Positions 1 to 64,000 of a DNA stretch of 64,000 nt are shown here, piece after piece. Every line of letters begins with the position of its first letter. The stretch's first letter is position 1. The notes under the pieces are model-generated. The model saw nothing but the letters and a program-made list of their open reading frames with translations. It was not told the DNA's origin and made no database searches. Both the position numbers and the translations under genes were made by a program. The DNA comes from Mesorhizobium sp. M1C.F.Ca.ET.210.01.1.1 (GTDB lineage: Bacteria; Pseudomonadota; Alphaproteobacteria; Rhizobiales; Rhizobiaceae): contig NZ_SRUU01000016.1 of assembly GCF_004791585.1 (NCBI RefSeq), positions 1 through 64,000 on the forward strand, in the 5' to 3' direction.

Positions 1-122
1 ACCGCATCGCCAAAAACATCCTTCAGGCCGCCGATGCTGACAAAGTCCCCATCAGCCACCGCATTAAGAAATGTGCCTGGAATGACGACTACCTCATCCA
101 GGCGCTGACCCATATGCGATAG
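1..122 (+). CDS. C-terminal fragment of an unidentified protein
   Basis: An open frame enters from the left edge (first full codon at base 3) and ends at TAG 120-122. It gives the last 39 residues of a protein, ending in ALTHMR. The fragment is rich in Lys, Asp and His, with the run HRIKKCAWNDDYL. I do not recognise the family, and the start lies outside the window. A palindromic repeat begins within a few bases of the stop, as expected just after a real gene end. Coding status is likely but not proven. Confidence 0.5.
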   Translation, partial: RIAKNILQAADADKVPISHRIKKCAWNDDYLIQALTHMR

Positions 123-124
123 CC

Positions 125-178
125 CTGCCCTCGTGGGGGAGATGTCCGGCAGGACAGAGGGGGGCGCGAAGGAATGCG
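125..178. repeat. Family B palindromic repeat, single arm
   Basis: The core 'gatgtccggcaggacagagg' followed by 'ggggcgcgaagg' recurs in the window: near 11455, 29985, 34530 and 48003, and inverted near 29860. It lies between two gene ends (stop at 122 and stop at 190 of the opposite-strand gene). That position is typical of rhizobial intergenic repeats that can act as bidirectional terminators. Confidence 0.7.
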
Positions 179-189
179 GCGTTCGCGCC

Positions 190-741
190 TCAGTCCTCAA
201 CCAACGCCGCCGTCGTCGTCATCCGTACGCCTTGCTCGGCGAAGGCCGCGTTGTAACGAGCGATGATGTCGGGTGCCTTTTCCTTGTCGCTATCCAGCGT
301 CGAATGCGCGTCGGAAACCACGGTGACGCCGAGCCCTTCGGTAAAGGCGCCTTTGACCGTAGCGGCGACGCAGAAATCGGTCTGGGCGCCGATCAGCACG
401 ACGTCCTTGGCGCCCTGCCCCGCCACCCATTCGCCAAGGGCGGTGTTGGAAAAAGCGTTGCCGACGCTCTTGCCGAAGGTCGGCTCGCCGGCCGCCTGGC
501 CGAGCTGCGGCCACACCGGCCAGCCGGAAGCACCCGGCGCCAGCGGATCGCCCGCCGGCCCGTCGTGGCGGATGAAGGCCACCTTGCGGCCGGTACGGCG
601 CGCCCAGTCGATCAGTTTTCGAGCGCGCCCGGCGATTGTGTCGGCGTCATGGATCGGCGGATCGAAACGGCCGTCGAACATGCCGGTCTGCAGGTCGATG
701 ACGATGAGCGGAGCGGTGGCGGAGGGAGCGGTGTCTGGCAT
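190..741 (-). CDS. Isochorismatase-family cysteine hydrolase
   Basis: This 183-residue protein has the isochorismatase-like fold: a parallel beta-sheet enzyme with an Asp-Lys-Cys catalytic triad. The triad is visible as D16 in 'VIDLQTGMF', K91 in 'FGKSVGNAF' and C124 in 'TDFCVAATV'. A Gly-Ala before the catalytic loop fits the usual cis-peptide. Family members hydrolyse isochorismate, nicotinamide or N-carbamoyl amides, and the substrate cannot be told from sequence. The open frame runs upstream to 849, but that extension is low-complexity Arg-rich sequence, so I chose the ATG at 741 directly before 'APLIVIDLQ'. The gene appears monocistronic. Confidence 0.85.
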   Translation of the reverse strand: MPDTAPSATAPLIVIDLQTGMFDGRFDPPIHDADTIAGRARKLIDWARRTGRKVAFIRHDGPAGDPLAPGASGWPVWPQLGQAAGEPTFGKSVGNAFSNTALGEWVAGQGAKDVVLIGAQTDFCVAATVKGAFTEGLGVTVVSDAHSTLDSDKEKAPDIIARYNAAFAEQGVRMTTTAALVED

Positions 742-881
742 GGCGGCGAAGATAGCGGAGGCGGGGGACGGGTCAAGAACAAGACGCCGCCGGAAGCGCC
801 ATCCTCGAGTCAATAAACAATCCAGGGTTGAAATCTGGTGGCGTCGCAACTAATATCAACTGAGAGGTTGGGGCAACGACG

Positions 882-1292
882 ATGAATGAACAATACACCG
901 TATTCCTGATCGGAGGAGGCACGGGCGGAGATGAGCAAGCGACGTTTGAGCTTCGCGACGTAGGCGCAAGATGCGGGCTCACCTGCAAATACCGAGGAAA
1001 GGTCATCGAGGCTGAAGAGGACGACTACTTCGAAGCGCTGTTCCGGATTCGCCAGCAACTTGAAATCGATGGGTTGCTGCCCTTCTGCTACGGCGCTAGC
1101 GGCTATGTCTTTCCAGAGGGGACAGTGATCGAGATGAGTCGCGGACTGATTGCCTGCAAGGTGAAGATGGGGCAGCCACCGCAAAAGACCGATTTGGTCA
1201 ATATTTTCGCCGACGGTCACGATGTGGCGCCCACCTTCCCTCGAATGCAGCAGAAATGTTGGGACGCGTGGCTCGCTTCGTTGCCGTCATGA
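882..1292 (+). CDS. Hypothetical protein, 136 aa
   Basis: A soluble, mixed-composition protein starting MNEQYTVFLIGGGTGG. The Gly-rich start looks superficially like a nucleotide-binding loop, but no beta-alpha-beta context follows. Two cysteines sit in 'ARCGLTCKYRG', one in 'PFCYGASGYVFP' and one in 'ACKVKMG'. There is no signal peptide or membrane segment. It is codon-plausible and stands alone between the isochorismatase-type gene and the LysR gene. Its size and acidic 'EAEEDDYFEA' patch would suit an immunity-type protein, but that is speculation; no toxin gene adjoins it. I do not recognise the family. Confidence 0.6.
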   Translation: MNEQYTVFLIGGGTGGDEQATFELRDVGARCGLTCKYRGKVIEAEEDDYFEALFRIRQQLEIDGLLPFCYGASGYVFPEGTVIEMSRGLIACKVKMGQPPQKTDLVNIFADGHDVAPTFPRMQQKCWDAWLASLPS

Positions 1293-1326
1293 GAGCAGTA
1301 TCGTCAGGCGTCCCCCTGCCCCCGCC

Positions 1327-2235
1327 CTACGACATCAGCGGCATCGGTCCTTTCAGCGCCTCCGCCAACGCGTCGCGGAACACCGCGATCGGCCGCGCCA
1401 GCCTTCCGGCCGGCGGGCGGTGGAGCAGCCAGCAGCGCACCTGTGGCTTGAAGCCGGGGCAATCGACCACCTCGACCGCTTCGCGCCACGGGCTGCCTGA
1501 CAGCGCGCCGGGGGTGACGACGCCGATGCCGTGGCCGCGCGCCACCAGCGACATGCGAAGATCGGCCCCCTGCGCCTCGACGCCGACGTGGAAAGGCAGC
1601 CGCGCCACCTCGAAGCGATGGCGGATGAAGGCGCGAAAGCCGCAGCCGGTCTCGTTGAGCACCCAGGAGTAGCGCGACAAATCCGTAAGCTCGGCCGGCT
1701 TCGGCACGCCGAGGCTTGGCGAGGCCACCAAAAGCACCGACTGCGCGCCGAGATCGTCACGGACGAGCTCCGGCGGCGGCGCGACACCGTCGGCGATGCA
1801 GACGGCGACCGCGTCGATCTCGCTGTGCAGCACCTGCTCCACCAGGCGCGGCGACAGGCTGGAGGTGATCTTCAGCGTCAGTTGCGGGAAGGCGGCGCGC
1901 AAGCTGTCGAGCGGATCCGACAGCGCGCTGGTCGAGAGGTAAGGCATGATGCCGAGGCGGAATTCCCCCTTCACCTCGCCGGCCGGCGAGACGCCGGCCT
2001 TCAGGTCTTCCAGCGAGCGCAGCACCCGGCGGCCGTGCTCATAGGCCTCCCTCCCGGAAGCGGTCGGCTTCAGCGGCTTCGACTGGTGGTCGAGCAAGGG
2101 CGTCGCCAGCCGCTCTTCCAGGTTCTGGATGCGGCGGGTGACGCCGGGCTGGGTGAGGTTCAGCCTTGCCGAGGCGCCAACGATGGAGCCGGTCTCGACG
2201 ACGGCGACGAAGGCTTCGAGGTCGTGAATGTTCAT
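1327..2235 (-). CDS. LysR-family transcriptional regulator
   Basis: A 302-residue protein of standard LysR length. The N-terminal winged helix-turn-helix is clear: 'MNIHDLEAFVAVVETGSIV' then 'ASARLNLTQPGVTRRIQNLE' (about residues 1-60). The effector-binding domain (about 90-295) contains 'FRLGIMPYLSTSALSDPLD' and a typical second lobe. It is divergent from the MFS gene at 2334, with a 98-bp gap. LysR proteins commonly control the gene they diverge from, so it probably regulates that exporter in response to its substrate. The effector is unknown. Confidence 0.93.
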   Translation of the reverse strand: MNIHDLEAFVAVVETGSIVGASARLNLTQPGVTRRIQNLEERLATPLLDHQSKPLKPTASGREAYEHGRRVLRSLEDLKAGVSPAGEVKGEFRLGIMPYLSTSALSDPLDSLRAAFPQLTLKITSSLSPRLVEQVLHSEIDAVAVCIADGVAPPPELVRDDLGAQSVLLVASPSLGVPKPAELTDLSRYSWVLNETGCGFRAFIRHRFEVARLPFHVGVEAQGADLRMSLVARGHGIGVVTPGALSGSPWREAVEVVDCPGFKPQVRCWLLHRPPAGRLARPIAVFRDALAEALKGPMPLMS

Positions 2236-2246
2236 GCGTAACTCGC

Positions 2247-2257
2247 ATAATCATTAT
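2247..2257. promoter_or_regulatory. Candidate LysR operator in the divergent promoter
   Basis: ATAATCATTAT is a perfect 11-bp palindrome in the 98-bp gap between the LysR and MFS starts. It resembles the AT-rich interrupted dyads LysR regulators bind, with a related half-site 'GCATTATGATCG' about 20 bp downstream. The assignment is inference from position. Confidence 0.35.
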
Positions 2258-2333
2258 CAGATCAATTCAATTGTAGCATTATGATCGTTCGCAATAAAGT
2301 CCTCGCCGGATATGCGGACAGCGAGGATCATTC

Positions 2334-3539
2334 ATGCACGGCAATGCGCAACTGGCCGACCGGCCAGCCGAAATCATCACCAGGCCGCAGACGCTGCTGT
2401 TCGCCGCCTCGGTCGGCATCATCGTCACCAACCTGTTCGCGCCGCAGACGCTGGTTGGGCTGATCGGTCCGTCGCTGGGCGCGGCGGCGTCCGAAAGTGG
2501 CCTCGTCTCGATGGCAACGCTGCTCGGCTATGCCGCCGGGCTGTTCTTCCTGGTGCCGCTGTCGGACCTCGTCGAGAACCGCGTGCTGGTGCTGCGCATG
2601 CTCGTCGCGGCGGCGCTCGCCGCCGCCGTGGCTGCCTTCGCGCCCTCCGCCGCCTCGTTGCTCGCCGTACTGTTCATGCTGGGGGCCGCCTGCTCCTGCA
2701 TCCAGGTGCTGGTGCCGGTCGCGGCTTCCATGGCGCCGCCCGGACAGGACGGGCGCGTCATCGGCGACGTGATGAGCGGTCTGATGGCCGGCATCCTGCT
2801 TTCGCGGCCGCTCGCCAGCCTCGTCGCCGACGCCTTCGGCTGGCGGGCCTTCTACGCATTAAGCGCCGCGGCACTCGCGCTACTCGCCATCCTGCTCGGC
2901 CTCACGCTGCCGAGGCGGCGGCCGCTGGCGCATGCGAGCTACGCGGCGCTCATCGCCTCGTTGTTGGAGCTTTTGCGACAGGAGCCGGTTCTACGCCGCC
3001 GCGCCTTCACGGCAAGCCTGGCGATGGCCGCGTTCAGCGTGTTCTGGACGGCGGTCGCGCTCAGGCTCGCCGCGCCACCCTTCGAGCTTGGCCAGCCCGG
3101 CATCGCACTCTTCGCGCTGGTCGGCGCCGGGGGCGCCGCGGTGACGCCGCTGTTCGGCCGCGCCGGCGACCGTGGCTGGACACGGCCGGCGACGATGCTG
3201 TGCCATCTCGGCCTCATCGCGGCGCTCGGACTTGCCGCCTGGGCGGGCGGAGCGAATGCTGGCGACTCGTGGCTGCCGCTGGTGCTGATGGGCGCCAGCG
3301 CCGTGCTGCTCGACATCGGCGTCACCGGCGACCAGACGCTCGGCCGCCGCGCCGTCAACCTGCTGCAGCCGAAAGCGCGCGGCCGGATCAACGGGCTGTT
3401 CGTCGGGATCTTCTTCATCGGCGGGGCGGTTGGCTCGCTGCTGGCGGGGGTCGCGTGGGCGTGGGGCGGGTGGCCGACGGTATGCGCAGCGGGTGCGATG
3501 TTCGGGGTGATAGCGCTGGCGGCGGATTGGATGGGATAG
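2334..3539 (+). CDS. MFS transporter, likely drug/metabolite exporter
   Basis: A 401-residue integral membrane protein with about 12 hydrophobic helices in two halves of six. The loop between helices 2 and 3, 'PLSDLVENRVLVLRML', matches the MFS signature loop (G/D-x-x-x-D-R-x-G-R-R), here degenerate. The C-terminal half has 'FGRAGDRGWTRPATML' as its counterpart. It diverges from a LysR gene, a common arrangement for exporters. The ATG at 2334 leaves a short cytoplasmic N-terminus before helix 1. The substrate is unknown. Confidence 0.88.
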   Translation: MHGNAQLADRPAEIITRPQTLLFAASVGIIVTNLFAPQTLVGLIGPSLGAAASESGLVSMATLLGYAAGLFFLVPLSDLVENRVLVLRMLVAAALAAAVAAFAPSAASLLAVLFMLGAACSCIQVLVPVAASMAPPGQDGRVIGDVMSGLMAGILLSRPLASLVADAFGWRAFYALSAAALALLAILLGLTLPRRRPLAHASYAALIASLLELLRQEPVLRRRAFTASLAMAAFSVFWTAVALRLAAPPFELGQPGIALFALVGAGGAAVTPLFGRAGDRGWTRPATMLCHLGLIAALGLAAWAGGANAGDSWLPLVLMGASAVLLDIGVTGDQTLGRRAVNLLQPKARGRINGLFVGIFFIGGAVGSLLAGVAWAWGGWPTVCAAGAMFGVIALAADWMG

Positions 3540-3544
3540 CGCGA

Positions 3545-3741
3545 CCTCCCCTTCTCCCCTTGCGGGAGAAGGTGGATCGGCGCGCAGCACCGAGACGGAT
3601 GAGGGGTGCTGGAAGGAATGAGGCGCGAAAACACCGAGCGAAACTAAGCGCTTAGTTCTTTAAAACAGCGATCCGGCCAACCCCCCTCATCCGTCCGAGC
3701 TTCGCTCGGCCACCTTCTCCCACAAGGGGAGAAGGAGGGGC
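3545..3741. repeat. Composite palindromic element (family A), copy 1
   Basis: Two diverged arms in inverted orientation flank a spacer of about 70 bp. The left arm is 'cccttctccccttgcgggag' plus 'aaggtggatcggcgcgcag', ending 'gacggatgaggggtg'. The right arm, read backwards, has the same ends but an inner 'ccgagcgaagctcgg' hairpin. The second copy at 24684-24879 has the two arm types in the opposite order. Both spacers contain a 'ggaaggaatgag' motif in the same relation to the arms. Copy 1 lies between the convergent stops of the MFS gene and an amidase gene, so it may act as a bidirectional terminator. Confidence 0.85.
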
Positions 3742-3742
3742 G

Positions 3743-5761
3743 CTACTCAATCCCGCCCGTCACAAGATACGCCCCGGCACAGCGCCCATCTGGCAGCCGC
3801 ACGATGGCCGTGACGATCGAGCCATACGCACCGCGCCAGACGCTGTGGAAGCCTTGATGCGTCGAGGCCGGCACGACGACCCGCGCGGTGTGGCGATTGC
3901 CGTCCGCCAGCATGATGACCGGCTCGCCGTTGACGTGGACTTTGAGGATAGCCGCTTGTGGGTCGCCGCCCACCTCGAGCTCCAGCGCAATCGCGATCTC
4001 GTCGGTGTCGCCGGCGTGGATCGTCTCGGCGCTCAGCGTCAGCGCAAGCGGCGCATCGCCAGGCTTGCCCGGCCCCCTGCCCTCCGCAAACACATCGTCC
4101 GCCAGCGCCGGCGTGCGCGGCGGAACGGTGCGGCGCTTTGTGGTGCGCTCGTAGTCGCCGGCCATCGTCAGCAGTGCGACATCATCATAGGCCTTACCGG
4201 CGAAGGTGAGCCCCACCGGCATGCCGATATCGGCCATGGTGCCCATCGGCACGGTCACCGTCGGGATGCCGAGATGACGCCAGACGAGATTGCCATTGGC
4301 GACCCAGGTGCCGTTGCGCCAAGCGAGATCGGCGGAGGCTTCGTTGACGTCGGCATCGGCGGGGCCGACATCGGCCACCGCCGGCAGCACCACGGCGTCG
4401 AGCCCTCGGGCGTCCAGCCAATCCTCGAAATCCACGGGGCGCGTTGTCTCCAGCCCCTCGAGGCCGGCTTCCATCGTCGGGATGCGCTCGAATGGCGTCA
4501 CGCCCTGCTTCGCCCGCTCGACATACTTCGCGAGATCAAAACCGTCGTCGCCATAGCGGTCGGGCAGCGCGCCCGGCGGTTGCGGGAAGATCTTTGGGCC
4601 GTCGACCGAGGCCAGATCGGGCAACGCCGGGTCGGCGTTGGCGCGCAAAAAATCGTCCCAGGACCAGATCGAAAGGTCCCAGATCTCTCGGCTTGCAAAC
4701 TCCTGCGGCACCAGCCCGCGATCGACCATCGACAGAGCGCCCGGCCGGTCGCGCTCGTAGTTGGAGACGACGGGGAAATCGACCTCGACCACCTCGGCGC
4801 CGAGCGCTTCCAGGTCGCGCGCCGCCTGCCGCCAGAGATCGAGCACCGAGGCGCGGGTCTCGATCGGTCGATCGGCGCCTTCATCCTTGCCGATATACAT
4901 CTTCGGCACGCCGAGCCGCTTGCCCCTAAGCGAACCCTCCAGCGCCAGCCCGGTGTAGCTCGGCGGCCTGAGCGCGGAAGCCTTCGGGATCGAAACCCAT
5001 GGCTGCACGCGCCAGAAATCGCCGCGCGTCTCTTCATCGTCGGCGACGATCACGTCGAGCAGTTCCAGCATGTCGGGGATGGTGCGCGTGTGCGGCACCA
5101 CCACATCCATGGTCGGCACCAGCGGCCAGTTGCCACGCACTGAGATCACACCGCGCGAGGGCGTGTAGGCGGCGAGCGCGTTGTTGGAAGCCGGCGCGCG
5201 GCCGGACGACCAGGTCTCCTCGCCGAGCCCGAAGGCGGCGAAGGAAGCGGCCGTCGCCGTGCCCGAGCCGTTCGACGAGCCGGAGCCGAAGGCGGCGGTG
5301 AGAAAGTCCTTGTTGTAAGGGCTCTCGGCGCGGCCATAGACGCCGCGCTGCATGCCGCCATTGGCCATGGGCGGCATGTTGGTGAGGCCGATCAGCACCG
5401 CGCCCGCGGCGCGCAGCCGGGCGATGGTGAAGGCGTCGTCGGTAGCGGTGAGACGCTCGAACGCGGGCGAGCCGGCGGCGACCGTCAGGCCTTTCACCTT
5501 GTAGCTGTCCTTGGCGGTGTAAGGGATGCCGTCGAGCGGCCCAAGCGCCTTGCCCTCGCGGCGGCGCCGGTCGGAGGTAGCCGCTTCCTCGAACATCCTG
5601 GGATTGAGGATGGGCACGGCGTTGAGCGCGACGCCGTGGCGGTCGTAATGGGCGATGCGCCGCAGATACGTGGCGGTAAGCTCGACGCTGGTGACGGTGC
5701 CGTCCTCAAGCGCGCTGCGCAGATCGGCGATCGAGGCTTCTACGAGGTGGAGGGTGGGCAT
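3743..5761 (-). CDS. Amidase-signature family hydrolase with C-terminal extension
   Basis: A 672-residue protein of the amidase signature family (Ser-cisSer-Lys triad). The Lys motif is 'PYTAKDSYKVKG'. The Gly/Ser loop is 'GSGSSNGSGTATAASFAAFG', and the nucleophile region reads 'ETWSSGRAPASNN' in place of the usual DTGGSIRxPA. Typical members are 450-500 residues; this one adds about 110 residues (ending 'AGAYLVTGGIE') that look like a beta-rich domain. The open frame continues upstream to 5881, but that part is encoded by a repeat, so I start at ATG 5761 (MPTLHLVEAS). The substrate is unknown; a role in amide or ester catabolism is likely. Confidence 0.85.
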   Translation of the reverse strand: MPTLHLVEASIADLRSALEDGTVTSVELTATYLRRIAHYDRHGVALNAVPILNPRMFEEAATSDRRRREGKALGPLDGIPYTAKDSYKVKGLTVAAGSPAFERLTATDDAFTIARLRAAGAVLIGLTNMPPMANGGMQRGVYGRAESPYNKDFLTAAFGSGSSNGSGTATAASFAAFGLGEETWSSGRAPASNNALAAYTPSRGVISVRGNWPLVPTMDVVVPHTRTIPDMLELLDVIVADDEETRGDFWRVQPWVSIPKASALRPPSYTGLALEGSLRGKRLGVPKMYIGKDEGADRPIETRASVLDLWRQAARDLEALGAEVVEVDFPVVSNYERDRPGALSMVDRGLVPQEFASREIWDLSIWSWDDFLRANADPALPDLASVDGPKIFPQPPGALPDRYGDDGFDLAKYVERAKQGVTPFERIPTMEAGLEGLETTRPVDFEDWLDARGLDAVVLPAVADVGPADADVNEASADLAWRNGTWVANGNLVWRHLGIPTVTVPMGTMADIGMPVGLTFAGKAYDDVALLTMAGDYERTTKRRTVPPRTPALADDVFAEGRGPGKPGDAPLALTLSAETIHAGDTDEIAIALELEVGGDPQAAILKVHVNGEPVIMLADGNRHTARVVVPASTHQGFHSVWRGAYGSIVTAIVRLPDGRCAGAYLVTGGIE

Positions 5762-5811
5762 GATTGGCCTTCGCATTGCTATGGCCGCGGCGATCGAAAG
5801 TCTCGCTCCGG

Positions 5812-5885
5812 CACCCCCCCTCTGCCCCACTGGGCATCTCGCCCGCAAGGGGGAGATTGGCTGGACGCCGCCTTTCGCCAATCAC
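5812..5885. repeat. Family B-like palindromic repeat, diverged
   Basis: The sequence has a 'cccccctctgccccactggg' arm, then 'gcccgcaagggggagattgg' and a 'cgccaatc' tail like those in the 29.9 kb pair. It sits just upstream of the amidase start and downstream of the Sel1 gene stop. It keeps the amidase frame open and so creates a false 40-residue N-terminal extension. Confidence 0.6.
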
Positions 5886-5895
5886 GGCGACAGGC

Positions 5896-7395
5896 TCACA
5901 GCGTCTTGCTGTCGAGCAGGCCGTTTTGTTTCATGAGCTCGATATAGGTCTTGGCTTGGGCGTTGCCGTGTTCCGCCGCCTTCAAGAACCATTTGGCCGC
6001 TTCCGGGTAATTCGGCGTGCCGTCAATTCCGAAATAGTAGAGCGTGCCAAGGCCGAACTCGGCATCGACGCTGCCAGTCTTGGCCGCCGCCAACCACCAG
6101 AACTCCGCGGCCTTGCCGTCCCTGGCTGTACCTCTGCCATTGGCGTAGGCATAGGCGGCGCCCAACTGACCTCGAACATCGCCCTGTCCAGCGGCCTTTT
6201 TCCACCATAGCAGCGCGTCTGCGTCACTTTTAGCTAGGCCGATACCTTTTGAATAAGCAACGCCAAGATTCGACTGCGCGCGGGCATCGCCCTGATTGGC
6301 AGCCTTCAGCCACCACTGCGCTGCAGTGGCATCATTTTTGGTCACGCCAAGGCCTTGCGAATAGACGTTGCCGAGGTTTGACTGAGCGCCGGCGTCGCCC
6401 TGATTGGCTGCCTTGAGCCACCAGGATGCCGCTTCTTCGTCGTTCCTGGCCACACCTTTGCCCGTCGCATAAGCATAGGCCACCGCCGATTGCGCCTGGG
6501 AAACACCGCTGGTCGCCGACTTTGTCCACCATTGAACCGCCAGCCGCTCGTCCTGCGCCAGCCCGTCACCCTCATGGTAGAGATTGCCGAGCATATATTG
6601 GCCGTTCGCATTCCCCTGATCCGAGGCCTTGCGAGCCCATACCGCGGCGAGTTGGCTGTCCTTCTCGAGACCCAAACCGAACTTGTAGGCCTTGCTGAGA
6701 ACATAGGCGGCTTCCGGATGCCCCTTGTCAGCCGCCCTGCGGGTCCACATCACCCCCATCTTGTCGTCTTTTTTGACACCCAGGCCGTTAAAGTAAACCT
6801 GACCGAGGCTGTACGCGGCCTCCACGCTTCCCGCGTCGAGCGCCTTGCGCCACCAATAGAGTGCCTGCTCATCGCTCTTGGTCAGTCCCTGACCCAGCGA
6901 ATAGAAGACGCCAAGCTGATACTCGCCATTTGCATTGTTCTTATCAGCCGCCTTGCGCGCCAGGCTGACGGCGAGATCATTGTCCTTTTTAACGCCCCTG
7001 CCCAGCGAATAGGCTTGGCTGAGCGCGGCTTCGGCCTCCGCATTGCCGCCGTCGGCGGACTTGCGCCACCAATGGACCGCCTGCTCGTCGTTTTGTGCCG
7101 TTCCTTCGCCGCGCCAGTACATCCCGCCGAGATAACCTTGTGCGTCCAGGTTGCCCATGTTCGCCAGCACTGTCAGCTGACGAAACTCCCCGGCGTAATC
7201 CTTGGCGAGATACGCCGCCTGTATTTTCTTCGATAGCGACCACTGCTGGTAGTAATTCAGGACCGGCCCAAACAGCAGGAAACCGGCCAGCACCACCAAG
7301 GCAAGGCACAGGGCTGGCCCGGGACGCGGCTTGCGCGGACTATAGGTTGCCGTTTGTGACTTAGGCGGCCATTCGAAATCGCTCAAGATTACCAA
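5896..7395 (-). CDS. Membrane-anchored Sel1-repeat protein
   Basis: A protein of 499 residues with one transmembrane segment near residues 28-47 ('ALCLALVVLAGFLLFGPVL'). It is followed by eleven complete Sel1-like repeats of 36 residues and a partial twelfth. The repeat pattern is A-x-x-x-LG-x-x-Y-x-x-G-x-GV-x-x-D-x-x-x-A-x-x-WW-x-K-A. Sel1 repeats form alpha-solenoids that scaffold protein complexes; in rhizobia some (ExoR-like) act in the periplasm on signalling or exopolysaccharide control. The frame opens with TTG at 7395, and a second in-frame TTG at 7386 has better Shine-Dalgarno spacing, so the start is uncertain. The next gene upstream on this strand is the WD40 protein. Confidence 0.88.
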   Translation of the reverse strand: MVILSDFEWPPKSQTATYSPRKPRPGPALCLALVVLAGFLLFGPVLNYYQQWSLSKKIQAAYLAKDYAGEFRQLTVLANMGNLDAQGYLGGMYWRGEGTAQNDEQAVHWWRKSADGGNAEAEAALSQAYSLGRGVKKDNDLAVSLARKAADKNNANGEYQLGVFYSLGQGLTKSDEQALYWWRKALDAGSVEAAYSLGQVYFNGLGVKKDDKMGVMWTRRAADKGHPEAAYVLSKAYKFGLGLEKDSQLAAVWARKASDQGNANGQYMLGNLYHEGDGLAQDERLAVQWWTKSATSGVSQAQSAVAYAYATGKGVARNDEEAASWWLKAANQGDAGAQSNLGNVYSQGLGVTKNDATAAQWWLKAANQGDARAQSNLGVAYSKGIGLAKSDADALLWWKKAAGQGDVRGQLGAAYAYANGRGTARDGKAAEFWWLAAAKTGSVDAEFGLGTLYYFGIDGTPNYPEAAKWFLKAAEHGNAQAKTYIELMKQNGLLDSKTL

Positions 7396-7468
7396 CCCAC
7401 TTGAAAATCAACAGCAATCAATAACGCAAGACTGTCTGTTCTATAATATCCGCGGCGCGGATGTCACG

Positions 7469-9019
7469 CTATTCCGGCGCGCCCGCGAACAGCACCACCC
7501 CATCCCCTCCACCCGCCGGCCAGTCGCGGATGGTGCGGTCGATGCCGCCGGTGAGCAGCGTGCCGTCGGCGGCAAACGCCACCGAGTAGATCGGGCCGGT
7601 GCCGGGGTCGAACTCGGCGATCTCGGCGCCGGTGTTCATGTTCCAGATCCGCGCGGTGCCGTCGAGCGAGACGGAGCCCAGCCGCTTGCCGTCGGAAGAC
7701 AGCGCCAAAGCGTAGACGGTGTCAGAGTGGCCGTCGAAGCGGCGCACCTCCGTGAAGCTGTCGAGGTCCCAGAGCTTGATCGTGTAGTCGCCGCTGCCGG
7801 TCACCGCGTGGCGGCCATCGGCGGTGAAGAGCGCGCCATAGGCGCCGCGGTCGTGGCCGTGCCAGCTGCGCAGCAGCTTGCCCGAAACGATGTCCCAGAG
7901 CTTCAGTTCGCCGTCGATGCTGCCTGAGATGGCGCGCGTGCCGTCGGGCGAGACGGCGACGGCGCTGACCGGCCAGCCGTACCCGGTCGACACATGCAGC
8001 GCGGCGCCTCTCTCGATATTCCAGACGATGACCTTGCCGGTACTGTCATGCGCGCTGACGGCGCGCTTGCCGTCAGGGGAGATCGCCAGCTTGTTGACGC
8101 CGCCGTTCAGAGCCGACGAAAAGACGTGCAGCACCGCGCCGTCGGACAATTGGCGCAAGACGATCTCGCCGTCGTCGCCGGCAGTCAGGGCGGTCTTGCC
8201 GTCCGGCATGAAGAGCGCGGTGCGCGCCATGTCCTTGTGGACGCCGAGGTCGCGGATCAGCCTTTGGCCGTCAAGGTCCCAGAGCTTGATGACGCGGTCG
8301 GTGCTGGCGCTAATAATCTCGCGGCCGTCGGCCGATACCGCCAGCCAGACGACGGCGTCGCGGTGGCCTTCAGGCGCGGTCGGCAGCGCCGGGGGTGCGA
8401 GCTGTGGCGGTGCAACCGTCTCGGGCGGCGTGTCTGGCGCCAAGGCGGTCTGCTCGGCTGGCGGCGCCGAAGGCTGCGCCGGAGCGGCAGGCTCAGCCGG
8501 CTCCACCGGCTGCGAGGGTTGTGCGGGCGCGGCCACGAGCTCGGCGGGCGGCTTCGCCGCTATTTCCTGCGCCGGCGAGACCGGCTTGGCCGCCTCGGGC
8601 GCGGGAGCCATTGGGTCCGGCGCCGGGACGGACGGTTCGGCTGGAGCGGCGGCGACATCCCTGGCCGCCGGCTCGCGTGCCGGCCCATGCCGCGGACCGA
8701 ACTGGTCGGCGACGATCGCGAGCAGGGCGAGCAGCGGCACGGCAAGCGCGATGCGGCGGAGCCTGGGACGTCCGGCCGGCACGACCCTGGCGTCGCGGCC
8801 GAACAGCGGGACCGCCGGGTCATGCCTGGCCGCCGCCGGCAGCAGGCCTGTGAGGAACAAAAGCCCGGCGAGAATCGATAGCATGCCTGCGGCGCCGAAG
8901 ATCCCGGCGCCCGTCGTGGCGGCGGGCTTGCCGCCCAGCGCCAGATAGAGCTTGGCGAAGCAGGCCACGCCGACGACGAGCATCGCCAGCGCCAGCAGCC
9001 TGTCGGTCGATCTGTTCAT
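7469..9019 (-). CDS. Membrane-anchored WD40 beta-propeller protein
   Basis: A 516-residue protein. It has two N-terminal transmembrane helices (about residues 8-30 and 35-60) and a third near 92-105 ('LAVPLLALLAIVADQFG'). A Pro/Ala-rich linker of about 100 residues follows, then seven WD40 repeats (about 218-510). Typical repeat ends are 'STDRVIKLWDLD', 'SIDGELKLWDI' and 'SLDGTARIWNM'. Seven blades make one closed propeller, a scaffold for protein binding, probably on the periplasmic side. The ATG at 9019 is clear. It shares strand and neighbourhood with the Sel1 gene (73-bp gap), so the two may be one transcription unit of envelope scaffold proteins. No enzyme domain is present. Confidence 0.9.
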   Translation of the reverse strand: MNRSTDRLLALAMLVVGVACFAKLYLALGGKPAATTGAGIFGAAGMLSILAGLLFLTGLLPAAARHDPAVPLFGRDARVVPAGRPRLRRIALAVPLLALLAIVADQFGPRHGPAREPAARDVAAAPAEPSVPAPDPMAPAPEAAKPVSPAQEIAAKPPAELVAAPAQPSQPVEPAEPAAPAQPSAPPAEQTALAPDTPPETVAPPQLAPPALPTAPEGHRDAVVWLAVSADGREIISASTDRVIKLWDLDGQRLIRDLGVHKDMARTALFMPDGKTALTAGDDGEIVLRQLSDGAVLHVFSSALNGGVNKLAISPDGKRAVSAHDSTGKVIVWNIERGAALHVSTGYGWPVSAVAVSPDGTRAISGSIDGELKLWDIVSGKLLRSWHGHDRGAYGALFTADGRHAVTGSGDYTIKLWDLDSFTEVRRFDGHSDTVYALALSSDGKRLGSVSLDGTARIWNMNTGAEIAEFDPGTGPIYSVAFAADGTLLTGGIDRTIRDWPAGGGDGVVLFAGAPE

Positions 9020-9297
9020 CTAGCCCCCGTCCCTTTCCGCCCGGCGGCGGAAGGCGCATCGGCCCATCCTAGCCGAGCTTCCTTGCCAGGCTAAGTGCAA
9101 GACATCACACGAGGAAAGATAAAATCTGCATGCCTGCTTCAATCCGGCTGGCGGCCGGATTTCGACTTTATTCAGCCAGCGGACCAATATCCCCTTGCCC
9201 AAGCCCGCGGCGTCGATGTCTTTCGCGCCATAAGTGCCGGCCGCGTGAGCAGAAAGCCACACTCCCCAAGAATAAAAAGCTCAACCACCCGCGTTAG
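9020..9297. other. Gap upstream of the WD40 gene and the peptide genes
   Basis: No convincing gene is seen. The gap must hold the leftward promoter for the WD40/Sel1 pair and ends in the rightward promoter-like sequence of the peptide array. The short frames in it have no ribosome site or codon pattern. Confidence 0.5.
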
Positions 9298-9326
9298 TTG
9301 ACAGGAAACGCCCTTATGACATTATC
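9298..9326 (+). promoter_or_regulatory. Sigma-70-type promoter for the peptide array
   Basis: TTGACA at 9298-9303 is a perfect -35 box. ATTATC at 9321-9326 follows after a 17-bp spacer. Transcription would begin near 9333, just upstream of 'aggaga' and the GTG at 9355. This argues that the in-frame ATG at 9316 is not the start, because it would lie upstream of the transcript. Confidence 0.5.
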
Positions 9327-9354
9327 CGGCGGGGATTTTCAGGAGAGCATTGGC

Positions 9355-9444
9355 GTGAAGAAGATTTACGAGAAGCCGGTCCTTGTCCGCAAAGGCAAGC
9401 TTTCGACGGTCACGGCGGTTGCTTCAACGCCTATCCCGGGTTGA
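9355..9444 (+). CDS. RiPP-like peptide 1, lasso-type leader
   Basis: A 29-residue peptide: leader VKKIYEKPVLVRKGKLSTVTA and tail VASTPIPG. The leader matches the YxxPxLxxxGxLxxxT pattern that lasso-peptide B1/RRE proteins recognise, as in the lariatin leader (KKTYNAPSLVQRG). Start GTG 9355 follows 'aggaga' at good spacing. An in-frame ATG at 9316 exists but would lie before the predicted transcription start. The tail has no Asp or Glu, so a lasso macrolactam ring cannot form in the usual way. It is the first of four tandem homologues and most like peptide 2. Confidence 0.8.
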   Translation: MKKIYEKPVLVRKGKLSTVTAVASTPIPG

Positions 9445-9518
9445 TCCCAAAGCTGATCCACTGGGCCCTGTCGCCTGGCGTCAGTGGACAGATTGACCTT
9501 TCAAAGGGGAATCCATTC

Positions 9519-9608
9519 ATGAAAAAAATTTACGAAAAACCGACTTTCGTTCGTAAAGGGAAGCTCTCGACCATCGTGGCGACCGCTTCGACTCCGCTGC
9601 CGCAGTGA
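9519..9608 (+). CDS. RiPP-like peptide 2, lasso-type leader
   Basis: A 29-residue peptide: leader MKKIYEKPTFVRKGKLSTIVA and tail TASTPLPQ. It has a good ribosome site ('aaagggga') ahead of ATG 9519. Its leader shares KKIYEKP and RKGKLST with peptide 1, and the tail (xASTPxPx) is also shared, so the two are recent duplicates. The Thr usually found two residues before a lasso core is Val here (position 20). The gap after peptide 1 is 74 bp, and a strong hairpin terminator follows 8 bases after the stop. Confidence 0.8.
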   Translation: MKKIYEKPTFVRKGKLSTIVATASTPLPQ

Positions 9609-9616
9609 TCGAGCAG

Positions 9617-9639
9617 CCGGATCGGCTCGATCCGGTTTT
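9617..9639 (+). terminator. Rho-independent terminator after peptide 2
   Basis: A perfect 8-bp stem, CCGGATCG-gct-CGATCCGG, is followed directly by TTTT and then a T-rich run (gacttttgttg). It splits the four-peptide array into pairs 1-2 and 3-4. Confidence 0.75.
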
Positions 9640-9714
9640 GACTTTTGTTGTGAGGCCGACAACACGGTTGCTTATCGTGATATCGGCCTGAAAGGCTGAA
9701 GGGGGAATTCAGTC

Positions 9715-9822
9715 ATGAAGAAGACCTATGAGAAGCCGGCCTTGGTCAAGAAGGACAGGCTGTCGGCGGTGACGGCTGTCACCAATGGCGGTTCCGTTAT
9801 CATCCTCCCGCCACCGAGCTGA
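9715..9822 (+). CDS. RiPP-like peptide 3, lasso-type leader
   Basis: A 35-residue peptide: leader MKKTYEKPALVKKDRLSAVTA and tail VTNGGSVIILPPPS. Its ribosome site is 'gaaggggga'. The leader pairs with peptide 4 (KKTYEKPxLVK, RLSAVTA). The otherwise conserved Gly at position 14 is Asp here. The tail is the longest of the four, hydrophobic and Pro-ended, with no acidic residue. It lies beyond the hairpin terminator, so it may have its own promoter in the 106-bp gap; I could not identify one with confidence. Confidence 0.8.
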   Translation: MKKTYEKPALVKKDRLSAVTAVTNGGSVIILPPPS

Positions 9823-9955
9823 TCGGGACAGTTAGAACCGTCTGGCGGCAGTGCCGGTCAAGACTGGTCTATGGTTTTTGAGAACTGGTGAAACGGCCTA
9901 TATCGTCAGGCTGGTCGGCAGTTCGTCTCGATTTCACGAATACGGGGAACGTGCC

Positions 9956-10048
9956 ATGAAGAAAACCTATGAGAAGCCGACCCTGGTCAAGACGGGTAGG
10001 CTTTCGGCGGTCACGGCCAACGGCGGCGGCTCCCTCGTCACGATCTGA
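9956..10048 (+). CDS. RiPP-like peptide 4, lasso-type leader
   Basis: A 30-residue peptide: leader MKKTYEKPTLVKTGRLSAVTA and tail NGGGSLVTI. The start ATG 9956 follows 'acggggaacg'. A longer in-frame start at 9851 is possible but unlike the other three family members. It has the best match to the lasso leader consensus (Y5, P8, L10, G14, L16, T20). The Gly-rich tail resembles the 'TNGGS' of peptide 3. It is the last of the array and converges on the gene ending at 10128. Confidence 0.82.
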   Translation: MKKTYEKPTLVKTGRLSAVTANGGGSLVTI

Positions 10049-10127
10049 GCGCGCAGGCGCGTGGCATTCAGGCAAGGCGCTTTAGGCTTTGCTTGACACA
10101 TGTGGTTCCCAAAGCCGTCGACATCCA

Positions 10128-11309
10128 TCAAGGCGCCAGCACCAGATCGTCGAGCACCATCTGCCAATGGTGTTTCGTCGACAGGCGCACACGCGTCACC
10201 GCCTTCAGCATCGGGGCGTAGTGAACCGGCGCCAGCGCCGACAACGTGATCTCGTCGCGCGCGACCAGTTCGTCGCCCAGCCAGCTTTCGACCAGCGCGG
10301 TCTCCCCCTCTGAACCCCGCCAGGCGGCGGTCAGCATCACCGAATGGAAGCCGAAGGGCTTGGCACGGCCGAACTCGGCCTGATGGCCGCTGCTGGTATA
10401 GGCGATGTAGGCGCCCGAGACGTTGCCGTTGACATAGCCCTCGCTGTTCTTGGTGTGGTCGCGCGACATGGCGTTGAGATTGTACCAGTCGAGCCCGGCA
10501 TGGCCCGACGGGATCTTGCACAGGCCGCGCGTGGTGACATCGTCGAAGCCGATGGTGACGAGCACCGCATCGGGCTCAAGCGCCCCCTGCGCAAGCAGGC
10601 CGAGCTCGGCCGGATAGGCCGTGAGCGCGAGGCGGCGGTCAAGCCCGCCGCCGGCAACGACGACCTCGTCGGCTTCCTCGGCCAGAGGAAAGCGGAAGGC
10701 CGCGCCGAGCGCGTGACTTTCGAGCACCTGCCCCTTGCCCATGACCGACAGCCTTGCCGCGGCCGCGGCCGGCACCCTGCCGCTCACCATGCGTCGAGGC
10801 GTGAGGCCGACCGGCCTTGGCAGGCCCTCCCCGGCCAGGCCCACGAGCGAGCCCGACGCCTCCACAATGCGCACAAGCTGGTTCTCGTTGGCGCCGCTGG
10901 CGCGCCAGCCGGGCGGCACGGAAACCGAAAACCTGTAGGTTCCGGGCGCGCGGATCGCCGCCCGCCGACGCCTCAACGCCATTGTGAAATTGGCAAAGCC
11001 GGCAGGATTGGTCCGCGCCGAGGCGAGGAAGCGGCCATACTCGTCGAACAGCCGCACCGCGATGCCGGCCATCGCGCGATCGGTCAGACCATAGGTTCCG
11101 TCGCCGTCGACATCCATGAAGACGAAGGACGAGAAATTGAGCTTGCCGGATGTCGGACCCCAAGCGGTGCGGGGCGCATAGTCGCCGGCCGGATCGGCGC
11201 TGCCGCGCGCCCGGCGGCGCTTGCGCCGCCGGCGCAGCGCGAGTGCGATGAGGGCAACGGCGCCGGCCACGACGAGGGCGGAGATGAACAGGACGAGGGC
11301 GTCAGCCAT
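10128..11309 (-). CDS. Membrane-anchored SdrD-B-like / jelly-roll protein
   Basis: A 393-residue protein. It has an N-terminal transmembrane helix (about residues 4-25, 'LVLFISALVVAGAVALIALAL') and a strongly basic stretch (RRRRKRRR). About residues 60-150 look like an SdrD-B/prealbumin-like beta-sandwich ('FVFMDVDGDGTYGLTD', with a calcium-type DxDxDG). The C-terminal 150 residues resemble the jelly-roll domain of some PEP-CTERM-type exported proteins: 'DDVTTRGLCKIPSGHAGLDW', 'GYVNGNVSGAYIAY', ending 'MVLDDLVLAP'. I chose ATG 11309, as the frame upstream to 11387 lacks signal character. It converges on the peptide array, with 79 bp between stops. A surface binding role is inferred. Confidence 0.75.
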   Translation of the reverse strand: MADALVLFISALVVAGAVALIALALRRRRKRRRARGSADPAGDYAPRTAWGPTSGKLNFSSFVFMDVDGDGTYGLTDRAMAGIAVRLFDEYGRFLASARTNPAGFANFTMALRRRRAAIRAPGTYRFSVSVPPGWRASGANENQLVRIVEASGSLVGLAGEGLPRPVGLTPRRMVSGRVPAAAAARLSVMGKGQVLESHALGAAFRFPLAEEADEVVVAGGGLDRRLALTAYPAELGLLAQGALEPDAVLVTIGFDDVTTRGLCKIPSGHAGLDWYNLNAMSRDHTKNSEGYVNGNVSGAYIAYTSSGHQAEFGRAKPFGFHSVMLTAAWRGSEGETALVESWLGDELVARDEITLSALAPVHYAPMLKAVTRVRLSTKHHWQMVLDDLVLAP

Positions 11310-11451
11310 GGCGATTGCAAGATGGCTGGACAAAAATGTGCAAGATGAAATGCATGAAGTCTGTAATCCCCCTTCAAAGTCCTGCAAAAGCTAATGTGAG
11401 AGGTCGTTGCTGCACAGCCACTACTTGCCAGATGCTGGCATCGAACGTGGA

Positions 11452-11518
11452 GACGCCGGCAGGACAAAGGGGGGCGCGAAGGATCGCCAAGTTCGGAATT
11501 TCTTCGAGCACGCCCCCC
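11452..11518. repeat. Family B palindromic repeat, single arm
   Basis: Contains 'cgccggcaggacaaaggggg' and 'gcgcgaagga', the same core as at 125-178, then a 'cgcccccct' return arm abutting the xth stop. It lies in the 209-bp gap downstream of xth and upstream of the jelly-roll protein gene. Confidence 0.65.
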
Positions 11519-12292
11519 TTACCCTACCTCCACCCACACCGGCGCGTGGTCGCTGGGATTGTCCCCTCCCCGCACATCGCGGTCGATGCCCGCCCCTTTC
11601 AACTTCCGCGCCAGCTTCTTCGACAACAGGATATGGTCGAGCCTGAGACCCGCGTCGCGCGGCCAGCGGTTCCGGCGGTAGTCCCAGAAGGTGTAGAGCT
11701 TCTCCTCCTTCGGAAAGACTTTTCGCAGCACATCGGTCCAGCCCTGCTCGATCAGCGCCGCAAAGGCGGCGCGGCTCTCAGGCTGCACCAGCGCGTTGTC
11801 GTCATAGGAGCGGGTTCGGTAGATGTCGCGCGGCTCGGGCACGATGTTGTAATCGCCGGCCAGCACCACCGGCAGGCCGGTGTCGAGAAGCGCGCCGGCA
11901 TGTGCCGCAAAACGCTCGTGCCAGGCGAGCTTGTAGTCGAATTTCGGCCCCGGCTGCGGATTGCCGTTCGGCGCATAGAGGCAGGCAATGACGACGCCGT
12001 CGACCGCCGCCTCGATGTAGCGCGCCTGGCGGTCGGCGTCGTCGCCGGGCAGCGCCTCGCGGGTGAGCACAGGCTCGGCGCCGCGCGCGAGTATGGCGAC
12101 GCCGTTCCAGGTCGGCTCGCCCTTCCACACCGCGCCATAGCCGACCTTGGCGAGCCTGGTCAGCGGAAACTGCGTGTCGCGCGCCTTCAGCTCCTGCAGG
12201 CAGACGACATCGGGCTTTGCGCGCGCCAGCCAGGCGAGCAGGTTTTCCAGCCGGCTGTTGATGTTGTTGATGTTGAAGGTGGCGATCTTCAT
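11519..12292 (-). CDS. xth: Exodeoxyribonuclease III
   Basis: A 257-residue protein of the AP endonuclease/exonuclease III family, which repairs abasic sites and removes 3' blocking groups in the cytoplasm. Family motifs run in order: 'MKIATFNINNINSRL', 'VVCLQELKARD' (metal-binding Glu), 'WNGVAILAR', 'VLAGDYNIVPEPRDIY' (catalytic Asp/Asn), 'RDAGLRLDHILLS' and 'SDHAPVWVEV' (catalytic Asp-His). The length is normal. I set the start at ATG 12292, directly before the first beta-strand; the frame's upstream extension to 12334 lies in a repeat. Confidence 0.95.
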   Translation of the reverse strand: MKIATFNINNINSRLENLLAWLARAKPDVVCLQELKARDTQFPLTRLAKVGYGAVWKGEPTWNGVAILARGAEPVLTREALPGDDADRQARYIEAAVDGVVIACLYAPNGNPQPGPKFDYKLAWHERFAAHAGALLDTGLPVVLAGDYNIVPEPRDIYRTRSYDDNALVQPESRAAFAALIEQGWTDVLRKVFPKEEKLYTFWDYRRNRWPRDAGLRLDHILLSKKLARKLKGAGIDRDVRGGDNPSDHAPVWVEVG

Positions 12293-12327
12293 GCGGGAGT
12301 AGCCGGCACGCCCTTTGCTTCGACCCT

Positions 12328-12424
12328 GGAGCATGTCTCCCGAAAGCGGTTCGGCACAAAGACATGCGCAAAATCAAAACCTAAAGCGCATGGAGCGAAT
12401 CCGAAAGATCGCGACGCGCTTCAC
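12328..12424. repeat. Family E repeat (gcatgtctcccgaaagcgg)
   Basis: Sequence 'ggagcatgtctcccgaaagc' followed by 'acaaagacatgcgcaaaatc' and 'gatcgcgacgcgcttcacga'. The same modules appear, inverted, at 23832-24034. It fills most of the gap between zapE and xth. Confidence 0.75.
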
Positions 12425-12443
12425 GATGACGAAGGTGGGGACG

Positions 12444-13646
12444 CTATCCCTGCGCCTGCCGCGCCTCCACCGGCGCCGCCTCGACTTTTCGCCGTTCCGC
12501 CCAGGCTTCCAGCCAGTCGTGACTCTGCATTTCGACCAGCCGCGAGGCGGTGCGCTCGAACTCGAACACTTCCGTACCGCGCTTGGCGGTATAGAGCCCT
12601 TCAGGCTGCGCCGCGGCGCTCATCACCAGCCGCATGCGGTGGTCGTAGAGCGTGTCGATCAGAAGGATGAAGCGCTTGGCCTCGTTGCGCCTGCCTTCGC
12701 CGAGCACCGGCACATGGTCGATGAAGATGGTCGAGAAGCGGTTGGCGAGCGCCAGGTAATCGCGCGCGCCGAGCGGCTTTTCGCAGAGATCGGCGAACGA
12801 GAAACGCGCCGCATCGCCGGCCGCGCGCGGCACGACGAGCTGGCGCCCTTTCAGCGTCAAGACCGCCGCCTCGGTCGGCCTGCCATCGGCAATCGCCTCC
12901 CAGGCTTCGTCGAGCGCGCGGTCGGCCGCCGTGTCGGCCGGCGTGACATAGACCGGCAGGCGGTTGAGCTTTTCCTGCCGGTAGTCCTTCTCGGCGTCGA
13001 GCGTCATCACGTGGGCATTGCGTTCGAGCAGGCCGATGAAAGGCAGGAAGAGCTGCCGGTTCAGTCCGTCGCGATAAAGCTCTTGCGGGGCGACGTTGGA
13101 TGTGGCGACCAGGACGACGCCGTTGGCAAACAGCGCCGAGAACAGCCGCGACAGGATCATCGCATCGGCAATGTCGGTGACCGAAAACTCGTCGAAGCAC
13201 AGCACCCAGGCTTCGTCAGCAAGAGCCCGCGCCACGGGCGGAATCGGATCGTCGTCCTTGACTTCGCCGTTCTTGCGCGCCGCCCGGTGCTTCTGGATCC
13301 GGTCCTGCACGTCGGCCATGAAATCGTTGAAATGGACGCGGCGCTTGCGCCTGACCGGCAAGAGCTCGAAGAACATGTCCATCAGCATGGTCTTGCCGCG
13401 CCCGACGCCGCCATGGACGTAGAGGCCCTTGACCGCCTCGCGCGGCTTTTTGCTGCGCGCGAACAGCCAGCCCAGCGCGCTGGATTTCTGCGCCAGCCTT
13501 TTTGCCGAGATCTCGTCGGTCAGGCGGTCGAGTGCGGCGACGACGCGCTCCTGCGCCGGGTCGCGCTCGACCCCGCCGGTTTCCACCAGATGGTCGTAGC
13601 GCTGCCTGACGGTCGCATGGGTCTGGAGGCCGTCACGCAGATGCAT
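12444..13646 (-). CDS. zapE: Cell division ATPase ZapE (AFG1 family)
   Basis: A 400-residue P-loop ATPase. Walker A is 'GGVGRGKTMLMDMFF' (near residue 80), followed by 'RRVHFNDFMADVQDRIQ'. Walker B is 'WVLCFDEFSVTDIADAMIL', and 'VVLVATSNVAPQELYRDGL' is the sensor region typical of AFG1/ZapE proteins. In E. coli ZapE associates with the Z-ring and affects its stability; the eukaryotic homologue acts in mitochondrial protein quality control. The length is normal and the ATG at 13646 is clear. It lies upstream of xth on the same strand but is separated from it by a repeat. Confidence 0.93.
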   Translation of the reverse strand: MHLRDGLQTHATVRQRYDHLVETGGVERDPAQERVVAALDRLTDEISAKRLAQKSSALGWLFARSKKPREAVKGLYVHGGVGRGKTMLMDMFFELLPVRRKRRVHFNDFMADVQDRIQKHRAARKNGEVKDDDPIPPVARALADEAWVLCFDEFSVTDIADAMILSRLFSALFANGVVLVATSNVAPQELYRDGLNRQLFLPFIGLLERNAHVMTLDAEKDYRQEKLNRLPVYVTPADTAADRALDEAWEAIADGRPTEAAVLTLKGRQLVVPRAAGDAARFSFADLCEKPLGARDYLALANRFSTIFIDHVPVLGEGRRNEAKRFILLIDTLYDHRMRLVMSAAAQPEGLYTAKRGTEVFEFERTASRLVEMQSHDWLEAWAERRKVEAAPVEARQAQG

Positions 13647-13747
13647 AGGTCACGTCGTTTGCTTTGAGCAGGATGCTCTAAGGAGGGCCCAGGGTGCGCT
13701 GAGATTCAGGTCAGGCTGGCATCACCTGAATATCAGCATACCCAGCC

Positions 13748-14287
13748 TTACCTTGTAAGCGAGATCGGCTGGCCGTTGGAAGTCTGGCCGTCGAACTTTT
13801 CGCCGCCCGACGAATAGAGCTTGGCCAACGCACCGCCGTTCTCGTCGTAGAGGGTGAGCTGCTTGCCGGCGACGTTCCACGATTTGATGCCGTCGATCGG
13901 GGTCGGGCAGTGCAGCGGACCGGCGCGATAGCCGGCGCCGAACTTGGTCTGCGGCGTCGCCACCTTGCAGCTCTGGCCGGAAACGTTGACGTTCCAGACA
14001 CCGGCGACGCTGGCCGCGGTCAGGTCGGCGGCGCCGGCCGGCGCCGAGCCGTCCGGCGGCAGCGAGGCAACCTGCGCGTTCTTCGGCGCGTTCGGGAATT
14101 GCGATGGGTCGGTGGAGCCCGGAGCGGCCGGCGGCGGCAGCTGATTCTGCGTCACCGTGCCGGAAGGCGCCGGCGTGAGCGGTGCCGGCTGCTGGTCGTC
14201 CATCGACGAGAAGCGCGAGGTCGAGCAGCCGCTCGCAACGAGCGCGGCCAGCGATACGGCCAAAAGGCCAGTCTTCGAAAAAGTCAT
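13748..14287 (-). CDS. Omp19-type outer-membrane lipoprotein (protease inhibitor fold)
   Basis: A 179-residue lipoprotein precursor with signal peptide and lipobox 'LVASGC' (lipidated Cys21). A Pro-rich linker comes next, then a C-terminal AprI/Inh-like beta-barrel (about 85-179). It closely resembles Brucella Omp19: 'SQFPNAP', 'VASLPP', 'AGVWNVNVSGQSCKVATPQT', 'GYRAGPLHCP', 'GKQLTLYDENGG' and 'FDGQTSNGQ' have clear counterparts there. The paired cysteines in GQSCK and LHCP likely form the inhibitor disulfide. Brucella Omp19 inhibits host proteases. Start ATG 14287 follows 'ggaggttgga'; the longer frame to 14539 is unsupported. Confidence 0.9.
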   Translation of the reverse strand: MTFSKTGLLAVSLAALVASGCSTSRFSSMDDQQPAPLTPAPSGTVTQNQLPPPAAPGSTDPSQFPNAPKNAQVASLPPDGSAPAGAADLTAASVAGVWNVNVSGQSCKVATPQTKFGAGYRAGPLHCPTPIDGIKSWNVAGKQLTLYDENGGALAKLYSSGGEKFDGQTSNGQPISLTR

Positions 14288-14478
14288 TCCAACCTCCGTC
14301 GGATCCGGTGGGGGCGCCGTCCGCGTAAAAACACCTGCTTCACCAAGATGGCGAAGGTGGCAGAATTTCAACCCGATATGGTTAAAATAGGGTTTTCGGA
14401 GCCGGTGTTGCAAATTTATCGCAAACCGTCTCTGCAGCCGGGCCGGGTCGGGAAGCTGGACCGTAACCCCTTGAAATC

Positions 14479-14892
14479 TCAGGCTTGCAGCCGCGCGCTG
14501 GGCACGAAGACATAACCGTCCGGACCGACAATGTAGCATTCGCGCAGGCCATGCGGCTTGTCGATCGAGCCGGCAAGCACAATGTGGCCCAAAGCCGCCG
14601 CCCTTTTTTCCACCGCATCGGGATCGGCGCCATAAAGGCGCAGTTCGATGCCCGCCCCGCGCGTTTCGGCGCCTGCGATGACGCCGCTCATCGCGTTGTC
14701 GAGATAGGAATGGTCGGCATGCAGCATGAAGATCGAGCCCAGCAGCTCGATTGCCGCGAAATCCTCGTCCGCGTAGATGATCTGGGCATCAAGCACGTCG
14801 CGGCAGAACGCCACCATCCCCGCCATGTCTGTCACAAGCAGGTTGACGCCCAGCCCGTGCGGCAGGGAGCGGCCGAAATCCTCGGCCTTCAT
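14479..14892 (-). CDS. VOC-family (glyoxalase-like) protein
   Basis: A 137-residue single VOC module. The N-terminal half has 'GLGVNLLVTDMAGMVAFCRD', 'DEDFAAIELLGSIFMLHAD' and a C-terminal 'RECYIVGPDGYVFVPSARLQ'. The usual His/Glu metal ligands are poorly preserved (the end reads DGYVFVP, without Glu), so it may bind a ligand rather than catalyse. Start ATG 14892 is chosen because the frame upstream to 15081 overlaps the promoter of the divergent MBL gene. It is divergent from that gene, with a 163-bp gap. Confidence 0.75.
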   Translation of the reverse strand: MKAEDFGRSLPHGLGVNLLVTDMAGMVAFCRDVLDAQIIYADEDFAAIELLGSIFMLHADHSYLDNAMSGVIAGAETRGAGIELRLYGADPDAVEKRAAALGHIVLAGSIDKPHGLRECYIVGPDGYVFVPSARLQA

Positions 14893-15055
14893 CCATGGTG
14901 TCCCGGTTCGTTTTTTCAATCGACCACCCTCACTGCACCGACAGGCGATCCTAACCGAAGCGATCCCGTGCCCCTTGGCATTCGCCAGCAAAATGCTTGC
15001 GCCAAGCGGCTGCGTCCTTATCTCAGGAGAAGCGATCGAGCGGGCAGGAGTAACG

Positions 15056-16081
15056 ATGGCCGCAAGAAAGAAGCCAGCCAACCGCTATTACAGCGGCCCG
15101 CCCAGCGACCATTTCGACGGCACCCTCTTTTTCAATCCCGACGGCAAGCCGCCGGGGCGCTTCGCCGATCTTCTTAGATGGCAATTGGGCGGCGGGCGCT
15201 CGAAATGGCCGGCGGCCTGGCCAAGTCCCTATCCGCAAGCGAAGCCGGAGCAGCGGATCGAAGGCACAGCACTTCGGCTGACCATGGTCGGCCATGCCTC
15301 GCTGCTCATCCAGACCGCCGCGCTGAACATCCTGACCGATCCGGTCTGGTCGGAACGCGCCTCGCCCCTCGCCTTCGCCGGGCCGAAGCGGATCAATCCG
15401 CCTGGCATTGCCTTCCGCGACCTGCCGGCGATCGACCTGGTTCTGCTCAGCCACAACCACTACGACCATCTCGACCTCATCACGCTCAAGCGGTTGAAGG
15501 ATAGCCACGACCCGCTGGTGCTCACGCCGCTCGGCAACGACGCCATCATCGGCGCCGCGGTACCCGGCATGCGAATGTCGGCACATGACTGGGGCGACAG
15601 GATCGAAGTCGGCAACGGCGCGGTCATTCATGTCGAGCCGACGCATCACTGGTCGGCGCGCGCCGCGCGCGACCGCCGCATGGCGCTGTGGGCAGGCTTC
15701 GTGATCGAGGCGCCCGGCGGCAAGGTCTATTTCGCCGGCGACACAGGCTTCCACGGCGGCGCAAACTACCGGCTGATGGCGCAAAAGCACGGCGGCTTCC
15801 GGCTGGCCATCCTGCCGATCGGCGCCTACGAGCCGCGCTGGTTCATGGCGCCGCAGCACCAGAACCCCGAAGAGGCGGTGCAAGGCATGACACTGTGCAA
15901 CGCCGCCCATGCAGCCGGCTGCCATTGGGGCACATTTCAGCTTACCGACGAGCCGATCGAGGAGCCGGCCCAGAGGCTGGCCGAAGCGTTGGAGACACAA
16001 GGCGTCCCGGAGGCGCGGTTCCGCGCCATGCGTCCCGGCGAGGTCTGGGACCTTCCAGAATCCGGCGCCGAATCCGGCTAA
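15056..16081 (+). CDS. MBL-fold metal-dependent hydrolase
   Basis: A 341-residue metallo-beta-lactamase-fold protein of the UlaG/NAPE-PLD-like type. The zinc motif HxHxDH is present as 'LLSHNHYDHLDL'. Further ligand regions are 'VEPTHHWSARAARD' and 'VYFAGDTGFHGG'. Residues 60-90 carry 'LRLTMVGHASLLIQ', typical of this subgroup. Bacterial relatives hydrolyse phosphodiesters or lactones; the substrate is unknown. Start ATG 15056 has a ribosome site ('caggagtaacg') and is preferred to the much longer upstream frame. A small DUF1328 gene follows 59 bp downstream. Confidence 0.9.
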   Translation: MAARKKPANRYYSGPPSDHFDGTLFFNPDGKPPGRFADLLRWQLGGGRSKWPAAWPSPYPQAKPEQRIEGTALRLTMVGHASLLIQTAALNILTDPVWSERASPLAFAGPKRINPPGIAFRDLPAIDLVLLSHNHYDHLDLITLKRLKDSHDPLVLTPLGNDAIIGAAVPGMRMSAHDWGDRIEVGNGAVIHVEPTHHWSARAARDRRMALWAGFVIEAPGGKVYFAGDTGFHGGANYRLMAQKHGGFRLAILPIGAYEPRWFMAPQHQNPEEAVQGMTLCNAAHAAGCHWGTFQLTDEPIEEPAQRLAEALETQGVPEARFRAMRPGEVWDLPESGAESG

Positions 16082-16140
16082 GGAACCCAGCCTCCCGAAT
16101 TGCGTTGGTTCCACAACGCAATTCGGCCAGGAGCCTTCTC

Positions 16141-16302
16141 ATGATCAAGTGGATCATCATCCTTCTGATCGTCGCCGCGGCCGCAAGCCTGCTCGGCATG
16201 CCGGCGCTGGCCGGCGCCGCCGCCCTGGGCGCGCGCATCCTGATCGGCATCGTGCTCATCATCTTCCTGCTGATCGTGCTCGGCGTCTTCGCGGTAACGT
16301 AG
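16141..16302 (+). CDS. DUF1328 (UPF0391) small membrane protein
   Basis: A 53-residue peptide made almost entirely of two hydrophobic helices around a short Gly/Ala-rich turn: 'MIKWIIILLIVAAAASLLG', then 'GARILIGIVLIIFLLIVLGV'. This matches the DUF1328 (YtjA/UPF0391) family of inner-membrane peptides of unknown role. The ATG at 16141 follows 'aggagccttctc'. It sits between the MBL gene and dapF, in the same direction as both. Confidence 0.88.
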   Translation: MIKWIIILLIVAAAASLLGMPALAGAAALGARILIGIVLIIFLLIVLGVFAVT

Positions 16303-16375
16303 AACCCTCGCCACACTGGTAATTCCCGCCCGTTTCCGCCATATAGCGCCAAACGGAACTGGAACGACCGGTTAG

Positions 16376-17260
16376 ATGGCAGGCACTGCCCCCTTCGCCA
16401 AGATGAACGGCATCGGCAACGAGATCATCGTTGCCGACATGCGCGGCCGTGCCGACAAGGTGACGCCGGAGGCGGCGATCGCCCTCAACGCCGATGCCGC
16501 GACCAAGTTCGACCAGATCATGGCGATCCATGATGCGCGCACATCAGGCACCGCCTATTACGTCGACATATTGAATTCCGACGGCACCGGCGCGCAGGCC
16601 TGCGGCAACGGCATGCGCTGCGTCGTGCAGGCCCTGGCCGCCGAGACCGGGCAAAAGATCTTCACCTTCGAAACCCGCGCCGGCATCCTCAACGCAAAGG
16701 AGCATGCCGACGGCACGATCTCGGTCGACATGGGCAAGCCGCGCTTCGGCTGGCAGGAGATCCCGCTTGCCGAGGAGTTCCGCGACACCCGCATGATCGA
16801 ACTGCAGATCGGCCCGATCGACGCGCCGGTACTGCATTCGCCTTCGGTCGTCTCGATGGGCAACCCGCACGCCATCTTCTGGGTCGATCGCGACGTCTGG
16901 TCCTACGAGCTCGACCGCTTCGGCCCGCTGCTCGAGAACCATCCGATCTTCCCCGAGCGCGCCAACATCACCATCGCCCAGGTGACGTCGCCGCAGACGA
17001 TGATCATCCGCACTTGGGAGCGCGGCGCCGGCCTCACCAAGGCCTGCGGCTCGGCCGCATGCGCTGCCGTGGTGGCCGCCGCCCGCACCAAGCGCACCGG
17101 CCGCAGCGTCTCGCTGCTCACGCCGGGCGGCGGCGAGCTCAATGTCGAGTGGCGCGACGACGATCACGTCATCCTGACGGGTGCCGCCGAATGGGAATTT
17201 TCCGGCAGCTTCGATCCCTCGACCGGCGCCTGGGCCCGCGACACCGAAAGCGCCGCCTGA
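16376..17260 (+). CDS. dapF: Diaminopimelate epimerase
   Basis: A 294-residue enzyme that converts LL- to meso-diaminopimelate for lysine and peptidoglycan synthesis. The two catalytic cysteine motifs are present: '[16 protein letters not shown]' (near residue 78) and '[19 protein letters not shown]' (near 225). '[10 protein letters not shown]' is the conserved central motif. The length is slightly above the family norm. Its TGA overlaps the ATG of mtaB (ATGA), so the two are translationally coupled. dapF-mtaB-ftsY is a common order in Rhizobiales. Confidence 0.97.
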
Positions 17261-18573
17261 TGTCCGCCGTTCAAAAAGGCCCCGTTTCCACGGGCATCGA
17301 CGTCGTCACGTTCGGCTGCCGCCTCAACACCTATGAATCGGAAGTGATGCGCCGCGAGGCCGAGAGCGCCGGGCTCGGCGCGCTGAAGGGCGGCGCCGTC
17401 ATCTTCAACACCTGCGCCGTCACCGCCGAAGCGGTGCGCCAGGCCAAGCAGGCGATCCGCAAGGCGCGCCGCGAGAATCCTGAAGCGCGCATCATCGTCA
17501 CCGGCTGCGCCGCGCAGACCGAGCCGCAGAAGTTCGCAGCCATGGACGAGGTCGACCTCGTGCTCGGCAACGAGGAGAAGCTGAAGGCGAACTCCTATCG
17601 CGCGCTGCCCGATTTCGGCGTCAACGACACCGAGAAGGCGCGCGTCAACGACATCTTCTCGGTGCGCGAGACCGCGAGCCACATGGTCGACGCCATCGAA
17701 GGCCGGGCGCGCGCCTTCGTGCAGGTGCAGAACGGTTGTGACCATCGCTGCACCTTCTGCATCATCCCCTTTGGCCGCGGCAATTCGCGCTCGGTGCCGA
17801 TGGGCGCCGTGGTCGAGCAGATCAAGCGCCTCGCCGGCAACGGCTATGCCGAGATCGTGCTCTCCGGCGTCGACATGACCAGTTTCGGCGCCGACCTGCC
17901 GGGCAGCCCGAGGCTGGGCAAGCTGGTGAAGACCATCCTGCGCCAGGTGCCCGACGTGAAGCGGCTCAGGCTTTCCTCGATCGATTCCATCGAGGCCGAC
18001 GACGACTTGCTCGAGGCCATCGCCACCGAAGCCAGGCTGATGCCGCATCTGCATCTGTCGCTGCAGTCCGGCGACGACATGATCCTGAAGCGCATGAAGC
18101 GCCGGCATCTGCGCGACCAGTCGATCCGCTTCTGCGAGGACGTGCGCAAGCTGCGTCCTGCAATCGTCTTCGGCGCCGACATCATCGCCGGCTTCCCGAC
18201 CGAGACCGAGGCGATGTTCGAGAATTCGGAAAGGATCGTCGAGGAATGCGGCCTGACGCATCTGCACGTCTTTCCGTTCAGCCCGCGCGAAGGCACGCCC
18301 GCCGCGCGCATGCCGCAGGTGCGCCGCGAGGTGGTCAAGCAGCGCGCCGCCAGGCTGCGCGCCGCCGGCGAGGCCGCCTATCGCCGTCATCTGGCGTCCC
18401 TTGCCGGCACGCCGCAATCGATCCTTATCGAGCGCGACGGGCTCGGCCGCACCGAAGGTTTCACGCTGGCCGCGATTGCCGCCGGCCGGCCGGGCGAGAT
18501 CGTCGAGGCCGTCATCACCGGCCATGACAGCGCCCGCCTGATCGCGGCACCGCTCGCCGCCCAAGCCGCCTGA
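17260..18573 (+). CDS. mtaB: tRNA t6A37 methylthiotransferase MtaB
   Basis: A 437-residue radical-SAM enzyme that adds a methylthio group to t6A37 in tRNAs reading ANN codons. The N-terminal UPF0004 domain has three cluster cysteines in 'FGCRLNTYES', 'FNTCAVTAEA' and 'VTGCAAQTEP'. The radical-SAM CxxxCxxC is 'NGCDHRCTFCIIPFGRG' (near residue 163), followed by 'IVLSGVDMTSFG'. A TRAM-like C-terminal end follows. The order and motif spelling fit MtaB (YqeV type) rather than MiaB. Start ATG 17260 overlaps the dapF stop, and ftsY begins 13 bp after its stop. Confidence 0.94.
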   Translation: MSAVQKGPVSTGIDVVTFGCRLNTYESEVMRREAESAGLGALKGGAVIFNTCAVTAEAVRQAKQAIRKARRENPEARIIVTGCAAQTEPQKFAAMDEVDLVLGNEEKLKANSYRALPDFGVNDTEKARVNDIFSVRETASHMVDAIEGRARAFVQVQNGCDHRCTFCIIPFGRGNSRSVPMGAVVEQIKRLAGNGYAEIVLSGVDMTSFGADLPGSPRLGKLVKTILRQVPDVKRLRLSSIDSIEADDDLLEAIATEARLMPHLHLSLQSGDDMILKRMKRRHLRDQSIRFCEDVRKLRPAIVFGADIIAGFPTETEAMFENSERIVEECGLTHLHVFPFSPREGTPAARMPQVRREVVKQRAARLRAAGEAAYRRHLASLAGTPQSILIERDGLGRTEGFTLAAIAAGRPGEIVEAVITGHDSARLIAAPLAAQAA

Positions 18574-18586
18574 GACTGCGAGACGC

Positions 18587-20437
18587 ATGGCTGGTTTCTT
18601 CAAGAAGATATTTTCGTTCGGCAAGAAAGAGGTCGTCGAGGAGCGCGTCGACGAGACAGCACCGCTGCCGCCGATCAAATGGGATGCGCTGGAGGCGCTG
18701 AAGCCGGAAGCCGAGCAGGCTCCCCACCCTCCCCTCGATGGGGAGGGTCGCCACGAAGTGGCGGGGCGGGGTGACAGCGCCGACGCTGGCGCCAGTCACC
18801 CTCACCCCCGAGCTGAACTCGGGACCTCCCCCATCGAGGGGGAGGTACAAGTCGCACCCACGCCCGAGGAGCCGAAGCCCGAGCCTGCTCCGGCCATTCC
18901 GCCGGCGCCGGAGCCGGTCGTTCCGGCCGAACCGGAACCGTTGCCGGAGCCTGAACCGGAAGAAGAACCTCAGCCCGCGCCGGAGACGCCAGAGCCGCCG
19001 GCGCCGGAGGTGGTGCCGATACCGCCTGTCCAGCCGGGGCCAGAGCCGGCGCCTGAGCCGGAACCGCAGGAAGTGCCGCCACCGGCACCGGCAGAACCGG
19101 AGATCGAGCCGTCGCGTCCCGAGCGACAACCGGAACCGGCGCCGGTCGAGGTGCCGATGCCGCCCAGCGAGGTTCCGGCCGAGAAGCCGCTGCCCGAAAT
19201 CCCGCCTGCCGAAGCTTTGCCCCCCATTCGCCAGCCTGCGCCCATCGAGCCGCAGCCTCTACGCGCCGAGATCGCGCCGGAAGTCGAAGCCGCGCCAATG
19301 CCCCACCCTCCCCTCGATGGGGAGGGTCGACGCGAAGCGGCGGGGCGGGGTGGCAGCGCCGGCGCCAGTCACCCCCGAGCCGCGCTCGGGACCTCCCCCA
19401 TCGAGGGGGAGGTAGAGGCGCCATCTCAACCAAAGCCCGCACCGTCAGCCGGCAAGGTGACGGTCGCCAAAAAGGTCGAGCAGAAGGCCGAGCCGCAAAA
19501 AGCGGCGGAGCCGGCGCCGCGGCGCTCCTGGTTCCAGCGCATGCGCGACGGGCTTGCCCGATCCTCGCGCGAGCTCACCGGCAACATCGCCGGCGTCTTC
19601 ACCAAGCGCAAGCTGGACGAGGACACGCTGCAGGACCTGGAGGACGTGCTGATCCGCGCCGACCTCGGCCTGGAGACGGCGTTGCGCGTCACCGACGCAC
19701 TGGCCTCCAGCCGCTACGGCAAGGACGTTTCGGACACGGAAGTCCGCGCCGTCATGGCGGCGGAAGTCGAGAAGGTGCTGACCCCGGTAGCCCTGCCGCT
19801 GGAGCTCGACCTCAGCCACAAGCCGCATGTCATCCTGGTCGTCGGCGTCAACGGCACGGGCAAGACCACTACCATCGGCAAGCTGGCGGCCAAGCTGACC
19901 GAAGGCGGCCTCTCGGTGATGCTGGCGGCTGGTGACACGTTCCGCGCCGCCGCGATCGAGCAGCTCAAGATCTGGGGCGAGCGCACCAAGTCGCCGGTCA
20001 TCGCCTCGAAGCTCGGCGCCGATGCCGCCGGTCTTGCCTATGACGCCTTCGAGAAGGCGAAGGAGGCCGGCTCCGACGTGCTGATCATCGACACCGCCGG
20101 CCGGCTGCAGAACAAGGCCGAGCTGATGGCGGAGCTGGAAAAGATCGTGCGCGTGCTCGGCAAGCTCGACCCGGAAGCCCCGCACACCGTGCTGCAGACC
20201 GTCGACGCCACCACCGGCCAGAATGCGCTGAGCCAGGTCGAGATCTTCCGCAACGTCGCCGGCGTCAACGGCCTGGTGATGACCAAGCTGGACGGCACGG
20301 CGCGCGGCGGTATTCTGGTGGCGATCGCGGCCAAGCACCGGTTGCCGGTCTATTTCATCGGCGTCGGCGAGCAGGTCGACGACCTCGAACCCTTCTCGGC
20401 CAGCGAATTCGCCAGGGCGATCGCCGGCGTGGCTTGA
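18587..20437 (+). CDS. ftsY: Signal recognition particle receptor FtsY
   Basis: A 616-residue SRP receptor GTPase that docks ribosome-SRP complexes at the inner membrane. The C-terminal NG domain (about 310-616) has the expected motifs: 'GVNGTGKTTTIGKLAAKL' (G1), 'GDTFRAAAIEQL', 'IIDTAGRLQNKAELM' (G3) and 'VMTKLDGTARGGIL' (G4). The N-terminal A domain (1-300) is a long acidic Pro/Glu repeat (PEPEPEEEPQPAPE) that normally guides membrane association. Two in-frame copies of a palindromic DNA repeat interrupt it, at residues 46-87 and 239-276, which helps explain the large size. It lies in a dapF-mtaB-ftsY-yciB operon. Confidence 0.96.
   Translation: MAGFFKKIFSFGKKEVVEERVDETAPLPPIKWDALEALKPEAEQAPHPPLDGEGRHEVAGRGDSADAGASHPHPRAELGTSPIEGEVQVAPTPEEPKPEPAPAIPPAPEPVVPAEPEPLPEPEPEEEPQPAPETPEPPAPEVVPIPPVQPGPEPAPEPEPQEVPPPAPAEPEIEPSRPERQPEPAPVEVPMPPSEVPAEKPLPEIPPAEALPPIRQPAPIEPQPLRAEIAPEVEAAPMPHPPLDGEGRREAAGRGGSAGASHPRAALGTSPIEGEVEAPSQPKPAPSAGKVTVAKKVEQKAEPQKAAEPAPRRSWFQRMRDGLARSSRELTGNIAGVFTKRKLDEDTLQDLEDVLIRADLGLETALRVTDALASSRYGKDVSDTEVRAVMAAEVEKVLTPVALPLELDLSHKPHVILVVGVNGTGKTTTIGKLAAKLTEGGLSVMLAAGDTFRAAAIEQLKIWGERTKSPVIASKLGADAAGLAYDAFEKAKEAGSDVLIIDTAGRLQNKAELMAELEKIVRVLGKLDPEAPHTVLQTVDATTGQNALSQVEIFRNVAGVNGLVMTKLDGTARGGILVAIAAKHRLPVYFIGVGEQVDDLEPFSASEFARAIAGVA
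18722..18846. repeat. Family D palindromic repeat inside ftsY, copy 1
   Basis: The element starts 'ccccaccctcccctcgatgg' and ends 'cctcccccatcgagggggag'. Its ends form a long inverted repeat and it holds internal hairpins (gcgccgacgctggcgc, ccgagctgaactcggg). It is read in frame as PHPPLDGEGRHEVAGRG... through to GTSPIEGEV. It is 125 bp, 12 bp longer than copy 2. Confidence 0.9.
19301..19413. repeat. Family D palindromic repeat inside ftsY, copy 2
   Basis: Same element as 18722-18846 with the same ends. It begins at the same codon phase and is read as PHPPLDGEGRREAAGRG... GTSPIEGEV. It is 113 bp; the 12-bp difference keeps the frame. Like copy 1 it sits inside the Pro/Glu-rich linker. Confidence 0.9.
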
Positions 20438-20479
20438 ACGATCCCAAAAGCGCCGACTTTCGGGACAACAAGGAAATTC

Positions 20480-21145
20480 ATGAACATCCTCGAACGCGAC
20501 CCGTCCGACCCGCAGAAACAGAAGAAGGAAGGCGTCAACCCGCTGCTCAAGCTGCTGCTGGAGCTCGGACCGCTGCTGGTCTTCTTCTTCGCCAATGCGC
20601 GCAGCGAGTGGCTGGTGCAGAAATTTCCGGCGCTTGGCGAGCTCGGCGGCCCGATCTTCGTCGCAACCGGCCTGTTCATGGCTGCCACGGCGATCGCGCT
20701 CATCGCCTCCTGGCTGCTCACCCGCACCCTGCCGATCATGCCGCTGGTGTCGGGCGTCGTCGTCTTTATCTTCGGCGCGCTGACGCTCTATCTGCAGGAC
20801 GACATCTTCATCAAGATGAAGCCGACCATCGTCAACACGCTGTTCGGCGGCATCTTGCTCGGCGGCCTGTTCTTCGGCAGGTCGCTGCTCGGCTATGTCT
20901 TCGATTCCGCCTTCAGCCTCGACGCCGAAGGCTGGCGCAAGCTCACCTTCCGCTGGGGCGTGTTCTTCCTGTTCCTGGCCCTCGTCAACGAGGTGGTCTG
21001 GCGGAATTTTTCGACCGATGCCTGGGTTACCTTCAAGGTCTGGGGCATCATGCCGATCACGCTGCTCTTCACCTTCAGCCAGATGCCGCTGATCATGCGC
21101 CACTCGCTGGAGGAAAAGGCCAAGGAAGAGAACGCGGGTAAATAA
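20480..21145 (+). CDS. yciB: YciB/IspA-type septation inner-membrane protein
   Basis: A 221-residue inner-membrane protein with about five or six hydrophobic helices. Family hallmarks are '[18 protein letters not shown]' near the start, '[20 protein letters not shown]' in the middle and '[20 protein letters not shown]' with '[18 protein letters not shown]' near the end. The family (intracellular septation protein A) affects cell-envelope synthesis and division in enterobacteria and is needed for intracellular spread in Shigella. It is 42 bp after ftsY and probably co-transcribed. ATG 20480 has a weak 'aaggaa' site. Confidence 0.93.
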
Positions 21146-21160
21146 CACGGAGACGGGGGC

Positions 21161-21781
21161 ATGGAATTCCTCACCACGCGCGCCGAGCTGAGGACGATCT
21201 ACAAGACGCCCCGCCCCACCGACGGCTCGATCCGCAAGGAGCTGAAGGCGCTCGACGGCCACTGCCGCTCCTTCATCGGCAAGAGCCCCTTCGTGCTGAT
21301 CGGCTCCTCCGACGGCGCCGGCAATGCCGATGTGACGCCGAAGGGCGACAAGCCCGGCTTCACCGCCATCCTCGACAACAGCACAATCGCCATCCCCGAC
21401 CGTCCCGGCAACAACCGTCTGGACACGCTGGAGAACATCGTCCGCAATCCATCGGTGGGGCTGCTCTTCATCATTCCCGGCATGAACGAGACGCTGCGCG
21501 TCAATGGTGACGCCCGCATCACCATCGATCCAGGTCTGCGCGAGCGCCTGGCCGTCGACGGCAAGGAGCCGCAAAGCGTCATCGTGGTGACGGTGAAGGC
21601 CGCCTACATGCATTGCGCCAAGGCCTTCATGCGTTCCGATCTGTGGAAGCCCGAGACCTGGTACGACCGCGCGAGCCTGCCGACGCTCGGCCAGATCATC
21701 CGCGACCAGTTGGCGCTCTCGGAGAGCGCCGGCGAGATCGACCGCGAGCTGGACGACGATTACCGGCAGACCATGTGGTAG
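21161..21781 (+). CDS. PPOX-class FMN-binding protein (MSMEG_1061-type)
   Basis: A 206-residue split-barrel flavoprotein of the pyridoxamine 5'-phosphate oxidase-like class. Typical segments are 'GHCRSFIGKSPFVLIGSSDG', 'NADVTPKGDKPGF', 'IAIPDRPGNNRLDTLENIV' and 'VGLLFIIPGMNETLRVNG'. These match the FMN/F420-dependent family annotated after MSMEG_1061; the substrate is unknown. It starts 15 bp after yciB with 'gagacgggggc' ahead of ATG 21161, so it is probably in the same operon. A second flavin-binding protein gene follows. Confidence 0.88.
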   Translation: MEFLTTRAELRTIYKTPRPTDGSIRKELKALDGHCRSFIGKSPFVLIGSSDGAGNADVTPKGDKPGFTAILDNSTIAIPDRPGNNRLDTLENIVRNPSVGLLFIIPGMNETLRVNGDARITIDPGLRERLAVDGKEPQSVIVVTVKAAYMHCAKAFMRSDLWKPETWYDRASLPTLGQIIRDQLALSESAGEIDRELDDDYRQTMW

Positions 21782-21814
21782 ATTTCCCGGGCACGATTCG
21801 CCGAGCTGCCGTCC

Positions 21815-22354
21815 TTGCTGAACCTCCTCGCCATCTCCGGCAGCCTGCGCGCCGCCTCGACCAATTCGGCCCTTGTCACGGCTTTAGCCGCCAACGCGCC
21901 CGCGGACTGCCGCGTCACCGTCTATGACGGGCTTGGCCGGCTGCCGATCTTCAACCCGGACGACGAGGGCGAGGCAACGCCGCCGGAAGCGGCGCGCCTG
22001 ATCGACGTCGTCACCCGCGCCGACGGCGTCATCGTCTCCTGTCCCGAATATGCGCATGGCGTGCCCGGCGGGCTGAAGAACGCGCTCGACTGGCTGGTGT
22101 CGCGCGACGCCGCCGTCGGCAAGCCGGCGATGCAGGTGCACGCCTCTGCGCGCTCGCTCTATGCGCGCGCGGCACTTGCCGAGATCATGCGCACCATGTC
22201 GTTCGCGTTCTACGAAGAGGCCGCGCTTGAGATCGCGCTGCTCGGCAAGAAGCCGCCGGAGATCGAGGCGATCCTGGCGAAGGCCGAGAACCGGCTGGCG
22301 ATGCGCGAGGCGGTGCAGAGCTTCGCCGGCTTCATCCGGGCTCACGATGAGTAG
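21815..22354 (+). CDS. NAD(P)H-dependent FMN reductase
   Basis: A 179-residue flavodoxin-fold reductase. The FMN phosphate loop is 'LAISGSLRAASTNSALV' at the N-terminus. The second FMN-binding region is 'VSCPEYAHGVPGGLKNALDW', a signature of the FMN_red family. Such enzymes supply reduced FMN or reduce quinones, chromate or azo dyes. The frame opens with TTG at 21815, immediately before the first beta-strand, and no ATG is available upstream in frame. It follows the PPOX gene by 33 bp, suggesting functional linkage through flavin. Confidence 0.87.
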   Translation: MLNLLAISGSLRAASTNSALVTALAANAPADCRVTVYDGLGRLPIFNPDDEGEATPPEAARLIDVVTRADGVIVSCPEYAHGVPGGLKNALDWLVSRDAAVGKPAMQVHASARSLYARAALAEIMRTMSFAFYEEAALEIALLGKKPPEIEAILAKAENRLAMREAVQSFAGFIRAHDE

Positions 22355-22453
22355 CAGCGAACCACATCTTCGTCATTCCAGGTAATTGTGGAGACTTCGA
22401 CTAACCTCGCAAGATGTCGAAACTGTCTCAGTTCTTCGACAGCGCTAACAGCC

Positions 22454-23371
<918 letters not shown>

Positions 23372-23538
23372 GCTTTTCCTCCCGGCACGATGTGACGCGC
23401 GGATCAAGCCAGCCGATGGCAAAGAAGGCAAGGCCAATGATGGAAGCTTCACCGCATCTTGAGGCTCTGGGGCAGCCGTGGCGATCCTGCTTGGACTGGG
23501 CGGGCGGGTAACGGCAGGTTAACCGGCTATGCGCTGGC

Positions 23539-23555
23539 TGCAATGGTGCATTGCA
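23539..23555. promoter_or_regulatory. Inverted repeat upstream of a DUF1127 gene
   Basis: TGCAATG-gtg-CATTGCA is a perfect dyad with 7-bp arms, 81 bp upstream of the DUF1127 start. It could be a regulator site over or near the promoter. No matching regulator is identified. Confidence 0.4.
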
Positions 23556-23635
23556 ACATCTTCCTTTTGCGACGCACCATTCCTATGTCATGCTCACAAT
23601 CGATGAGGGAGGAACAGTTAAGAAGGAACCTCGTC

Positions 23636-23803
23636 ATGATCTTCGACAACATCGTCTCCCGCGCTCGCACCAACATCGCCAAGCGCCGCCAGTACAACCG
23701 GCTCGTCGCCGAAGTCGAGAACCTGTCGAGCCGCGATCTCGCCGATCTGCGCGCCGACCGCTCGGAAATGCTCTACCAGATCCACAGGCAGATCTACGGC
23801 TAA
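23636..23803 (+). CDS. DUF1127 small protein
   Basis: A 55-residue basic protein: 'MIFDNIVSRARTNIAKRRQY', then a YjiS-like DUF1127 end ('VAEVENLSSRDLADLRADRS' to the C-terminus). In alphaproteobacteria DUF1127 proteins are often small stress- or phosphate-responsive regulators; some bind RNA or affect sRNA turnover. The ATG at 23636 has 'aaggaacc' upstream. It is monocistronic, with a dyad in its upstream region and a repeat block directly downstream. Confidence 0.88.
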   Translation: MIFDNIVSRARTNIAKRRQYNRLVAEVENLSSRDLADLRADRSEMLYQIHRQIYG

Positions 23804-23831
23804 GCTGCGCCGCGTTCGCCCTCGGGCTTGA

Positions 23832-24034
23832 CCCTAAAGCGCGTCGCGCTGAACAGAGACGCGCTTCAAGTCTTTGCTTCGATGCATGCCGCGCTCCCAA
23901 AACCGCCGAGCAGTTTTGGACGACATGCATCAAAGCGCGTCGCGATCGTTCAGATTCGCGCTGCGCTTAGGTCTTTGATCTTACGCATGTCTTTGTCCCG
24001 AAACCGGTTCCCGCTTTCGGGAGACATGCTTTAG
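23832..24034. repeat. Family E repeat block
   Basis: Two related modules lie side by side. One is 'gcttcgatgcatgccgcgct' with a returning 'gacgacatgcatcaaagcgc'. The other is 'acgcatgtctttgtcccgaa' followed by 'accggttcccgctttcggga' and 'gacatgcttta'. The second matches, inverted, the element at 12328-12424; a relative lies at 26944-27000. It fills the 227-bp gap between the DUF1127 stop and a convergent hydrolase stop. Confidence 0.8.
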
Positions 24035-24672
24035 GATGACGAAGCCAGCCTGGCTTTTATCGTCTCCGCCACCGTCTGCAGGTGATCGGCCGTCGAAAAG
24101 CCCGACACCGCCTTGCGCGGCTTCAGATCGTGGTCGCCGTCCTCCAGCCAGACCACGTCTATTGCCGCGGACAGGCCGTAGGTCGCGACCTCGTCCCTGG
24201 TGCCGAACTCGTCGCGCGTGCCCTGGAAGATCAGCGTCGGCGTCTTGAGGCCGGCGAGATGCTTCGTCCTCAATTGCTCCGGCTTTCCCGGCGGATGGAA
24301 CGGATAGCCCAGGCAGACCAGCCCGGCGATCTCGCCTTTTTCAAACATCTCGTCCGCGACCATGGAGGCGACGCGTCCGCCCATCGACTTGCCGCCGATG
24401 ATCAGCTTGCCGGTCACGCCCTTGGCGCGAAGATCGGCGATCGCCTTGATGTATTCCGGGTTCACCGTCTCGGCGCGCGGCGGCGGCTTGCGGTGGCCGT
24501 AGCGGCGCGCCGCCATGTAGTGGAACTCGAAGCGCGCGACCTGGAAGCCGGCCGCGGCGAGAGCCTTGGCGGTGGCGGTCATCGAGGGCGAGTCCATCGC
24601 GGCCCCGGCGCCATGGGCGAGCAGGATGGTGACGGGAGCGGTGTCGAAGCCGTCGAAGAGGAAGTGGGTCAT
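24031..24672 (-). CDS. Alpha/beta-hydrolase (KANL3/Tex30-like)
   Basis: A 213-residue alpha/beta-hydrolase. The nucleophile elbow is 'LIIGGKSMGGRVASMVADEM' (Ser in GKSMGG). The oxyanion region is 'VTILLAHGAGAAMDSPSMTA', the acid loop 'PTLIFQGTRDEFGTRDEV' and the catalytic His 'VWLEDGDHDLKPR'. This spelling matches the small hydrolase group related to KANL3/Tex30 and dienelactone hydrolases. The substrate is unknown. It ends just inside a repeat block and starts at ATG 24672, next to a second repeat. Confidence 0.9.
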   Translation of the reverse strand: MTHFLFDGFDTAPVTILLAHGAGAAMDSPSMTATAKALAAAGFQVARFEFHYMAARRYGHRKPPPRAETVNPEYIKAIADLRAKGVTGKLIIGGKSMGGRVASMVADEMFEKGEIAGLVCLGYPFHPPGKPEQLRTKHLAGLKTPTLIFQGTRDEFGTRDEVATYGLSAAIDVVWLEDGDHDLKPRKAVSGFSTADHLQTVAETIKARLASSS

Positions 24673-24683
24673 GGGTGCTCCAA

Positions 24684-24879
24684 TCTCCCCTTCTCCCCTT
24701 GTGGGAGAAGGTGGCCGAGCGAAGCTCGGTCGGATGAGGGGTGTTCCAGCTTGGCGGCCACGTTCATCGATATCCTGGCAAGCGACAAGATTACCGGCGT
24801 CTCATTCCTTCCAACACCCCTCATCCGTCTCGGCGCTGCGCGCCGATCCACCTTCTCCCGCAAGGGGAGAAGGAGAGGC
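24684..24879. repeat. Composite palindromic element (family A), copy 2
   Basis: The same element as 3545-3741 in the opposite orientation. The arm with 'ggtggccgagcgaagctcgg' comes first, and the arm with 'cggcgctgcgcgccgatcc' second. The spacer read backwards shares 'tggaaggaatgag' with copy 1. It occupies the gap between the hydrolase start and the TPR gene stop. Confidence 0.85.
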
Positions 24880-24881
24880 GC

Positions 24882-26000
24882 TCACCCCGCCGTGCGCGCC
24901 ATATGCAGATCCACGAACTGGATCCCCTTCTGCGCCAACCTTGCCCATTCGGACTCCGCGTCGAGCTCAAGATACCGCGCCCAGAGCCCACGCGCCTCGG
25001 CAAGATTGCCGGCATCGAATTCCAGCCGGGCGAGGTTGAACACCGGGTCGGCATAGGCCTTGTCGAGCGCGATTGCCTTCTGCAGGTGCCTTCGCGCCGA
25101 GGCAACCTTGCCTTCGTCGCTCATCAGGCCGGCGAGGTTGAACCAGGCTTCGACAAAGCCCGGATCGAGTTTTATCGCGCGGGCATAGTCGTGCGCCGCT
25201 TCCGCCACACGGCCGGCACCGCGCAGGCAGTTGGCGCGGTTGAAGGCGGCTATGGCGTCGCCCGGGTCGATCGCCAGGCAGCGCTGGTAAAGCGCTGCCG
25301 CATCGTCGTGGCGCCCCTCCTCTTCCGCGGCTTCGGCCTCGGCGAACAATTCCTCCAGCGTGTCGTCTTCCGATGATCCGAGATCGAACAGCAATTGGCC
25401 ATCGAGCTCGCTCGTGCCGTCGTCGAGATAGATCGCGTCCGGGCGGCCGTGCTGGGAGCCGAGGTTGAGCGACTTGGCGGTGAGCGAGGCGACCGGGCCG
25501 GAGCGGTGCACCGAGCGCGCGATCGCGCCCCAGCTGGCGCCGCTGGCGATCAGGCCGGCATATTTCCTGGCCAGGATCAGGTCGCGGAAGGAATAGGGCT
25601 CAGCGTCATGCTCGAAGGCGTCGAACAGCGACAGCAGGTCGAGATCGTCGCCGGCCAGGCGCGACTGGTCGATGAGCGACTGCCGGGAGAGCGACGATGC
25701 CTCCGGCGCCTTCATCAGGCCGAGCAGGCGCAAGAAGCCGTTCTCGCTGGTGAGCGTGCGCCCGGCCTCGCGCTCGGCTTTCACGCGGCGCTCGATCTCG
25801 GCATCGCCGGTCCGGCTGGTCGCGGCTTTCGCCAGCAAGGCGCGGCCGAACACGACATGGGTAGTGCGCCGCGTGACGCCGCGCCTCAGCTCGGCATGGC
25901 GGCGCTCGACCTCGCGCGCCGCGAGCCTGAGCGGAAAGGCGGCCAGCGCGCCGACGACGCCGAGGACGGCGCCGGGAACGATCACCGGCCCTCCGGTCAC
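24882..26000 (-). CDS. MerR-like HTH/TPR protein linked to ku
   Basis: A 372-residue protein. The N-terminus (about 1-25) is hydrophobic and could be a membrane anchor or part of the fold. About residues 120-165 ('EPYSFRDLILARKYAGLIAS' and 'GASWGAIARSVHR') resemble the MerR-type helix-turn-helix of TPR-MerR fusion proteins, with the 'ELDGQLLFDLG' segment that follows it in that group. The C-terminal third (about 225-372) has four TPR units such as 'AAALYQRCLAIDPGDAIAAF'. Its ATG overlaps the ku stop (ATGA), so it is translationally coupled to ku. A role in regulating or assisting end joining is inferred from this context. Confidence 0.75.
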   Translation of the reverse strand: MTGGPVIVPGAVLGVVGALAAFPLRLAAREVERRHAELRRGVTRRTTHVVFGRALLAKAATSRTGDAEIERRVKAEREAGRTLTSENGFLRLLGLMKAPEASSLSRQSLIDQSRLAGDDLDLLSLFDAFEHDAEPYSFRDLILARKYAGLIASGASWGAIARSVHRSGPVASLTAKSLNLGSQHGRPDAIYLDDGTSELDGQLLFDLGSSEDDTLEELFAEAEAAEEEGRHDDAAALYQRCLAIDPGDAIAAFNRANCLRGAGRVAEAAHDYARAIKLDPGFVEAWFNLAGLMSDEGKVASARRHLQKAIALDKAYADPVFNLARLEFDAGNLAEARGLWARYLELDAESEWARLAQKGIQFVDLHMARTAG

Positions 26001-26908
26001 TTCTTGCTCTTGCCGACGGCCTTCAGCAGGTTCGCCTTCAGCGGGTTCTCAGGCGCGCCGCCGCCGGCGGCCGCCTTCTTGGCGGGTTTTGCCGGCGCTT
26101 CCTCGGCCTTGCTCTTCGACTTGGCGGGCGGCTTGGCTTGCTGCGACAGGCTCGCCTTCAGCGCATCCATCAGGTTGATGACGTTGCCGCGCTCGGGTGC
26201 GGCCGCGATGATCGGCTTGTGGCCTTTCAGCTTCTCGCGGATCATCGCCATCAGCGCCACTTCGTAGCGATCCTCATAATTCTTCGGATCGAAGTGGGTT
26301 TCCTTCTGCTTGATCAGCGCCTGGGCAAGCTCCAGCATTTCCGGGTCCGGCTTGCCGGCCGGGATGTTGCCGAAATATTCAGCCGTGCCACGCACTTCGT
26401 TGGGATTCCTCAACGTGCAGACGAACATGCCGTTCTCGCGCGCGCCGATTGTCACCACGCGCTCGCGGCTGGAAAGCACCAGGCGCGCGATAGCGAGCTT
26501 GCCGGATTTGCGCATGGCCTCGCGCAGCACCGCGAAGGTCTCCTCCGCCATGGCGCCGTCGGGGGCAAGGTAATAGGGCGAATCCTGGTAGATGACATCG
26601 ACCTCGCCCTCGTCGACGAAGGCCTCGATGTTCATCGTGTGGTTGGATTCGATCCTCACCGCGTCGAGGTCGGCGTCATCGATGATGATGTACTGCTTGT
26701 CCTCGTATTCGTAGCCGCGCACCAGATCCGAACGCTCGACCAACCCGAGCTCGGGATCGACCGGCTTCATGTTGATGCGGTTGTGGGTCTTCTTGTGCAG
26801 CTGGTTGAACGAGATGCGCTCGCTCGCGCTGGTGGCCGGATAGAGCCGGACCGGACAGCTGACGAGGCTGAGCTTGAGGTAACCTTTCCAACTTGCCCTG
26901 GGCGCCAT
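25997..26908 (-). CDS. ku: Ku DNA end-binding protein
   Basis: A 303-residue bacterial Ku that binds DNA double-strand ends and recruits LigD for non-homologous end joining. The N-terminus 'SWKGYLKLSLVSCPVRLYP' and 'ISFNQLHKKTHNRINMK' is diagnostic, followed by 'VRGYEYEDKQYIIIDDADLD'. The C-terminal tail (after about residue 255) is Lys/Ala-rich (KPPAKSKSKAEEAPAKPAKK), as in Ku proteins with DNA-binding tails. Start ATG 26908 follows 'aggagttcatc'. ligD lies upstream on the same strand, and the stop overlaps the next gene by 4 bp. Confidence 0.96.
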   Translation of the reverse strand: MAPRASWKGYLKLSLVSCPVRLYPATSASERISFNQLHKKTHNRINMKPVDPELGLVERSDLVRGYEYEDKQYIIIDDADLDAVRIESNHTMNIEAFVDEGEVDVIYQDSPYYLAPDGAMAEETFAVLREAMRKSGKLAIARLVLSSRERVVTIGARENGMFVCTLRNPNEVRGTAEYFGNIPAGKPDPEMLELAQALIKQKETHFDPKNYEDRYEVALMAMIREKLKGHKPIIAAAPERGNVINLMDALKASLSQQAKPPAKSKSKAEEAPAKPAKKAAAGGGAPENPLKANLLKAVGKSKK

Positions 26909-26943
26909 GATGAACTCCTACGCGGCCATGCACTGACACTATG

Positions 26944-27000
26944 TTGGAGCATGGTCTTGTCCAAAACCCGGTTCCCGCTTCTTGGGACCATGCTCTTTGC
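26944..27000. repeat. Family E-like short repeat
   Basis: 'ttggagcatggtcttgtcca' with return arm 'cttgggaccatgctctttgc' around 'cggttcccgcttc'. It is related to the element at 23832-24034. It lies just upstream of the ku start in the 406-bp ligD-ku gap. Confidence 0.6.
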
Positions 27001-27144
27001 AGCGCTTTTCGTCCGGAGGACGATTGGCGCCGTGGAAATCCTACACCGACCCTTCACCTTACAGCCGAATTCCTAGCGAAGTGTTCTTGGGCCGGGTTGG
27101 CGCGGAGGATAGTTCAAATTGTAGGAAGCGTCGATGGCCGCCGC

Positions 27145-27314
27145 CCCTCCTCGCCTCCGCGAGAGCGGGGGAGAGGTGGCTCGGCGAAGTCGAGACGGAG
27201 AGGGGGAATGGCGCGAGCCTTGATGCTTCGTGGCGCCCTGACCACACTCGCTGGCACTGCCCCCGCTCCGGCCGCTGCGCGGCCACCTCTCCCCCACTTC
27301 GTGGGGGCGAGGAA
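27145..27314. repeat. Family C palindromic repeat pair
   Basis: The left arm is 'cctccgcgagagcgggggag' plus 'aggtggctcggcgaagtcga' and 'gacggagaggggga'. The right arm, inverted, is 'ggccacctctcccccacttc' and 'gtgggggcgagga'. The same pair is at 54887-55013. It abuts the ligD stop and fills much of the ligD-ku gap. Confidence 0.75.
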
Positions 27315-29804
27315 CTAGCGCTCCACCACCGGCAGATCCCTGGCAAACTCATCGATCTCCGCCCAGGGATCGCCCGACGTCTCCAGCAGGCCCGGCAGCG
27401 AGGCGTAGTTCAAATCCTCCGGCGCGTCGATCGTCTCGAGATCGGTCCAGCTTACTGGCGTCGAGGCCGGCAAATTGGTGCGGGCGCGCAGCGAATAGGG
27501 TGCGGCGGAGGTGTGGCCGCGGGCGTTGCGGTGGAAGTCGATGAAGATGCGCTTCTTGCGGTTTTCCTTGCCCATGGTGGTGACAAACGTGTCCGGCGCG
27601 CTTGCCGCAAGCAAAGTCGAAATGGCGCTCGAGGCCTGGTGCAGTTTCTTCCAGTTCTGCTTCTGCGTCACCGGTACCGTGATGTGGATGCCCTTGCCGC
27701 CGGAGGTCTTGGCGAAAGGCACCAGGCCGAGGCTCTCCAGCCCGCCCTTGATATGGACGGCCGCCTCCACCACTTCGCGCCAGGAAATCCCCTCGCCCGG
27801 GTCGAGGTCGAAGACGATCTGGTCGGGCTTGTCGAGTTTCGTGCGATGCGTGCCCCAGGTGTGGAACTCCACCACGCCGAACTGCGCTAGCGCCAGATAG
27901 CCCTTGGCGTCCTCGACCGAGAGATAGGTCTTGGTCTCTCCTTCCGAATTGGTCGATTCGAACACCGCTACCGAAGGGGGCATGCCGGTGAAGGCGTGGC
28001 GCTGGAAAAAGCAATCCTGCGGCTTGCCGGTCGGGCAGCGCACCAGCGACACCGGACGGCCGATGATATGCGGCAGCATGAAATCGCCGACCAGCGCGTA
28101 ATAGACGGCGATGTCGAGTTTTGTCGGCCCGGTCTTGCCGAACAGGCGGCGCTCCGGATTGGTCACCCAGATGGTGGCGAGGTCGGACTCCGCGATCAGC
28201 CGCTTGCGCTTGACCGGCACCGGCGTGGTCAGGCCGCCGACATCGCGCAGGCCCCGGAAGACGCCGTGGCGCAGCGCATTGTCGGCGGTGCGGTTGGAAT
28301 AGTGGATGCGGGCCGACAGCAGCGGCTTCACCCAATGCATCTCGCGCATGATCTCGCGCGGCACGCCTTCCGGCGGCGTGGCGCCCGCCGTCAGCCGCTC
28401 CAGCCGGGCGAGCAGGTCCCGCGCCATGTCGCTGTCGAAGCCGGTGCCGACCTTGCCGCGGTAGTGCAATTCGCCGTCCTCGAACTCGGCCATGCCGAGT
28501 GCCGCCAGCCCCTCGGCCCGGTCGGAGATCGTGTAGCCGGCGATGATGAAATCGTCCTTCTGCAGCGCCTTGACCTTGGTCCAGCTCTTGGTGCGGCCGC
28601 TCTGGTAGATGGCGTCGGCGCGCTTGGAGACGACGCCTTCCAGCCCGAGTTCCGTCGCCTGCTCGTAAAGCCCGCGCCCGTCGCCCTCGACATGGTCGCT
28701 GAACTGGATGGCGGAGTTGGCGGCCTGGCCGGCGAGCAGTTCGGCAAGCAACGCCTTACGCTTCTGCAAGGGCGCCTTGCGCAGGTCCCAGCCGTCGAGA
28801 TGGAGAAGATCGAAGGCGTAGAAATGCAGCTTCGAGCCGGCACCGGAAGACAGCGCGTCCTGCAGCAGCGCGAAGCGGGAGATGCCCTTGTCGTCGAGCA
28901 CCATGATCTCGCCGTCGATGATCGCCCGGCTGACCGGCAGGCGCGAAAAAGCTTGAGGGAGGTCGCCGTAGCGCTTCGTCCAGTCGATGCCGCCGCGGGT
29001 GATCAGGCGCACCTCGCCGTCGACGACATGCGCCATGGTGCGGTAGCCGTCGAATTTTATCTCGTGCAGCCAGAGCTCGCCGGTGCGCTCCGCCGGATCA
29101 TCGCCACCCGGCGGCTTCGGCACCTGGGTGGCAAGCTGCGGCTCGATGCGGCTCGGCGGCTCGCCCCTCACGGCGCCGGGCAACGCGCCCGGCTTTAGCG
29201 AGCCGGGCTTGGGCGGCAGGCGCGGCGGCTTCTTTTCGGCGACCAGTTCCTCGATGCGGCGGCCTGACTTCACGCTTTCCGGCCGCGCCTCGAGGATGTT
29301 GAGCGTGGTGTCGGCGGCAAGGTCGCGCTCCTTGAACAAGAGCCAGTTCTTCTTGTTCTCGTCCTCGCCGGGTTTCGGCTTCAGCCTGGTCAGCATCCAG
29401 CCGCCGTTCAGTTTTTGCCCGGCCAGCCGGAACTTGAAGGCGCCGGTGCGCAGGCTTTTCTCGACATCCTCCATCGGCGCCCAGGTGCCGGCGTCCCAGA
29501 CGATCATCGGCCCGCCGCCATATTCGCCCTCGGGGATGACGCCCTCGAAGTCGATATATTCGATCGGATGGTCCTCGGTCTCGACGGCAAGACGCTTGTC
29601 GGCCGGGTTGAGCGAGGGCCCGCGCGGCACCGCCCAGCTCTTCAGCACGCCGCCGACTTCGAGGCGCAGGTCGTAGTGGTCGGCGGTGGCGTGGTGCTTG
29701 TGGACGACGAAGCGGTTGCCGCCGCCGACCGCTGGCCCGCCGGCGGGCTCAGGGGTCCTGCTGAATTCGCGCTTGGCCCGGTAGGATTTGAGCTTGGAGG
29801 GCAT
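27315..29804 (-). CDS. ligD: Multifunctional DNA ligase LigD
   Basis: An 829-residue non-homologous end-joining enzyme with three domains in the order phosphoesterase-ligase-polymerase. The 3'-phosphoesterase (about 10-165) has 'VVHKHHATADHYDLRLE'. The ATP-dependent ligase (about 225-530) has the adenylated Lys in 'HEIKFDGYRTMAHVVDG' and 'EGVVSKRADAIY'. The C-terminal primase/polymerase (about 545-829) has the metal-binding DxD in 'IVFDLDPGEGISW'. All catalytic motifs look intact. It is followed after a repeat-filled 406-bp gap by ku. Confidence 0.96.
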   Translation of the reverse strand: MPSKLKSYRAKREFSRTPEPAGGPAVGGGNRFVVHKHHATADHYDLRLEVGGVLKSWAVPRGPSLNPADKRLAVETEDHPIEYIDFEGVIPEGEYGGGPMIVWDAGTWAPMEDVEKSLRTGAFKFRLAGQKLNGGWMLTRLKPKPGEDENKKNWLLFKERDLAADTTLNILEARPESVKSGRRIEELVAEKKPPRLPPKPGSLKPGALPGAVRGEPPSRIEPQLATQVPKPPGGDDPAERTGELWLHEIKFDGYRTMAHVVDGEVRLITRGGIDWTKRYGDLPQAFSRLPVSRAIIDGEIMVLDDKGISRFALLQDALSSGAGSKLHFYAFDLLHLDGWDLRKAPLQKRKALLAELLAGQAANSAIQFSDHVEGDGRGLYEQATELGLEGVVSKRADAIYQSGRTKSWTKVKALQKDDFIIAGYTISDRAEGLAALGMAEFEDGELHYRGKVGTGFDSDMARDLLARLERLTAGATPPEGVPREIMREMHWVKPLLSARIHYSNRTADNALRHGVFRGLRDVGGLTTPVPVKRKRLIAESDLATIWVTNPERRLFGKTGPTKLDIAVYYALVGDFMLPHIIGRPVSLVRCPTGKPQDCFFQRHAFTGMPPSVAVFESTNSEGETKTYLSVEDAKGYLALAQFGVVEFHTWGTHRTKLDKPDQIVFDLDPGEGISWREVVEAAVHIKGGLESLGLVPFAKTSGGKGIHITVPVTQKQNWKKLHQASSAISTLLAASAPDTFVTTMGKENRKKRIFIDFHRNARGHTSAAPYSLRARTNLPASTPVSWTDLETIDAPEDLNYASLPGLLETSGDPWAEIDEFARDLPVVER

Positions 29805-29854
29805 GGGTTAGGCGTCGAAGCGCAGAACGGACAATGGCAAAGGCCGCGTTCCTT

Positions 29855-30018
29855 CACGCCCCCCTCTGTCCTGCCGGACATCTCCCCCTCTAGGGGGGAG
29901 ATTGGCAGTTCGAGCGCTGTCGCTGCGCTTAAAACGTCGGCGATTGGCGAAGGCAGTGGCGAGATCTGATCTCCCCCCTTGAGGGGGAGATGTCCGGCAG
30001 GACAGAGGGGGGCGCTGT
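29855..30018. repeat. Family B palindromic repeat pair
   Basis: Two inverted arms: 'cctctgtcctgccggacatc' with 'tccccctctaggggggagat' on the left, and 'tgatctccccccttgagggg' with 'gagatgtccggcaggacaga' on the right. About 70 bp lies between, including 'gattggcgaaggcag'. This is the complete form of the element whose single arms are scattered through the window. It lies between ligD and the small gene at 30057. Confidence 0.85.
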
Positions 30019-30056
30019 CCCGCCGGCCTTGCCGTCGTCATCCCAGCAAAAGCCCT

Positions 30057-30281
30057 TCAATCGTCGGCAGCCGGCGTCAGTTCCAGCTCGGCCGGCGAAA
30101 GCCCTTGCCTCAGTTGCGAGAGCCGGAACTCGTCGACCCAATAGGCCTCGCCGTCGACCAGTACGCGCGCGCTATAGGCGCCGCCGGAAAAGCTCTGCGC
30201 GGTGACATAGACCTTGTGGCGGTCGAGCGCCTTCTTCACCGCCGCGCGGCGGGAATTTTCTCTGGCGACGGGACTGGCCAT
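30057..30281 (-). CDS. Small conserved-looking hypothetical protein, 74 aa
   Basis: A soluble 74-residue protein: MASPVARENSRRAAVKKALD at the start, a beta-rich middle ('KVYVTAQSFSGGAYSARVLV' and 'DGEAYWVDEFRLSQL'), and an acidic end. ATG 30281 follows 'gagtgaggcc' and is preferred to the longer frame at 30311. I do not recognise the family. It sits upstream of ligD on the same strand, but a repeat pair separates them. Confidence 0.6.
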   Translation of the reverse strand: MASPVARENSRRAAVKKALDRHKVYVTAQSFSGGAYSARVLVDGEAYWVDEFRLSQLRQGLSPAELELTPAADD

Positions 30282-30412
30282 GGCCTCACTCGAAACACGC
30301 TGCCGCTGCAACAGCGGCTGCCTTAAGGATGGCGGAGAGCGGCGGGCGAGTCAATTTCGGCGCTGCGGCGGCGCTCACCCCGTCAGAGTCGACACGTTCT
30401 AACGCCGCTGAA

Positions 30413-30449
30413 CTTCGCCATCGACGGCCTTGACCCGAAGATGGCGAAG
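30413..30449 (-). terminator. Hairpin downstream of groEL
   Basis: Arms CTTCGCCATC and GATGGCGAAG (perfect 10 bp, 17-base loop) lie 10 bp past the groEL stop. There is no U-run, so it may be a transcript-stabilising or Rho-linked hairpin rather than a classical terminator. Confidence 0.45.
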
Positions 30450-30458
30450 CGGGCCGCC

Positions 30459-32414
<1,956 letters not shown>

Positions 32415-32912
32415 ATGGTTCACATCCGGGCGATGGCAAAGAACGACATCGCGGCCGTCTCGCGGCTGCTCGGCCAGTCCTGGCGGCGGACCTATTCGCC
32501 GATCATGGGCGAGGACACCGTTGCCCGGCTCTCCGACGAGAAGCATGCGCCGGAGAAGCTCGCGGCCGAACTTGCCGACGACGACAAGATGTCGTTCGTG
32601 GCCGAGCGGACGGACGGCTCGATCGCCGGCTATGCCATGGCGGCGATGGACGGGAATGGCGACGTCACGCTCAACCGGCTGCATGTCGAGCCGGCAGAAT
32701 TCGGCATGGGTCTGGCGGTCGATCTCCTGCACGCGGTGCTTGCCGCCCATGCCGGCATTCCCTCGATCGCGCTGGAGGTGATCGAGGGCAACGACCGGGC
32801 CATCGCCTTCTATCGCAAGCACGGATTCGAGGTGGTCGAGCGCCGCCCGGCTGCGCATGGCGTCGGCGGTCACGCCTCGCTGATCATGCGCCGGTTGCTG
32901 CCGATGGCGTAG
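32415..32912 (+). CDS. GNAT N-acetyltransferase
   Basis: A 165-residue acetyl-CoA-dependent acetyltransferase. Motif A is 'LNRLHVEPAEFGMGLAVDLL', with the acetyl-CoA loop slightly diverged (FGMGLA). Motif B is 'IEGNDRAIAFYRKHGFEVVE', a very typical GNAT end. The acceptor substrate is unknown. ATG 32415 has a strong ribosome site (aaaggagg), so I chose it over the upstream frame start. It is divergent from groEL and followed by the BA14K remnant. Confidence 0.9.
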   Translation: MVHIRAMAKNDIAAVSRLLGQSWRRTYSPIMGEDTVARLSDEKHAPEKLAAELADDDKMSFVAERTDGSIAGYAMAAMDGNGDVTLNRLHVEPAEFGMGLAVDLLHAVLAAHAGIPSIALEVIEGNDRAIAFYRKHGFEVVERRPAAHGVGGHASLIMRRLLPMA

Positions 32913-32947
32913 ATGGCCGGTCAGGCGGCGGTCCGCGGCCGCAGCGC

Positions 32948-33244
32948 CTGCATCACACCTTCCTAGAAGGCGCCGCCGGCGGCGTCTATTGCTACAACGG
33001 CTATCGAGGCTATTGGCGCGTGCGGCCCGGCTACCATTACTACAACGGCTACTGGTTCCCGGCCGCCGCCTTCGTGGCCGGCGTCGCGGCGGCCACGGTC
33101 GCGCCGCCGCCCCGCCCGGCGGCGCGCCTGGCCGCCACGCATGTGCGCTGGTGCTCGGAGCGCTACGTCTCCTACCGCGCGTGGGACAGCAGCTACCAGC
33201 CCTATGACGGGCCCCGGCAGCAATGCTGGTCGCCTTATAGCTGA
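32948..33244 (+). pseudogene. BA14K-family remnant lacking its N-terminus
   Basis: The last 98 codons of a frame ending at TGA 33242-33244 match the C-terminal half of BA14K proteins, Brucella-type lectin-like immunogens. Key segments are 'YCYNGYRGYWRVRPGYHYYN', 'GYWFPAAAFVAGVAAATV' and 'HVRWCSERYVSYRAWDSSYQ' with a 'QQCWSPYS' end. A complete BA14K has an N-terminal signal peptide; none is encoded upstream, where the frame runs into the GNAT gene in another phase. No ATG with a ribosome site precedes it. I infer a 5'-truncated gene. A GTG at 33021 could start a short internal product. Confidence 0.65.
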
Positions 33245-33449
33245 GTTGAGCGGCTGTTCGCCGAGAGCGGCGATCCGGGTGGTTCCGTCAGGGTCCCGAG
33301 GGAGTGGATCGGCCGGAACCACCCGCCCGCCTTGTGTCCTTCCCAAGACGATCGCACCATACTCCCTTGCCTTCTGCCTCCCTTGATCTTGATCAAGCCG
33401 ACGCGGCTGGACGTGTTCCGTTCCGGCCCTATAATTTCGCGGGCGCTAA

Positions 33450-34478
<1,029 letters not shown>

Positions 34479-34517
34479 GGCGGCATTCCTGGTGGATCAC
34501 CTCTGACGCTGGCGGGG

Positions 34518-34556
34518 CGTCCCCTTCCGTCCTGTCGGACAGAGGGCGAAGGAATG
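34518..34556. repeat. Family B repeat fragment
   Basis: 'ccccttccgtcctgtcggac' then 'agagggcgaaggaatgc' is a short, diverged arm of the 29855-30018 element. It lies in the gap between the convergent ends of the aldo/keto reductase gene and the small periplasmic protein gene. Confidence 0.55.
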
Positions 34557-34585
34557 CTACCTGGCAGTCTTTGCCGTTGAGCGCA

Positions 34586-34810
34586 TCACTTCTTGCAATC
34601 CACCATCGCTTCCATCGCCTTCCTGGCCTCGCCCTCGCTGGCATATTTCTTCTTGCCGAGATCGATAACCAAGGTCCCGTCAGGTTTCTTCGGCACGATC
34701 TCGCACTGCTTCGAGACGGCATCCCTGGCGACCCAATATTCCTCGGCCGCCATGGCGGGCAGGCCGGCAATGCCAGCGGCGAGGATTGCGATGACGATGG
34801 GGCGAACCAT
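34586..34810 (-). CDS. Small secreted hypothetical protein, 74 aa
   Basis: A 74-residue precursor with a signal peptide ('MVRPIVIAILAAGIAGLPAM', cleavage after AMA). The mature part is about 53 residues: 'EEYWVARDAVSKQCEIVPKK', then 'DLGKKKYASEGEARKAMEAM' and a final VDCKK. The two Cys (QCEI and DCKK) could form one disulfide. Similar short secreted proteins of unknown function are common in Rhizobiales. ATG 34810 follows 'ggaggccagc'. It lies downstream of the GST gene on the same strand. Confidence 0.75.
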   Translation of the reverse strand: MVRPIVIAILAAGIAGLPAMAAEEYWVARDAVSKQCEIVPKKPDGTLVIDLGKKKYASEGEARKAMEAMVDCKK

Positions 34811-34929
34811 GCTGGCCTCCATTGCGCGCGTTGCGGGCGGCGCTTCGGGCTGACAGCGCCGGCGCGCTGCTTTTCGGAAACGCCCCGCCGCGACTTCCGT
34901 TCCGGCAACTTCGTGGAAGCGCGCTTCGC

Positions 34930-35559
34930 TCAACCGCCCGAATGCGGATCGATGCTGTAGGGATGCACCGGATAGCCCGGGCCGATCGTCTCGCTCACCC
35001 GATCGATCCAGGCGCTGACCGCGGGATAATCGGCAAGCGAAAAGCCGCAATCCTCGGCGCGGTGGCTGTAGGCATAGACGGCGATGTCGGCGATGGTGAG
35101 CGAGCCACCGACGAGGAACGGCGTGACCTGCAGGCTGCGCTCGAGAGCGCCGAGCGCGCGGGTACCCGCCTCGCGCTTACCGGGAACAAGCGCCTGGTTG
35201 CGTTCCAGCCGTCCGGTCAGCGTCCAGAAGCGCAGCGAGCCAATGACCGGCTCGACATAATACTGCTCGAAGAACAGCCACTGCATGACCTTGGCGCGCG
35301 CAAGGCGGTCCGCCGGCAGGTAGGGCGTGCCCTCCGCGACGCAGGTGAGGATCGCGTTGGACTCGGCGATCGCCTGGCCATTTTCCACCGCGAGCACGGG
35401 AACGGCACCGGCTGGATTGAGCTTGAGGAAGGCCTCCGTGCGGCTTTCGCCCTCGAAGATCGACACCATACGTGTCTCGTAACCGATGCCGAGCAGCCCG
35501 AGCAGGACGCGGACCTTCCAGGCGTTTTGCGACGGCAGGTAGTCGTAGAGCGTGAGCAT
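34930..35559 (-). CDS. Glutathione S-transferase family protein
   Basis: A 209-residue GST. The N-terminal thioredoxin fold has 'LPSQNAWKVRVLLGLLGIGY', the cis-Pro motif 'LNPAGAVPVLAVENG' and the glutathione-contact 'IAESNAILTCVAEGTPYLP'. The C-terminal helical domain follows from about residue 85, with 'LTIADIAVYAYSHRAEDCGF' (N-capping box). Asn/Ser in 'PSQN' would be the catalytic candidate. The frame stays open far upstream to 36300, but ATG 35559 (MLTLYDYLPS) is the only start consistent with the fold, with 'agggatccagcc' ahead. Its function, detoxification or thiol transfer, is not specified. Confidence 0.92.
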   Translation of the reverse strand: MLTLYDYLPSQNAWKVRVLLGLLGIGYETRMVSIFEGESRTEAFLKLNPAGAVPVLAVENGQAIAESNAILTCVAEGTPYLPADRLARAKVMQWLFFEQYYVEPVIGSLRFWTLTGRLERNQALVPGKREAGTRALGALERSLQVTPFLVGGSLTIADIAVYAYSHRAEDCGFSLADYPAVSAWIDRVSETIGPGYPVHPYSIDPHSGG

Positions 35560-35959
35560 GGCTGGATCCCTCCCTTGGCAACGATTGGCTTCGCATGCCG
35601 CGATCACGAGCGCCACCCGATTTATGCGGCGATCCGCTGGCGTGGAGGCTCCAGGATCTCGACCAGCCTCGCCCCTATGCTCCCGGCAAGCGGCCGGCAT
35701 CCGAGCTCCATGATCAAATCTGCCGGCAGACGGAATACGGGTCTTGACTTCGGTCGGACAGCTTCCAGATCGACACTTGCCGGTTGCCTGAGGGGACCGG
35801 CGACGCCGCCGGTTTGCCGGCCGCGGCTTGTTGGCCACGATTTGCGGGCCATGTGGGTAACGGACCCGATGCGACGGCGCGGTTCGACTTGAGAGTCTCA
35901 CGATCCCAGGCCAGGACATTCGACGACATCCTGACGCGACCAGATGAGGAGGAAATGCA
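35560..35959. other. 400-bp gap between GST and hsp20 genes
   Basis: A divergent promoter region. I see no supported gene and no clear ROSE thermometer (no U-rich anti-Shine-Dalgarno strand near the hsp20 start). A strong 'gatgaggaggaaatgca' ribosome site precedes hsp20. Open frames across it are extensions of GST or shadows of hsp20. Confidence 0.5.
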
Positions 35960-36493
35960 ATGGCAATCCGTGATCTCATTCCCTGGGGCCGGGAGAGCAG
36001 CCAGCTCTCCGACATGTATCGCGATCTCCAACGTGGGGGCGACCCCTTCATGACGTTGCATCGCGAAATGAACCGCCTGTTCGACGACGCCATGCGCGGC
36101 TTCGAAACGCGCATGCCGTCGTTTGGCGCAGCCTTTGCCGGGCAAGCCTGGCCAAGTGTGGAAATCTCCGACAGCGAGACGGAGATCCACGTGACCGCAG
36201 AGATTCCCGGCATGGATGAAAAAGATATCGAGGTGCTGCTCGACGACGGCGTGTTGACGCTGCGCGGCGAGAAGCGCGCCGAAACCGAGGACAAGGGCAA
36301 GCAATTCTCCGAACGCTTCTACGGCCGTTTCGAGCGGCGCATCCCGATCGGCACCGAAGTCGAGGAAGACAAGGTCCACGCCAGCTTCCGCAACGGCGTG
36401 CTCACCGTGGCGCTGCCCAAGACCAAGCGCGCCCAGACCAAAGCCAGGCGCATCGCCGTCAACGAAGGCAAGGCTAGCAGCGCGAAGCATTGA
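35960..36493 (+). CDS. Small heat-shock protein Hsp20
   Basis: A 177-residue ATP-independent holdase of the alpha-crystallin family. The crystallin domain spans about residues 65-160: 'WPSVEISDSETEIHVTAEIP', 'LDDGVLTLRGEKRAE' and the signature 'SFRNGVLTVALPKTKRAQ'. A C-terminal I-x-V motif ('ARRIAVNE') is the usual oligomer contact. The N-terminus 'MAIRDLIPWGR' is typical of the larger rhizobial class. The gene is single, with an excellent ribosome site, and probably stress-induced, although I could not identify the promoter. Confidence 0.94.
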   Translation: MAIRDLIPWGRESSQLSDMYRDLQRGGDPFMTLHREMNRLFDDAMRGFETRMPSFGAAFAGQAWPSVEISDSETEIHVTAEIPGMDEKDIEVLLDDGVLTLRGEKRAETEDKGKQFSERFYGRFERRIPIGTEVEEDKVHASFRNGVLTVALPKTKRAQTKARRIAVNEGKASSAKH

Positions 36494-36535
36494 GGGCCTG
36501 GCGCCCCTCTCCCTTGTCGGGGACGGGGCGCACTT

Positions 36536-37636
36536 TCACCCCCGCTTCTTGATATCGGCGGCCACCGCCTGCGCCTCGATGCCGATCTCGCGCAACAGGC
36601 CGGTGACCGGATTGTGGAAGCCGATGAGATAGACGCCGAGGTCGGCTGCTCGTTGATTGACGCCGCTCTTTGCCGGCCGCAGCTCCGCAGGCAGGAAGCC
36701 GTCATAGCCCGGCCGGTAGCCGGTGGCGAAGATCACCGCGTCGAATTTCAGCTCGCGCCCGTCGGCGAATTTCGCGCCGTCCTCGGTGAAGCGGACGATG
36801 TCGGGAACAATGCCGATCCTGCCCGCCTTGATCGCCGCCACGGTGCCGACATCGATGACCGGAATGCGGCCGGCGTCGATCTGCGCAAGAATGCCGGTCT
36901 TCGGCCGCACGATGCCGTATTTCTCCAGCCTGCCCAGCGCTAGGTCGAGGATCTTTGGGAACATCCAGTCGTTCAACGCCTGCGGCATCGGCCGGCTGGC
37001 GATGCCGACCATCTGGATCGGCACGCCGAAGAGCTGGCGCGGCACGATGTGGACGCCCTTGCGCACCGAGATCGCCGGACGGGCGCCGGACTCGGCAAGA
37101 TCGAGCGCGATCTCGGCGCCGGTGTTGCCCATGCCGATGACCAGCACATTCCTGCCGACATAGGGAGCGGCCTCGGTGTAGGCGGCGCTGTGCAGCACTT
37201 CGCCCTTGAACGCCTCGATGCCGGCGAAGCCCGGCACGATCGGCTCGGCATTGTTGCCGGTGGCGACGACGATCTTCCTGGCGCCGATGTCGCCCGCGTC
37301 GGTCTCGACCAGGAATTTCCCGCCCGCGCGGCGGATCGATTTCACCGTCACGCCGAAGCGCGGCTTCAGGCCGAAGCGCTGGGCATAGGCATCGAGATAG
37401 GCGACCACCTTTTCGCGCGGGACATAGCGGGGGTGGCTTTTGGGGAACGGCACGAAGGGCAGCGAGGAGAAGGATTTCACCGTGTGCAGATGCAGCCGCC
37501 GGTAATGCCGCCGCCAGGCCGGCGCCACCTCGCCGGCCTTTTCGAGGATGGTGAAATCCATGCCCGCCTGTTTCAGGCAGGCGGCGACGGCCAGCCCCGC
37601 CGGCCCCGCGCCGACAATGACAACGTTGGTGTCCAT
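36536..37636 (-). CDS. Flavin-containing monooxygenase-type oxidoreductase
   Basis: A 366-residue two-dinucleotide-binding flavoprotein. The FAD loop is 'VVIVGAGPAGLAVAACLKQA' (near residue 5). The NADPH loop is 'VLVIGMGNTGAEIALDLAES' (near residue 165). 'IVVATGNNAEPIVPGFAGI' and 'AVIFATGYRPGYDGFLPAE' are the linker and C-terminal ATG motifs of flavin monooxygenases and YUCCA-like enzymes. The substrate is unknown; plant YUCCA relatives make auxin, but function here should not be assumed. ATG 37636 follows 'gggagggga'. Confidence 0.9.
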   Translation of the reverse strand: MDTNVVIVGAGPAGLAVAACLKQAGMDFTILEKAGEVAPAWRRHYRRLHLHTVKSFSSLPFVPFPKSHPRYVPREKVVAYLDAYAQRFGLKPRFGVTVKSIRRAGGKFLVETDAGDIGARKIVVATGNNAEPIVPGFAGIEAFKGEVLHSAAYTEAAPYVGRNVLVIGMGNTGAEIALDLAESGARPAISVRKGVHIVPRQLFGVPIQMVGIASRPMPQALNDWMFPKILDLALGRLEKYGIVRPKTGILAQIDAGRIPVIDVGTVAAIKAGRIGIVPDIVRFTEDGAKFADGRELKFDAVIFATGYRPGYDGFLPAELRPAKSGVNQRAADLGVYLIGFHNPVTGLLREIGIEAQAVAADIKKRG

Positions 37637-37734
37637 GCTCCCCTCCTCCCGAAAGGCGATGTCAGGCTATGCCGGGAAATGTCGCAGGGGCAAGTAGGGA
37701 GAAGCACCTACCAGGAGGAAGAGAAGGAGAGGCC

Positions 37735-37968
37735 CTACTCCATCCCACCCGGCACCTGCGGAACGTCTTCGGGCGGCTCGAGGATATCGATCAGCTTCGT
37801 CACCCTGGCGCTGGGCATCGCACGGCCCTCGTTGATCAGCGCCTCGTCGGCGCCGATCCAGGCGAAAGCCTCGCGCAGCTCCTCGAGGCTGGCGCCGGTG
37901 AGCGCGATGTCGGCGATCACAGCCTCGTCGACCGGGCCAAGCACGGAAATGATCTCGTTGCGGGTCAT
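37735..37968 (-). CDS. Conserved small hypothetical protein, 77 aa
   Basis: A 77-residue acidic, helical protein: 'MTRNEIISVLGPVDEAVIAD' and 'EELREAFAWIGADEALINEG', ending 'ILEPPEDVPQVPGGME'. There are no cysteines, signal or membrane segments. The composition and regular helices suggest a compact fold. ATG 37968 follows a 'gggaggctgcc' ribosome site. It lies 98 bp downstream, in strand order, of nothing obvious and upstream of the flavin monooxygenase gene's partner side, so no context-based function can be given. Confidence 0.75.
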   Translation of the reverse strand: MTRNEIISVLGPVDEAVIADIALTGASLEELREAFAWIGADEALINEGRAMPSARVTKLIDILEPPEDVPQVPGGME

Positions 37969-38190
37969 GGCAGCCTCCCCATGGTCGAGACGATGGCATA
38001 GAAACGACCGGCGGGCGCGGGGGTTCCGCCGTCATCAATGCCGGCGCCGGCCGCCAAAGTTTCCGCCTGGCAAATCCCCTCTCCTGCGATTTCCAACACT
38101 TGGCTATCGCTAGGAAGTTGAAATCGCTTTCTCCCCCATAAGGAGGAAGCTAGAACCGCGCTTCTCATCCGCAATCTACCCGAGAGTCCC

Positions 38191-38790
38191 ATGAAGCTCG
38201 TCCTCCTCCTTGCCGCACTGCTCCTTCCCTCGCCAGCGCTTGCCGACTGGAAGCCGGTCGAGAAGGTCGCGCCCTATGCCATCTCGGGCCAGACGGTGGA
38301 GGAGCTCTATGTCTCGATCGGCGAGAAGGGGCCGGTCATCGGCAAGGACCCGGCGGGCAATGAGCGGCGGGCGATCGCGCACACTTTCTTCAAGCTGACC
38401 TGGCAGCGGGACTACAGGCCGGAGAACGGCGCCTGCGTGCTGAAGACGGCGCGGCCGAAGCTTATCATCACCTACACGCTGCCGAAGCCCGCCGGGAAAC
38501 TTGCCCCGGCCGTCAAGGCGCGCTGGGATTCCTTCGCCGCCGGGCTCGCCGCGCATGAGAAGGTGCACGGCGCCGGCATCGTCGAGATGGTGGACAAGAT
38601 CGTCGCCTTCAGCGTCGGCCTCACCGTCGCCGACGACCCCGGCTGCACGAAGATCAGGGCGGAGCTGACGCAATATCTCGACCAGCTCTCCAGGGCGCAG
38701 CGCCAGGCCAGCCGCGATTTCGACAAGGTCGAGTTCGGACCGGGCGGGAACCTGCAGAAGCTGATCGCGGGGTTTTTGATTGGCGATTGA
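38191..38790 (+). CDS. DUF922-type secreted Zn protease
   Basis: A 199-residue exported protein with a signal peptide ('MKLVLLLAALLLPSPALADW', cleavage after ALA). The mature part carries a zinc-protease-like HExxH as 'GLAAHEKVHGAGIVEMVDKI' (near residue 130). The preceding 'LTWQRDYRPENGACVLKTA' matches the DUF922 family of predicted periplasmic Zn-dependent proteases. Two cysteines (GACV and PGCT) may pair. The target is unknown. ATG 38191 directly precedes the signal peptide. Confidence 0.85.
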   Translation: MKLVLLLAALLLPSPALADWKPVEKVAPYAISGQTVEELYVSIGEKGPVIGKDPAGNERRAIAHTFFKLTWQRDYRPENGACVLKTARPKLIITYTLPKPAGKLAPAVKARWDSFAAGLAAHEKVHGAGIVEMVDKIVAFSVGLTVADDPGCTKIRAELTQYLDQLSRAQRQASRDFDKVEFGPGGNLQKLIAGFLIGD

Positions 38791-38948
38791 AAAGGGCTGA
38801 GCGGCACCTGTCGGTTTCCTCGCCCGACACGGCGAGCAGAGCCGCAATGGAAGCAACCAGCAGCGCTCGAACTTGGACAGTCCGCAACCGACCCCCATTC
38901 CGCGAATGGTCACCGGTCAGATTCTCTCGGCCAGGTCGAGGCTTATGT

Positions 38949-38964
38949 ATTAGTAATTACTAAT
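38949..38964. promoter_or_regulatory. AT-rich perfect palindrome
   Basis: ATTAGTAATTACTAAT is a 16-bp perfect palindrome in a high-GC genome, 300 bp upstream of the ABC operon. It resembles MarR- or TetR-type operators. The regulator is unknown. Confidence 0.45.
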
Positions 38965-39095
38965 GTATATTTACCGTCATTCTACGAATTGTCGGCGGCG
39001 CGGCGCGGCTTGACTTGGCCTCGCAGCCGGCATCGCTCATTTTTCCCCAGCGACAAAAGTATAAGCGTGCGCGCCGCCGCTTTACAGGCGGATTT

Positions 39096-39107
39096 GGTAG
39101 CGCTACC
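39096..39107. promoter_or_regulatory. LacI-family operator upstream of the ABC operon
   Basis: GGTAGCGCTACC is a 12-bp perfect palindrome centred on CG, the classic form of LacI/GalR-family sites in alphaproteobacterial sugar operons. It lies about 30 bp after a -10-like TATAAG (39060) and 142 bp before the ATPase start. A repressor bound there could block transcription until sugar is present. No LacI gene is in the window. Confidence 0.65.
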
Positions 39108-39248
39108 GTTTCACAGTCGCGTGACCCGGGGGGAGCTGGGGCAGACGTCGCCGACTCCAGTGGTGGATGCTTGTCGGCATCCGTTTCAGCCACACCTGAT
39201 ACAAACGGCTCCCCGCGAGACTTCGCAGGGACCATCGGGAGGAATGCG

Positions 39249-40325
<1,077 letters not shown>

Positions 40326-40361
40326 GCCACCCAGCGAGGAAACACACAGGAGGAGACGAGC

Positions 40362-41687
40362 ATGAAGTTCACCAGACGCGACGTGATCCGCACGACCGCC
40401 GGCGCGGCCGCCGGAGCCTTGGGCAGCCGCTTCGTCGGCTCGACCGCCTTTGCCCAGGACACCCTGACCTACAAGCCCGAGGACGGTGCGAAGCTCAGGC
40501 TGCTGCGCTGGTCGCCTTTCGTGCAGGGCGACGAGGACCAGTGGCTGAAGAACACGAAGCGGTTCACCGAGGCGACCGGCGTGGAGGTTCGTGTCGACAA
40601 GGAAAGCTGGGAAGACATCCGGCCCAAGGCGGCGGTCGCCGCCAATGTCGGTTCCGGCCCGGACCTGATGCTCGTCTGGTTCGACGATCCGCATCAGTAT
40701 CCCGACAAGCTGCTCGACGTGACCGAACTCGGCGACCATCTCGGCAAGAAGTATGGCGGCTGGCACGACGGCCCGAAACAGTATGCGACGCGCGAGGGCA
40801 AGTTCCTCGGCCTGCCGTTGGCCACCATCGGCAATGCCATCGTCTATCGCGAAAGCTGGGTGAAGGAAGCCGGTTTCTCGGAATTTCCGAAGGACACGGC
40901 CGGCTTCCTCGAGCTTTGCAAGGCATTGCAGGCGAAGGGACATCCGGCCGGTTTCACGCATGGCCATGGCGTCGGCGATGGCAACAACTATGCTCATTGG
41001 CTGCTCTGGAGCCATGGCGGCCAGATGGTCGACGAGAAGGGCAAGGTCACCATCAACAGCCCCGAGACGCTGAAGGCGATCGAATACGCGCAGCAGCTCT
41101 ACAAGACCTTCATTCCCGGAACTGAAAGCTGGCTCGACGTGAACAACAACCGTGCCTTCCTGGCCGGCGAAGTGAGCGTCATCGCCAACGGCATTTCCGT
41201 CTACAACACGGCCAAGGTCAACAAGGACAAGGATCCGAAACTGACCGAAATCGCCAAGGACATGCGCACGACCAACCTGCCGATCGGCCCGGTCGGGAAA
41301 TCGGTCGAGCTGTTCCAGGTGACGACGGCCGTCATCTTCAACTACACGCCCTACCCCAACGCGGCCAAAGCCTATCTGCAGTTCATGTTCGAGGACCCGC
41401 AGATGTCGGACTGGATCACGTCGTCGGCCGGCTATTGCTGCCAGACGCTGAAGGCCTTCGACAGCAACCCGGTATGGAAGGCCGATCCGAACAACGCGGC
41501 TTACGCGAAAGCCTCGGCGACGCTGCGTCCCAACGGCTATGCCGGGCCGCTCGGCTATGCCTCGGCCGCGACTATGGCCGACTATGTGCTGGTCGACATG
41601 TTCGCCAAGGCGGTGACGGGCCAGGCCACGCCGCAGGAGGCAATGGAAGAGGCCGAGAAGCGCGCCAACCGCTACTATCGCGTCTGA
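40362..41687 (+). CDS. Sugar ABC transporter substrate-binding protein (Tat)
   Basis: A 441-residue extracellular binding protein of family 1 (oligosaccharide or polyol type). The N-terminus has a twin-arginine signal: 'MKFTRRDVIRTTAGAAAG', cleavage after AFA. The mature domain has 'GPDLMLVWFDDPHQYPDKLL', 'GLPLATIGNAIVYRESWVKE' and 'FIPGTESWLDVNNNRAFLAG', all typical of the family. Tat export suggests folding before secretion. The sugar cannot be told from sequence. It follows the ATPase by 36 bp, with 'aggaggagacgagc' as ribosome site. Confidence 0.94.
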   Translation: MKFTRRDVIRTTAGAAAGALGSRFVGSTAFAQDTLTYKPEDGAKLRLLRWSPFVQGDEDQWLKNTKRFTEATGVEVRVDKESWEDIRPKAAVAANVGSGPDLMLVWFDDPHQYPDKLLDVTELGDHLGKKYGGWHDGPKQYATREGKFLGLPLATIGNAIVYRESWVKEAGFSEFPKDTAGFLELCKALQAKGHPAGFTHGHGVGDGNNYAHWLLWSHGGQMVDEKGKVTINSPETLKAIEYAQQLYKTFIPGTESWLDVNNNRAFLAGEVSVIANGISVYNTAKVNKDKDPKLTEIAKDMRTTNLPIGPVGKSVELFQVTTAVIFNYTPYPNAAKAYLQFMFEDPQMSDWITSSAGYCCQTLKAFDSNPVWKADPNNAAYAKASATLRPNGYAGPLGYASAATMADYVLVDMFAKAVTGQATPQEAMEEAEKRANRYYRV

Positions 41688-41789
41688 TCCTGTTCGACCT
41701 CAGCCGGGGTGGCACGTCTTTCGGAGGCGTGCGGAAGAAGGGCTGCCGCCCCGGCCGTTCCACCAGACCTCGCACAGGGAGCCCGCGCC

Positions 41790-42728
41790 ATGGCCGTGCC
41801 ATCCGTTGCCATTCAGCAACGTCCGTCGATGCTTTCGCGGCTGGCCGAGAGCCGCAACACCCTGGGCCTCGGCTTCATGCTGCCGGCGGCGGCGTTGCTC
41901 CTGGTCTTTCTCACCTATCCGCTGGGGCTCGGCATTTGGCTCGGCTTCACCGACACCCGCATCGGCCGGCCAGGCATCTTCATAGGCATCGAGAACTATC
42001 AATATCTGTGGAGCGACGGCGTCTTCTGGCTCTCCGTCTTCAACACCTTGCTTTACACGATAAGCGCTTCGATCCTGAAGTTCGTGCTCGGCCTCTGGCT
42101 GGCGCTCATCCTCAACGAGAAATTGCCGTTCAAATCCTTCTTCCGCGCGATCGTCCTGCTGCCCTGGGTGGTGCCGACGGTGCTGTCGGCCATCGCCTTC
42201 TGGTGGATTTACGATTCGCAGTTTTCGATCCTGTCCTGGGCGCTGCAGCAGATGGGATTGATCGACCACCGGATCAATTTCCTCGGCGACCCGACCAATG
42301 CGCGCGCCTCGGTCATCGCTGCCAATGTCTGGCGCGGCATTCCATTCGTCGCCATCACGCTGCTCGCCGGTCTGCAGACGATCCCGCAATCGCTCTATGA
42401 AGCTGCCACGCTCGACGGCGCCAGCCGCTGGCAACTGTTCCGCCATGTGACGCTGCCGCTGTTGACGCCGATCATCGCCATCACCATGACGTTTTCGGTG
42501 CTGTTTACCTTCACCGACTTCCAGCTCATCTACGTGCTGACCCGCGGCGGGCCGGTGAACGCCACCCATCTGATGGCGACATTGTCGTTCCAGCGCGGCA
42601 TCTCAGGGGGCCAGCTCGGCGAAGGCGCGGCAATCGCCGTCGCCATGATCCCCTTCCTGCTGGCGGCGATCCTGTTCAGCTATTTCGGCCTGCAACGGCG
42701 CAGGTGGCAGCAAGGCGGCGGAGACTGA
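41790..42728 (+). CDS. Sugar ABC transporter permease (MalF-type)
   Basis: A 312-residue membrane protein with six transmembrane helices. The EAA loop that contacts the ATPase is 'LYEAATLDGASRWQLFRHVT' (near residue 212). 'VLPWVVPTVLSAIAFWWIYD' is a typical MalF-side helix. The start ATG 41790 has 'cacagggagcccg' ahead; the longer frame from 41709 reads through the 102-bp spacer after the binding-protein gene. That spacer has a GC-rich hairpin ('ggctgccgccccggcc') that might tune expression. The stop and the next gene's ATG are 1 bp apart. Confidence 0.93.
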   Translation: MAVPSVAIQQRPSMLSRLAESRNTLGLGFMLPAAALLLVFLTYPLGLGIWLGFTDTRIGRPGIFIGIENYQYLWSDGVFWLSVFNTLLYTISASILKFVLGLWLALILNEKLPFKSFFRAIVLLPWVVPTVLSAIAFWWIYDSQFSILSWALQQMGLIDHRINFLGDPTNARASVIAANVWRGIPFVAITLLAGLQTIPQSLYEAATLDGASRWQLFRHVTLPLLTPIIAITMTFSVLFTFTDFQLIYVLTRGGPVNATHLMATLSFQRGISGGQLGEGAAIAVAMIPFLLAAILFSYFGLQRRRWQQGGGD

Positions 42729-42729
42729 C

Positions 42730-43623
42730 ATGGCCGCGATCAAGGAAGTCGAGCGCATGGATACCGACGAAGGCGGCATGGGCTACCTGCAAAGCCTGCC
42801 GCGCCGGGTGGTGACGGTCTATCTGCCGCTGCTGGTGTTTATGATCGTGCTGTTGTTTCCGTTCTACTGGATGACGATCACGGCGGTTAAACCCAATGTC
42901 GAGATGACCGACTATGTGAACTACAACCCGTTCTGGGTGGTGCATCCGACGCTGGAGCACATACGCTACCTGCTCCTCGAGACCTCCTATCCCGGCTGGC
43001 TGCTCAACACGGTGATCATCTCGACCGCCGCCACCTTCCTGTCGCTGGCGGCCGCGGTGCTTGCCGCCTACGCGATCGAAAGGCTGCGGTTCTCGGGCGC
43101 GCGCCAGGTCGGCCTTGGCATCTTCCTCGCCTATCTGGTGCCGCCCTCGATCCTGTTCATCCCGCTGTCGGTCATGGTGTTCAACCTCGGCCTCTACGAC
43201 ACCCCGTTCGCGCTGATCCTCACCTACCCGACCTTCCTGATCCCGTTCTGCACCTGGCTCTTGATGGGCTATTTCCGCTCGATCCCGTTCGAGCTGGAGG
43301 AATGCGCGCTCATTGACGGCGCAACCCGCTGGCAGATCCTCACCAAGATCGTGCTGCCGCTGTCGGTGCCTGGCCTGATCTCGGCCGGCATCTTCGCCTT
43401 CACGCTCTCCTGGAACGAATTCATCTATGCGCTGACCTTCATCCAGTCATCCGAGAAGAAGACGGTGCCGGTCGGCGTGCTCACCGAGCTCGTCCGCTCC
43501 GACGTCTATGAATGGGGAGCGCTGATGGCAGGCGCGCTGATCGGCTCGCTGCCGGTGGTGGTGCTCTATTCCTTCTTCGTCGAGCACTATGTGTCCTCGA
43601 TGACCGGCGCGGTAAAGGAATAG
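42730..43623 (+). CDS. Sugar ABC transporter permease (MalG-type)
   Basis: A 297-residue second permease with six transmembrane helices. Its EAA loop is 'FELEECALIDGATRWQILTK' (near residue 195), followed by 'IVLPLSVPGLISAGIFAFTL' and 'SWNEFIYALTFIQSSEKKTV', a MalG signature. It starts 1 bp after the MalF-type stop, so the two are translationally coupled. It is the last gene of the operon. The next gene is convergent. Confidence 0.94.
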   Translation: MAAIKEVERMDTDEGGMGYLQSLPRRVVTVYLPLLVFMIVLLFPFYWMTITAVKPNVEMTDYVNYNPFWVVHPTLEHIRYLLLETSYPGWLLNTVIISTAATFLSLAAAVLAAYAIERLRFSGARQVGLGIFLAYLVPPSILFIPLSVMVFNLGLYDTPFALILTYPTFLIPFCTWLLMGYFRSIPFELEECALIDGATRWQILTKIVLPLSVPGLISAGIFAFTLSWNEFIYALTFIQSSEKKTVPVGVLTELVRSDVYEWGALMAGALIGSLPVVVLYSFFVEHYVSSMTGAVKE

Positions 43624-43671
43624 CGTCGCCTCGCGTCGGCACCGGCACGGGATCATGCCTGTTGACCGGAA

Positions 43672-45126
43672 CTAGCCAGGCGGCACGAGCTTTGCCGCCT
43701 CGCGGATGGCGCGCACGGCACCCTGATTGGTGACGGGATAGCCCGATATGAAACCCTCCACCGAGAAGCCGGGAAATTCGGCTCGCAGCCTGGCCGCGAT
43801 GGCAGCTGCCTCGGGCCCCTCGCCCAGAGTGGCATGGGCGAGCATCAGAAAAATCAATACGTGCGGAGAATCCGGCGTGCTCCGCCGCAGCGCGGCAATG
43901 GCTTCGCGGTACCTGCCGGCCGTGAACAGGACGCGGCCCTGCATGCCGAAATACCAGGGCGGAGCAAGCGGGTTGAGGCGCATGGCGCGCTCGATGAGCG
44001 GGAGGGCTTCCGCCGGATCGCCGGCAACCAGCGCCTTGCTGCCGGCGAGCAGCACCAGCGTGTCGGCATGGTTGGCGCCGAATTCGAAGGCGCGCCGGTG
44101 GGCGCTTTCGGCCGCCTCCAGATCGCCGAGGCAACCCATGAGATCGCCGTAGCAGGTGTGTGCGGCGCTGTCAGTCGGGTCGAGCCGCAGCGCGTTTTCG
44201 ACCGCCCAGCGCCATTTCCCAATCGAGGCGTTGAGATTCTCGCCAAAACCGTTGCACGCCTCGATCGAATAGGCGTAGGCGAGTTCGGTCCAGGCCCTGA
44301 CCAAGGTCGGGTCGAGCTCGAGCGCGCGTGAAAACAGCCTGATGGCTTCCCTGTTGCCGCTGCGGCTGAACGTGTTGTGCTGCTCGACACCGAGCAGATA
44401 GCAGTCGTAGGCGCGCAGGCTGGCCGGCGGCTTGCGGCGGATCGCATTGCGGCCGACCGTGGCGATCGCCCCGAAACAGCCGGCGAGCGCGTTGATGACG
44501 CTTTCGGTCAGGCTGTCCTGCAGCGCGAAGACGTCCTCCACGGGTCGGTCGAAGCGTTCGCTCCACAGGCTGACGCCGGTCCGCGCATCGGCCAATTCCA
44601 TCGTCAGCCGCACCCGCCGGGCGTCGGCGCGCAGCTGGCCGGACAGAACATAGGCGGCGCCCAAGGCCTTGCCGTCGGCGGCGAAATCGGCCGGCTTGCT
44701 GCCCAGTGCCTTCATGGTGTGGAAGGCGACGACCGGCAGGTCCGCGTAGCGCGCAAGGTCGACGGTAATGTCCGACGACAGGCCGTCGGCAAAGCGGCGC
44801 CAGTGCTCGTCGGCGCTCAGGCATTCGATGGGAAATATCGCAAGCAGCGGCGAAGCGTCCGGACCGGCCGACGGCCCGGCCGGCGCGCTGCCGATGGCGT
44901 TGATATGCATGGCCAGCGCGACCTTGCTGCGCACGCCGAGCTTTTCGTAGATCGCGGCGAGATGGGTACGCACCGTCGACGGCGCGATGAACAGCGCCTC
45001 GCCGATCTCGCGGTAAGTCAGGCCAGCCGCGAACCTCTCCGCCACCGCGCGCTCGCGCTCGGACAAGGCCGGGAGGGGCTGGCCCGGCGAAATCAGTGCC
45101 GAAGCGGCTGTCGCGTTGTGGTTCAT
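43672..45126 (-). CDS. LuxR-HTH regulator with TolB-like and TPR domains
   Basis: A 484-residue regulator. A LuxR-type helix-turn-helix is at the N-terminus (about 17-80): 'LSERERAVAERFAAGLTYRE' then 'APSTVRTHLAAIYEKLGVRS'. No receiver domain precedes it. Residues about 105-215 form a TolB-N-like segment ('ADGLSSDITVDLARYADLPV', 'YVLSGQLRADARRVRLTMEL'). The rest (about 230-484) is TPR-rich ('AIRLFSRALELDPTLVRAWT'). The same middle and end, with a different DNA-binding domain, occur in the gene at 45956. It is divergent from a DUF1127 gene. ATG 45126 is chosen over the frame start at 45204. The trigger is unknown. Confidence 0.87.
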   Translation of the reverse strand: MNHNATAASALISPGQPLPALSERERAVAERFAAGLTYREIGEALFIAPSTVRTHLAAIYEKLGVRSKVALAMHINAIGSAPAGPSAGPDASPLLAIFPIECLSADEHWRRFADGLSSDITVDLARYADLPVVAFHTMKALGSKPADFAADGKALGAAYVLSGQLRADARRVRLTMELADARTGVSLWSERFDRPVEDVFALQDSLTESVINALAGCFGAIATVGRNAIRRKPPASLRAYDCYLLGVEQHNTFSRSGNREAIRLFSRALELDPTLVRAWTELAYAYSIEACNGFGENLNASIGKWRWAVENALRLDPTDSAAHTCYGDLMGCLGDLEAAESAHRRAFEFGANHADTLVLLAGSKALVAGDPAEALPLIERAMRLNPLAPPWYFGMQGRVLFTAGRYREAIAALRRSTPDSPHVLIFLMLAHATLGEGPEAAAIAARLRAEFPGFSVEGFISGYPVTNQGAVRAIREAAKLVPPG

Positions 45127-45283
45127 TCCGATCCGCCTGCGCGCGAACGGGACCAACGCCCGCCACCACAAAATACTACAAATGCAGGACCCAAAACACT
45201 GCATGCGGCCGATGGCGCTGCAGAGCCCTGCGGTTCAGGCTCCTCGCATACCCTCGATGAGGGCCATTCATTCCGAGGAGCCG

Positions 45284-45541
45284 ATGATGAAACCGACATT
45301 GAACACGATTTCCGATTTTTACGGCGCCGTGCGGCTCGATGTCCGCGAACTGGCGGCCGGAGAAAGCCTCTTTCCGCGCCGGCCCGGCCTGTTCGGGCTT
45401 TTCGCCGTGTGGCGCGAGCGCGCCTGCTTCCGCGAGGAGCTGGCGGCCAAGGCGCGCGACACGCCATATCTGATCGGCGATATCGGTCTGACCATGGACG
45501 ACGTGCGGGAGGAACTCGCCAAGCCGTTCTGGCGGCGGTAG
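45284..45541 (+). CDS. DUF1127-type small protein
   Basis: An 85-residue protein: 'MMKPTLNTISDFYGAVRLDV', a middle 'PRRPGLFGLFAVWRERACFR', and a YjiS/DUF1127 end 'YLIGDIGLTMDDVREELAKP'. Start ATG 45284 (or the next codon, 45287) follows 'gaggagcc'. It lies in the gap between two TPR regulators and is divergent from the LuxR-type one, so it is a likely target of that regulator. Basic small DUF1127 proteins may act as RNA-binding regulators. The family has a second member at 23636. Confidence 0.82.
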   Translation: MMKPTLNTISDFYGAVRLDVRELAAGESLFPRRPGLFGLFAVWRERACFREELAAKARDTPYLIGDIGLTMDDVREELAKPFWRR

Positions 45542-45664
45542 CCAGGACAATTCAGCAAAAAATCAGCGTCCGTTCAGGACGAGAGGCGCCGCTCGGAGAG
45601 ATGCTTCCGACAACCGACGAGCGGTCGGGGCGCTGCTGCCCCCGCCAAACCAAGGAGGGCAATC

Positions 45665-45892
45665 ATGCTTGTGAGGGCTGACGCGCAGTTTGCGCCCGCG
45701 CAGCTGGCACGAGAGGAAATGCTTCGTTTCCTTTCGACCGGATTTGGCGGTCCATGTTGTGGCGAGAGCAACGAGATGCTGAGCTACCTCGAGGGGCTGG
45801 CGTCCAGCGAGAAGGCCGCGGACACCGAGCCGCCCAGGCCAAGGTCTCGCCTGCGCGGCCTCTTTTCGGGCTTGCACTTGTTTCCAGCTTGA
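45665..45892 (+). CDS. Small hypothetical protein, 75 aa
   Basis: A 75-residue protein: 'MLVRADAQFAPAQLAREEML', then 'GFGGPCCGESNEMLSYLEGL' and a basic Pro/Arg end 'PPRPRSRLRGLFSGLHLF'. A vicinal Cys pair (PCCG) is notable. It has a very good ribosome site ('caaggagggcaatc') before ATG 45665, so I consider it real. It lies between the DUF1127 gene and the winged-helix TPR regulator, in the same direction as both. The family is not recognised. Confidence 0.65.
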   Translation: MLVRADAQFAPAQLAREEMLRFLSTGFGGPCCGESNEMLSYLEGLASSEKAADTEPPRPRSRLRGLFSGLHLFPA

Positions 45893-45955
45893 CCTTGCCG
45901 GCAGATGCGGGTCCGATGATCCTCGCGCAATCAGGCGCGTCGATGGGACAAGGGC

Positions 45956-47500
45956 TTGGCGCTACGGATCGGCGGCGCGGTGCTCGATCTCGACCGGGGT
46001 ACGCTCCGGCGTGACGGCGAGATCGTGCCGGTCCGGCCGAAAACCCTGGAGCTGCTGGCCTATCTGACACGCAATCCCGGCCGGGTGCTGAGCAAGGATG
46101 AATTGCTGCAAGCGGTCTGGCCGGGAATCATCGTCTCGGAAGACTCGCTCACCCAATCGATCCACGACGCGCGCAAATCGATCGGCGACGAGGCCCAGGC
46201 GCTGATCCGCACCGTGCCGCGCCGAGGCTACCTGTTCCAGTCGCCAGAGATCGAGGCCGCGCCACCGCCCTCCGGCGCCATGGCTGCCGCTCGGGCGGAG
46301 CCGATGGTGGCCGTCCTGCCCTTCCATGTCGACCCGGCCGACGACGCCGCCAGGGCGCTGTTCGACGGCGCGGTCGAGGAGATCATCAACGCGCTCTCCC
46401 ACTTCAAGACCATCGCCGTGCTGGCACGTCATTCGGCCTTCGCTCTTGCCGAGCATTCGCGCCAGGACATCCGCGCGACCGCCGAGCGCCTCGGAGCTGA
46501 CTACGTCGCCGAAGGCAGTGTCGAGACGGCCGGAGCGGAATACAGCGCGCGCGTGGCGCTTACCGAGACGGCGTCCGGCCAGCGCGTCTGGGCCCAGACC
46601 TTCACTTTCGCCAAAGGCGAGATTTTTTCATTCCAGACGATGGTCGCGCAGCGGATCGTGACGACCCTGGTCGCCAACATCGAAAGCGCGGTGATGCGGC
46701 GCGGTCAGCCGGCGCCAACGGCCAATGTCGAGGCCTATCTGCATTTCCTGCGCGGGAAGGAGCTGCTGCGCAGCTATGGCGAGGGAGTGAACCAGGAGGC
46801 GCGCGCGCATTTCCTGAAGGCGATCGAGCGAGATCCGGGCTACGGGCTGGCGCACGCCTATCTTGCGCTCGCCGAGGTGATCATCGGCGGCTACGCCGAT
46901 GCGCCGCGCGCCGTGCTCGACCAGGCGCGCGACCGGGCGCTGCATGCGATCGCGCTCAGCCCCGACGAGGCACGATGCCACCGTAACCTGGCATTGACCC
47001 TGCTCTATCGGGGCCATGAGGAATACGATGCCGCCGAAAAGCATTTCGCCCGCGCGCTCGATCTCAACCCTTATGACGCCGACACGCTTGCCCAAACCGG
47101 CTATTTCCGCGCCTTACGCGGCGACGGTGAGGCCGGGCTCGCCCTGCTCGACAAGGCCATCCAGCTCAACCCCATGCATCCGAACTGGTATTATTACGAC
47201 CGCGGCGAAACCCTGCTGACGCTCGACCGGTATCGGGAAGCGGCGGCCTCCTTCTCGTGCCTGCCGCGCAAGGGCGCCTGGCAATGGGCGCGGCTGGCTG
47301 TCTGCCATGCGCTCGCCGGCGACGCCGAAAAGGCGCTGGCCTGCGCCAGGGAGGGTCGCGCGCTGAAGCCCGACCTAACCGTCGCGCAGATCGTCGGGGA
47401 GACGCGCCTGGAACGCGCGCAGGACCGCGAACGGGTCCGGCGCGGGCTCGAGCTTGCCGGCTGGGACACCGCCGGCTGTACCGGCCCGGACGCTCCCTAG
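45956..47500 (+). CDS. Winged-helix (CadC-type) regulator with TolB-like and TPR domains
   Basis: A 514-residue regulator. An OmpR/PhoB-type winged helix is at the N-terminus (about 1-95): 'VRPKTLELLAYLTRNPGRVL' and 'DSLTQSIHDARKSIGDEAQA' with 'LIRTVPRRGYLF'. No receiver domain is present, as in CadC. Residues about 110-235 are TolB-N-like ('PMVAVLPFHVDPADD', 'YVAEGSVETAGAEYSARVAL'), and about 240-480 are TPRs. No transmembrane helix is seen, unlike CadC. The frame opens with TTG at 45956 after 'acaaggg'. It is a paralogue of 43672-45126 outside the DNA-binding domain. Confidence 0.87.
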   Translation: MALRIGGAVLDLDRGTLRRDGEIVPVRPKTLELLAYLTRNPGRVLSKDELLQAVWPGIIVSEDSLTQSIHDARKSIGDEAQALIRTVPRRGYLFQSPEIEAAPPPSGAMAAARAEPMVAVLPFHVDPADDAARALFDGAVEEIINALSHFKTIAVLARHSAFALAEHSRQDIRATAERLGADYVAEGSVETAGAEYSARVALTETASGQRVWAQTFTFAKGEIFSFQTMVAQRIVTTLVANIESAVMRRGQPAPTANVEAYLHFLRGKELLRSYGEGVNQEARAHFLKAIERDPGYGLAHAYLALAEVIIGGYADAPRAVLDQARDRALHAIALSPDEARCHRNLALTLLYRGHEEYDAAEKHFARALDLNPYDADTLAQTGYFRALRGDGEAGLALLDKAIQLNPMHPNWYYYDRGETLLTLDRYREAAASFSCLPRKGAWQWARLAVCHALAGDAEKALACAREGRALKPDLTVAQIVGETRLERAQDRERVRRGLELAGWDTAGCTGPDAP

Positions 47501-47916
47501 AAGCTGATCTCCACGGCTGCGGCGCTCCGCCTGGCCTCGCCATGGAACACCGCCTCGATGTTGTTGCCGTCGGGGTCGAGCAGAAAGGCGGCATAATAGC
47601 CGGGGTGGTAGGGGCGCGCGCCCGGTGCGCCGTTGTCCCTGCCGCCGGCGGCAAGCCCCGCCTGGTAGAAGGCGTCGACCATGGCGCGGTCCTTGGCCTG
47701 GAAAGCGAGATGGTGGCGGCCGGTGAGCACGCCTTGCGCCGCCCGGCTGTCGGCGCTGGAGACGAACAGCTCGTCGGCCCAAAAGTAATCGTCGGCCTCG
47801 CCGCCGACCGGAATGCCCAGCACCTCCAACGCCGCGCCGTAGAAGCGCCGGCTGGCTTTCAGGTCGCGCACCACAAGCTGGATGTGGTCGATAAGCCGGC
47901 CGCGATAAAGTTCCAT
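47497..47916 (-). CDS. VOC-family protein (glyoxalase/dioxygenase-like)
   Basis: A 139-residue VOC protein. The N-terminal strand is 'LIDHIQLVVRDLKASRRFYG' with metal-ligand His. A middle His is in 'TGRHHLAFQAKDRAMVDAFY', and the C-terminal Glu ligand in 'LLDPDGNNIEAVFHGEA'. The ligand set (His, His, Glu) looks complete, so it may be enzymatic. The reaction is unknown; relatives include glyoxalase I and fosfomycin-type proteins. It converges on the winged-helix regulator, overlapping its stop by 4 bp. Confidence 0.9.
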   Translation of the reverse strand: MELYRGRLIDHIQLVVRDLKASRRFYGAALEVLGIPVGGEADDYFWADELFVSSADSRAAQGVLTGRHHLAFQAKDRAMVDAFYQAGLAAGGRDNGAPGARPYHPGYYAAFLLDPDGNNIEAVFHGEARRSAAAVEISF

Positions 47917-48000
47917 GGGTAGCGCCTCCTGGTTGAGGGGGTCAATCTAGAGGTGGCTGGCGTGCGGTCAATGCGGGGCATGGCGGTCTGCTGACACTGA

Positions 48001-48032
48001 GACGGCAGGACAGAGGGGGGCGCGAAGGAACT
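48001..48032. repeat. Family B repeat fragment
   Basis: 'gacggcaggacagagggggg' then 'cgcgaaggaact' is the same arm as at 125-178. It lies in the divergent gap between the VOC gene and an MFS gene. Confidence 0.6.
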
Positions 48033-48201
48033 CAGCCTTGCAGGCGACAGCCCAGTATTCCACCTCCAAAAATCCGGATAAAAAATGCAACCAGATTGTA
48101 GGATCGATGTCGACTGCGGCGTCCTTCGGACGCAAGCGGCACGATGAGCCTGGAAAACCCGTGCCGCATCAAACAGGATGCCCTACGGCATGGAGAAAAC
48201 C

Positions 48202-49410
48202 ATGAACCATTCCTATCGTTGGGTCATTGTCGCGGCTGGCGCGCTGATGACCTGTGTGGCGCTCGGCGCGATGTTCTCGCTGGCGATCTTCCTCGAGCCG
48301 ATGTCGCTCGACACCAACTGGTCGCGCGCCGGCATTTCCAGCGCCATGACCTTGAACTTCCTGGTGATGGGGCTCGGCGGCTTCGCCTGGGGCACGATCT
48401 ATGACCGCGTCGGGGCGCGGCCGGTCGTGCTTGCCGGCGCGGTGCTGCTCGGGCTGGCATTGGTGGTGGCGAGCCGCGCCAATTCCCTGCTGATCTTCCA
48501 GCTCAGCTACGGCGTAATCGTGGGGCTGGCGGCCAGCGCCTTCTTCGCGCCGATGATCGCGCTCACCACCGCCTGGTTCGACACCAACCGCAGCCTCGCA
48601 GTGTCGCTGGTCTCTGCCGGCATGGGCGTGGCGCCAATGACGATCTCACCCTTCGCGCGCTGGCTGATCTCGGCCTATGACTGGCGCACCGCCATGTTCG
48701 ACATCGGCGTCATGGCCTGGGTGCTGCTGCTCCCCGCTGTCCTGCTCGTACGCCAGCCGCCCGTCGCCCTCGCCTCGGCTGACGGCGCGCCGCAGTCCGC
48801 CGCCGACGACCCCGGCATGAGCGTCGGCCAGGCGCTGCGCTCGCCGCAATTCCTGATCCTCGGCCTCACCTTCTTTGCCTGCTGCGCGGCGCATTCCGGC
48901 CCGATCTTCCACATGGTGAGCTACGCGATGGCGTGCGGCGTGGCGCCGATGGCGGCCGTCTCGATCTACAGCGTCGAGGGCCTGGCGGGCCTCGGCGGGC
49001 GCCTGCTCTACGGCGTGCTTGCCGACAGGCTGGGCGTCAAGCCGGTGCTGGTCACCGGGCTCGCCATCCAGGGCCTGGTGATCGCCGCCTATCTCGGCGC
49101 TGGCCGCCTGGAACATTTCTACATCCTGGCCGTCATCTTCGGCGCCACCTATGGCGGCGTGATGCCGCTCTACGCGGTCTTGGCGCGCGAATATTTCGGC
49201 GGACTCATCATCGGCACCGTGCTCGGCGCCGCCACCATGCTCTCCAGCCTCGGCATGTCGTTCGGCCCGCTGGCCGGCGGCATGATCTACGACGCCTATG
49301 CGAGCTATTCCTGGCTGTTCATCGGCTCGGCGCTGGTGGGGCTCGGTGCGGCCGGCATCGCCATCGCCTTCCCGCCGCAGCCCAGCCGGCAGCGGCTGCA
49401 GATGGCGTAG
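48202..49410 (+). CDS. MFS transporter (OFA/monocarboxylate-like)
   Basis: A 402-residue membrane protein with 12 helices. The signature loop after helix 2 is 'GTIYDRVGARPVVLAGAVLL'. Other landmarks are 'FFAPMIALTTAWFDTNRSLA' and, in the second half, 'GVLADRLGVKPVLVTGLAIQ'. The helix 1 and 4 style matches the oxalate/formate antiporter and monocarboxylate carrier group. ATG 48202 has 'catggagaaaacc' as its ribosome site, preferred to 48178. The substrate is unknown. An ankyrin-repeat gene follows. Confidence 0.9.
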   Translation: MNHSYRWVIVAAGALMTCVALGAMFSLAIFLEPMSLDTNWSRAGISSAMTLNFLVMGLGGFAWGTIYDRVGARPVVLAGAVLLGLALVVASRANSLLIFQLSYGVIVGLAASAFFAPMIALTTAWFDTNRSLAVSLVSAGMGVAPMTISPFARWLISAYDWRTAMFDIGVMAWVLLLPAVLLVRQPPVALASADGAPQSAADDPGMSVGQALRSPQFLILGLTFFACCAAHSGPIFHMVSYAMACGVAPMAAVSIYSVEGLAGLGGRLLYGVLADRLGVKPVLVTGLAIQGLVIAAYLGAGRLEHFYILAVIFGATYGGVMPLYAVLAREYFGGLIIGTVLGAATMLSSLGMSFGPLAGGMIYDAYASYSWLFIGSALVGLGAAGIAIAFPPQPSRQRLQMA

Positions 49411-49531
49411 GCCTCGCAACGGCATCCGGCAGTTCCGATCTTCACGGAGCCGCCGGCTCGCTTCGGCGAGAAATCCATTTGCCCGGCGACGGCGAGTGTG
49501 AAACTCTCTCTGCGAAGACGCTGCATCTGAA

Positions 49532-50209
49532 ATGCCGGCGAGGCAGGCGCGATCCGGCGCAGGGGATACTGCAGTGGCCGCAAGCTTGGAATCCGCAGAA
49601 ACCAGGAATTGGGCCCGCCTGCTGATCGCGGCGGAGAGTGGCGATGCCGAGGCGCTTGGCTCGGAACTGGCGGCGGGCGCGGACGTCAACCAGACCGACG
49701 AAGGCGGCTGGACGGCGTTGCACCTTGCCGCCCACAATGGCCACATCGCCGCGCTCGAAGCCCTGATCGGCCACCCGGCGATCGACGTGAACTCGCGAAA
49801 CAGATGGAAGAGCACGCCCTTGAGCCTGGCCGCGGCCAAGGGTCATCTCGCCTGTATCCAGGCGCTGGTGAAGCATCCGCAGATCGATATCGATGCCCGC
49901 GCCGACTATTACGGCAGGACGCCACTGATCGAAGCCGCAAGGAACGGGCATCTGGACATCGTCAAGCTGCTGGTCGAGCACGGCGCCGACGTCAATGCGG
50001 CCGACAAGACGGGGCGCAACAGCGCGCTCATCGAGGCCATCAAGGGACGCCACTTCGAGGTCGCGCAATATCTGCTGGGCACCCGGAAGGTGAACTTCCT
50101 CAACAAGGACATGCGGCTCAATGCGCTGATCTGGGCCGGCAGCACGCGCAACGCCGAGCTCATCGGGAAGCTGGACACAGCGATCCACAGCTTTTTCGAA
50201 GGCAAGTGA
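49532..50209 (+). CDS. Ankyrin-repeat protein
   Basis: A protein of up to 225 residues with about four ankyrin repeats: 'GWTALHLAAHNGHIAALEAL', 'STPLSLAAAKGHLACIQALV', 'RTPLIEAARNGHLDIVKLLV' and 'NSALIEAIKGRHFEVAQYLL'. Such solenoids mediate protein contacts. There is no signal peptide, so it is cytoplasmic. ATG 49532 lacks a clear ribosome site; an in-frame GTG at 49574, with 'agggg' 8 bases before it, is a good alternative and would give 211 residues. Partner unknown. Confidence 0.87.
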   Translation: MPARQARSGAGDTAVAASLESAETRNWARLLIAAESGDAEALGSELAAGADVNQTDEGGWTALHLAAHNGHIAALEALIGHPAIDVNSRNRWKSTPLSLAAAKGHLACIQALVKHPQIDIDARADYYGRTPLIEAARNGHLDIVKLLVEHGADVNAADKTGRNSALIEAIKGRHFEVAQYLLGTRKVNFLNKDMRLNALIWAGSTRNAELIGKLDTAIHSFFEGK

Positions 50210-50233
50210 GCGGCAGCCGGCGGCGCTGAACCG

Positions 50234-50530
50234 TCAGGCCGGCGGCACACCCTCGAGGGCTATGATGCGCGTGCGAGCGCTGCGGAAGCGGATTTCCTTC
50301 AACCGCGCATATTCCGGCGAGTCGTACCAGGCGGTGAGCGAAGCCATGTCGGGAAATTCGATGATGACCAGGCGGTGAGGTTCCCAGTCGCCCTCGAACA
50401 CCCTGGTCGCGCCGCCGCGCGCAAGATAGTGCCCACCAAAGCGCGCCTCCGTCGCCGGGACCTCGCGCCTGTACTCGTCAAAAACGGCCATGTCGGTGAT
50501 TTCGACATCGGCAATCAGATAGGCGACCAT
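50234..50530 (-). CDS. DUF1330 protein
   Basis: A 98-residue dimeric alpha-beta-barrel-type protein. Typical segments are 'AYLIADVEITDMAVFDEYRR', 'ARFGGHYLARGGATRVFEGD' and 'LVIIEFPDMASLTAWYDSPE'. These match DUF1330, a ferredoxin-like fold family of unknown role. The ATG at 50530 is clear. The stop lies 25 bp from the ankyrin gene's stop (convergent). The GNAT gene upstream ends 10 bp before its start, so the two may be an operon. Confidence 0.9.
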   Translation of the reverse strand: MVAYLIADVEITDMAVFDEYRREVPATEARFGGHYLARGGATRVFEGDWEPHRLVIIEFPDMASLTAWYDSPEYARLKEIRFRSARTRIIALEGVPPA

Positions 50531-50540
50531 CGCAGCCCTC

Positions 50541-51077
50541 CTAGATCATCTTCCACATCAACAGGATCGGCACCGGCGCGCCGCCGGTATCGTCGAAGAT
50601 CCTCCTCCTGGGCTGGTAGCCGCAGGCGCGGTAGAGCGGCTCTCCGGCCATGGTCGCGCCGAGTTCGACGCGGCGGAAGCCTTCCTTCCTCGCGGCGTTT
50701 CCGCAGACGGAAAGGATGAGGCGGCCAACACCGCGCCGCACGAAATCGGGATGCGTGTACATCGCCCTGACGCGCGCCGCGTCCCTGGCGGGGTCGAGCA
50801 ATGCGGCGCTGCGCCCGGGCGTCTTGTCGCCGCCATACATGGTGGCGCGCCGGCTCCAGCCGCCGCAGCCGGCAAGCGCTTGTCCGCAAGTCACCACAAA
50901 ATAGGTTCCGTCATCGATGAGCTGCGTGTCGAGGCCCATGATGGCGCGGCTGGATTCGATCTGGGCGTCGTCGAGGAAGGGTTTTTGCAGCTCGGCGATC
51001 GCCAGCGCCATCAGCGCCGAAATCCCCTCGATGTCGTCGCGGGTCGCAATCCGGTACTGCAACTCCTGGCCGGCCAT
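50541..51077 (-). CDS. GNAT N-acetyltransferase
   Basis: A 178-residue acetyltransferase. The start 'YRIATRDDIEGISALMALAI' and the acetyl-CoA loop 'MYTHPDFVRRGVGRLILSVC' (R-R-G-V-G-R) are typical. It ends with 'EGFRRVELGATMAGEPLYRA' and 'CGYQPRRRIF'. The acceptor is unknown. ATG 51077 follows a weak ribosome site. It lies 10 bp upstream of the DUF1330 gene on the same strand, so they are probably co-transcribed. Confidence 0.9.
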   Translation of the reverse strand: MAGQELQYRIATRDDIEGISALMALAIAELQKPFLDDAQIESSRAIMGLDTQLIDDGTYFVVTCGQALAGCGGWSRRATMYGGDKTPGRSAALLDPARDAARVRAMYTHPDFVRRGVGRLILSVCGNAARKEGFRRVELGATMAGEPLYRACGYQPRRRIFDDTGGAPVPILLMWKMI

Positions 51078-51178
51078 TTGAAGAACGCCAAGGTTATATT
51101 AGCAATCTCTCATATTATAGTCGAAATGCTGCTGTCGCGAAAGCGCTTGATCCCGTCCAGAGCGGCGGTCTGCCGAGT

Positions 51179-51793
51179 TCAATTGCGCAGCGCGATCGTC
51201 GCCGCGGCGCCGCCCATGCACACGGCGGCGCCGCGGTTGAACAGGCGCGTGGCGCGCGGCGACTGCAGCGTGCGGCGCGTGCCGGCGCCGGCGACGGCGA
51301 AGGGGAACTGCACGGCGGCGAGGATGATGGCGGTGATGGCCAGCAGGGCCGGCACGTCGAGGGCGGACAGCGCGCCGATATCGACCACCGTCGGCAGGAT
51401 GGAGATGTAGAACAGCACCGATTTCGGGTTGCCGAGCGTAACCAGCACGCCGGAGAGGAAAGCGTTGCCGCCGCTCTTCGCCGCGCCGCCTTCGGAAGCC
51501 TCGAAACTCCCTCCCGCCTTCCAGAACTGGACGGCAAGGAAGCAGAGATAGACGACACCGGCCCATTTTATGGCGATCAGGAGGAAGCTGAAGGTCTCGG
51601 CGATGAAGGCGAGACCGGCCAGCACCGCGGCAAGATAGAGCACATCGCCCAGCACCATGCCGGCCGTCATCCAGGCCGCCTGGCGGTAGCCGCTGCTCAG
51701 CGCCTGCGCCACGATGGCGACGATCTGCGGCCCCGGGATGATGGCGGCGATCGCCAGCGCGCCGGAATAGGCGGCAAAGCCCGACAATGTCAT
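51179..51793 (-). CDS. LysE/RhtB-family amino-acid exporter
   Basis: A 204-residue inner-membrane exporter with about six helices. The family motif 'AIAAIIPGPQIVAIVAQALS' near the N-terminus and 'MTAGMVLGDVLYLAAVLAGL' follow the LysE/RhtB pattern. 'GVLVTLGNPKSVLFYISILP' is the second hallmark. It exports an amino acid or homoserine lactone-like compound; the substrate is unknown. ATG 51793 is chosen because the frame upstream (to 52009) reads through the end of the next GNAT gene. Confidence 0.91.
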   Translation of the reverse strand: MTLSGFAAYSGALAIAAIIPGPQIVAIVAQALSSGYRQAAWMTAGMVLGDVLYLAAVLAGLAFIAETFSFLLIAIKWAGVVYLCFLAVQFWKAGGSFEASEGGAAKSGGNAFLSGVLVTLGNPKSVLFYISILPTVVDIGALSALDVPALLAITAIILAAVQFPFAVAGAGTRRTLQSPRATRLFNRGAAVCMGGAAATIALRN

Positions 51794-51866
51794 TGTTGCA
51801 GTGTCCTTCGAGGCGAGATGGAGGGGAGCAAAATCGGCGGGTGGAGCGATGGTGTCAACCGGCAGT

Positions 51867-52433
51867 TCAAAGGAGGAGCCCCGCCACCTTCTTGTCGACG
51901 ACCCAGCGGTGCTTGCCGATCCGGCGGTTGCGGTTGAAACCCTGCGCTTCGAACATCGCCAGCGTGCCGTTGTGCAGGAAGGCGCCGGCGACCTTCCGGC
52001 CTTCGGCATCTTCCGGATAGCTTTCCACCATGCCGCCGCCGAGACGGCCGATCTCGGTCAGCGCGCCGGCAAGTGCTGCCGCCGCCACGCCCTTGCCGCG
52101 AAACGCCTTGTCGGAGAAGAAGCAGGTGATGCGCCAGTCGGGCAGCGCCGCCAGCCCTTCCTCGTAGGCGCGCCGGTGTTTTATGCGCGGCAATTCCCCG
52201 GTCGGTCCGAACTGGCACCAGCCGACACAGGCCGGACCGTCGAACACCAGAGCGGCATGCGCCCGGCCTTGGCGCACCAGGGCCTCCTTCGCCGCGCGGT
52301 TGCCGACGGCGCCAGCGCCCTTGGCGTGAAAGGCCATGCACCAGCAACCGCCCCACACGCCATTGTGCCGCTCGACCAGCGCGGCGAAATGCGGCCAGGT
52401 GGTCATGTCGAGCGGTTTTGTGCTGAGGTTCAT
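51867..52433 (-). CDS. GNAT N-acetyltransferase (large-substrate type)
   Basis: A 188-residue acetyltransferase. It opens 'MNLSTKPLDMTTWPHFAALV' and 'WGGCWCMAFH', with Cys-rich 'GGCWCM'. The acetyl-CoA loop is 'CFFSDKAFRGKGVAAAALAG' (R-G-K-G-V-A). A C-terminal 'AMFEAQGFNRNRRIGKHRWV' completes the fold. Either of two adjacent ATGs (52433, 52436) can start it, after 'gaggcg'. The longer frame upstream lies in repeat-like sequence. Acceptor unknown. Confidence 0.85.
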   Translation of the reverse strand: MNLSTKPLDMTTWPHFAALVERHNGVWGGCWCMAFHAKGAGAVGNRAAKEALVRQGRAHAALVFDGPACVGWCQFGPTGELPRIKHRRAYEEGLAALPDWRITCFFSDKAFRGKGVAAAALAGALTEIGRLGGGMVESYPEDAEGRKVAGAFLHNGTLAMFEAQGFNRNRRIGKHRWVVDKKVAGLLL

Positions 52434-52533
52434 CATCGCCTCCTCGGGCGGCGAGGATAGCCGATCCGGTTGGGTTTTGAAGCGCTGCGCCGGAGCTGCC
52501 GATCTCCCCCTCGTGGGGAGACTAGCCAATCCC

Positions 52534-54822
52534 CTACCCTGTCCCTGACCTCAGCGCCTCCCTGCCCTCGTTGTCGCGGCGCAGGCGCGCGTCGGAGATC
52601 AGCACCACGGGGCACGGGCAGCGCTGCAGCACGCCGCTCGTCGTTTCACCGAAGATGAGCTCGTCGCCCGGCCGCCGCGCCACGCCCATGACGATCAGCG
52701 CCACGTTCCTGCCGGCCTGGCGGGCGATGGCGTCGGCGGCGGCGGCCCGCGAGCGGATGGCGGTCTCGATCTCGACGCCATAGCGGTCGGCGAGCGCGAC
52801 AATGTCCTTCAGCACGGCCTCCCTGCGGCGATGCGAGACGGTGTCGCGCGGTTCATCGCGGGCGGCCCGCGCAACATAGAGCATCTTGACCGGCGCGCCG
52901 GTGACGGCGGCGATGGAAAGCGCCAGCTCGGCGCCGCGGCGGGCGACCGACGTGCCGTTGACCGGCACCAGGATCCGGCCCGACTGCTGGCCGAGCCTCG
53001 GCATATGCCGGCCGGCGCCCGTCGGCTTCAGCACCAAGCAGAGCGGGCCGTCGAAAGCGCCGGCGATCTCGCTCAGGCGATGCGAGAAGCTGCCTTTCGA
53101 TGTCACGGCGCGGCCGAGGCCGATCAACAGCATGCCGTAGCCCTTGCGCGCTTCCCTGGCGACCGCCTCGGCCGAGAGCGGGGCATCGTGCCGGCGGCGC
53201 ATGAGCGGTATCTCATGCGCCGGTTCCTCGTCGGCTTGCCTCGCCGCTTCGCGGCCCTCCTCGGCGCCCTTCTCGATCTCGTGGAGATGCGCTGCCTCGC
53301 CGGGCTCGGCTTCGCTTTCGCCGCTGGCATGCAGCGCCGTCATCGGCTTGCCGGCGCCGATCACGCCGGCAAGGTAGGCGGCAAAACGGCCAACCACGCC
53401 TTCGTCGACCACCACCAGGATCCGCTCCAGGTTGGCGATGAAGCCGCGCTGGTCGACCTCCTCGCGCTCCAGCCTCTTCTTCTCCGCCTCGCCGATCGAC
53501 AACCGGCCGAGCGCCCAGCGGAGCGTCGGCGGCATGGCCAGAGTGGTGATGACGGCCATGGTGAGGATCATGGTGAAGAGGTTGTGCGAGAGCACGCCCA
53601 TCGACAGGCCGATCGAGGCGACGATGACCTCGGTCGAGCCGCGCGCATTCATGCCGCAGCCGACGGCGATCCCCTCGGCGCGGCTCATGCCGGAAAATTC
53701 GGCGCCAATGAAAGCGCCGCCGAACTTGCCGATGCTGGCGATCACCACCAATGCCACGGTGAGCAGCATAAGCTCCGGGTCGGCAAGCACGGTGAGGTCG
53801 GCCGACAGACCGGCGACGCCGAAGAACACCGGCATGAACAGCGCCGTGATCACCCCTCGCAATTGCCCCTCGATGTGGCGGGACAGGATCGGCGACTCGC
53901 CGACCAGTATGCCGGCGACGAAGGCGCCGAGCACGGTGTGGACGCCGATCAGGTCGGTGATCAGCGCCATGGCGCCCATGATGGCGAGGATGACGGTGAC
54001 CACCGCATATTCCGAGCGGAAGGTGTCGTTGGTCCAGCGGATGGCGTCGAAGACGATGCGGCGGCCGAGCGTGAAGGAAAAAGCCATGAAGGCGGCGACG
54101 CCCAGGATCGTGAAGGCGAGGTTGCCGAGCTCGATGCGGCCCCGCGTGGCGATGCCGATGGTGATGGCGATGATCACCCAGCCGATCGTGTCCTCGATGA
54201 TGGCGGAGGAGACGATGATCTGGCCGAGGTCGCGGCGCATGAAGTTCATCTCGCGCACCACCATGGCGACGATCTTGACCGAGGAGATGGAGAGCGCGGT
54301 GCCGAGGAAGAGGCCGGCGACGACGCGCTCGCTGCCTGCGGCAAGCAGCGAGGCCGGCATGAACTGCGCCGCCACGAAGCCGAGCACGAAAGGCACCGCG
54401 ACGCCGGCGGCGGAAATCGAAAAGCAGGCGCGGCCGACGCGCCGCACCAGCCTCAGATCCGTCTCCATGCCGGTGAGCAGGAGGAGCATCAGGACGCCAA
54501 GCTGGGCGATGGCATTGATCATCGACTTCTGCGTGGCATCGCCGGCAAAGACCAGCCGCTCGGCCGCCGGCCACAGCCAGCCGAGCAGCGACGGCCCGAG
54601 CAGGATGCCGCCGATCAGCTGCCCCATCACCGCCGGCTGGCCGAGCCGCTCCAGCAACTCGCCGATGCCGCGGCCGACGACGAGCAGCAGGACGACTTCG
54701 AGAACGAAGATGCCTTCGCTGGACATGCCGCTCTTTTCGGCCGCGAAGGCGACGGCTGGCGTCAAAAGGAGCGATGAGGCGCCAAGCGCAATCGTCCAGC
54801 GCCGATTGAGTAAAAAGGACAA
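52534..54822 (-). CDS. CPA2-type cation/proton antiporter fused to a USP domain
   Basis: A 762-residue membrane protein. A signal-like helix comes first ('LGASSLLLTPAVAFAAEKSG'). The CPA2/KefB-like antiporter region (about residues 32-425) has a dozen helices with 'QPAVMGQLIGGILLGPSLLG' and 'GCGMNARGSTEVIVASIGLS'. The C-terminal part (about 470-762) holds universal-stress-protein sequence ending in the ATP-binding motif 'RRPGDELIFGETTSGVLQRC'. No TrkA-N (RCK) domain is present, unlike classical Kef. The start is TTG 54822 or GTG 54831, both after 'cgagggg'; the frame upstream to 55098 is repeat-derived. Confidence 0.85.
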   Translation of the reverse strand: MSFLLNRRWTIALGASSLLLTPAVAFAAEKSGMSSEGIFVLEVVLLLVVGRGIGELLERLGQPAVMGQLIGGILLGPSLLGWLWPAAERLVFAGDATQKSMINAIAQLGVLMLLLLTGMETDLRLVRRVGRACFSISAAGVAVPFVLGFVAAQFMPASLLAAGSERVVAGLFLGTALSISSVKIVAMVVREMNFMRRDLGQIIVSSAIIEDTIGWVIIAITIGIATRGRIELGNLAFTILGVAAFMAFSFTLGRRIVFDAIRWTNDTFRSEYAVVTVILAIMGAMALITDLIGVHTVLGAFVAGILVGESPILSRHIEGQLRGVITALFMPVFFGVAGLSADLTVLADPELMLLTVALVVIASIGKFGGAFIGAEFSGMSRAEGIAVGCGMNARGSTEVIVASIGLSMGVLSHNLFTMILTMAVITTLAMPPTLRWALGRLSIGEAEKKRLEREEVDQRGFIANLERILVVVDEGVVGRFAAYLAGVIGAGKPMTALHASGESEAEPGEAAHLHEIEKGAEEGREAARQADEEPAHEIPLMRRRHDAPLSAEAVAREARKGYGMLLIGLGRAVTSKGSFSHRLSEIAGAFDGPLCLVLKPTGAGRHMPRLGQQSGRILVPVNGTSVARRGAELALSIAAVTGAPVKMLYVARAARDEPRDTVSHRRREAVLKDIVALADRYGVEIETAIRSRAAAADAIARQAGRNVALIVMGVARRPGDELIFGETTSGVLQRCPCPVVLISDARLRRDNEGREALRSGTG

Positions 54823-54886
54823 TTCCTGCACCCCTCGATTATGCTTCGCGATAACGGTTTCGTATATCCATCGGTTGCACGGCTTT

Positions 54887-55013
54887 TCCTCGCCCCCACG
54901 ATAGTGGGGAGAGGTGGCTCGGCAAGCCGAGACGGAGAGGGGGAGCGCCCTACGAAGGCCCCTCTCCGTCCGCTTCGCGGACACCTCCCCCATCTTCGGC
55001 GGGGCGAGGAAGG
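54887..55013. repeat. Family C palindromic repeat pair
   Basis: Arms 'cctcgcccccacgatagtgg' with 'ggagaggtggctcggcaagc' and, inverted, 'ctccgtccgcttcgcggaca' with 'cctcccccatcttcggcggg'. It matches the 27145-27314 element. It lies upstream of the antiporter start and supplies its false N-terminal frame. Confidence 0.8.
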
Positions 55014-55111
55014 GTTCCCGACAATTCGATTCAAATGCGGCTGTGGATGTTTGCAGTTGGGTAAAGCGACTCGCGCATGGTCGAGACAAGGCGGGCAATA
55101 AGGAGAAGCTA

Positions 55112-55318
55112 ATGAAAAGCGACTTTGCCGCCGCGCACCTGCACCTCGACAGGGCCTGCCACTATCTTCGCGGCGACGATGAAACCAGCCGCACGGCGCT
55201 CGCCGCGCTCGACCTCGTGATCGAGGCGGTCGCCACCGCCCAGTATGCCCGGCCCGAGGCCGAAGTGGTTCCGTTTCCGGCGACGTCGAAGCGGGCGCTG
55301 CCTCCCATCGCATCCTGA
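55112..55318 (+). CDS. Small hypothetical protein, 68 aa
   Basis: A 68-residue helical protein: 'MKSDFAAAHLHLDRACHYLR' and 'GDDETSRTALAALDLVIEAV', ending in a Pro/Arg tail. The pattern suggests one or two helical hairpins. A strong ribosome site ('aaggagaagcta') sets ATG 55112; the frame upstream is repeat sequence. It is divergent from the antiporter gene and in the same direction as the DUF2270 gene. The family is not recognised, though such proteins are common in Rhizobiales. Confidence 0.75.
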   Translation: MKSDFAAAHLHLDRACHYLRGDDETSRTALAALDLVIEAVATAQYARPEAEVVPFPATSKRALPPIAS

Positions 55319-55426
55319 CTTATCCGCCTGAAAGGCGGGAAACATTTCTGCCGGCCGCACATTGTGCTATATGGGGTGTGGCCGGCTCGTTCGGCCGGCC
55401 ACGGCGGGAGGCACGTGGCAAGGGGA

Positions 55427-56158
55427 ATGTCACAGGTCCAGACCATAAAGCCAGCCGAGGCGGCCGCCGCGCCGCGAGGGTCCGACGCGTCCGCGCTGAA
55501 GCTGACCTCTTCCGAATTCGCAACCACCATGTCGCATTTCCATCGCGCCGAGATCGCGCGCATGGCCGGCTGGCGCGACCGGCTCGACCGCACCAGCAAC
55601 TGGTCGATCACGGTCGTTGCCGCGATGCTCTCGGTGTCGCTGTCGACGCCGAGCGCCCATCACGGCGTGCTGCTCTTCGCCATGCTCTTGATCACGCTGC
55701 TCTTGTGGATCGAGGCGCGCCGCTACCGCTTCTTCGACGTCTACCGGGCGCGGGTGCGCCAGTTCGAGCGCTACTACTTCGCGCAGATCTTCTCGCCGCA
55801 GCCGGACTTCGCCTCCAACTGGCTGGCGATCCTCGGCGAAGGCCTGCGTTCGCCGCGCTTCCTCATCTCGCAACGCGCGGCGCTGATCCGCCGGCTGCGC
55901 CGCAACTACATCTTCATGTACACGATCCTGATGCTCGCCTGGGTCTTGAAGATCACCACGCCCAGCCTGTCGCGCGAAGGCTCGCCGATCGGCTTCGGCG
56001 CCTCGCTTCTCGACACCTTCCGGGTGGCGACGCTCGGTCCCATCCCCGGCATCGTGGTGGTGTGCGGCGTCGCGGTATTCTATGTCGGCATGCTCGCCGC
56101 GGCCTTCCTGATCAGCGCCGACGACGGCGAACTGTCCTTCGGCGATGTGCATGTGTGA
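55427..56158 (+). CDS. DUF2270 membrane protein
   Basis: A 243-residue protein. The conserved core is 'TMSHFHRAEIARMAGWRDRL' and 'DRTSNWSITVVAAMLSVSLS', then 'YRFFDVYRARVRQFERYYFA'. Two hydrophobic helices follow each other (about 60-98), and two more lie near 170-235. This matches DUF2270, an inner-membrane family of unknown function. ATG 55427 is chosen; an in-frame GTG at 55415 with 'gggagg' before it is an alternative. The diguanylate cyclase gene follows 201 bp downstream. Confidence 0.87.
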   Translation: MSQVQTIKPAEAAAAPRGSDASALKLTSSEFATTMSHFHRAEIARMAGWRDRLDRTSNWSITVVAAMLSVSLSTPSAHHGVLLFAMLLITLLLWIEARRYRFFDVYRARVRQFERYYFAQIFSPQPDFASNWLAILGEGLRSPRFLISQRAALIRRLRRNYIFMYTILMLAWVLKITTPSLSREGSPIGFGASLLDTFRVATLGPIPGIVVVCGVAVFYVGMLAAAFLISADDGELSFGDVHV

Positions 56159-56359
56159 GCGGCGAAAGCCGCAATCCAACTCAAACCGGCCGGAATGCCC
56201 GTTTTCGCGTGAACCAGGCGCCGCCCGATACGTGCCGGGACAACCTCCGGGCCGGGCCGCCGTTAGCACGTTAATAAGCATTTGGTAATAAAAACCGATG
56301 GATGAGAGATAGGCCTCGATCCGCAAACGGAAAAGCACCGCGGCCGGCGCGGCATCGCC

Positions 56360-58573
56360 ATGCGCATTAGGAGCCAGATCATCCTCAGCATGGTCAGCGC
56401 CGCGGCGCTGATCGGGCTGGTTGGCGGCGTCGCCATATTCACGCAGATGACGGCGACCAAATACCTCGGGCTGACCGAAGCGACCAATGTCGCGCGCGAG
56501 CTCGCCGACACCATCGTCTTCAAGCCGTCCGACGGCACGCCTTCGCTGCTTGATCGGCCCGAGGCGCTCACGCAGTTCCTTGAGCAGCAGCATCGGCGCG
56601 CGCGGCGGGATTTCATCGTCGTCGACCGCAACAAGCTGATCGTCGCCCATGCCGCCGACGAGGAACACAAGGCCGGCGACAAGTTCAACCACGACCCCGG
56701 AAACGAGGTTGGCCAGACGCTGGCAGACGGCTTCCCGCGCAAGTTCGTCGATCCGAACGAGGTGAACGCGATCCTGGCCGTTCCGATCGAGCAGGGCGAG
56801 GACAACATCGTCGGCGCCGTGCTGCTGGAATACGATCCCGTGGTCAACGCCGCCGAACAGCGCACCAATGGCCTGCTCTGGCTGGTCGGCCTCAGCACCG
56901 CCGCCGCCATGCTGGTCGCGGCGGGTTTCGCCTGGATGCTGCTCAGCCGTTTCGGCTCCGGCCTCAAGGACATGATGCGCGGCATGCAGGCTTTGGCGCA
57001 GGGCGACGCCATGACCCGCATCGGCCATGCCCGCAGGGACGAGTTCGGGCAGCTGGCCGAAGGCTTCAACACGATGGCCGACCAGCTCGCATCGGCGCGG
57101 GCGCATATCGAGGACATCGTCGAGACGGTGGCCGAGGGCATCGTGGTGCTCGACGGCGACGGCCGCATCGTCAGCGCCAACCCGGCCGCGACGACGATGA
57201 TCGGCCGGCGCGCCGACAAGATCGTCGGGCTGCAATGGGACGCGGCGGTGAAGCTGCACGACGCGAAGGGCGGCGACTTCACCGGCGGGACGTCGCCCAT
57301 CGAGATCGCTCTGGCCACCGGACGCCAGCACCAGGGCGAAGTGCGCCTGGCCAGGCTGGACGGCTCGCAAACGCCCGTCATCGCCAGCTGCAGCCCGCTG
57401 AGCCGGTCGGAGGGCGGCCTGGTGCTGACCCTCAACGACATCAGTGAATTGCGCCGCGCCGAAGGCATCGTCAACGAGCGTGCCGATCAACTGGCCATCC
57501 TCAATCGCGAGCTGCACGAGAAGTCGGAGACGACGACCCGGCTGGTCAAGCTTGGCGAATTGCTGCAAGCCTGCGTGACCTTCCCCGAAGCCTTCTCGGT
57601 GGTCGGCACGGCGATGACCGAATTTCTCGGGGGTTTAAGCGGCAGCGTGCATCTGACCAGCGCCTCGCGCAACCTGGTCGAGGAGATGGCGCATTGGGGC
57701 GATGTCCGCTCGAGCATCACCCAATTCGCGCCGGAAGATTGCTGGGCGCTGCGGCGCGGCCAGGAACATGTCGCCGGGCCAGGCATGCTGACGCCGCGCT
57801 GCGCGCATATCACCGAGAACGGCAAGAAGGGCTATGTCTGCATGCCGCTGGCGGCGCAGGGCGAGACGCTCGGCATCCTGCACCTATGCGAGCCGAACGC
57901 GGCCGAGAAACCGCAATGGCTGGCCGAGCGGCAGCAGATCCTGCGCGGCGTCGTCGACACTCTCGCCCTGGCGCTGGCCAATCTGCGCCTGCGCGAGACG
58001 CTCAGGCAGCAGTCGATCCGCGATCCGAACACAGGCCTGTTCAACCGGCGCTATCTCGAGGAAACCAGCAGCCGGGAACTGAGGCGCATGGAGCGCTCGG
58101 GCCAGCCTCTGACGATCATCATGCTCGATGTCGACCACTTCAAGCAGTTCAACGACACCTTCGGCCACGAGGCCGGGGACCTTGTGCTGAAGCAGGTCGC
58201 GGCGACGCTGATCGAGCATGCGCGCGACAGCGATGTCGTGTCGCGCTACGGCGGCGAGGAATTCGCCTTGGTGATGCCGGGATGCTCGCTCGAGGAGGGC
58301 GCTGAGCGCGCCGAAACGCTACGCCAGGCGATCAAGAATCTGCATCTGGCGCATCGCGGCCGTACGCTGGGCACGGTCACGGCCTCGTTCGGCGTCGCGG
58401 CCTATCCTGAGCATGGCTCAGGCTGGGCCGAACTCACCAATGCCGCCGACCATGCGCAATACGATGCCAAGGCCGAGGGACGCGACCGCGTGGTCGTGGC
58501 CAGGAACACCCCGCCGGGCGAGCGTCCCGCGATCCAGCTGGTGCCGTCGAAGAAATCGGGCGCGCCGACGTAA
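56360..58573 (+). CDS. Membrane diguanylate cyclase with HAMP, PAS and GAF
   Basis: A 737-residue sensor enzyme making cyclic di-GMP. It has an N-terminal helix (8-28), a periplasmic sensor segment (about 30-170) and a second helix (about 174-195, 'LLWLVGLSTAAAMLVAAGFA'). A HAMP linker (to about 250), a PAS domain ('VETVAEGIVVLDGDGRIVSA') and a GAF-like domain (about 400-560) follow. The GGDEF domain (about 570-730) has active-site 'YGGEEFALVMPGC' and an upstream I-site RxxD (RDSD), so product inhibition is likely. The signal is unknown. No EAL domain is present. Confidence 0.95.
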   Translation: MRIRSQIILSMVSAAALIGLVGGVAIFTQMTATKYLGLTEATNVARELADTIVFKPSDGTPSLLDRPEALTQFLEQQHRRARRDFIVVDRNKLIVAHAADEEHKAGDKFNHDPGNEVGQTLADGFPRKFVDPNEVNAILAVPIEQGEDNIVGAVLLEYDPVVNAAEQRTNGLLWLVGLSTAAAMLVAAGFAWMLLSRFGSGLKDMMRGMQALAQGDAMTRIGHARRDEFGQLAEGFNTMADQLASARAHIEDIVETVAEGIVVLDGDGRIVSANPAATTMIGRRADKIVGLQWDAAVKLHDAKGGDFTGGTSPIEIALATGRQHQGEVRLARLDGSQTPVIASCSPLSRSEGGLVLTLNDISELRRAEGIVNERADQLAILNRELHEKSETTTRLVKLGELLQACVTFPEAFSVVGTAMTEFLGGLSGSVHLTSASRNLVEEMAHWGDVRSSITQFAPEDCWALRRGQEHVAGPGMLTPRCAHITENGKKGYVCMPLAAQGETLGILHLCEPNAAEKPQWLAERQQILRGVVDTLALALANLRLRETLRQQSIRDPNTGLFNRRYLEETSSRELRRMERSGQPLTIIMLDVDHFKQFNDTFGHEAGDLVLKQVAATLIEHARDSDVVSRYGGEEFALVMPGCSLEEGAERAETLRQAIKNLHLAHRGRTLGTVTASFGVAAYPEHGSGWAELTNAADHAQYDAKAEGRDRVVVARNTPPGERPAIQLVPSKKSGAPT

Positions 58574-58659
58574 AGGGCTGAGGCCGCCGGTAGCGCAGGG
58601 CTTACCGGGCTGCCCGCCAGTCGTATCCGGTCGGCGATGACCCTGGATGCGCCGCCTGC

Positions 58660-60036
58660 TCACAATCCCGGCGGCCTGACGAAGCCGTCGGTGAGGCGCG
58701 CCAGCGCCTTGGCGGCGGCGAGCAGCTTCATGTCCGAATGGCGGCGGCCGACGAGCTGGGCGCCGATCGGCAGGCCCTCGCGGTCGAGGCCGATCGGAAT
58801 GACGGCGGCCGGGTGCCCGGTCAAGTTGAAGCGGCAGGCGTGGCTCAGCGCGCTCCAGTATGGCGTCTCGACGCCGTCGACGGGGATCGGCGCGCCCGTC
58901 TCGCGGTGGCGGAAGGCGGTGCACATCATAGCCGGGCAGACGAGCACGTCCCAGTCGTCGAAGAAGCGCTCCCAGGCGTGGATGAATCCGTCGCGCCGGT
59001 TCAGCGCCTCGAGATAGGCCGAGAGCGAGGGCGAGGCTTCGCGCGGCGCCACGAAGGCCTGCGAGTACCAGGTGATGAGATCGGAGAACAGCGCCCTTTC
59101 CGCCACGAAATCATGCTGCGGCAGTGCCTCCCGCACATGCGCTCCCCCGACCTCGATGGCGCCGGCGAAGCCTGCAATTGCCTCGGCGATGTCGAACGCG
59201 GTCGGCACGCCGGGGAATTCCGGCGCGAAGGCCACCCGGAGCCGGCCGAGCGGCGGCTCCGGCGCCTCGTCGGCCGCCACCGGCGGTACCTCGGTGTCGA
59301 GGCCGTCGGCGCCGGCAATGATACGGTGGGCAAGGATGAGATCGTCGACGTCGCGGGCCAAGGGCCCGATGTCGAACAGCAGGCGGAAGCTGCGCGGCAT
59401 GTCGGGCGGATCGGCGTAGCTGCCGGTGATCGGGACGGTCGCCTGCGTCGGCTTGAAGCCGCAGATGCCGGTGAGATGCGCCGGCACTCGGACCGACCCG
59501 CCGGCATCGCTGCCGATCTCCAGCGGCACCAGCCCGGCGGCGACGGCCGCGGCGGCGCCGCCGCTGGAGCCGCCCGGCGTGCGGGTGACGTCCCAGGGAT
59601 TGACGGTGCGGCCGAAGATCGGATTGACGGTCTGCAGGTCGCGCAGCCTCGGCGGCACGTTGGTCTTGCCGATGATGATGGCGCCGGCCTTGCGCAGCCT
59701 GGCCGCGACGGTGCTGTCGGCAGACGGAACATAGTCGGCCCACGCCGTCAGGCCGACCGTGGTGCGCATGCCGGCGGTGGCATGGCCGTCCTTCAGCGTG
59801 ACCGGCACGCCATTGAGCGGACCGAGGGCATCGCCGCGCGCGACCGCCAGATCGGCGGCCTTCGCTCCGGCGCGGGCCGCCTCCTCGTCGAGCGTGACAA
59901 TGGCGTTGAGGAGCGGATTGACCAGCGCGATCCGGGCAAGCTGCGCCTCCATCGCCTCGACTGCGCTGACTTTCTTCTCACGGATCGCCGCCGCCAGTCG
60001 CCTGGCGGTCAGGAAGGTGGTGTCGGAGTGGGGCAT
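58660..60036 (-). CDS. Amidase-signature family hydrolase
   Basis: A 458-residue amidase of standard length. The triad is complete: Lys in 'NGVPVTLKDGHATAGM', cis-Ser in 'TPGGSSGGAAAAVAAGLVPL' and nucleophile Ser in 'IGSDAGGSVRVPAHLTGICG' followed by 'FKPTQ'. It hydrolyses a carboxamide; the substrate is unknown. Start ATG 60036 is at the head of the conserved region. It is more canonical than the 3743 amidase, which suggests they are not recent duplicates. Confidence 0.93.
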   Translation of the reverse strand: MPHSDTTFLTARRLAAAIREKKVSAVEAMEAQLARIALVNPLLNAIVTLDEEAARAGAKAADLAVARGDALGPLNGVPVTLKDGHATAGMRTTVGLTAWADYVPSADSTVAARLRKAGAIIIGKTNVPPRLRDLQTVNPIFGRTVNPWDVTRTPGGSSGGAAAAVAAGLVPLEIGSDAGGSVRVPAHLTGICGFKPTQATVPITGSYADPPDMPRSFRLLFDIGPLARDVDDLILAHRIIAGADGLDTEVPPVAADEAPEPPLGRLRVAFAPEFPGVPTAFDIAEAIAGFAGAIEVGGAHVREALPQHDFVAERALFSDLITWYSQAFVAPREASPSLSAYLEALNRRDGFIHAWERFFDDWDVLVCPAMMCTAFRHRETGAPIPVDGVETPYWSALSHACRFNLTGHPAAVIPIGLDREGLPIGAQLVGRRHSDMKLLAAAKALARLTDGFVRPPGL

Positions 60037-60108
60037 GGTGGGATTCTCCCTAGGGAATAGGAAGCAGGGAAAAGATCAGACCGCCCACGCATCCCTATTT
60101 CCTATTTC

Positions 60109-60726
60109 CTATTGCCTACCCCCTATTCCCAACGAAAGCGCCGTGCGGAACTCCTTCGTGGTGTTGCGGTTGGGATAGGGCTCGGCCGGCACCGGGACGC
60201 CGAGATGGGCGCAGAGCGGCTCCCAGCCGTCGCCAAGCTTGTGGACCAGCAGGCGTTCGGCGGGCACGGACTCGAGCACCGCCTCGACATTGGCCTCGTA
60301 GACGGCGATCGCATGCGCGCGGTCATGCGGGCGACCGCCGAAGACCTGATTTGAGACGAGGGAAATGCCGAGCGCCTCCTGATCCTGGATGTTGCTGATC
60401 GCCGGTAGGATGGTCTTTGCGAAACTCTCCCACCAGCTTTCGGGCGAGCGCCAGGTGAGGATGACGCGCGCTTGCGGATAGGCTTCGATCAGTTCGCGCC
60501 AGTAGTACGCGGAAGGCCAGTCGACGCAGGACTTGTAGCCGGCGAAGAGCCGATCCCAATCCGGCGCCGCGCCCCTGGCGAGCGCCCGCCAGAGCCGCTT
60601 CTGCTCGTCATGCGCCATCACCTCCGACATGTGATGACACGGCCCGAAGCCGAGCGTCGTCAGCGCCTCGCGCATCGAATCCGTGCCGGTGCGGCCGAAG
60701 CCGGTTCCCATCACCCTGATCGGCAT
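60109..60726 (-). CDS. Sulfotransferase-family protein
   Basis: A 205-residue protein with a PAPS-type start: 'MPIRVMGTGFGRTGTDSMRE' (5'-phosphosulfate-binding loop) and 'ALTTLGFGPCHHMSEVM'. 'YPQARVILTWRSPESWWESF' is the 3'-phosphate-binding strand (R-S-P-E-S-W). This matches the small sulfotransferase group often found in alphaproteobacteria, some of which were misnamed NAD-epimerases. The acceptor is unknown. ATG 60726 is clear. It is upstream of the amidase on the same strand, with a 72-bp gap. Confidence 0.9.
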   Translation of the reverse strand: MPIRVMGTGFGRTGTDSMREALTTLGFGPCHHMSEVMAHDEQKRLWRALARGAAPDWDRLFAGYKSCVDWPSAYYWRELIEAYPQARVILTWRSPESWWESFAKTILPAISNIQDQEALGISLVSNQVFGGRPHDRAHAIAVYEANVEAVLESVPAERLLVHKLGDGWEPLCAHLGVPVPAEPYPNRNTTKEFRTALSLGIGGRQ

Positions 60727-60768
60727 CTTTCCCCTCCCCTCTTCGTCCGTGGGTCCACTGCCGCGCGG

Positions 60769-61668
60769 TCAACTTTGCCGAACGACGAGCCGCAAGCGAT
60801 TGCCCTCCGGATCGGCGGTCTCGATCGCGCCACTGGTCCTCTTCACCGGCACGCTGGCGGCGTCGAGCCTCAGCGCCACGGCGTCAAGCTCCTCCGCCGA
60901 GGCAAGCTCGACCGTGAAATGGTCGAGGCCGGCGGCATCCGGCGGCGGCTCGCGCAATTCGTCGCGCGCCCAAATGTTGAAGGCGACCATATGCGGCCGG
61001 CGGCCGGTGCCGCAGTCGAACATGCCGAAGGTCCTGGACTGGATGTGGGGCCGGAAGCCGAGCACGCCGACATAGAATTCCATGAGCTGCTCCGGCGCGC
61101 GCGTGCGCATATGGATATGGCCGATGAAGGCGTTCGCGGCCATCCTTGGTTCGACATGGCCGGAATTGCCGAGGTCGCGCAGCAGGCCCGGGACGTCCAG
61201 CGCCTCGAGCCCGGAATGCGCGCTGCCGTCGGTGGCGATCAGCGCGACGCAGCCGTCGGCCGACACTTCCCGGCGCAGGAAACGCTGCGGCGTGTCGAAG
61301 CAGATCTCGATGCCGTTGCCGGACGGATCGGAGACGTAGAGCGATTCCGAAATCAGATGGTCCTGGGCGCTGTATCGCAAGCCCGACGCCTTCAGGCGGG
61401 CCGCGGCATGGGCAAGATCGCGGCGGCTCGTGACATGGATGGCGACATGGAAGAGATCGCGCGATTTCTGCGGCAGGGGCGTCTGCGCTCCAGCATGGAG
61501 CACAATCAGCGTCCGACCGCCGGCGCCGAGCTCGGCGACGGCGTCGTTCTCGCCGATCAATTCGAGTCCAAGGGTATCGCGCCAGACAGTCAATGCCGCC
61601 GGGATATCGGTCACCTTGAGATGGACCGGCCCGAGGCAGGTGGCTTGAGACAGCAATCTTTCGTCCAT
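60769..61668 (-). CDS. Two-domain VOC protein, catechol 2,3-dioxygenase-like
   Basis: A 299-residue protein with two VOC modules (about 1-140 and 160-299), the size of a type-I extradiol dioxygenase. The first module keeps His in 'LGPVHLKVTDIPAALTVWRD', His in 'RDLFHVAIHVTSRRDL' and Glu in 'SDPSGNGIEICFDTPQR'. The second keeps His in 'FIGHIHMRTRAPEQLMEFYV' and 'GLDHFTVELASAEEL' but has 'DPEGNRLRLV' where a Glu ligand is expected. So the active iron may sit in the first module, or the protein may be inactive. ATG 61668 is used. Confidence 0.85.
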   Translation of the reverse strand: MDERLLSQATCLGPVHLKVTDIPAALTVWRDTLGLELIGENDAVAELGAGGRTLIVLHAGAQTPLPQKSRDLFHVAIHVTSRRDLAHAAARLKASGLRYSAQDHLISESLYVSDPSGNGIEICFDTPQRFLRREVSADGCVALIATDGSAHSGLEALDVPGLLRDLGNSGHVEPRMAANAFIGHIHMRTRAPEQLMEFYVGVLGFRPHIQSRTFGMFDCGTGRRPHMVAFNIWARDELREPPPDAAGLDHFTVELASAEELDAVALRLDAASVPVKRTSGAIETADPEGNRLRLVVRQS

Positions 61669-61852
61669 TGTCTTTATCCGATTGCGGTCGCGAACATATT
61701 AGCCCTGAATGATATTTCTGTCTTGCGCCAAGTTCGGGTTGACCCCTCCCCGGCGGGCGGCGACTATCGCCAAAAGGCGATTTGTTCTCACGCAATTCCG
61801 GACGGAAAGCCGCTGCACTTTTCCTGGAATTGCTCAGGCAGGAGGAATTCAA

Positions 61853-62152
61853 ATGGACGAGCCCGAACGCTGGCGCAACATGGCGAGCGCGCCGAGGGAC
61901 GGCAGCCGCATCCTGGTCACGGTGCGCTCGTCCGAGCAGGGACCGGCCGAGGTCGACATGGCCTACTGGTCGCGCGCCGACCAGTTCGGCGCGGAAGGCT
62001 GGCGGGCATCCGATTCCTCGCCCGGCCGCGTCGTCGAATATGCCGAGCCGGAGCTCAGATGCTGGATGCCCCTGCCCACGGCCGGACGCGGGACGATGCC
62101 TACACCGTGGGAAGAGGATGAGGTGCCGCTGGTGGATGGGGAAGGGATTTAG
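61853..62152 (+). CDS. Hypothetical protein, DUF551-like
   Basis: A 99-residue soluble protein: 'WRNMASAPRDGSRILVTVRS', then 'VDMAYWSRADQFGAEGWRAS' and 'LRCWMPLPTAGRGTMPTPWE'. The 'MASAPRDGSRIL' opening resembles the DUF551 motif (M-x-x-A-P-x-D-G). The role is unknown. A very good ribosome site ('caggaggaattcaa') precedes ATG 61853. It is divergent from the VOC gene and convergent with the Rieske gene. Confidence 0.8.
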   Translation: MDEPERWRNMASAPRDGSRILVTVRSSEQGPAEVDMAYWSRADQFGAEGWRASDSSPGRVVEYAEPELRCWMPLPTAGRGTMPTPWEEDEVPLVDGEGI

Positions 62153-62203
62153 GCGGGTCGCCCTCTCCCTCCGCCGGCGATTTCGCCAATCGCCATAGGA
62201 TTC

Positions 62204-62518
62204 CTACCCCACCGCCACCAACACCTCCCCCGCCTCGACCTTTGCCGGATAGGTGCGGAGGTTGATGCACGGCGGCAGGCGCTTGGCCGCTCCGGTGCGG
62301 TAATCGAAGGCGCCGGAATGCTTCGGACATTCGACCTCGTAGTCCATGACCAGGCCGTCGGCGATGTGCACGGCCTCATGCGTGCAGAGTCCGTCGGTGC
62401 AGAACACCTCGTCGTCGGGGGAGCGGAAGACGGCATAGGTCTTGCCGCCATGGTCGAAGCGGCGGGCGCCTTCCTGTTCGATGTCGTCGAGGCCGCAGGC
62501 CCTGATCCAGCCGGTCAT
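62204..62518 (-). CDS. mocE: MocE-type Rieske [2Fe-2S] ferredoxin
   Basis: A 104-residue Rieske ferredoxin. The cluster ligands are C-x-H in 'FCTDGLCTHEAVHIADG' and C-x-x-H in 'VECPKHSGAFDYRTGAA', spaced as in Rieske proteins. It resembles MocE of the rhizopine catabolism locus, which donates electrons to an oxygenase. Start ATG 62518 follows 'gtgagaaac'. It lies 65 bp downstream of a binding-protein gene and beyond a desaturase/hydroxylase gene, the same grouping expected for moc. An alternative is a ferredoxin for another Rieske-coupled oxygenase. Confidence 0.82.
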   Translation of the reverse strand: MTGWIRACGLDDIEQEGARRFDHGGKTYAVFRSPDDEVFCTDGLCTHEAVHIADGLVMDYEVECPKHSGAFDYRTGAAKRLPPCINLRTYPAKVEAGEVLVAVG

Positions 62519-62582
62519 GTTTCTCACCTGTAAGTGCGATTGCGGCGAGCCTCCGGGGCTTGCCCGGAGGCTCAGTCCTGGG

Positions 62583-63524
62583 TCAGTTCTTGCCGAGGTA
62601 CTCTGCCGCATTCGCGGGCGTCACCAGCTCGAACGGCACGTAGACGACGCGGTCGACCTTCTCGCCCTTGGCTAAGGCAAGTGCTGCATCGACACCGCCG
62701 CCGCCCTGCCCCTTGGCATTCTGGAACACCGTCACCGAAAGCTCGCCGGCCTTCATCGACTGCAGGCCGTCCTGCGTGGCGTCGATGCCGCCGACCACGA
62801 CGTTCTTCATGTCGACGCCATTGGCCTTCAGCGCCAGGATGGCGCCGATGGCGGATTCATCGTTGTTGGCGATGACGGCGTCGGGCGCCGGACCGGCGGT
62901 CAGCCAGTTGGTCATCAGGTTCTGCGCATTGTCGCGCGACCATTCCGACGACTGCTTGTCGGTGACCTTGATGAAGCTGCACATGTCGGTCGAAAAGACC
63001 TGCTCGACATCCTTGGTGCGCTGGAGCGCCGCCTGGTGCACCAGGCTGCCCATGACGATGTAGGCACTGGCGCCGGAGGACTTGCCTTTGGCGCGCAGCA
63101 TCTTGCACACCTCGAAGGCTTCCAGCGTGCCGGACTCGACCTCGTTTGAGCCGACATAGACCTGTTTCTCAGGCAGCTTCGCCATGTCGACCGGCTCGAG
63201 ATTGACGAAGACCAGCGGAATGCCGGCCTTGGCGGCCTCTTCGCTGATGGTCTTGGAGGCATTGGTGTCGACGAGGGTGACGATGATGGCATCGACGCCT
63301 GAGGCGATGAAGTTCTTGACCTGATCGAGCTGCTTGGCGACGTCGTTCTGGGCATCCTCGACCTGGATGTCGGCGCCCTTCTCCTTGGCGCGGTCCTGCA
63401 TGCCGTGCATCAAGAGCGTCTGGAAATTGTTGTCGAAATTGACGATCGAGACGCCGAGCTTGGCGGCGAATGCGTTGGTCGACATCAGCGCAGCCAAAGC
63501 CGTCGAGATGAGAAGTTTCTTCAC
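62583..63524 (-). CDS. mocB: Rhizopine-type ABC substrate-binding protein
   Basis: A 313-residue periplasmic-binding protein with a signal peptide ('KKLLISTALAALMSTNAFA'). The fold is RbsB-like: 'VSIVNFDNNFQTLLMHGMQD', 'FIASGVDAIIVTLVDTNAS' and 'GPAPDAVIANNDESAIGAI'. These resemble sugar/inositol-type binding proteins, including the rhizopine-binding MocB. The start is GTG 63524, with 'gggaggaacccc' ahead. Together with the Rieske and desaturase genes it suggests uptake of an inositol derivative such as 3-O-methyl-scyllo-inosamine. ABC permease and ATPase genes are not in the window. Confidence 0.75.
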   Translation of the reverse strand: MKKLLISTALAALMSTNAFAAKLGVSIVNFDNNFQTLLMHGMQDRAKEKGADIQVEDAQNDVAKQLDQVKNFIASGVDAIIVTLVDTNASKTISEEAAKAGIPLVFVNLEPVDMAKLPEKQVYVGSNEVESGTLEAFEVCKMLRAKGKSSGASAYIVMGSLVHQAALQRTKDVEQVFSTDMCSFIKVTDKQSSEWSRDNAQNLMTNWLTAGPAPDAVIANNDESAIGAILALKANGVDMKNVVVGGIDATQDGLQSMKAGELSVTVFQNAKGQGGGGVDAALALAKGEKVDRVVYVPFELVTPANAAEYLGKN

Positions 63525-63686
63525 GGGGTTCCTCCCTTTGGACTGGAGCGCCGGGTCACTCCGCTTCTGATTTTCCGGCCCTTTCGGGATGGCTTGGGTG
63601 GAACGCCGAAGGCGTTCTCACCGGGTGGAAGGCCCAAGGCCTTCTCACCGGTGCACGGCCGAGGCCGCTCACATGGTCTGTCGGCG

Positions 63687-64000
63687 TCATTTCGCAGCCG
63701 CGTTGGCGCGCGCCTTCTTCTTCTCGTAGCGGGCCTGCATGCGCGCCTCGCCGTCCTTGCTGCCGTCGTGGAAGGTGCCGAACCAGCGGTCGAAGGGGAT
63801 CAGGCCGTCGCCGTAGTTCACCTCGAAATATTTGTGGTGGAGGTAGTGGATGTAGGCGTGGCTATCGACGGTTCTGTCCTCGGTCAGCTCGATCTTGTCG
63901 AAGCCGACATGGCCGGGAATGGCGCCGAAGCCCGCATAATGGAGCTGGTAGAGCGCCAGCAGCGGGTTCGACGGGATGATGAGATGCCAGAACGCCACGC
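63687..64000 (-). CDS. Fatty-acid hydroxylase/desaturase-type protein, C-terminal part (MocD-like)
   Basis: The last 103 residues of a gene that continues past the right edge. A histidine-cluster motif, 'AYIHYLHHKYFEVNYGDGLI', and the following 'PFDRWFGTFHDGS' are typical of the sterol desaturase/fatty-acid hydroxylase superfamily (membrane di-iron oxygenases). The tail is Lys/Ala-rich. It is upstream of the binding-protein gene on the same strand, with a 162-bp gap. In moc loci a hydrocarbon oxygenase (MocD) works with MocE, so this could be its partner. The start is outside the window. Confidence 0.8.
   Translation of the reverse strand, partial: VAFWHLIIPSNPLLALYQLHYAGFGAIPGHVGFDKIELTEDRTVDSHAYIHYLHHKYFEVNYGDGLIPFDRWFGTFHDGSKDGEARMQARYEKKKARANAAAK

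Follow-up and report, generated by a model that had tools for sequence, protein, structure and literature searches.

The rhizopine catabolic genes described for S. meliloti L5-30 and R. leguminosarum comprise mocDEF, mocR, mocBA and mocC, and the oxygenase encoded by mocDEF is presented there as a part of O-methyl inosamine catabolism (PMC10107442). A mocDEF-like cluster that includes a LacI gene is SMb20817-20820 of S. meliloti 1021 (PMC11387232), and relatives of the nitrogen-fixation activator FixV are reported to adjoin mocDEF in a layout such as we found on contig C219 of the genome studied here (PMC3538637). For methylguanidine, demethylation has been described as a sequence of two steps, catalysed by the hydroxylase MgdH and the lyase MgdL (PMC12508155).

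The window analysed here consists of 64,000 bases (bases 1-64000 of contig C76, which has 142,191 bases) from a Mesorhizobium genome of 6.8 Mb. A first-pass annotation had proposed a rhizopine (moc)-like locus at its right edge, built on a desaturase/hydroxylase-type gene, an RbsB-type binding protein and a Rieske ferredoxin. These three genes indeed lie on one strand (minus) and in the order given there. The window edge at 64000 cuts the operon to which they belong, whose other end is at 66760:

66760-65726, minus strand: lacI (PF00356 and PF13407), beyond the window edge
65712-65730: palindrome at the lacI stop, beyond the window edge
65510-64719, minus strand: PanB-like gene (PF02548), beyond the window edge
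64706-63687, minus strand: PF04116 membrane hydroxylase gene, of which only the 3' part (63687-64000) is within the window
63524-62583, minus strand: MglB/RbsB-type periplasmic binding protein of 313 aa (PF13407)
62518-62204, minus strand: MocE-family Rieske [2Fe-2S] ferredoxin of 104 aa (PF00355, PF13806, TIGR02377), last gene of the operon

The stretch 62204-66760 was taken as a unit because the flanking genes at 61709-62152 and 66931-68121 are located on the plus strand. The five genes are kept together and in the same order in 11 other Mesorhizobium contigs, with 84-98% protein identity, and this recurrence is more than chance. We are highly confident that lacI, the PanB-like gene and the genes for hydroxylase, binding protein and ferredoxin constitute a LacI-type operon with an oxygenase-ferredoxin pair.

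Comparison with the rhizopine genes

Only the ferredoxin passed a Moc family test; the oxygenase, the binding protein, the regulator and the search for nearby moc genes all failed, and the identification as a moc locus fell with them. The ferredoxin matched PF00355 (E 7.5e-17) and PF13806, its translation shows a CTH...CPKH motif, and its assignment to the MocE type was borne out by TIGR02377 MocE_fam_FeS (176.1 bits, cut-off 136.15), a subfamily model that covers non-rhizopine loci too. The 135-aa ORF from 62611 represents too early a start for this gene. The oxygenase had been likened to MocD. It belongs to PF04116 only, in contrast to the MocD-type protein of contig C219 (our comparison protein, not L5-30 MocD), which is a PF00487 member and showed no similarity to it in BLASTP (E 0.42). 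The supposed MocB reached 35.8 bits in the rhizopine model NF052284, whose cut-off is 420, and ranked 17th among the 23 matches of its own genome, none of which was above the cut-off. Instead of a MocR, the regulator is a LacI protein (PF00356), and no GntR-type gene was recognised in the ORFs of the contig stretch 60001-80000. The genes expected beyond 64000 (mocF, mocA, mocC, permease and ATPase) were not found in the same stretch by tblastn, for which the MocF-type reductase, permease, ATPase, three Gfo/Idh and three TIM-barrel proteins of sister loci served as queries and not authentic MocA or MocC. The operon itself is without reductase, permease or ATPase, and neither a permease nor an ATPase gene adjoins that of the binding protein.

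Moc-box repeats were absent from the window, bases 1-8000 of L005, C219 and the C43 stretch in a search run without an authentic moc promoter as positive control. Pairs of moc boxes with 2 mismatches occurred in 10 of 394 genomes, and a backwards control was at least as frequent among the matches listed; ten short loci around such matches contained no query match and four larger regions only ATPase-like ones, which is a chance-like picture. Binding proteins above the NF052284 cut-off were present in 7 of 394 genomes. The regions around these seven and around one protein just below the cut-off (L085-L092) carry CUT2 transporter genes, and no MocD, MocE, hydroxylase or PanB-like match was seen in any of the eight; NF052284 alone may therefore not mark rhizopine loci. 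One of the above-cut-off proteins, searched in plasmids, gave a single Roseateles record.

An actual moc locus, serving rhizopine (3-O-methyl-scyllo-inosamine), would explain why a MocE-family ferredoxin over the cut-off lies alongside a binding protein and an oxygenase. With an oxygenase of another family, a binding protein at 35.8 against 420 bits, a LacI regulator, no MocF, Gfo/Idh or TIM-barrel genes in 60001-80000 and no moc box (in the search lacking a positive control), we regard it as extremely improbable, and it was set aside on the tests of family, regulator, promoter and neighbourhood. The likeness to the rhizopine genes consists of the MocE-family ferredoxin, a membrane-type iron oxygenase and a binding protein of sugar type that has no permease of its own next to it, whereas the differences are PF04116 in place of the PF00487 type, an unrelated binding-protein subfamily, LacI in place of MocR, the extra PanB-like gene and the lack of adjoining mocF, mocA and mocC. 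To the right of the window edge the oxygenase proved to be unrelated, which removes the moc identity, but its association with a MocE ferredoxin stands. What remains of the proposal is that the locus reasonably works like MocDEF, since the ferredoxin, which passes the MocE model, has a membrane iron oxygenase and a sugar-type binding protein for neighbours; that it is a moc locus is unsupported. The suggested link to symbiosis gained no support either: nodA is located on contig C154 and the operon on C76, and nothing ties the operon to symbiosis. Because of this nodA, the genome resembles that of a nodulating strain.

Sister loci

Two further loci of the same genome are relevant for comparison:

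Contig C219, 3290-13342 (L046): mocDEF-like locus, fuller than that of the window
Contig C43, 4922-9358 (L045): third PanB-like/MocE/MocD-type locus, beyond which a TIM-barrel protein and a Gfo/Idh-like one are encoded

On C219, an SDR-like ORF, inositol 2-dehydrogenase (428.6 bits in its model, cut-off 355), ATPase, CUT2 permease and binding protein are found on one side of LacI, and MocD-type oxygenase (PF00487), MocE, MocF-type reductase and PanB-like protein on the divergent side. It is a closer mocDEF-like cluster than the window operon. SMb20817-20820 and the C219 cluster, neither of them a proven rhizopine locus, share a LacI regulator and a MocE ferredoxin with the window operon but differ from it by a PF00487-type oxygenase and a MocF-type reductase of their own; a PanB-like gene is common to the window operon, C219 and the S. 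meliloti ml21 pSymB cluster. The gene content of C76, C219 and C43 indicates that two oxygenases without detectable similarity to each other each accompany MocE and a PanB-like protein. In Pararhizobium sp. A13, a row of LacI, PanB-like protein (80%), hydroxylase (70%), MocE (80%), MocF-like protein and PurU is separated from a C219-type locus by about 5 kb. The C219-type MocD was present in all 12 genomes searched, own included (86-100% identical), the comparison being confined to genomes with the gene arrangement of the window (arrangement A, see below).

The hydroxylase

The hydroxylase comprises 339 aa if it starts at 64706, and the conserved start MDD would fall at 64694. PF04116 was the sole Pfam family matched (E 4.2e-17, 63.2 bits, cut-off 31), and the three histidine boxes H196-H200, H209-H213 and H287-H291 are invariant in alignments of 17 and 30 sequences, which together place the protein among the PF04116 membrane di-iron hydroxylases. 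The chemistry of this family includes the oxidation of a methyl to a hydroxymethyl group. No match was obtained with the NCBIfam models or, by sequence, with the solved structures in the PDB; the nearest relatives among the matches listed are 88-95% identical and mostly from Mesorhizobium. The nod-box 'fatty acid hydroxylase' described for Mimosa symbionts (PMC5789663) was compared as well and is a different gene (E 0.011 over 59 residues).

In public records, the genes are called 'sterol desaturase', 'MocE family ferredoxin' and '3-methyl-2-oxobutanoate hydroxymethyltransferase'; such names suggest lipids, rhizopine and the synthesis of a vitamin, none of which is supported by the gene context. 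A hydroxylase modifying lipids or sterols, as the automatic name 'sterol desaturase family protein' implies, would be in line with the PF04116 membership and the automatic names of relatives; given that its neighbours are LacI regulators and a binding protein of sugar type, we consider this role very unlikely.

The PanB-like protein

The PanB-like protein matched PF02548 with 134.5 bits (cut-off 28.7), the match entering from profile position 65, but stayed far below the cut-offs of the PanB equivalogs TIGR00222 (98.6 bits, cut-off 207.55) and NF001452 (122.1, cut-off 272). A model built from 41 sequences (mean pLDDT 95.4) had six PanB entries as its best structural matches, with Z scores of 27.0-23.0 after re-alignment of Foldseek matches, and PEP mutase and relatives followed at about 16. 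Residues were compared by aligning the C43 paralogue with 1m3u and nine family members with the true PanB of the genome. Among D45, D84, K112 and E114 of E. coli PanB, which we take to be important positions for metal and substrate binding, D84 is replaced by Gly (in the C76 protein), K112 by Tyr and E114 by Ser or a similar residue, so that this set is not retained in the aligned proteins; around D45 the alignment is ambiguous, with an acid often nearby. The protein resembles ketopantoate hydroxymethyltransferase PanB in its fold and in keeping His and Glu aligned to H136 and E181, and H113, E155, E157, D185 and H205 are invariant in the 41 sequences. A further difference from PanB is that the genome possesses two ordinary PanB genes besides: PF02548 matches occur in five places, as ordinary PanB on C121 and C186 and as PanB-like protein on C76, C219 and C43.

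At E <= 1e-45, the PanB-like family was found in 22 of 385 genomes of the class, own included. We inspected 20 regions from 18 of the 21 other genomes, some of them near contig ends. MocD, MocE or hydroxylase matches were present in eight regions (L208-L213, L224, L225) and a PhyH gene in three more (L217, L219, L221) as well as in L224; no iron oxygenase was seen in the remaining nine of the 20 (L207, L214, L215, L216, L218, L220, L222, L223, L226). The PhyH association is a hint only, because the candidates were picked by eye, albeit confirmed by Pfam in 5 of 5 cases, and have no background rate. An AT-rich genome of about 1.6 Mb (L213, L217, L224) carries four PanB-like copies, which adjoin MocD-type, MocE, PF04116 and PhyH genes in differing combinations.

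A role of the PanB-like protein in handling one-carbon units is suggested here tentatively. It is more doubtful that the PanB-like proteins form a separate family which would split off or transfer hydroxymethyl groups generated by unrelated non-haem iron oxygenases (PF04116, PF00487 and PF05721 PhyH), with the window operon as one form, and by which the methyl carbon of plant cyclitols might enter folate metabolism without free formaldehyde. The gene associations would be identical if a sugar or polyol carbon were hydroxylated and the PanB-like protein then cleaved a C-C bond in the manner of an aldolase or lyase, with no methyl ether involved, and the PanB fold does group with lyases and mutases of the PEP mutase group. 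As PurU at some loci indicates one-carbon units and the MocDEF parallel a methyl ether, such a cleavage appears rather unlikely.

Binding protein and substrate class

The binding protein matched PF13407 (E 1.9e-50), and its best NCBIfam models, MglB and RbsB, did not reach their cut-offs. The top PDB match by sequence was 4yo7 (180.7 bits, runner-up 120.5; 43% identity over 278 aligned residues), presumably a myo-inositol complex. Of the positions that, by analogy, we assume to line its ligand pocket, D31, F34, N108, H163, R169, N220-D222, D248 and Q268 are kept, and N32, L109 and W195 differ. By fold (model pLDDT 90.9), the protein tied with glucose-binding proteins (Z 34.3 and 34.2) while the known myo-inositol binder 4irx ranked 46th (Z 29.9), and the fold does therefore not decide the ligand. 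A paralogue with 62% identity is encoded on C219. A cyclitol- or sugar-like ligand is favoured by these comparisons together with the inositol dehydrogenase of C219 and the isomerase and Gfo/Idh neighbours elsewhere, and the operon substrate probably belongs to this class.

Iron oxygenases with Rieske ferredoxins also act on methylated amines and betaines, and PurU accompanies amine demethylation too. A nitrogen compound of this kind, demethylated or oxidised in place of a polyol, is nevertheless improbable, since the binding protein, the LacI ligand domain and the Gfo/Idh and isomerase neighbours are all of the sugar/polyol type.

LacI and candidate operator

The regulator matched PF00356 (46.1 bits, cut-off 27) and the sugar-binding domain PF13407. 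The candidate operator at the lacI stop is TTTGATCTGATTTGATCAA. Allowing up to 3 mismatches to TTTGATCTRATTTGATCAA, the whole 6.8 Mb genome contains one copy, and a backwards control gave 0. All 11 Mesorhizobium loci with the window arrangement contain the palindrome, none with more than 1 mismatch, and S. meliloti 1021 pSymA carries TTTGATCTAATTAGATCAA, which contains a perfect palindrome. With up to 3 mismatches it was found in 37 of the best 80 of at least 586 hydroxylase loci. It is missing from 43 loci, namely 5 of the first 42 and every one of the 38 that begin with L141; in these 38 the LacI-like matches are 25-38% identical, and 3 of them lack any. A LacI-family regulator is thus accompanied by a local conserved palindrome to which it is predicted to bind. 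Being conserved and unique in the genome, the palindrome is a putative operator of this LacI, whose regulon in the genome would be the operon alone.

Distribution and arrangements

A scan with the hydroxylase alignment yielded at least 586 confirmed stretches, the best 80 of which were retained for neighbourhood counts (tblastn at 1e-8, within 8 kb of the hydroxylase); being the top hits and in many cases nearly identical to one another, these 80 are not independent, and contig ends make the counts lower bounds. LacI-like proteins were found near 75 of the 80, MocE near 68, ATPase 45, PanB-like 39, permease 36, a second binding-protein type 34, the window type 32, MocF-like 31, Hyi-like 23, Gfo/Idh 20, TIM-barrel 19, PurU 5 and MocD-type 1. 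Some of the matches to the large LacI, ATPase, permease and Gfo/Idh families are <30% identical, as are at least 2 of the 32 window-type binding-protein matches. PurU and the PanB-like protein are not obligatory, being near only 5 and 39 of the best 80 loci. At E <= 1e-20, the hydroxylase occurs in 19 of 151 genomes of the family.

Three arrangements were distinguished. Arrangement A, that of the window, is LacI, PanB-like, hydroxylase, binding protein, MocE, and arrangement B (Rhizobium, Sinorhizobium and others) is LacI, hydroxylase, MocE, binding protein, MocF-like, TIM-barrel. Arrangement C (Mesorhizobium, Rhizobium and Rhodobacterales) has LacI divergent from the other genes, which follow as hydroxylase, another binding protein, permease, ATPase, MocE, Hyi-like, PanB-like and Gfo/Idh, sometimes with MocF-like and PurU added. 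Within the best 80 loci, PanB-like neighbours were seen in Mesorhizobium, Rhizobium, Shinella, Gemmobacter, Rubellimicrobium, Tabrizicola and a Comamonadaceae MAG. In the open literature, most subscription journals lying outside the scope of the search, no description of the set of hydroxylase, MocE and PanB-like protein was found.

Two loci depart from these patterns. On pSymA of S. meliloti 1021 (L060, 11263-11483), LacI, hydroxylase and MocE are present, and the binding protein is represented only by two fragments, one of 47 and one of 27 residues, and may have decayed. A Rhizobium lentis plasmid (L062, 8869-10018) carries the palindrome upstream of PanB-like, MocF-like and PurU genes, a hydroxylase match of 120 residues only and no LacI match within the stretch, and is probably a decaying copy.

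A proposed demethylation pathway

Our best explanation, which we hold to be about as probable as not, is that of a LacI-controlled catabolic operon for the oxidative demethylation of a cyclitol- or sugar-like methyl ether, with the PanB-like protein handling the one-carbon unit. That hydroxylase and ferredoxin carry out an oxidative demethylation falls, taken by itself, slightly short of an even judgement. The binding protein would capture a small polyol, e.g., a methylated cyclitol or sugar, and uptake would proceed via a permease encoded elsewhere, perhaps the CUT2 transporter of C219. The inducer would detach LacI from the palindrome that directly follows its gene. The ferredoxin would deliver electrons, probably from the MocF-type reductase of C219, to the di-iron membrane hydroxylase, which would convert the methyl into a hydroxymethyl group of the presumed substrate. 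The PanB-like protein would split off or transfer the hydroxymethyl carbon, perhaps onto tetrahydrofolate, with PurU probably taking part in some relatives, and the demethylated polyol would pass into inositol-type catabolism. That reductase and permease are borrowed from C219 by the window operon is a guess.

This explanation is supported by the families, the intact histidine boxes, the conserved five-gene block, the gene associations and the unique conserved palindrome, as well as by the Pararhizobium A13 operon, the C219 inositol 2-dehydrogenase beside CUT2 genes, the 62% binding-protein paralogue and the 4yo7 match. We counted against it the lack of reductase, permease and ATPase genes in the operon, the tie with glucose-binding folds, the non-obligatory PurU and PanB-like genes and the 9 of 20 PanB-like regions without an iron oxygenase. 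If true, widespread rhizobial and rhodobacterial loci (at least 586 hydroxylase stretches) would serve to exploit plant polyols carrying methyl groups, compounds that are plentiful in legumes, and a single purified protein would suffice to test where the methyl carbon goes in MocDEF-type reactions. Further support comes from the published role of mocDEF in O-methyl inosamine catabolism (PMC10107442) and from the two-step demethylation of methylguanidine (PMC12508155). The likeness to MgdH and MgdL, as described in the latter, is one of logic only, in that an iron oxygenase yields a hydroxymethyl compound which a partner splits, whereas MgdH is a 2-oxoglutarate dioxygenase, MgdL was modelled as a beta-barrel, and both are unrelated to the proteins of the window.

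Surroundings of the operon

The flanks of the operon vary among the 11 related Mesorhizobium stretches, which are of unequal lengths: on the left, a small ORF, a VOC gene and a sulfotransferase gene are each present in 5 of the 11, and on the right an aldo-keto reductase, likewise in 5 of 11. The window gene at 61709-62152 on the plus strand is a 147-aa ORF without a Pfam match, found in five of these stretches with 79-88% identity. Farther to the left, at 56360-58573 on the plus strand, the window encodes a protein of 737 aa, the C-terminal part of which resembles, by eye, a GGDEF diguanylate cyclase with a GGEEF motif.
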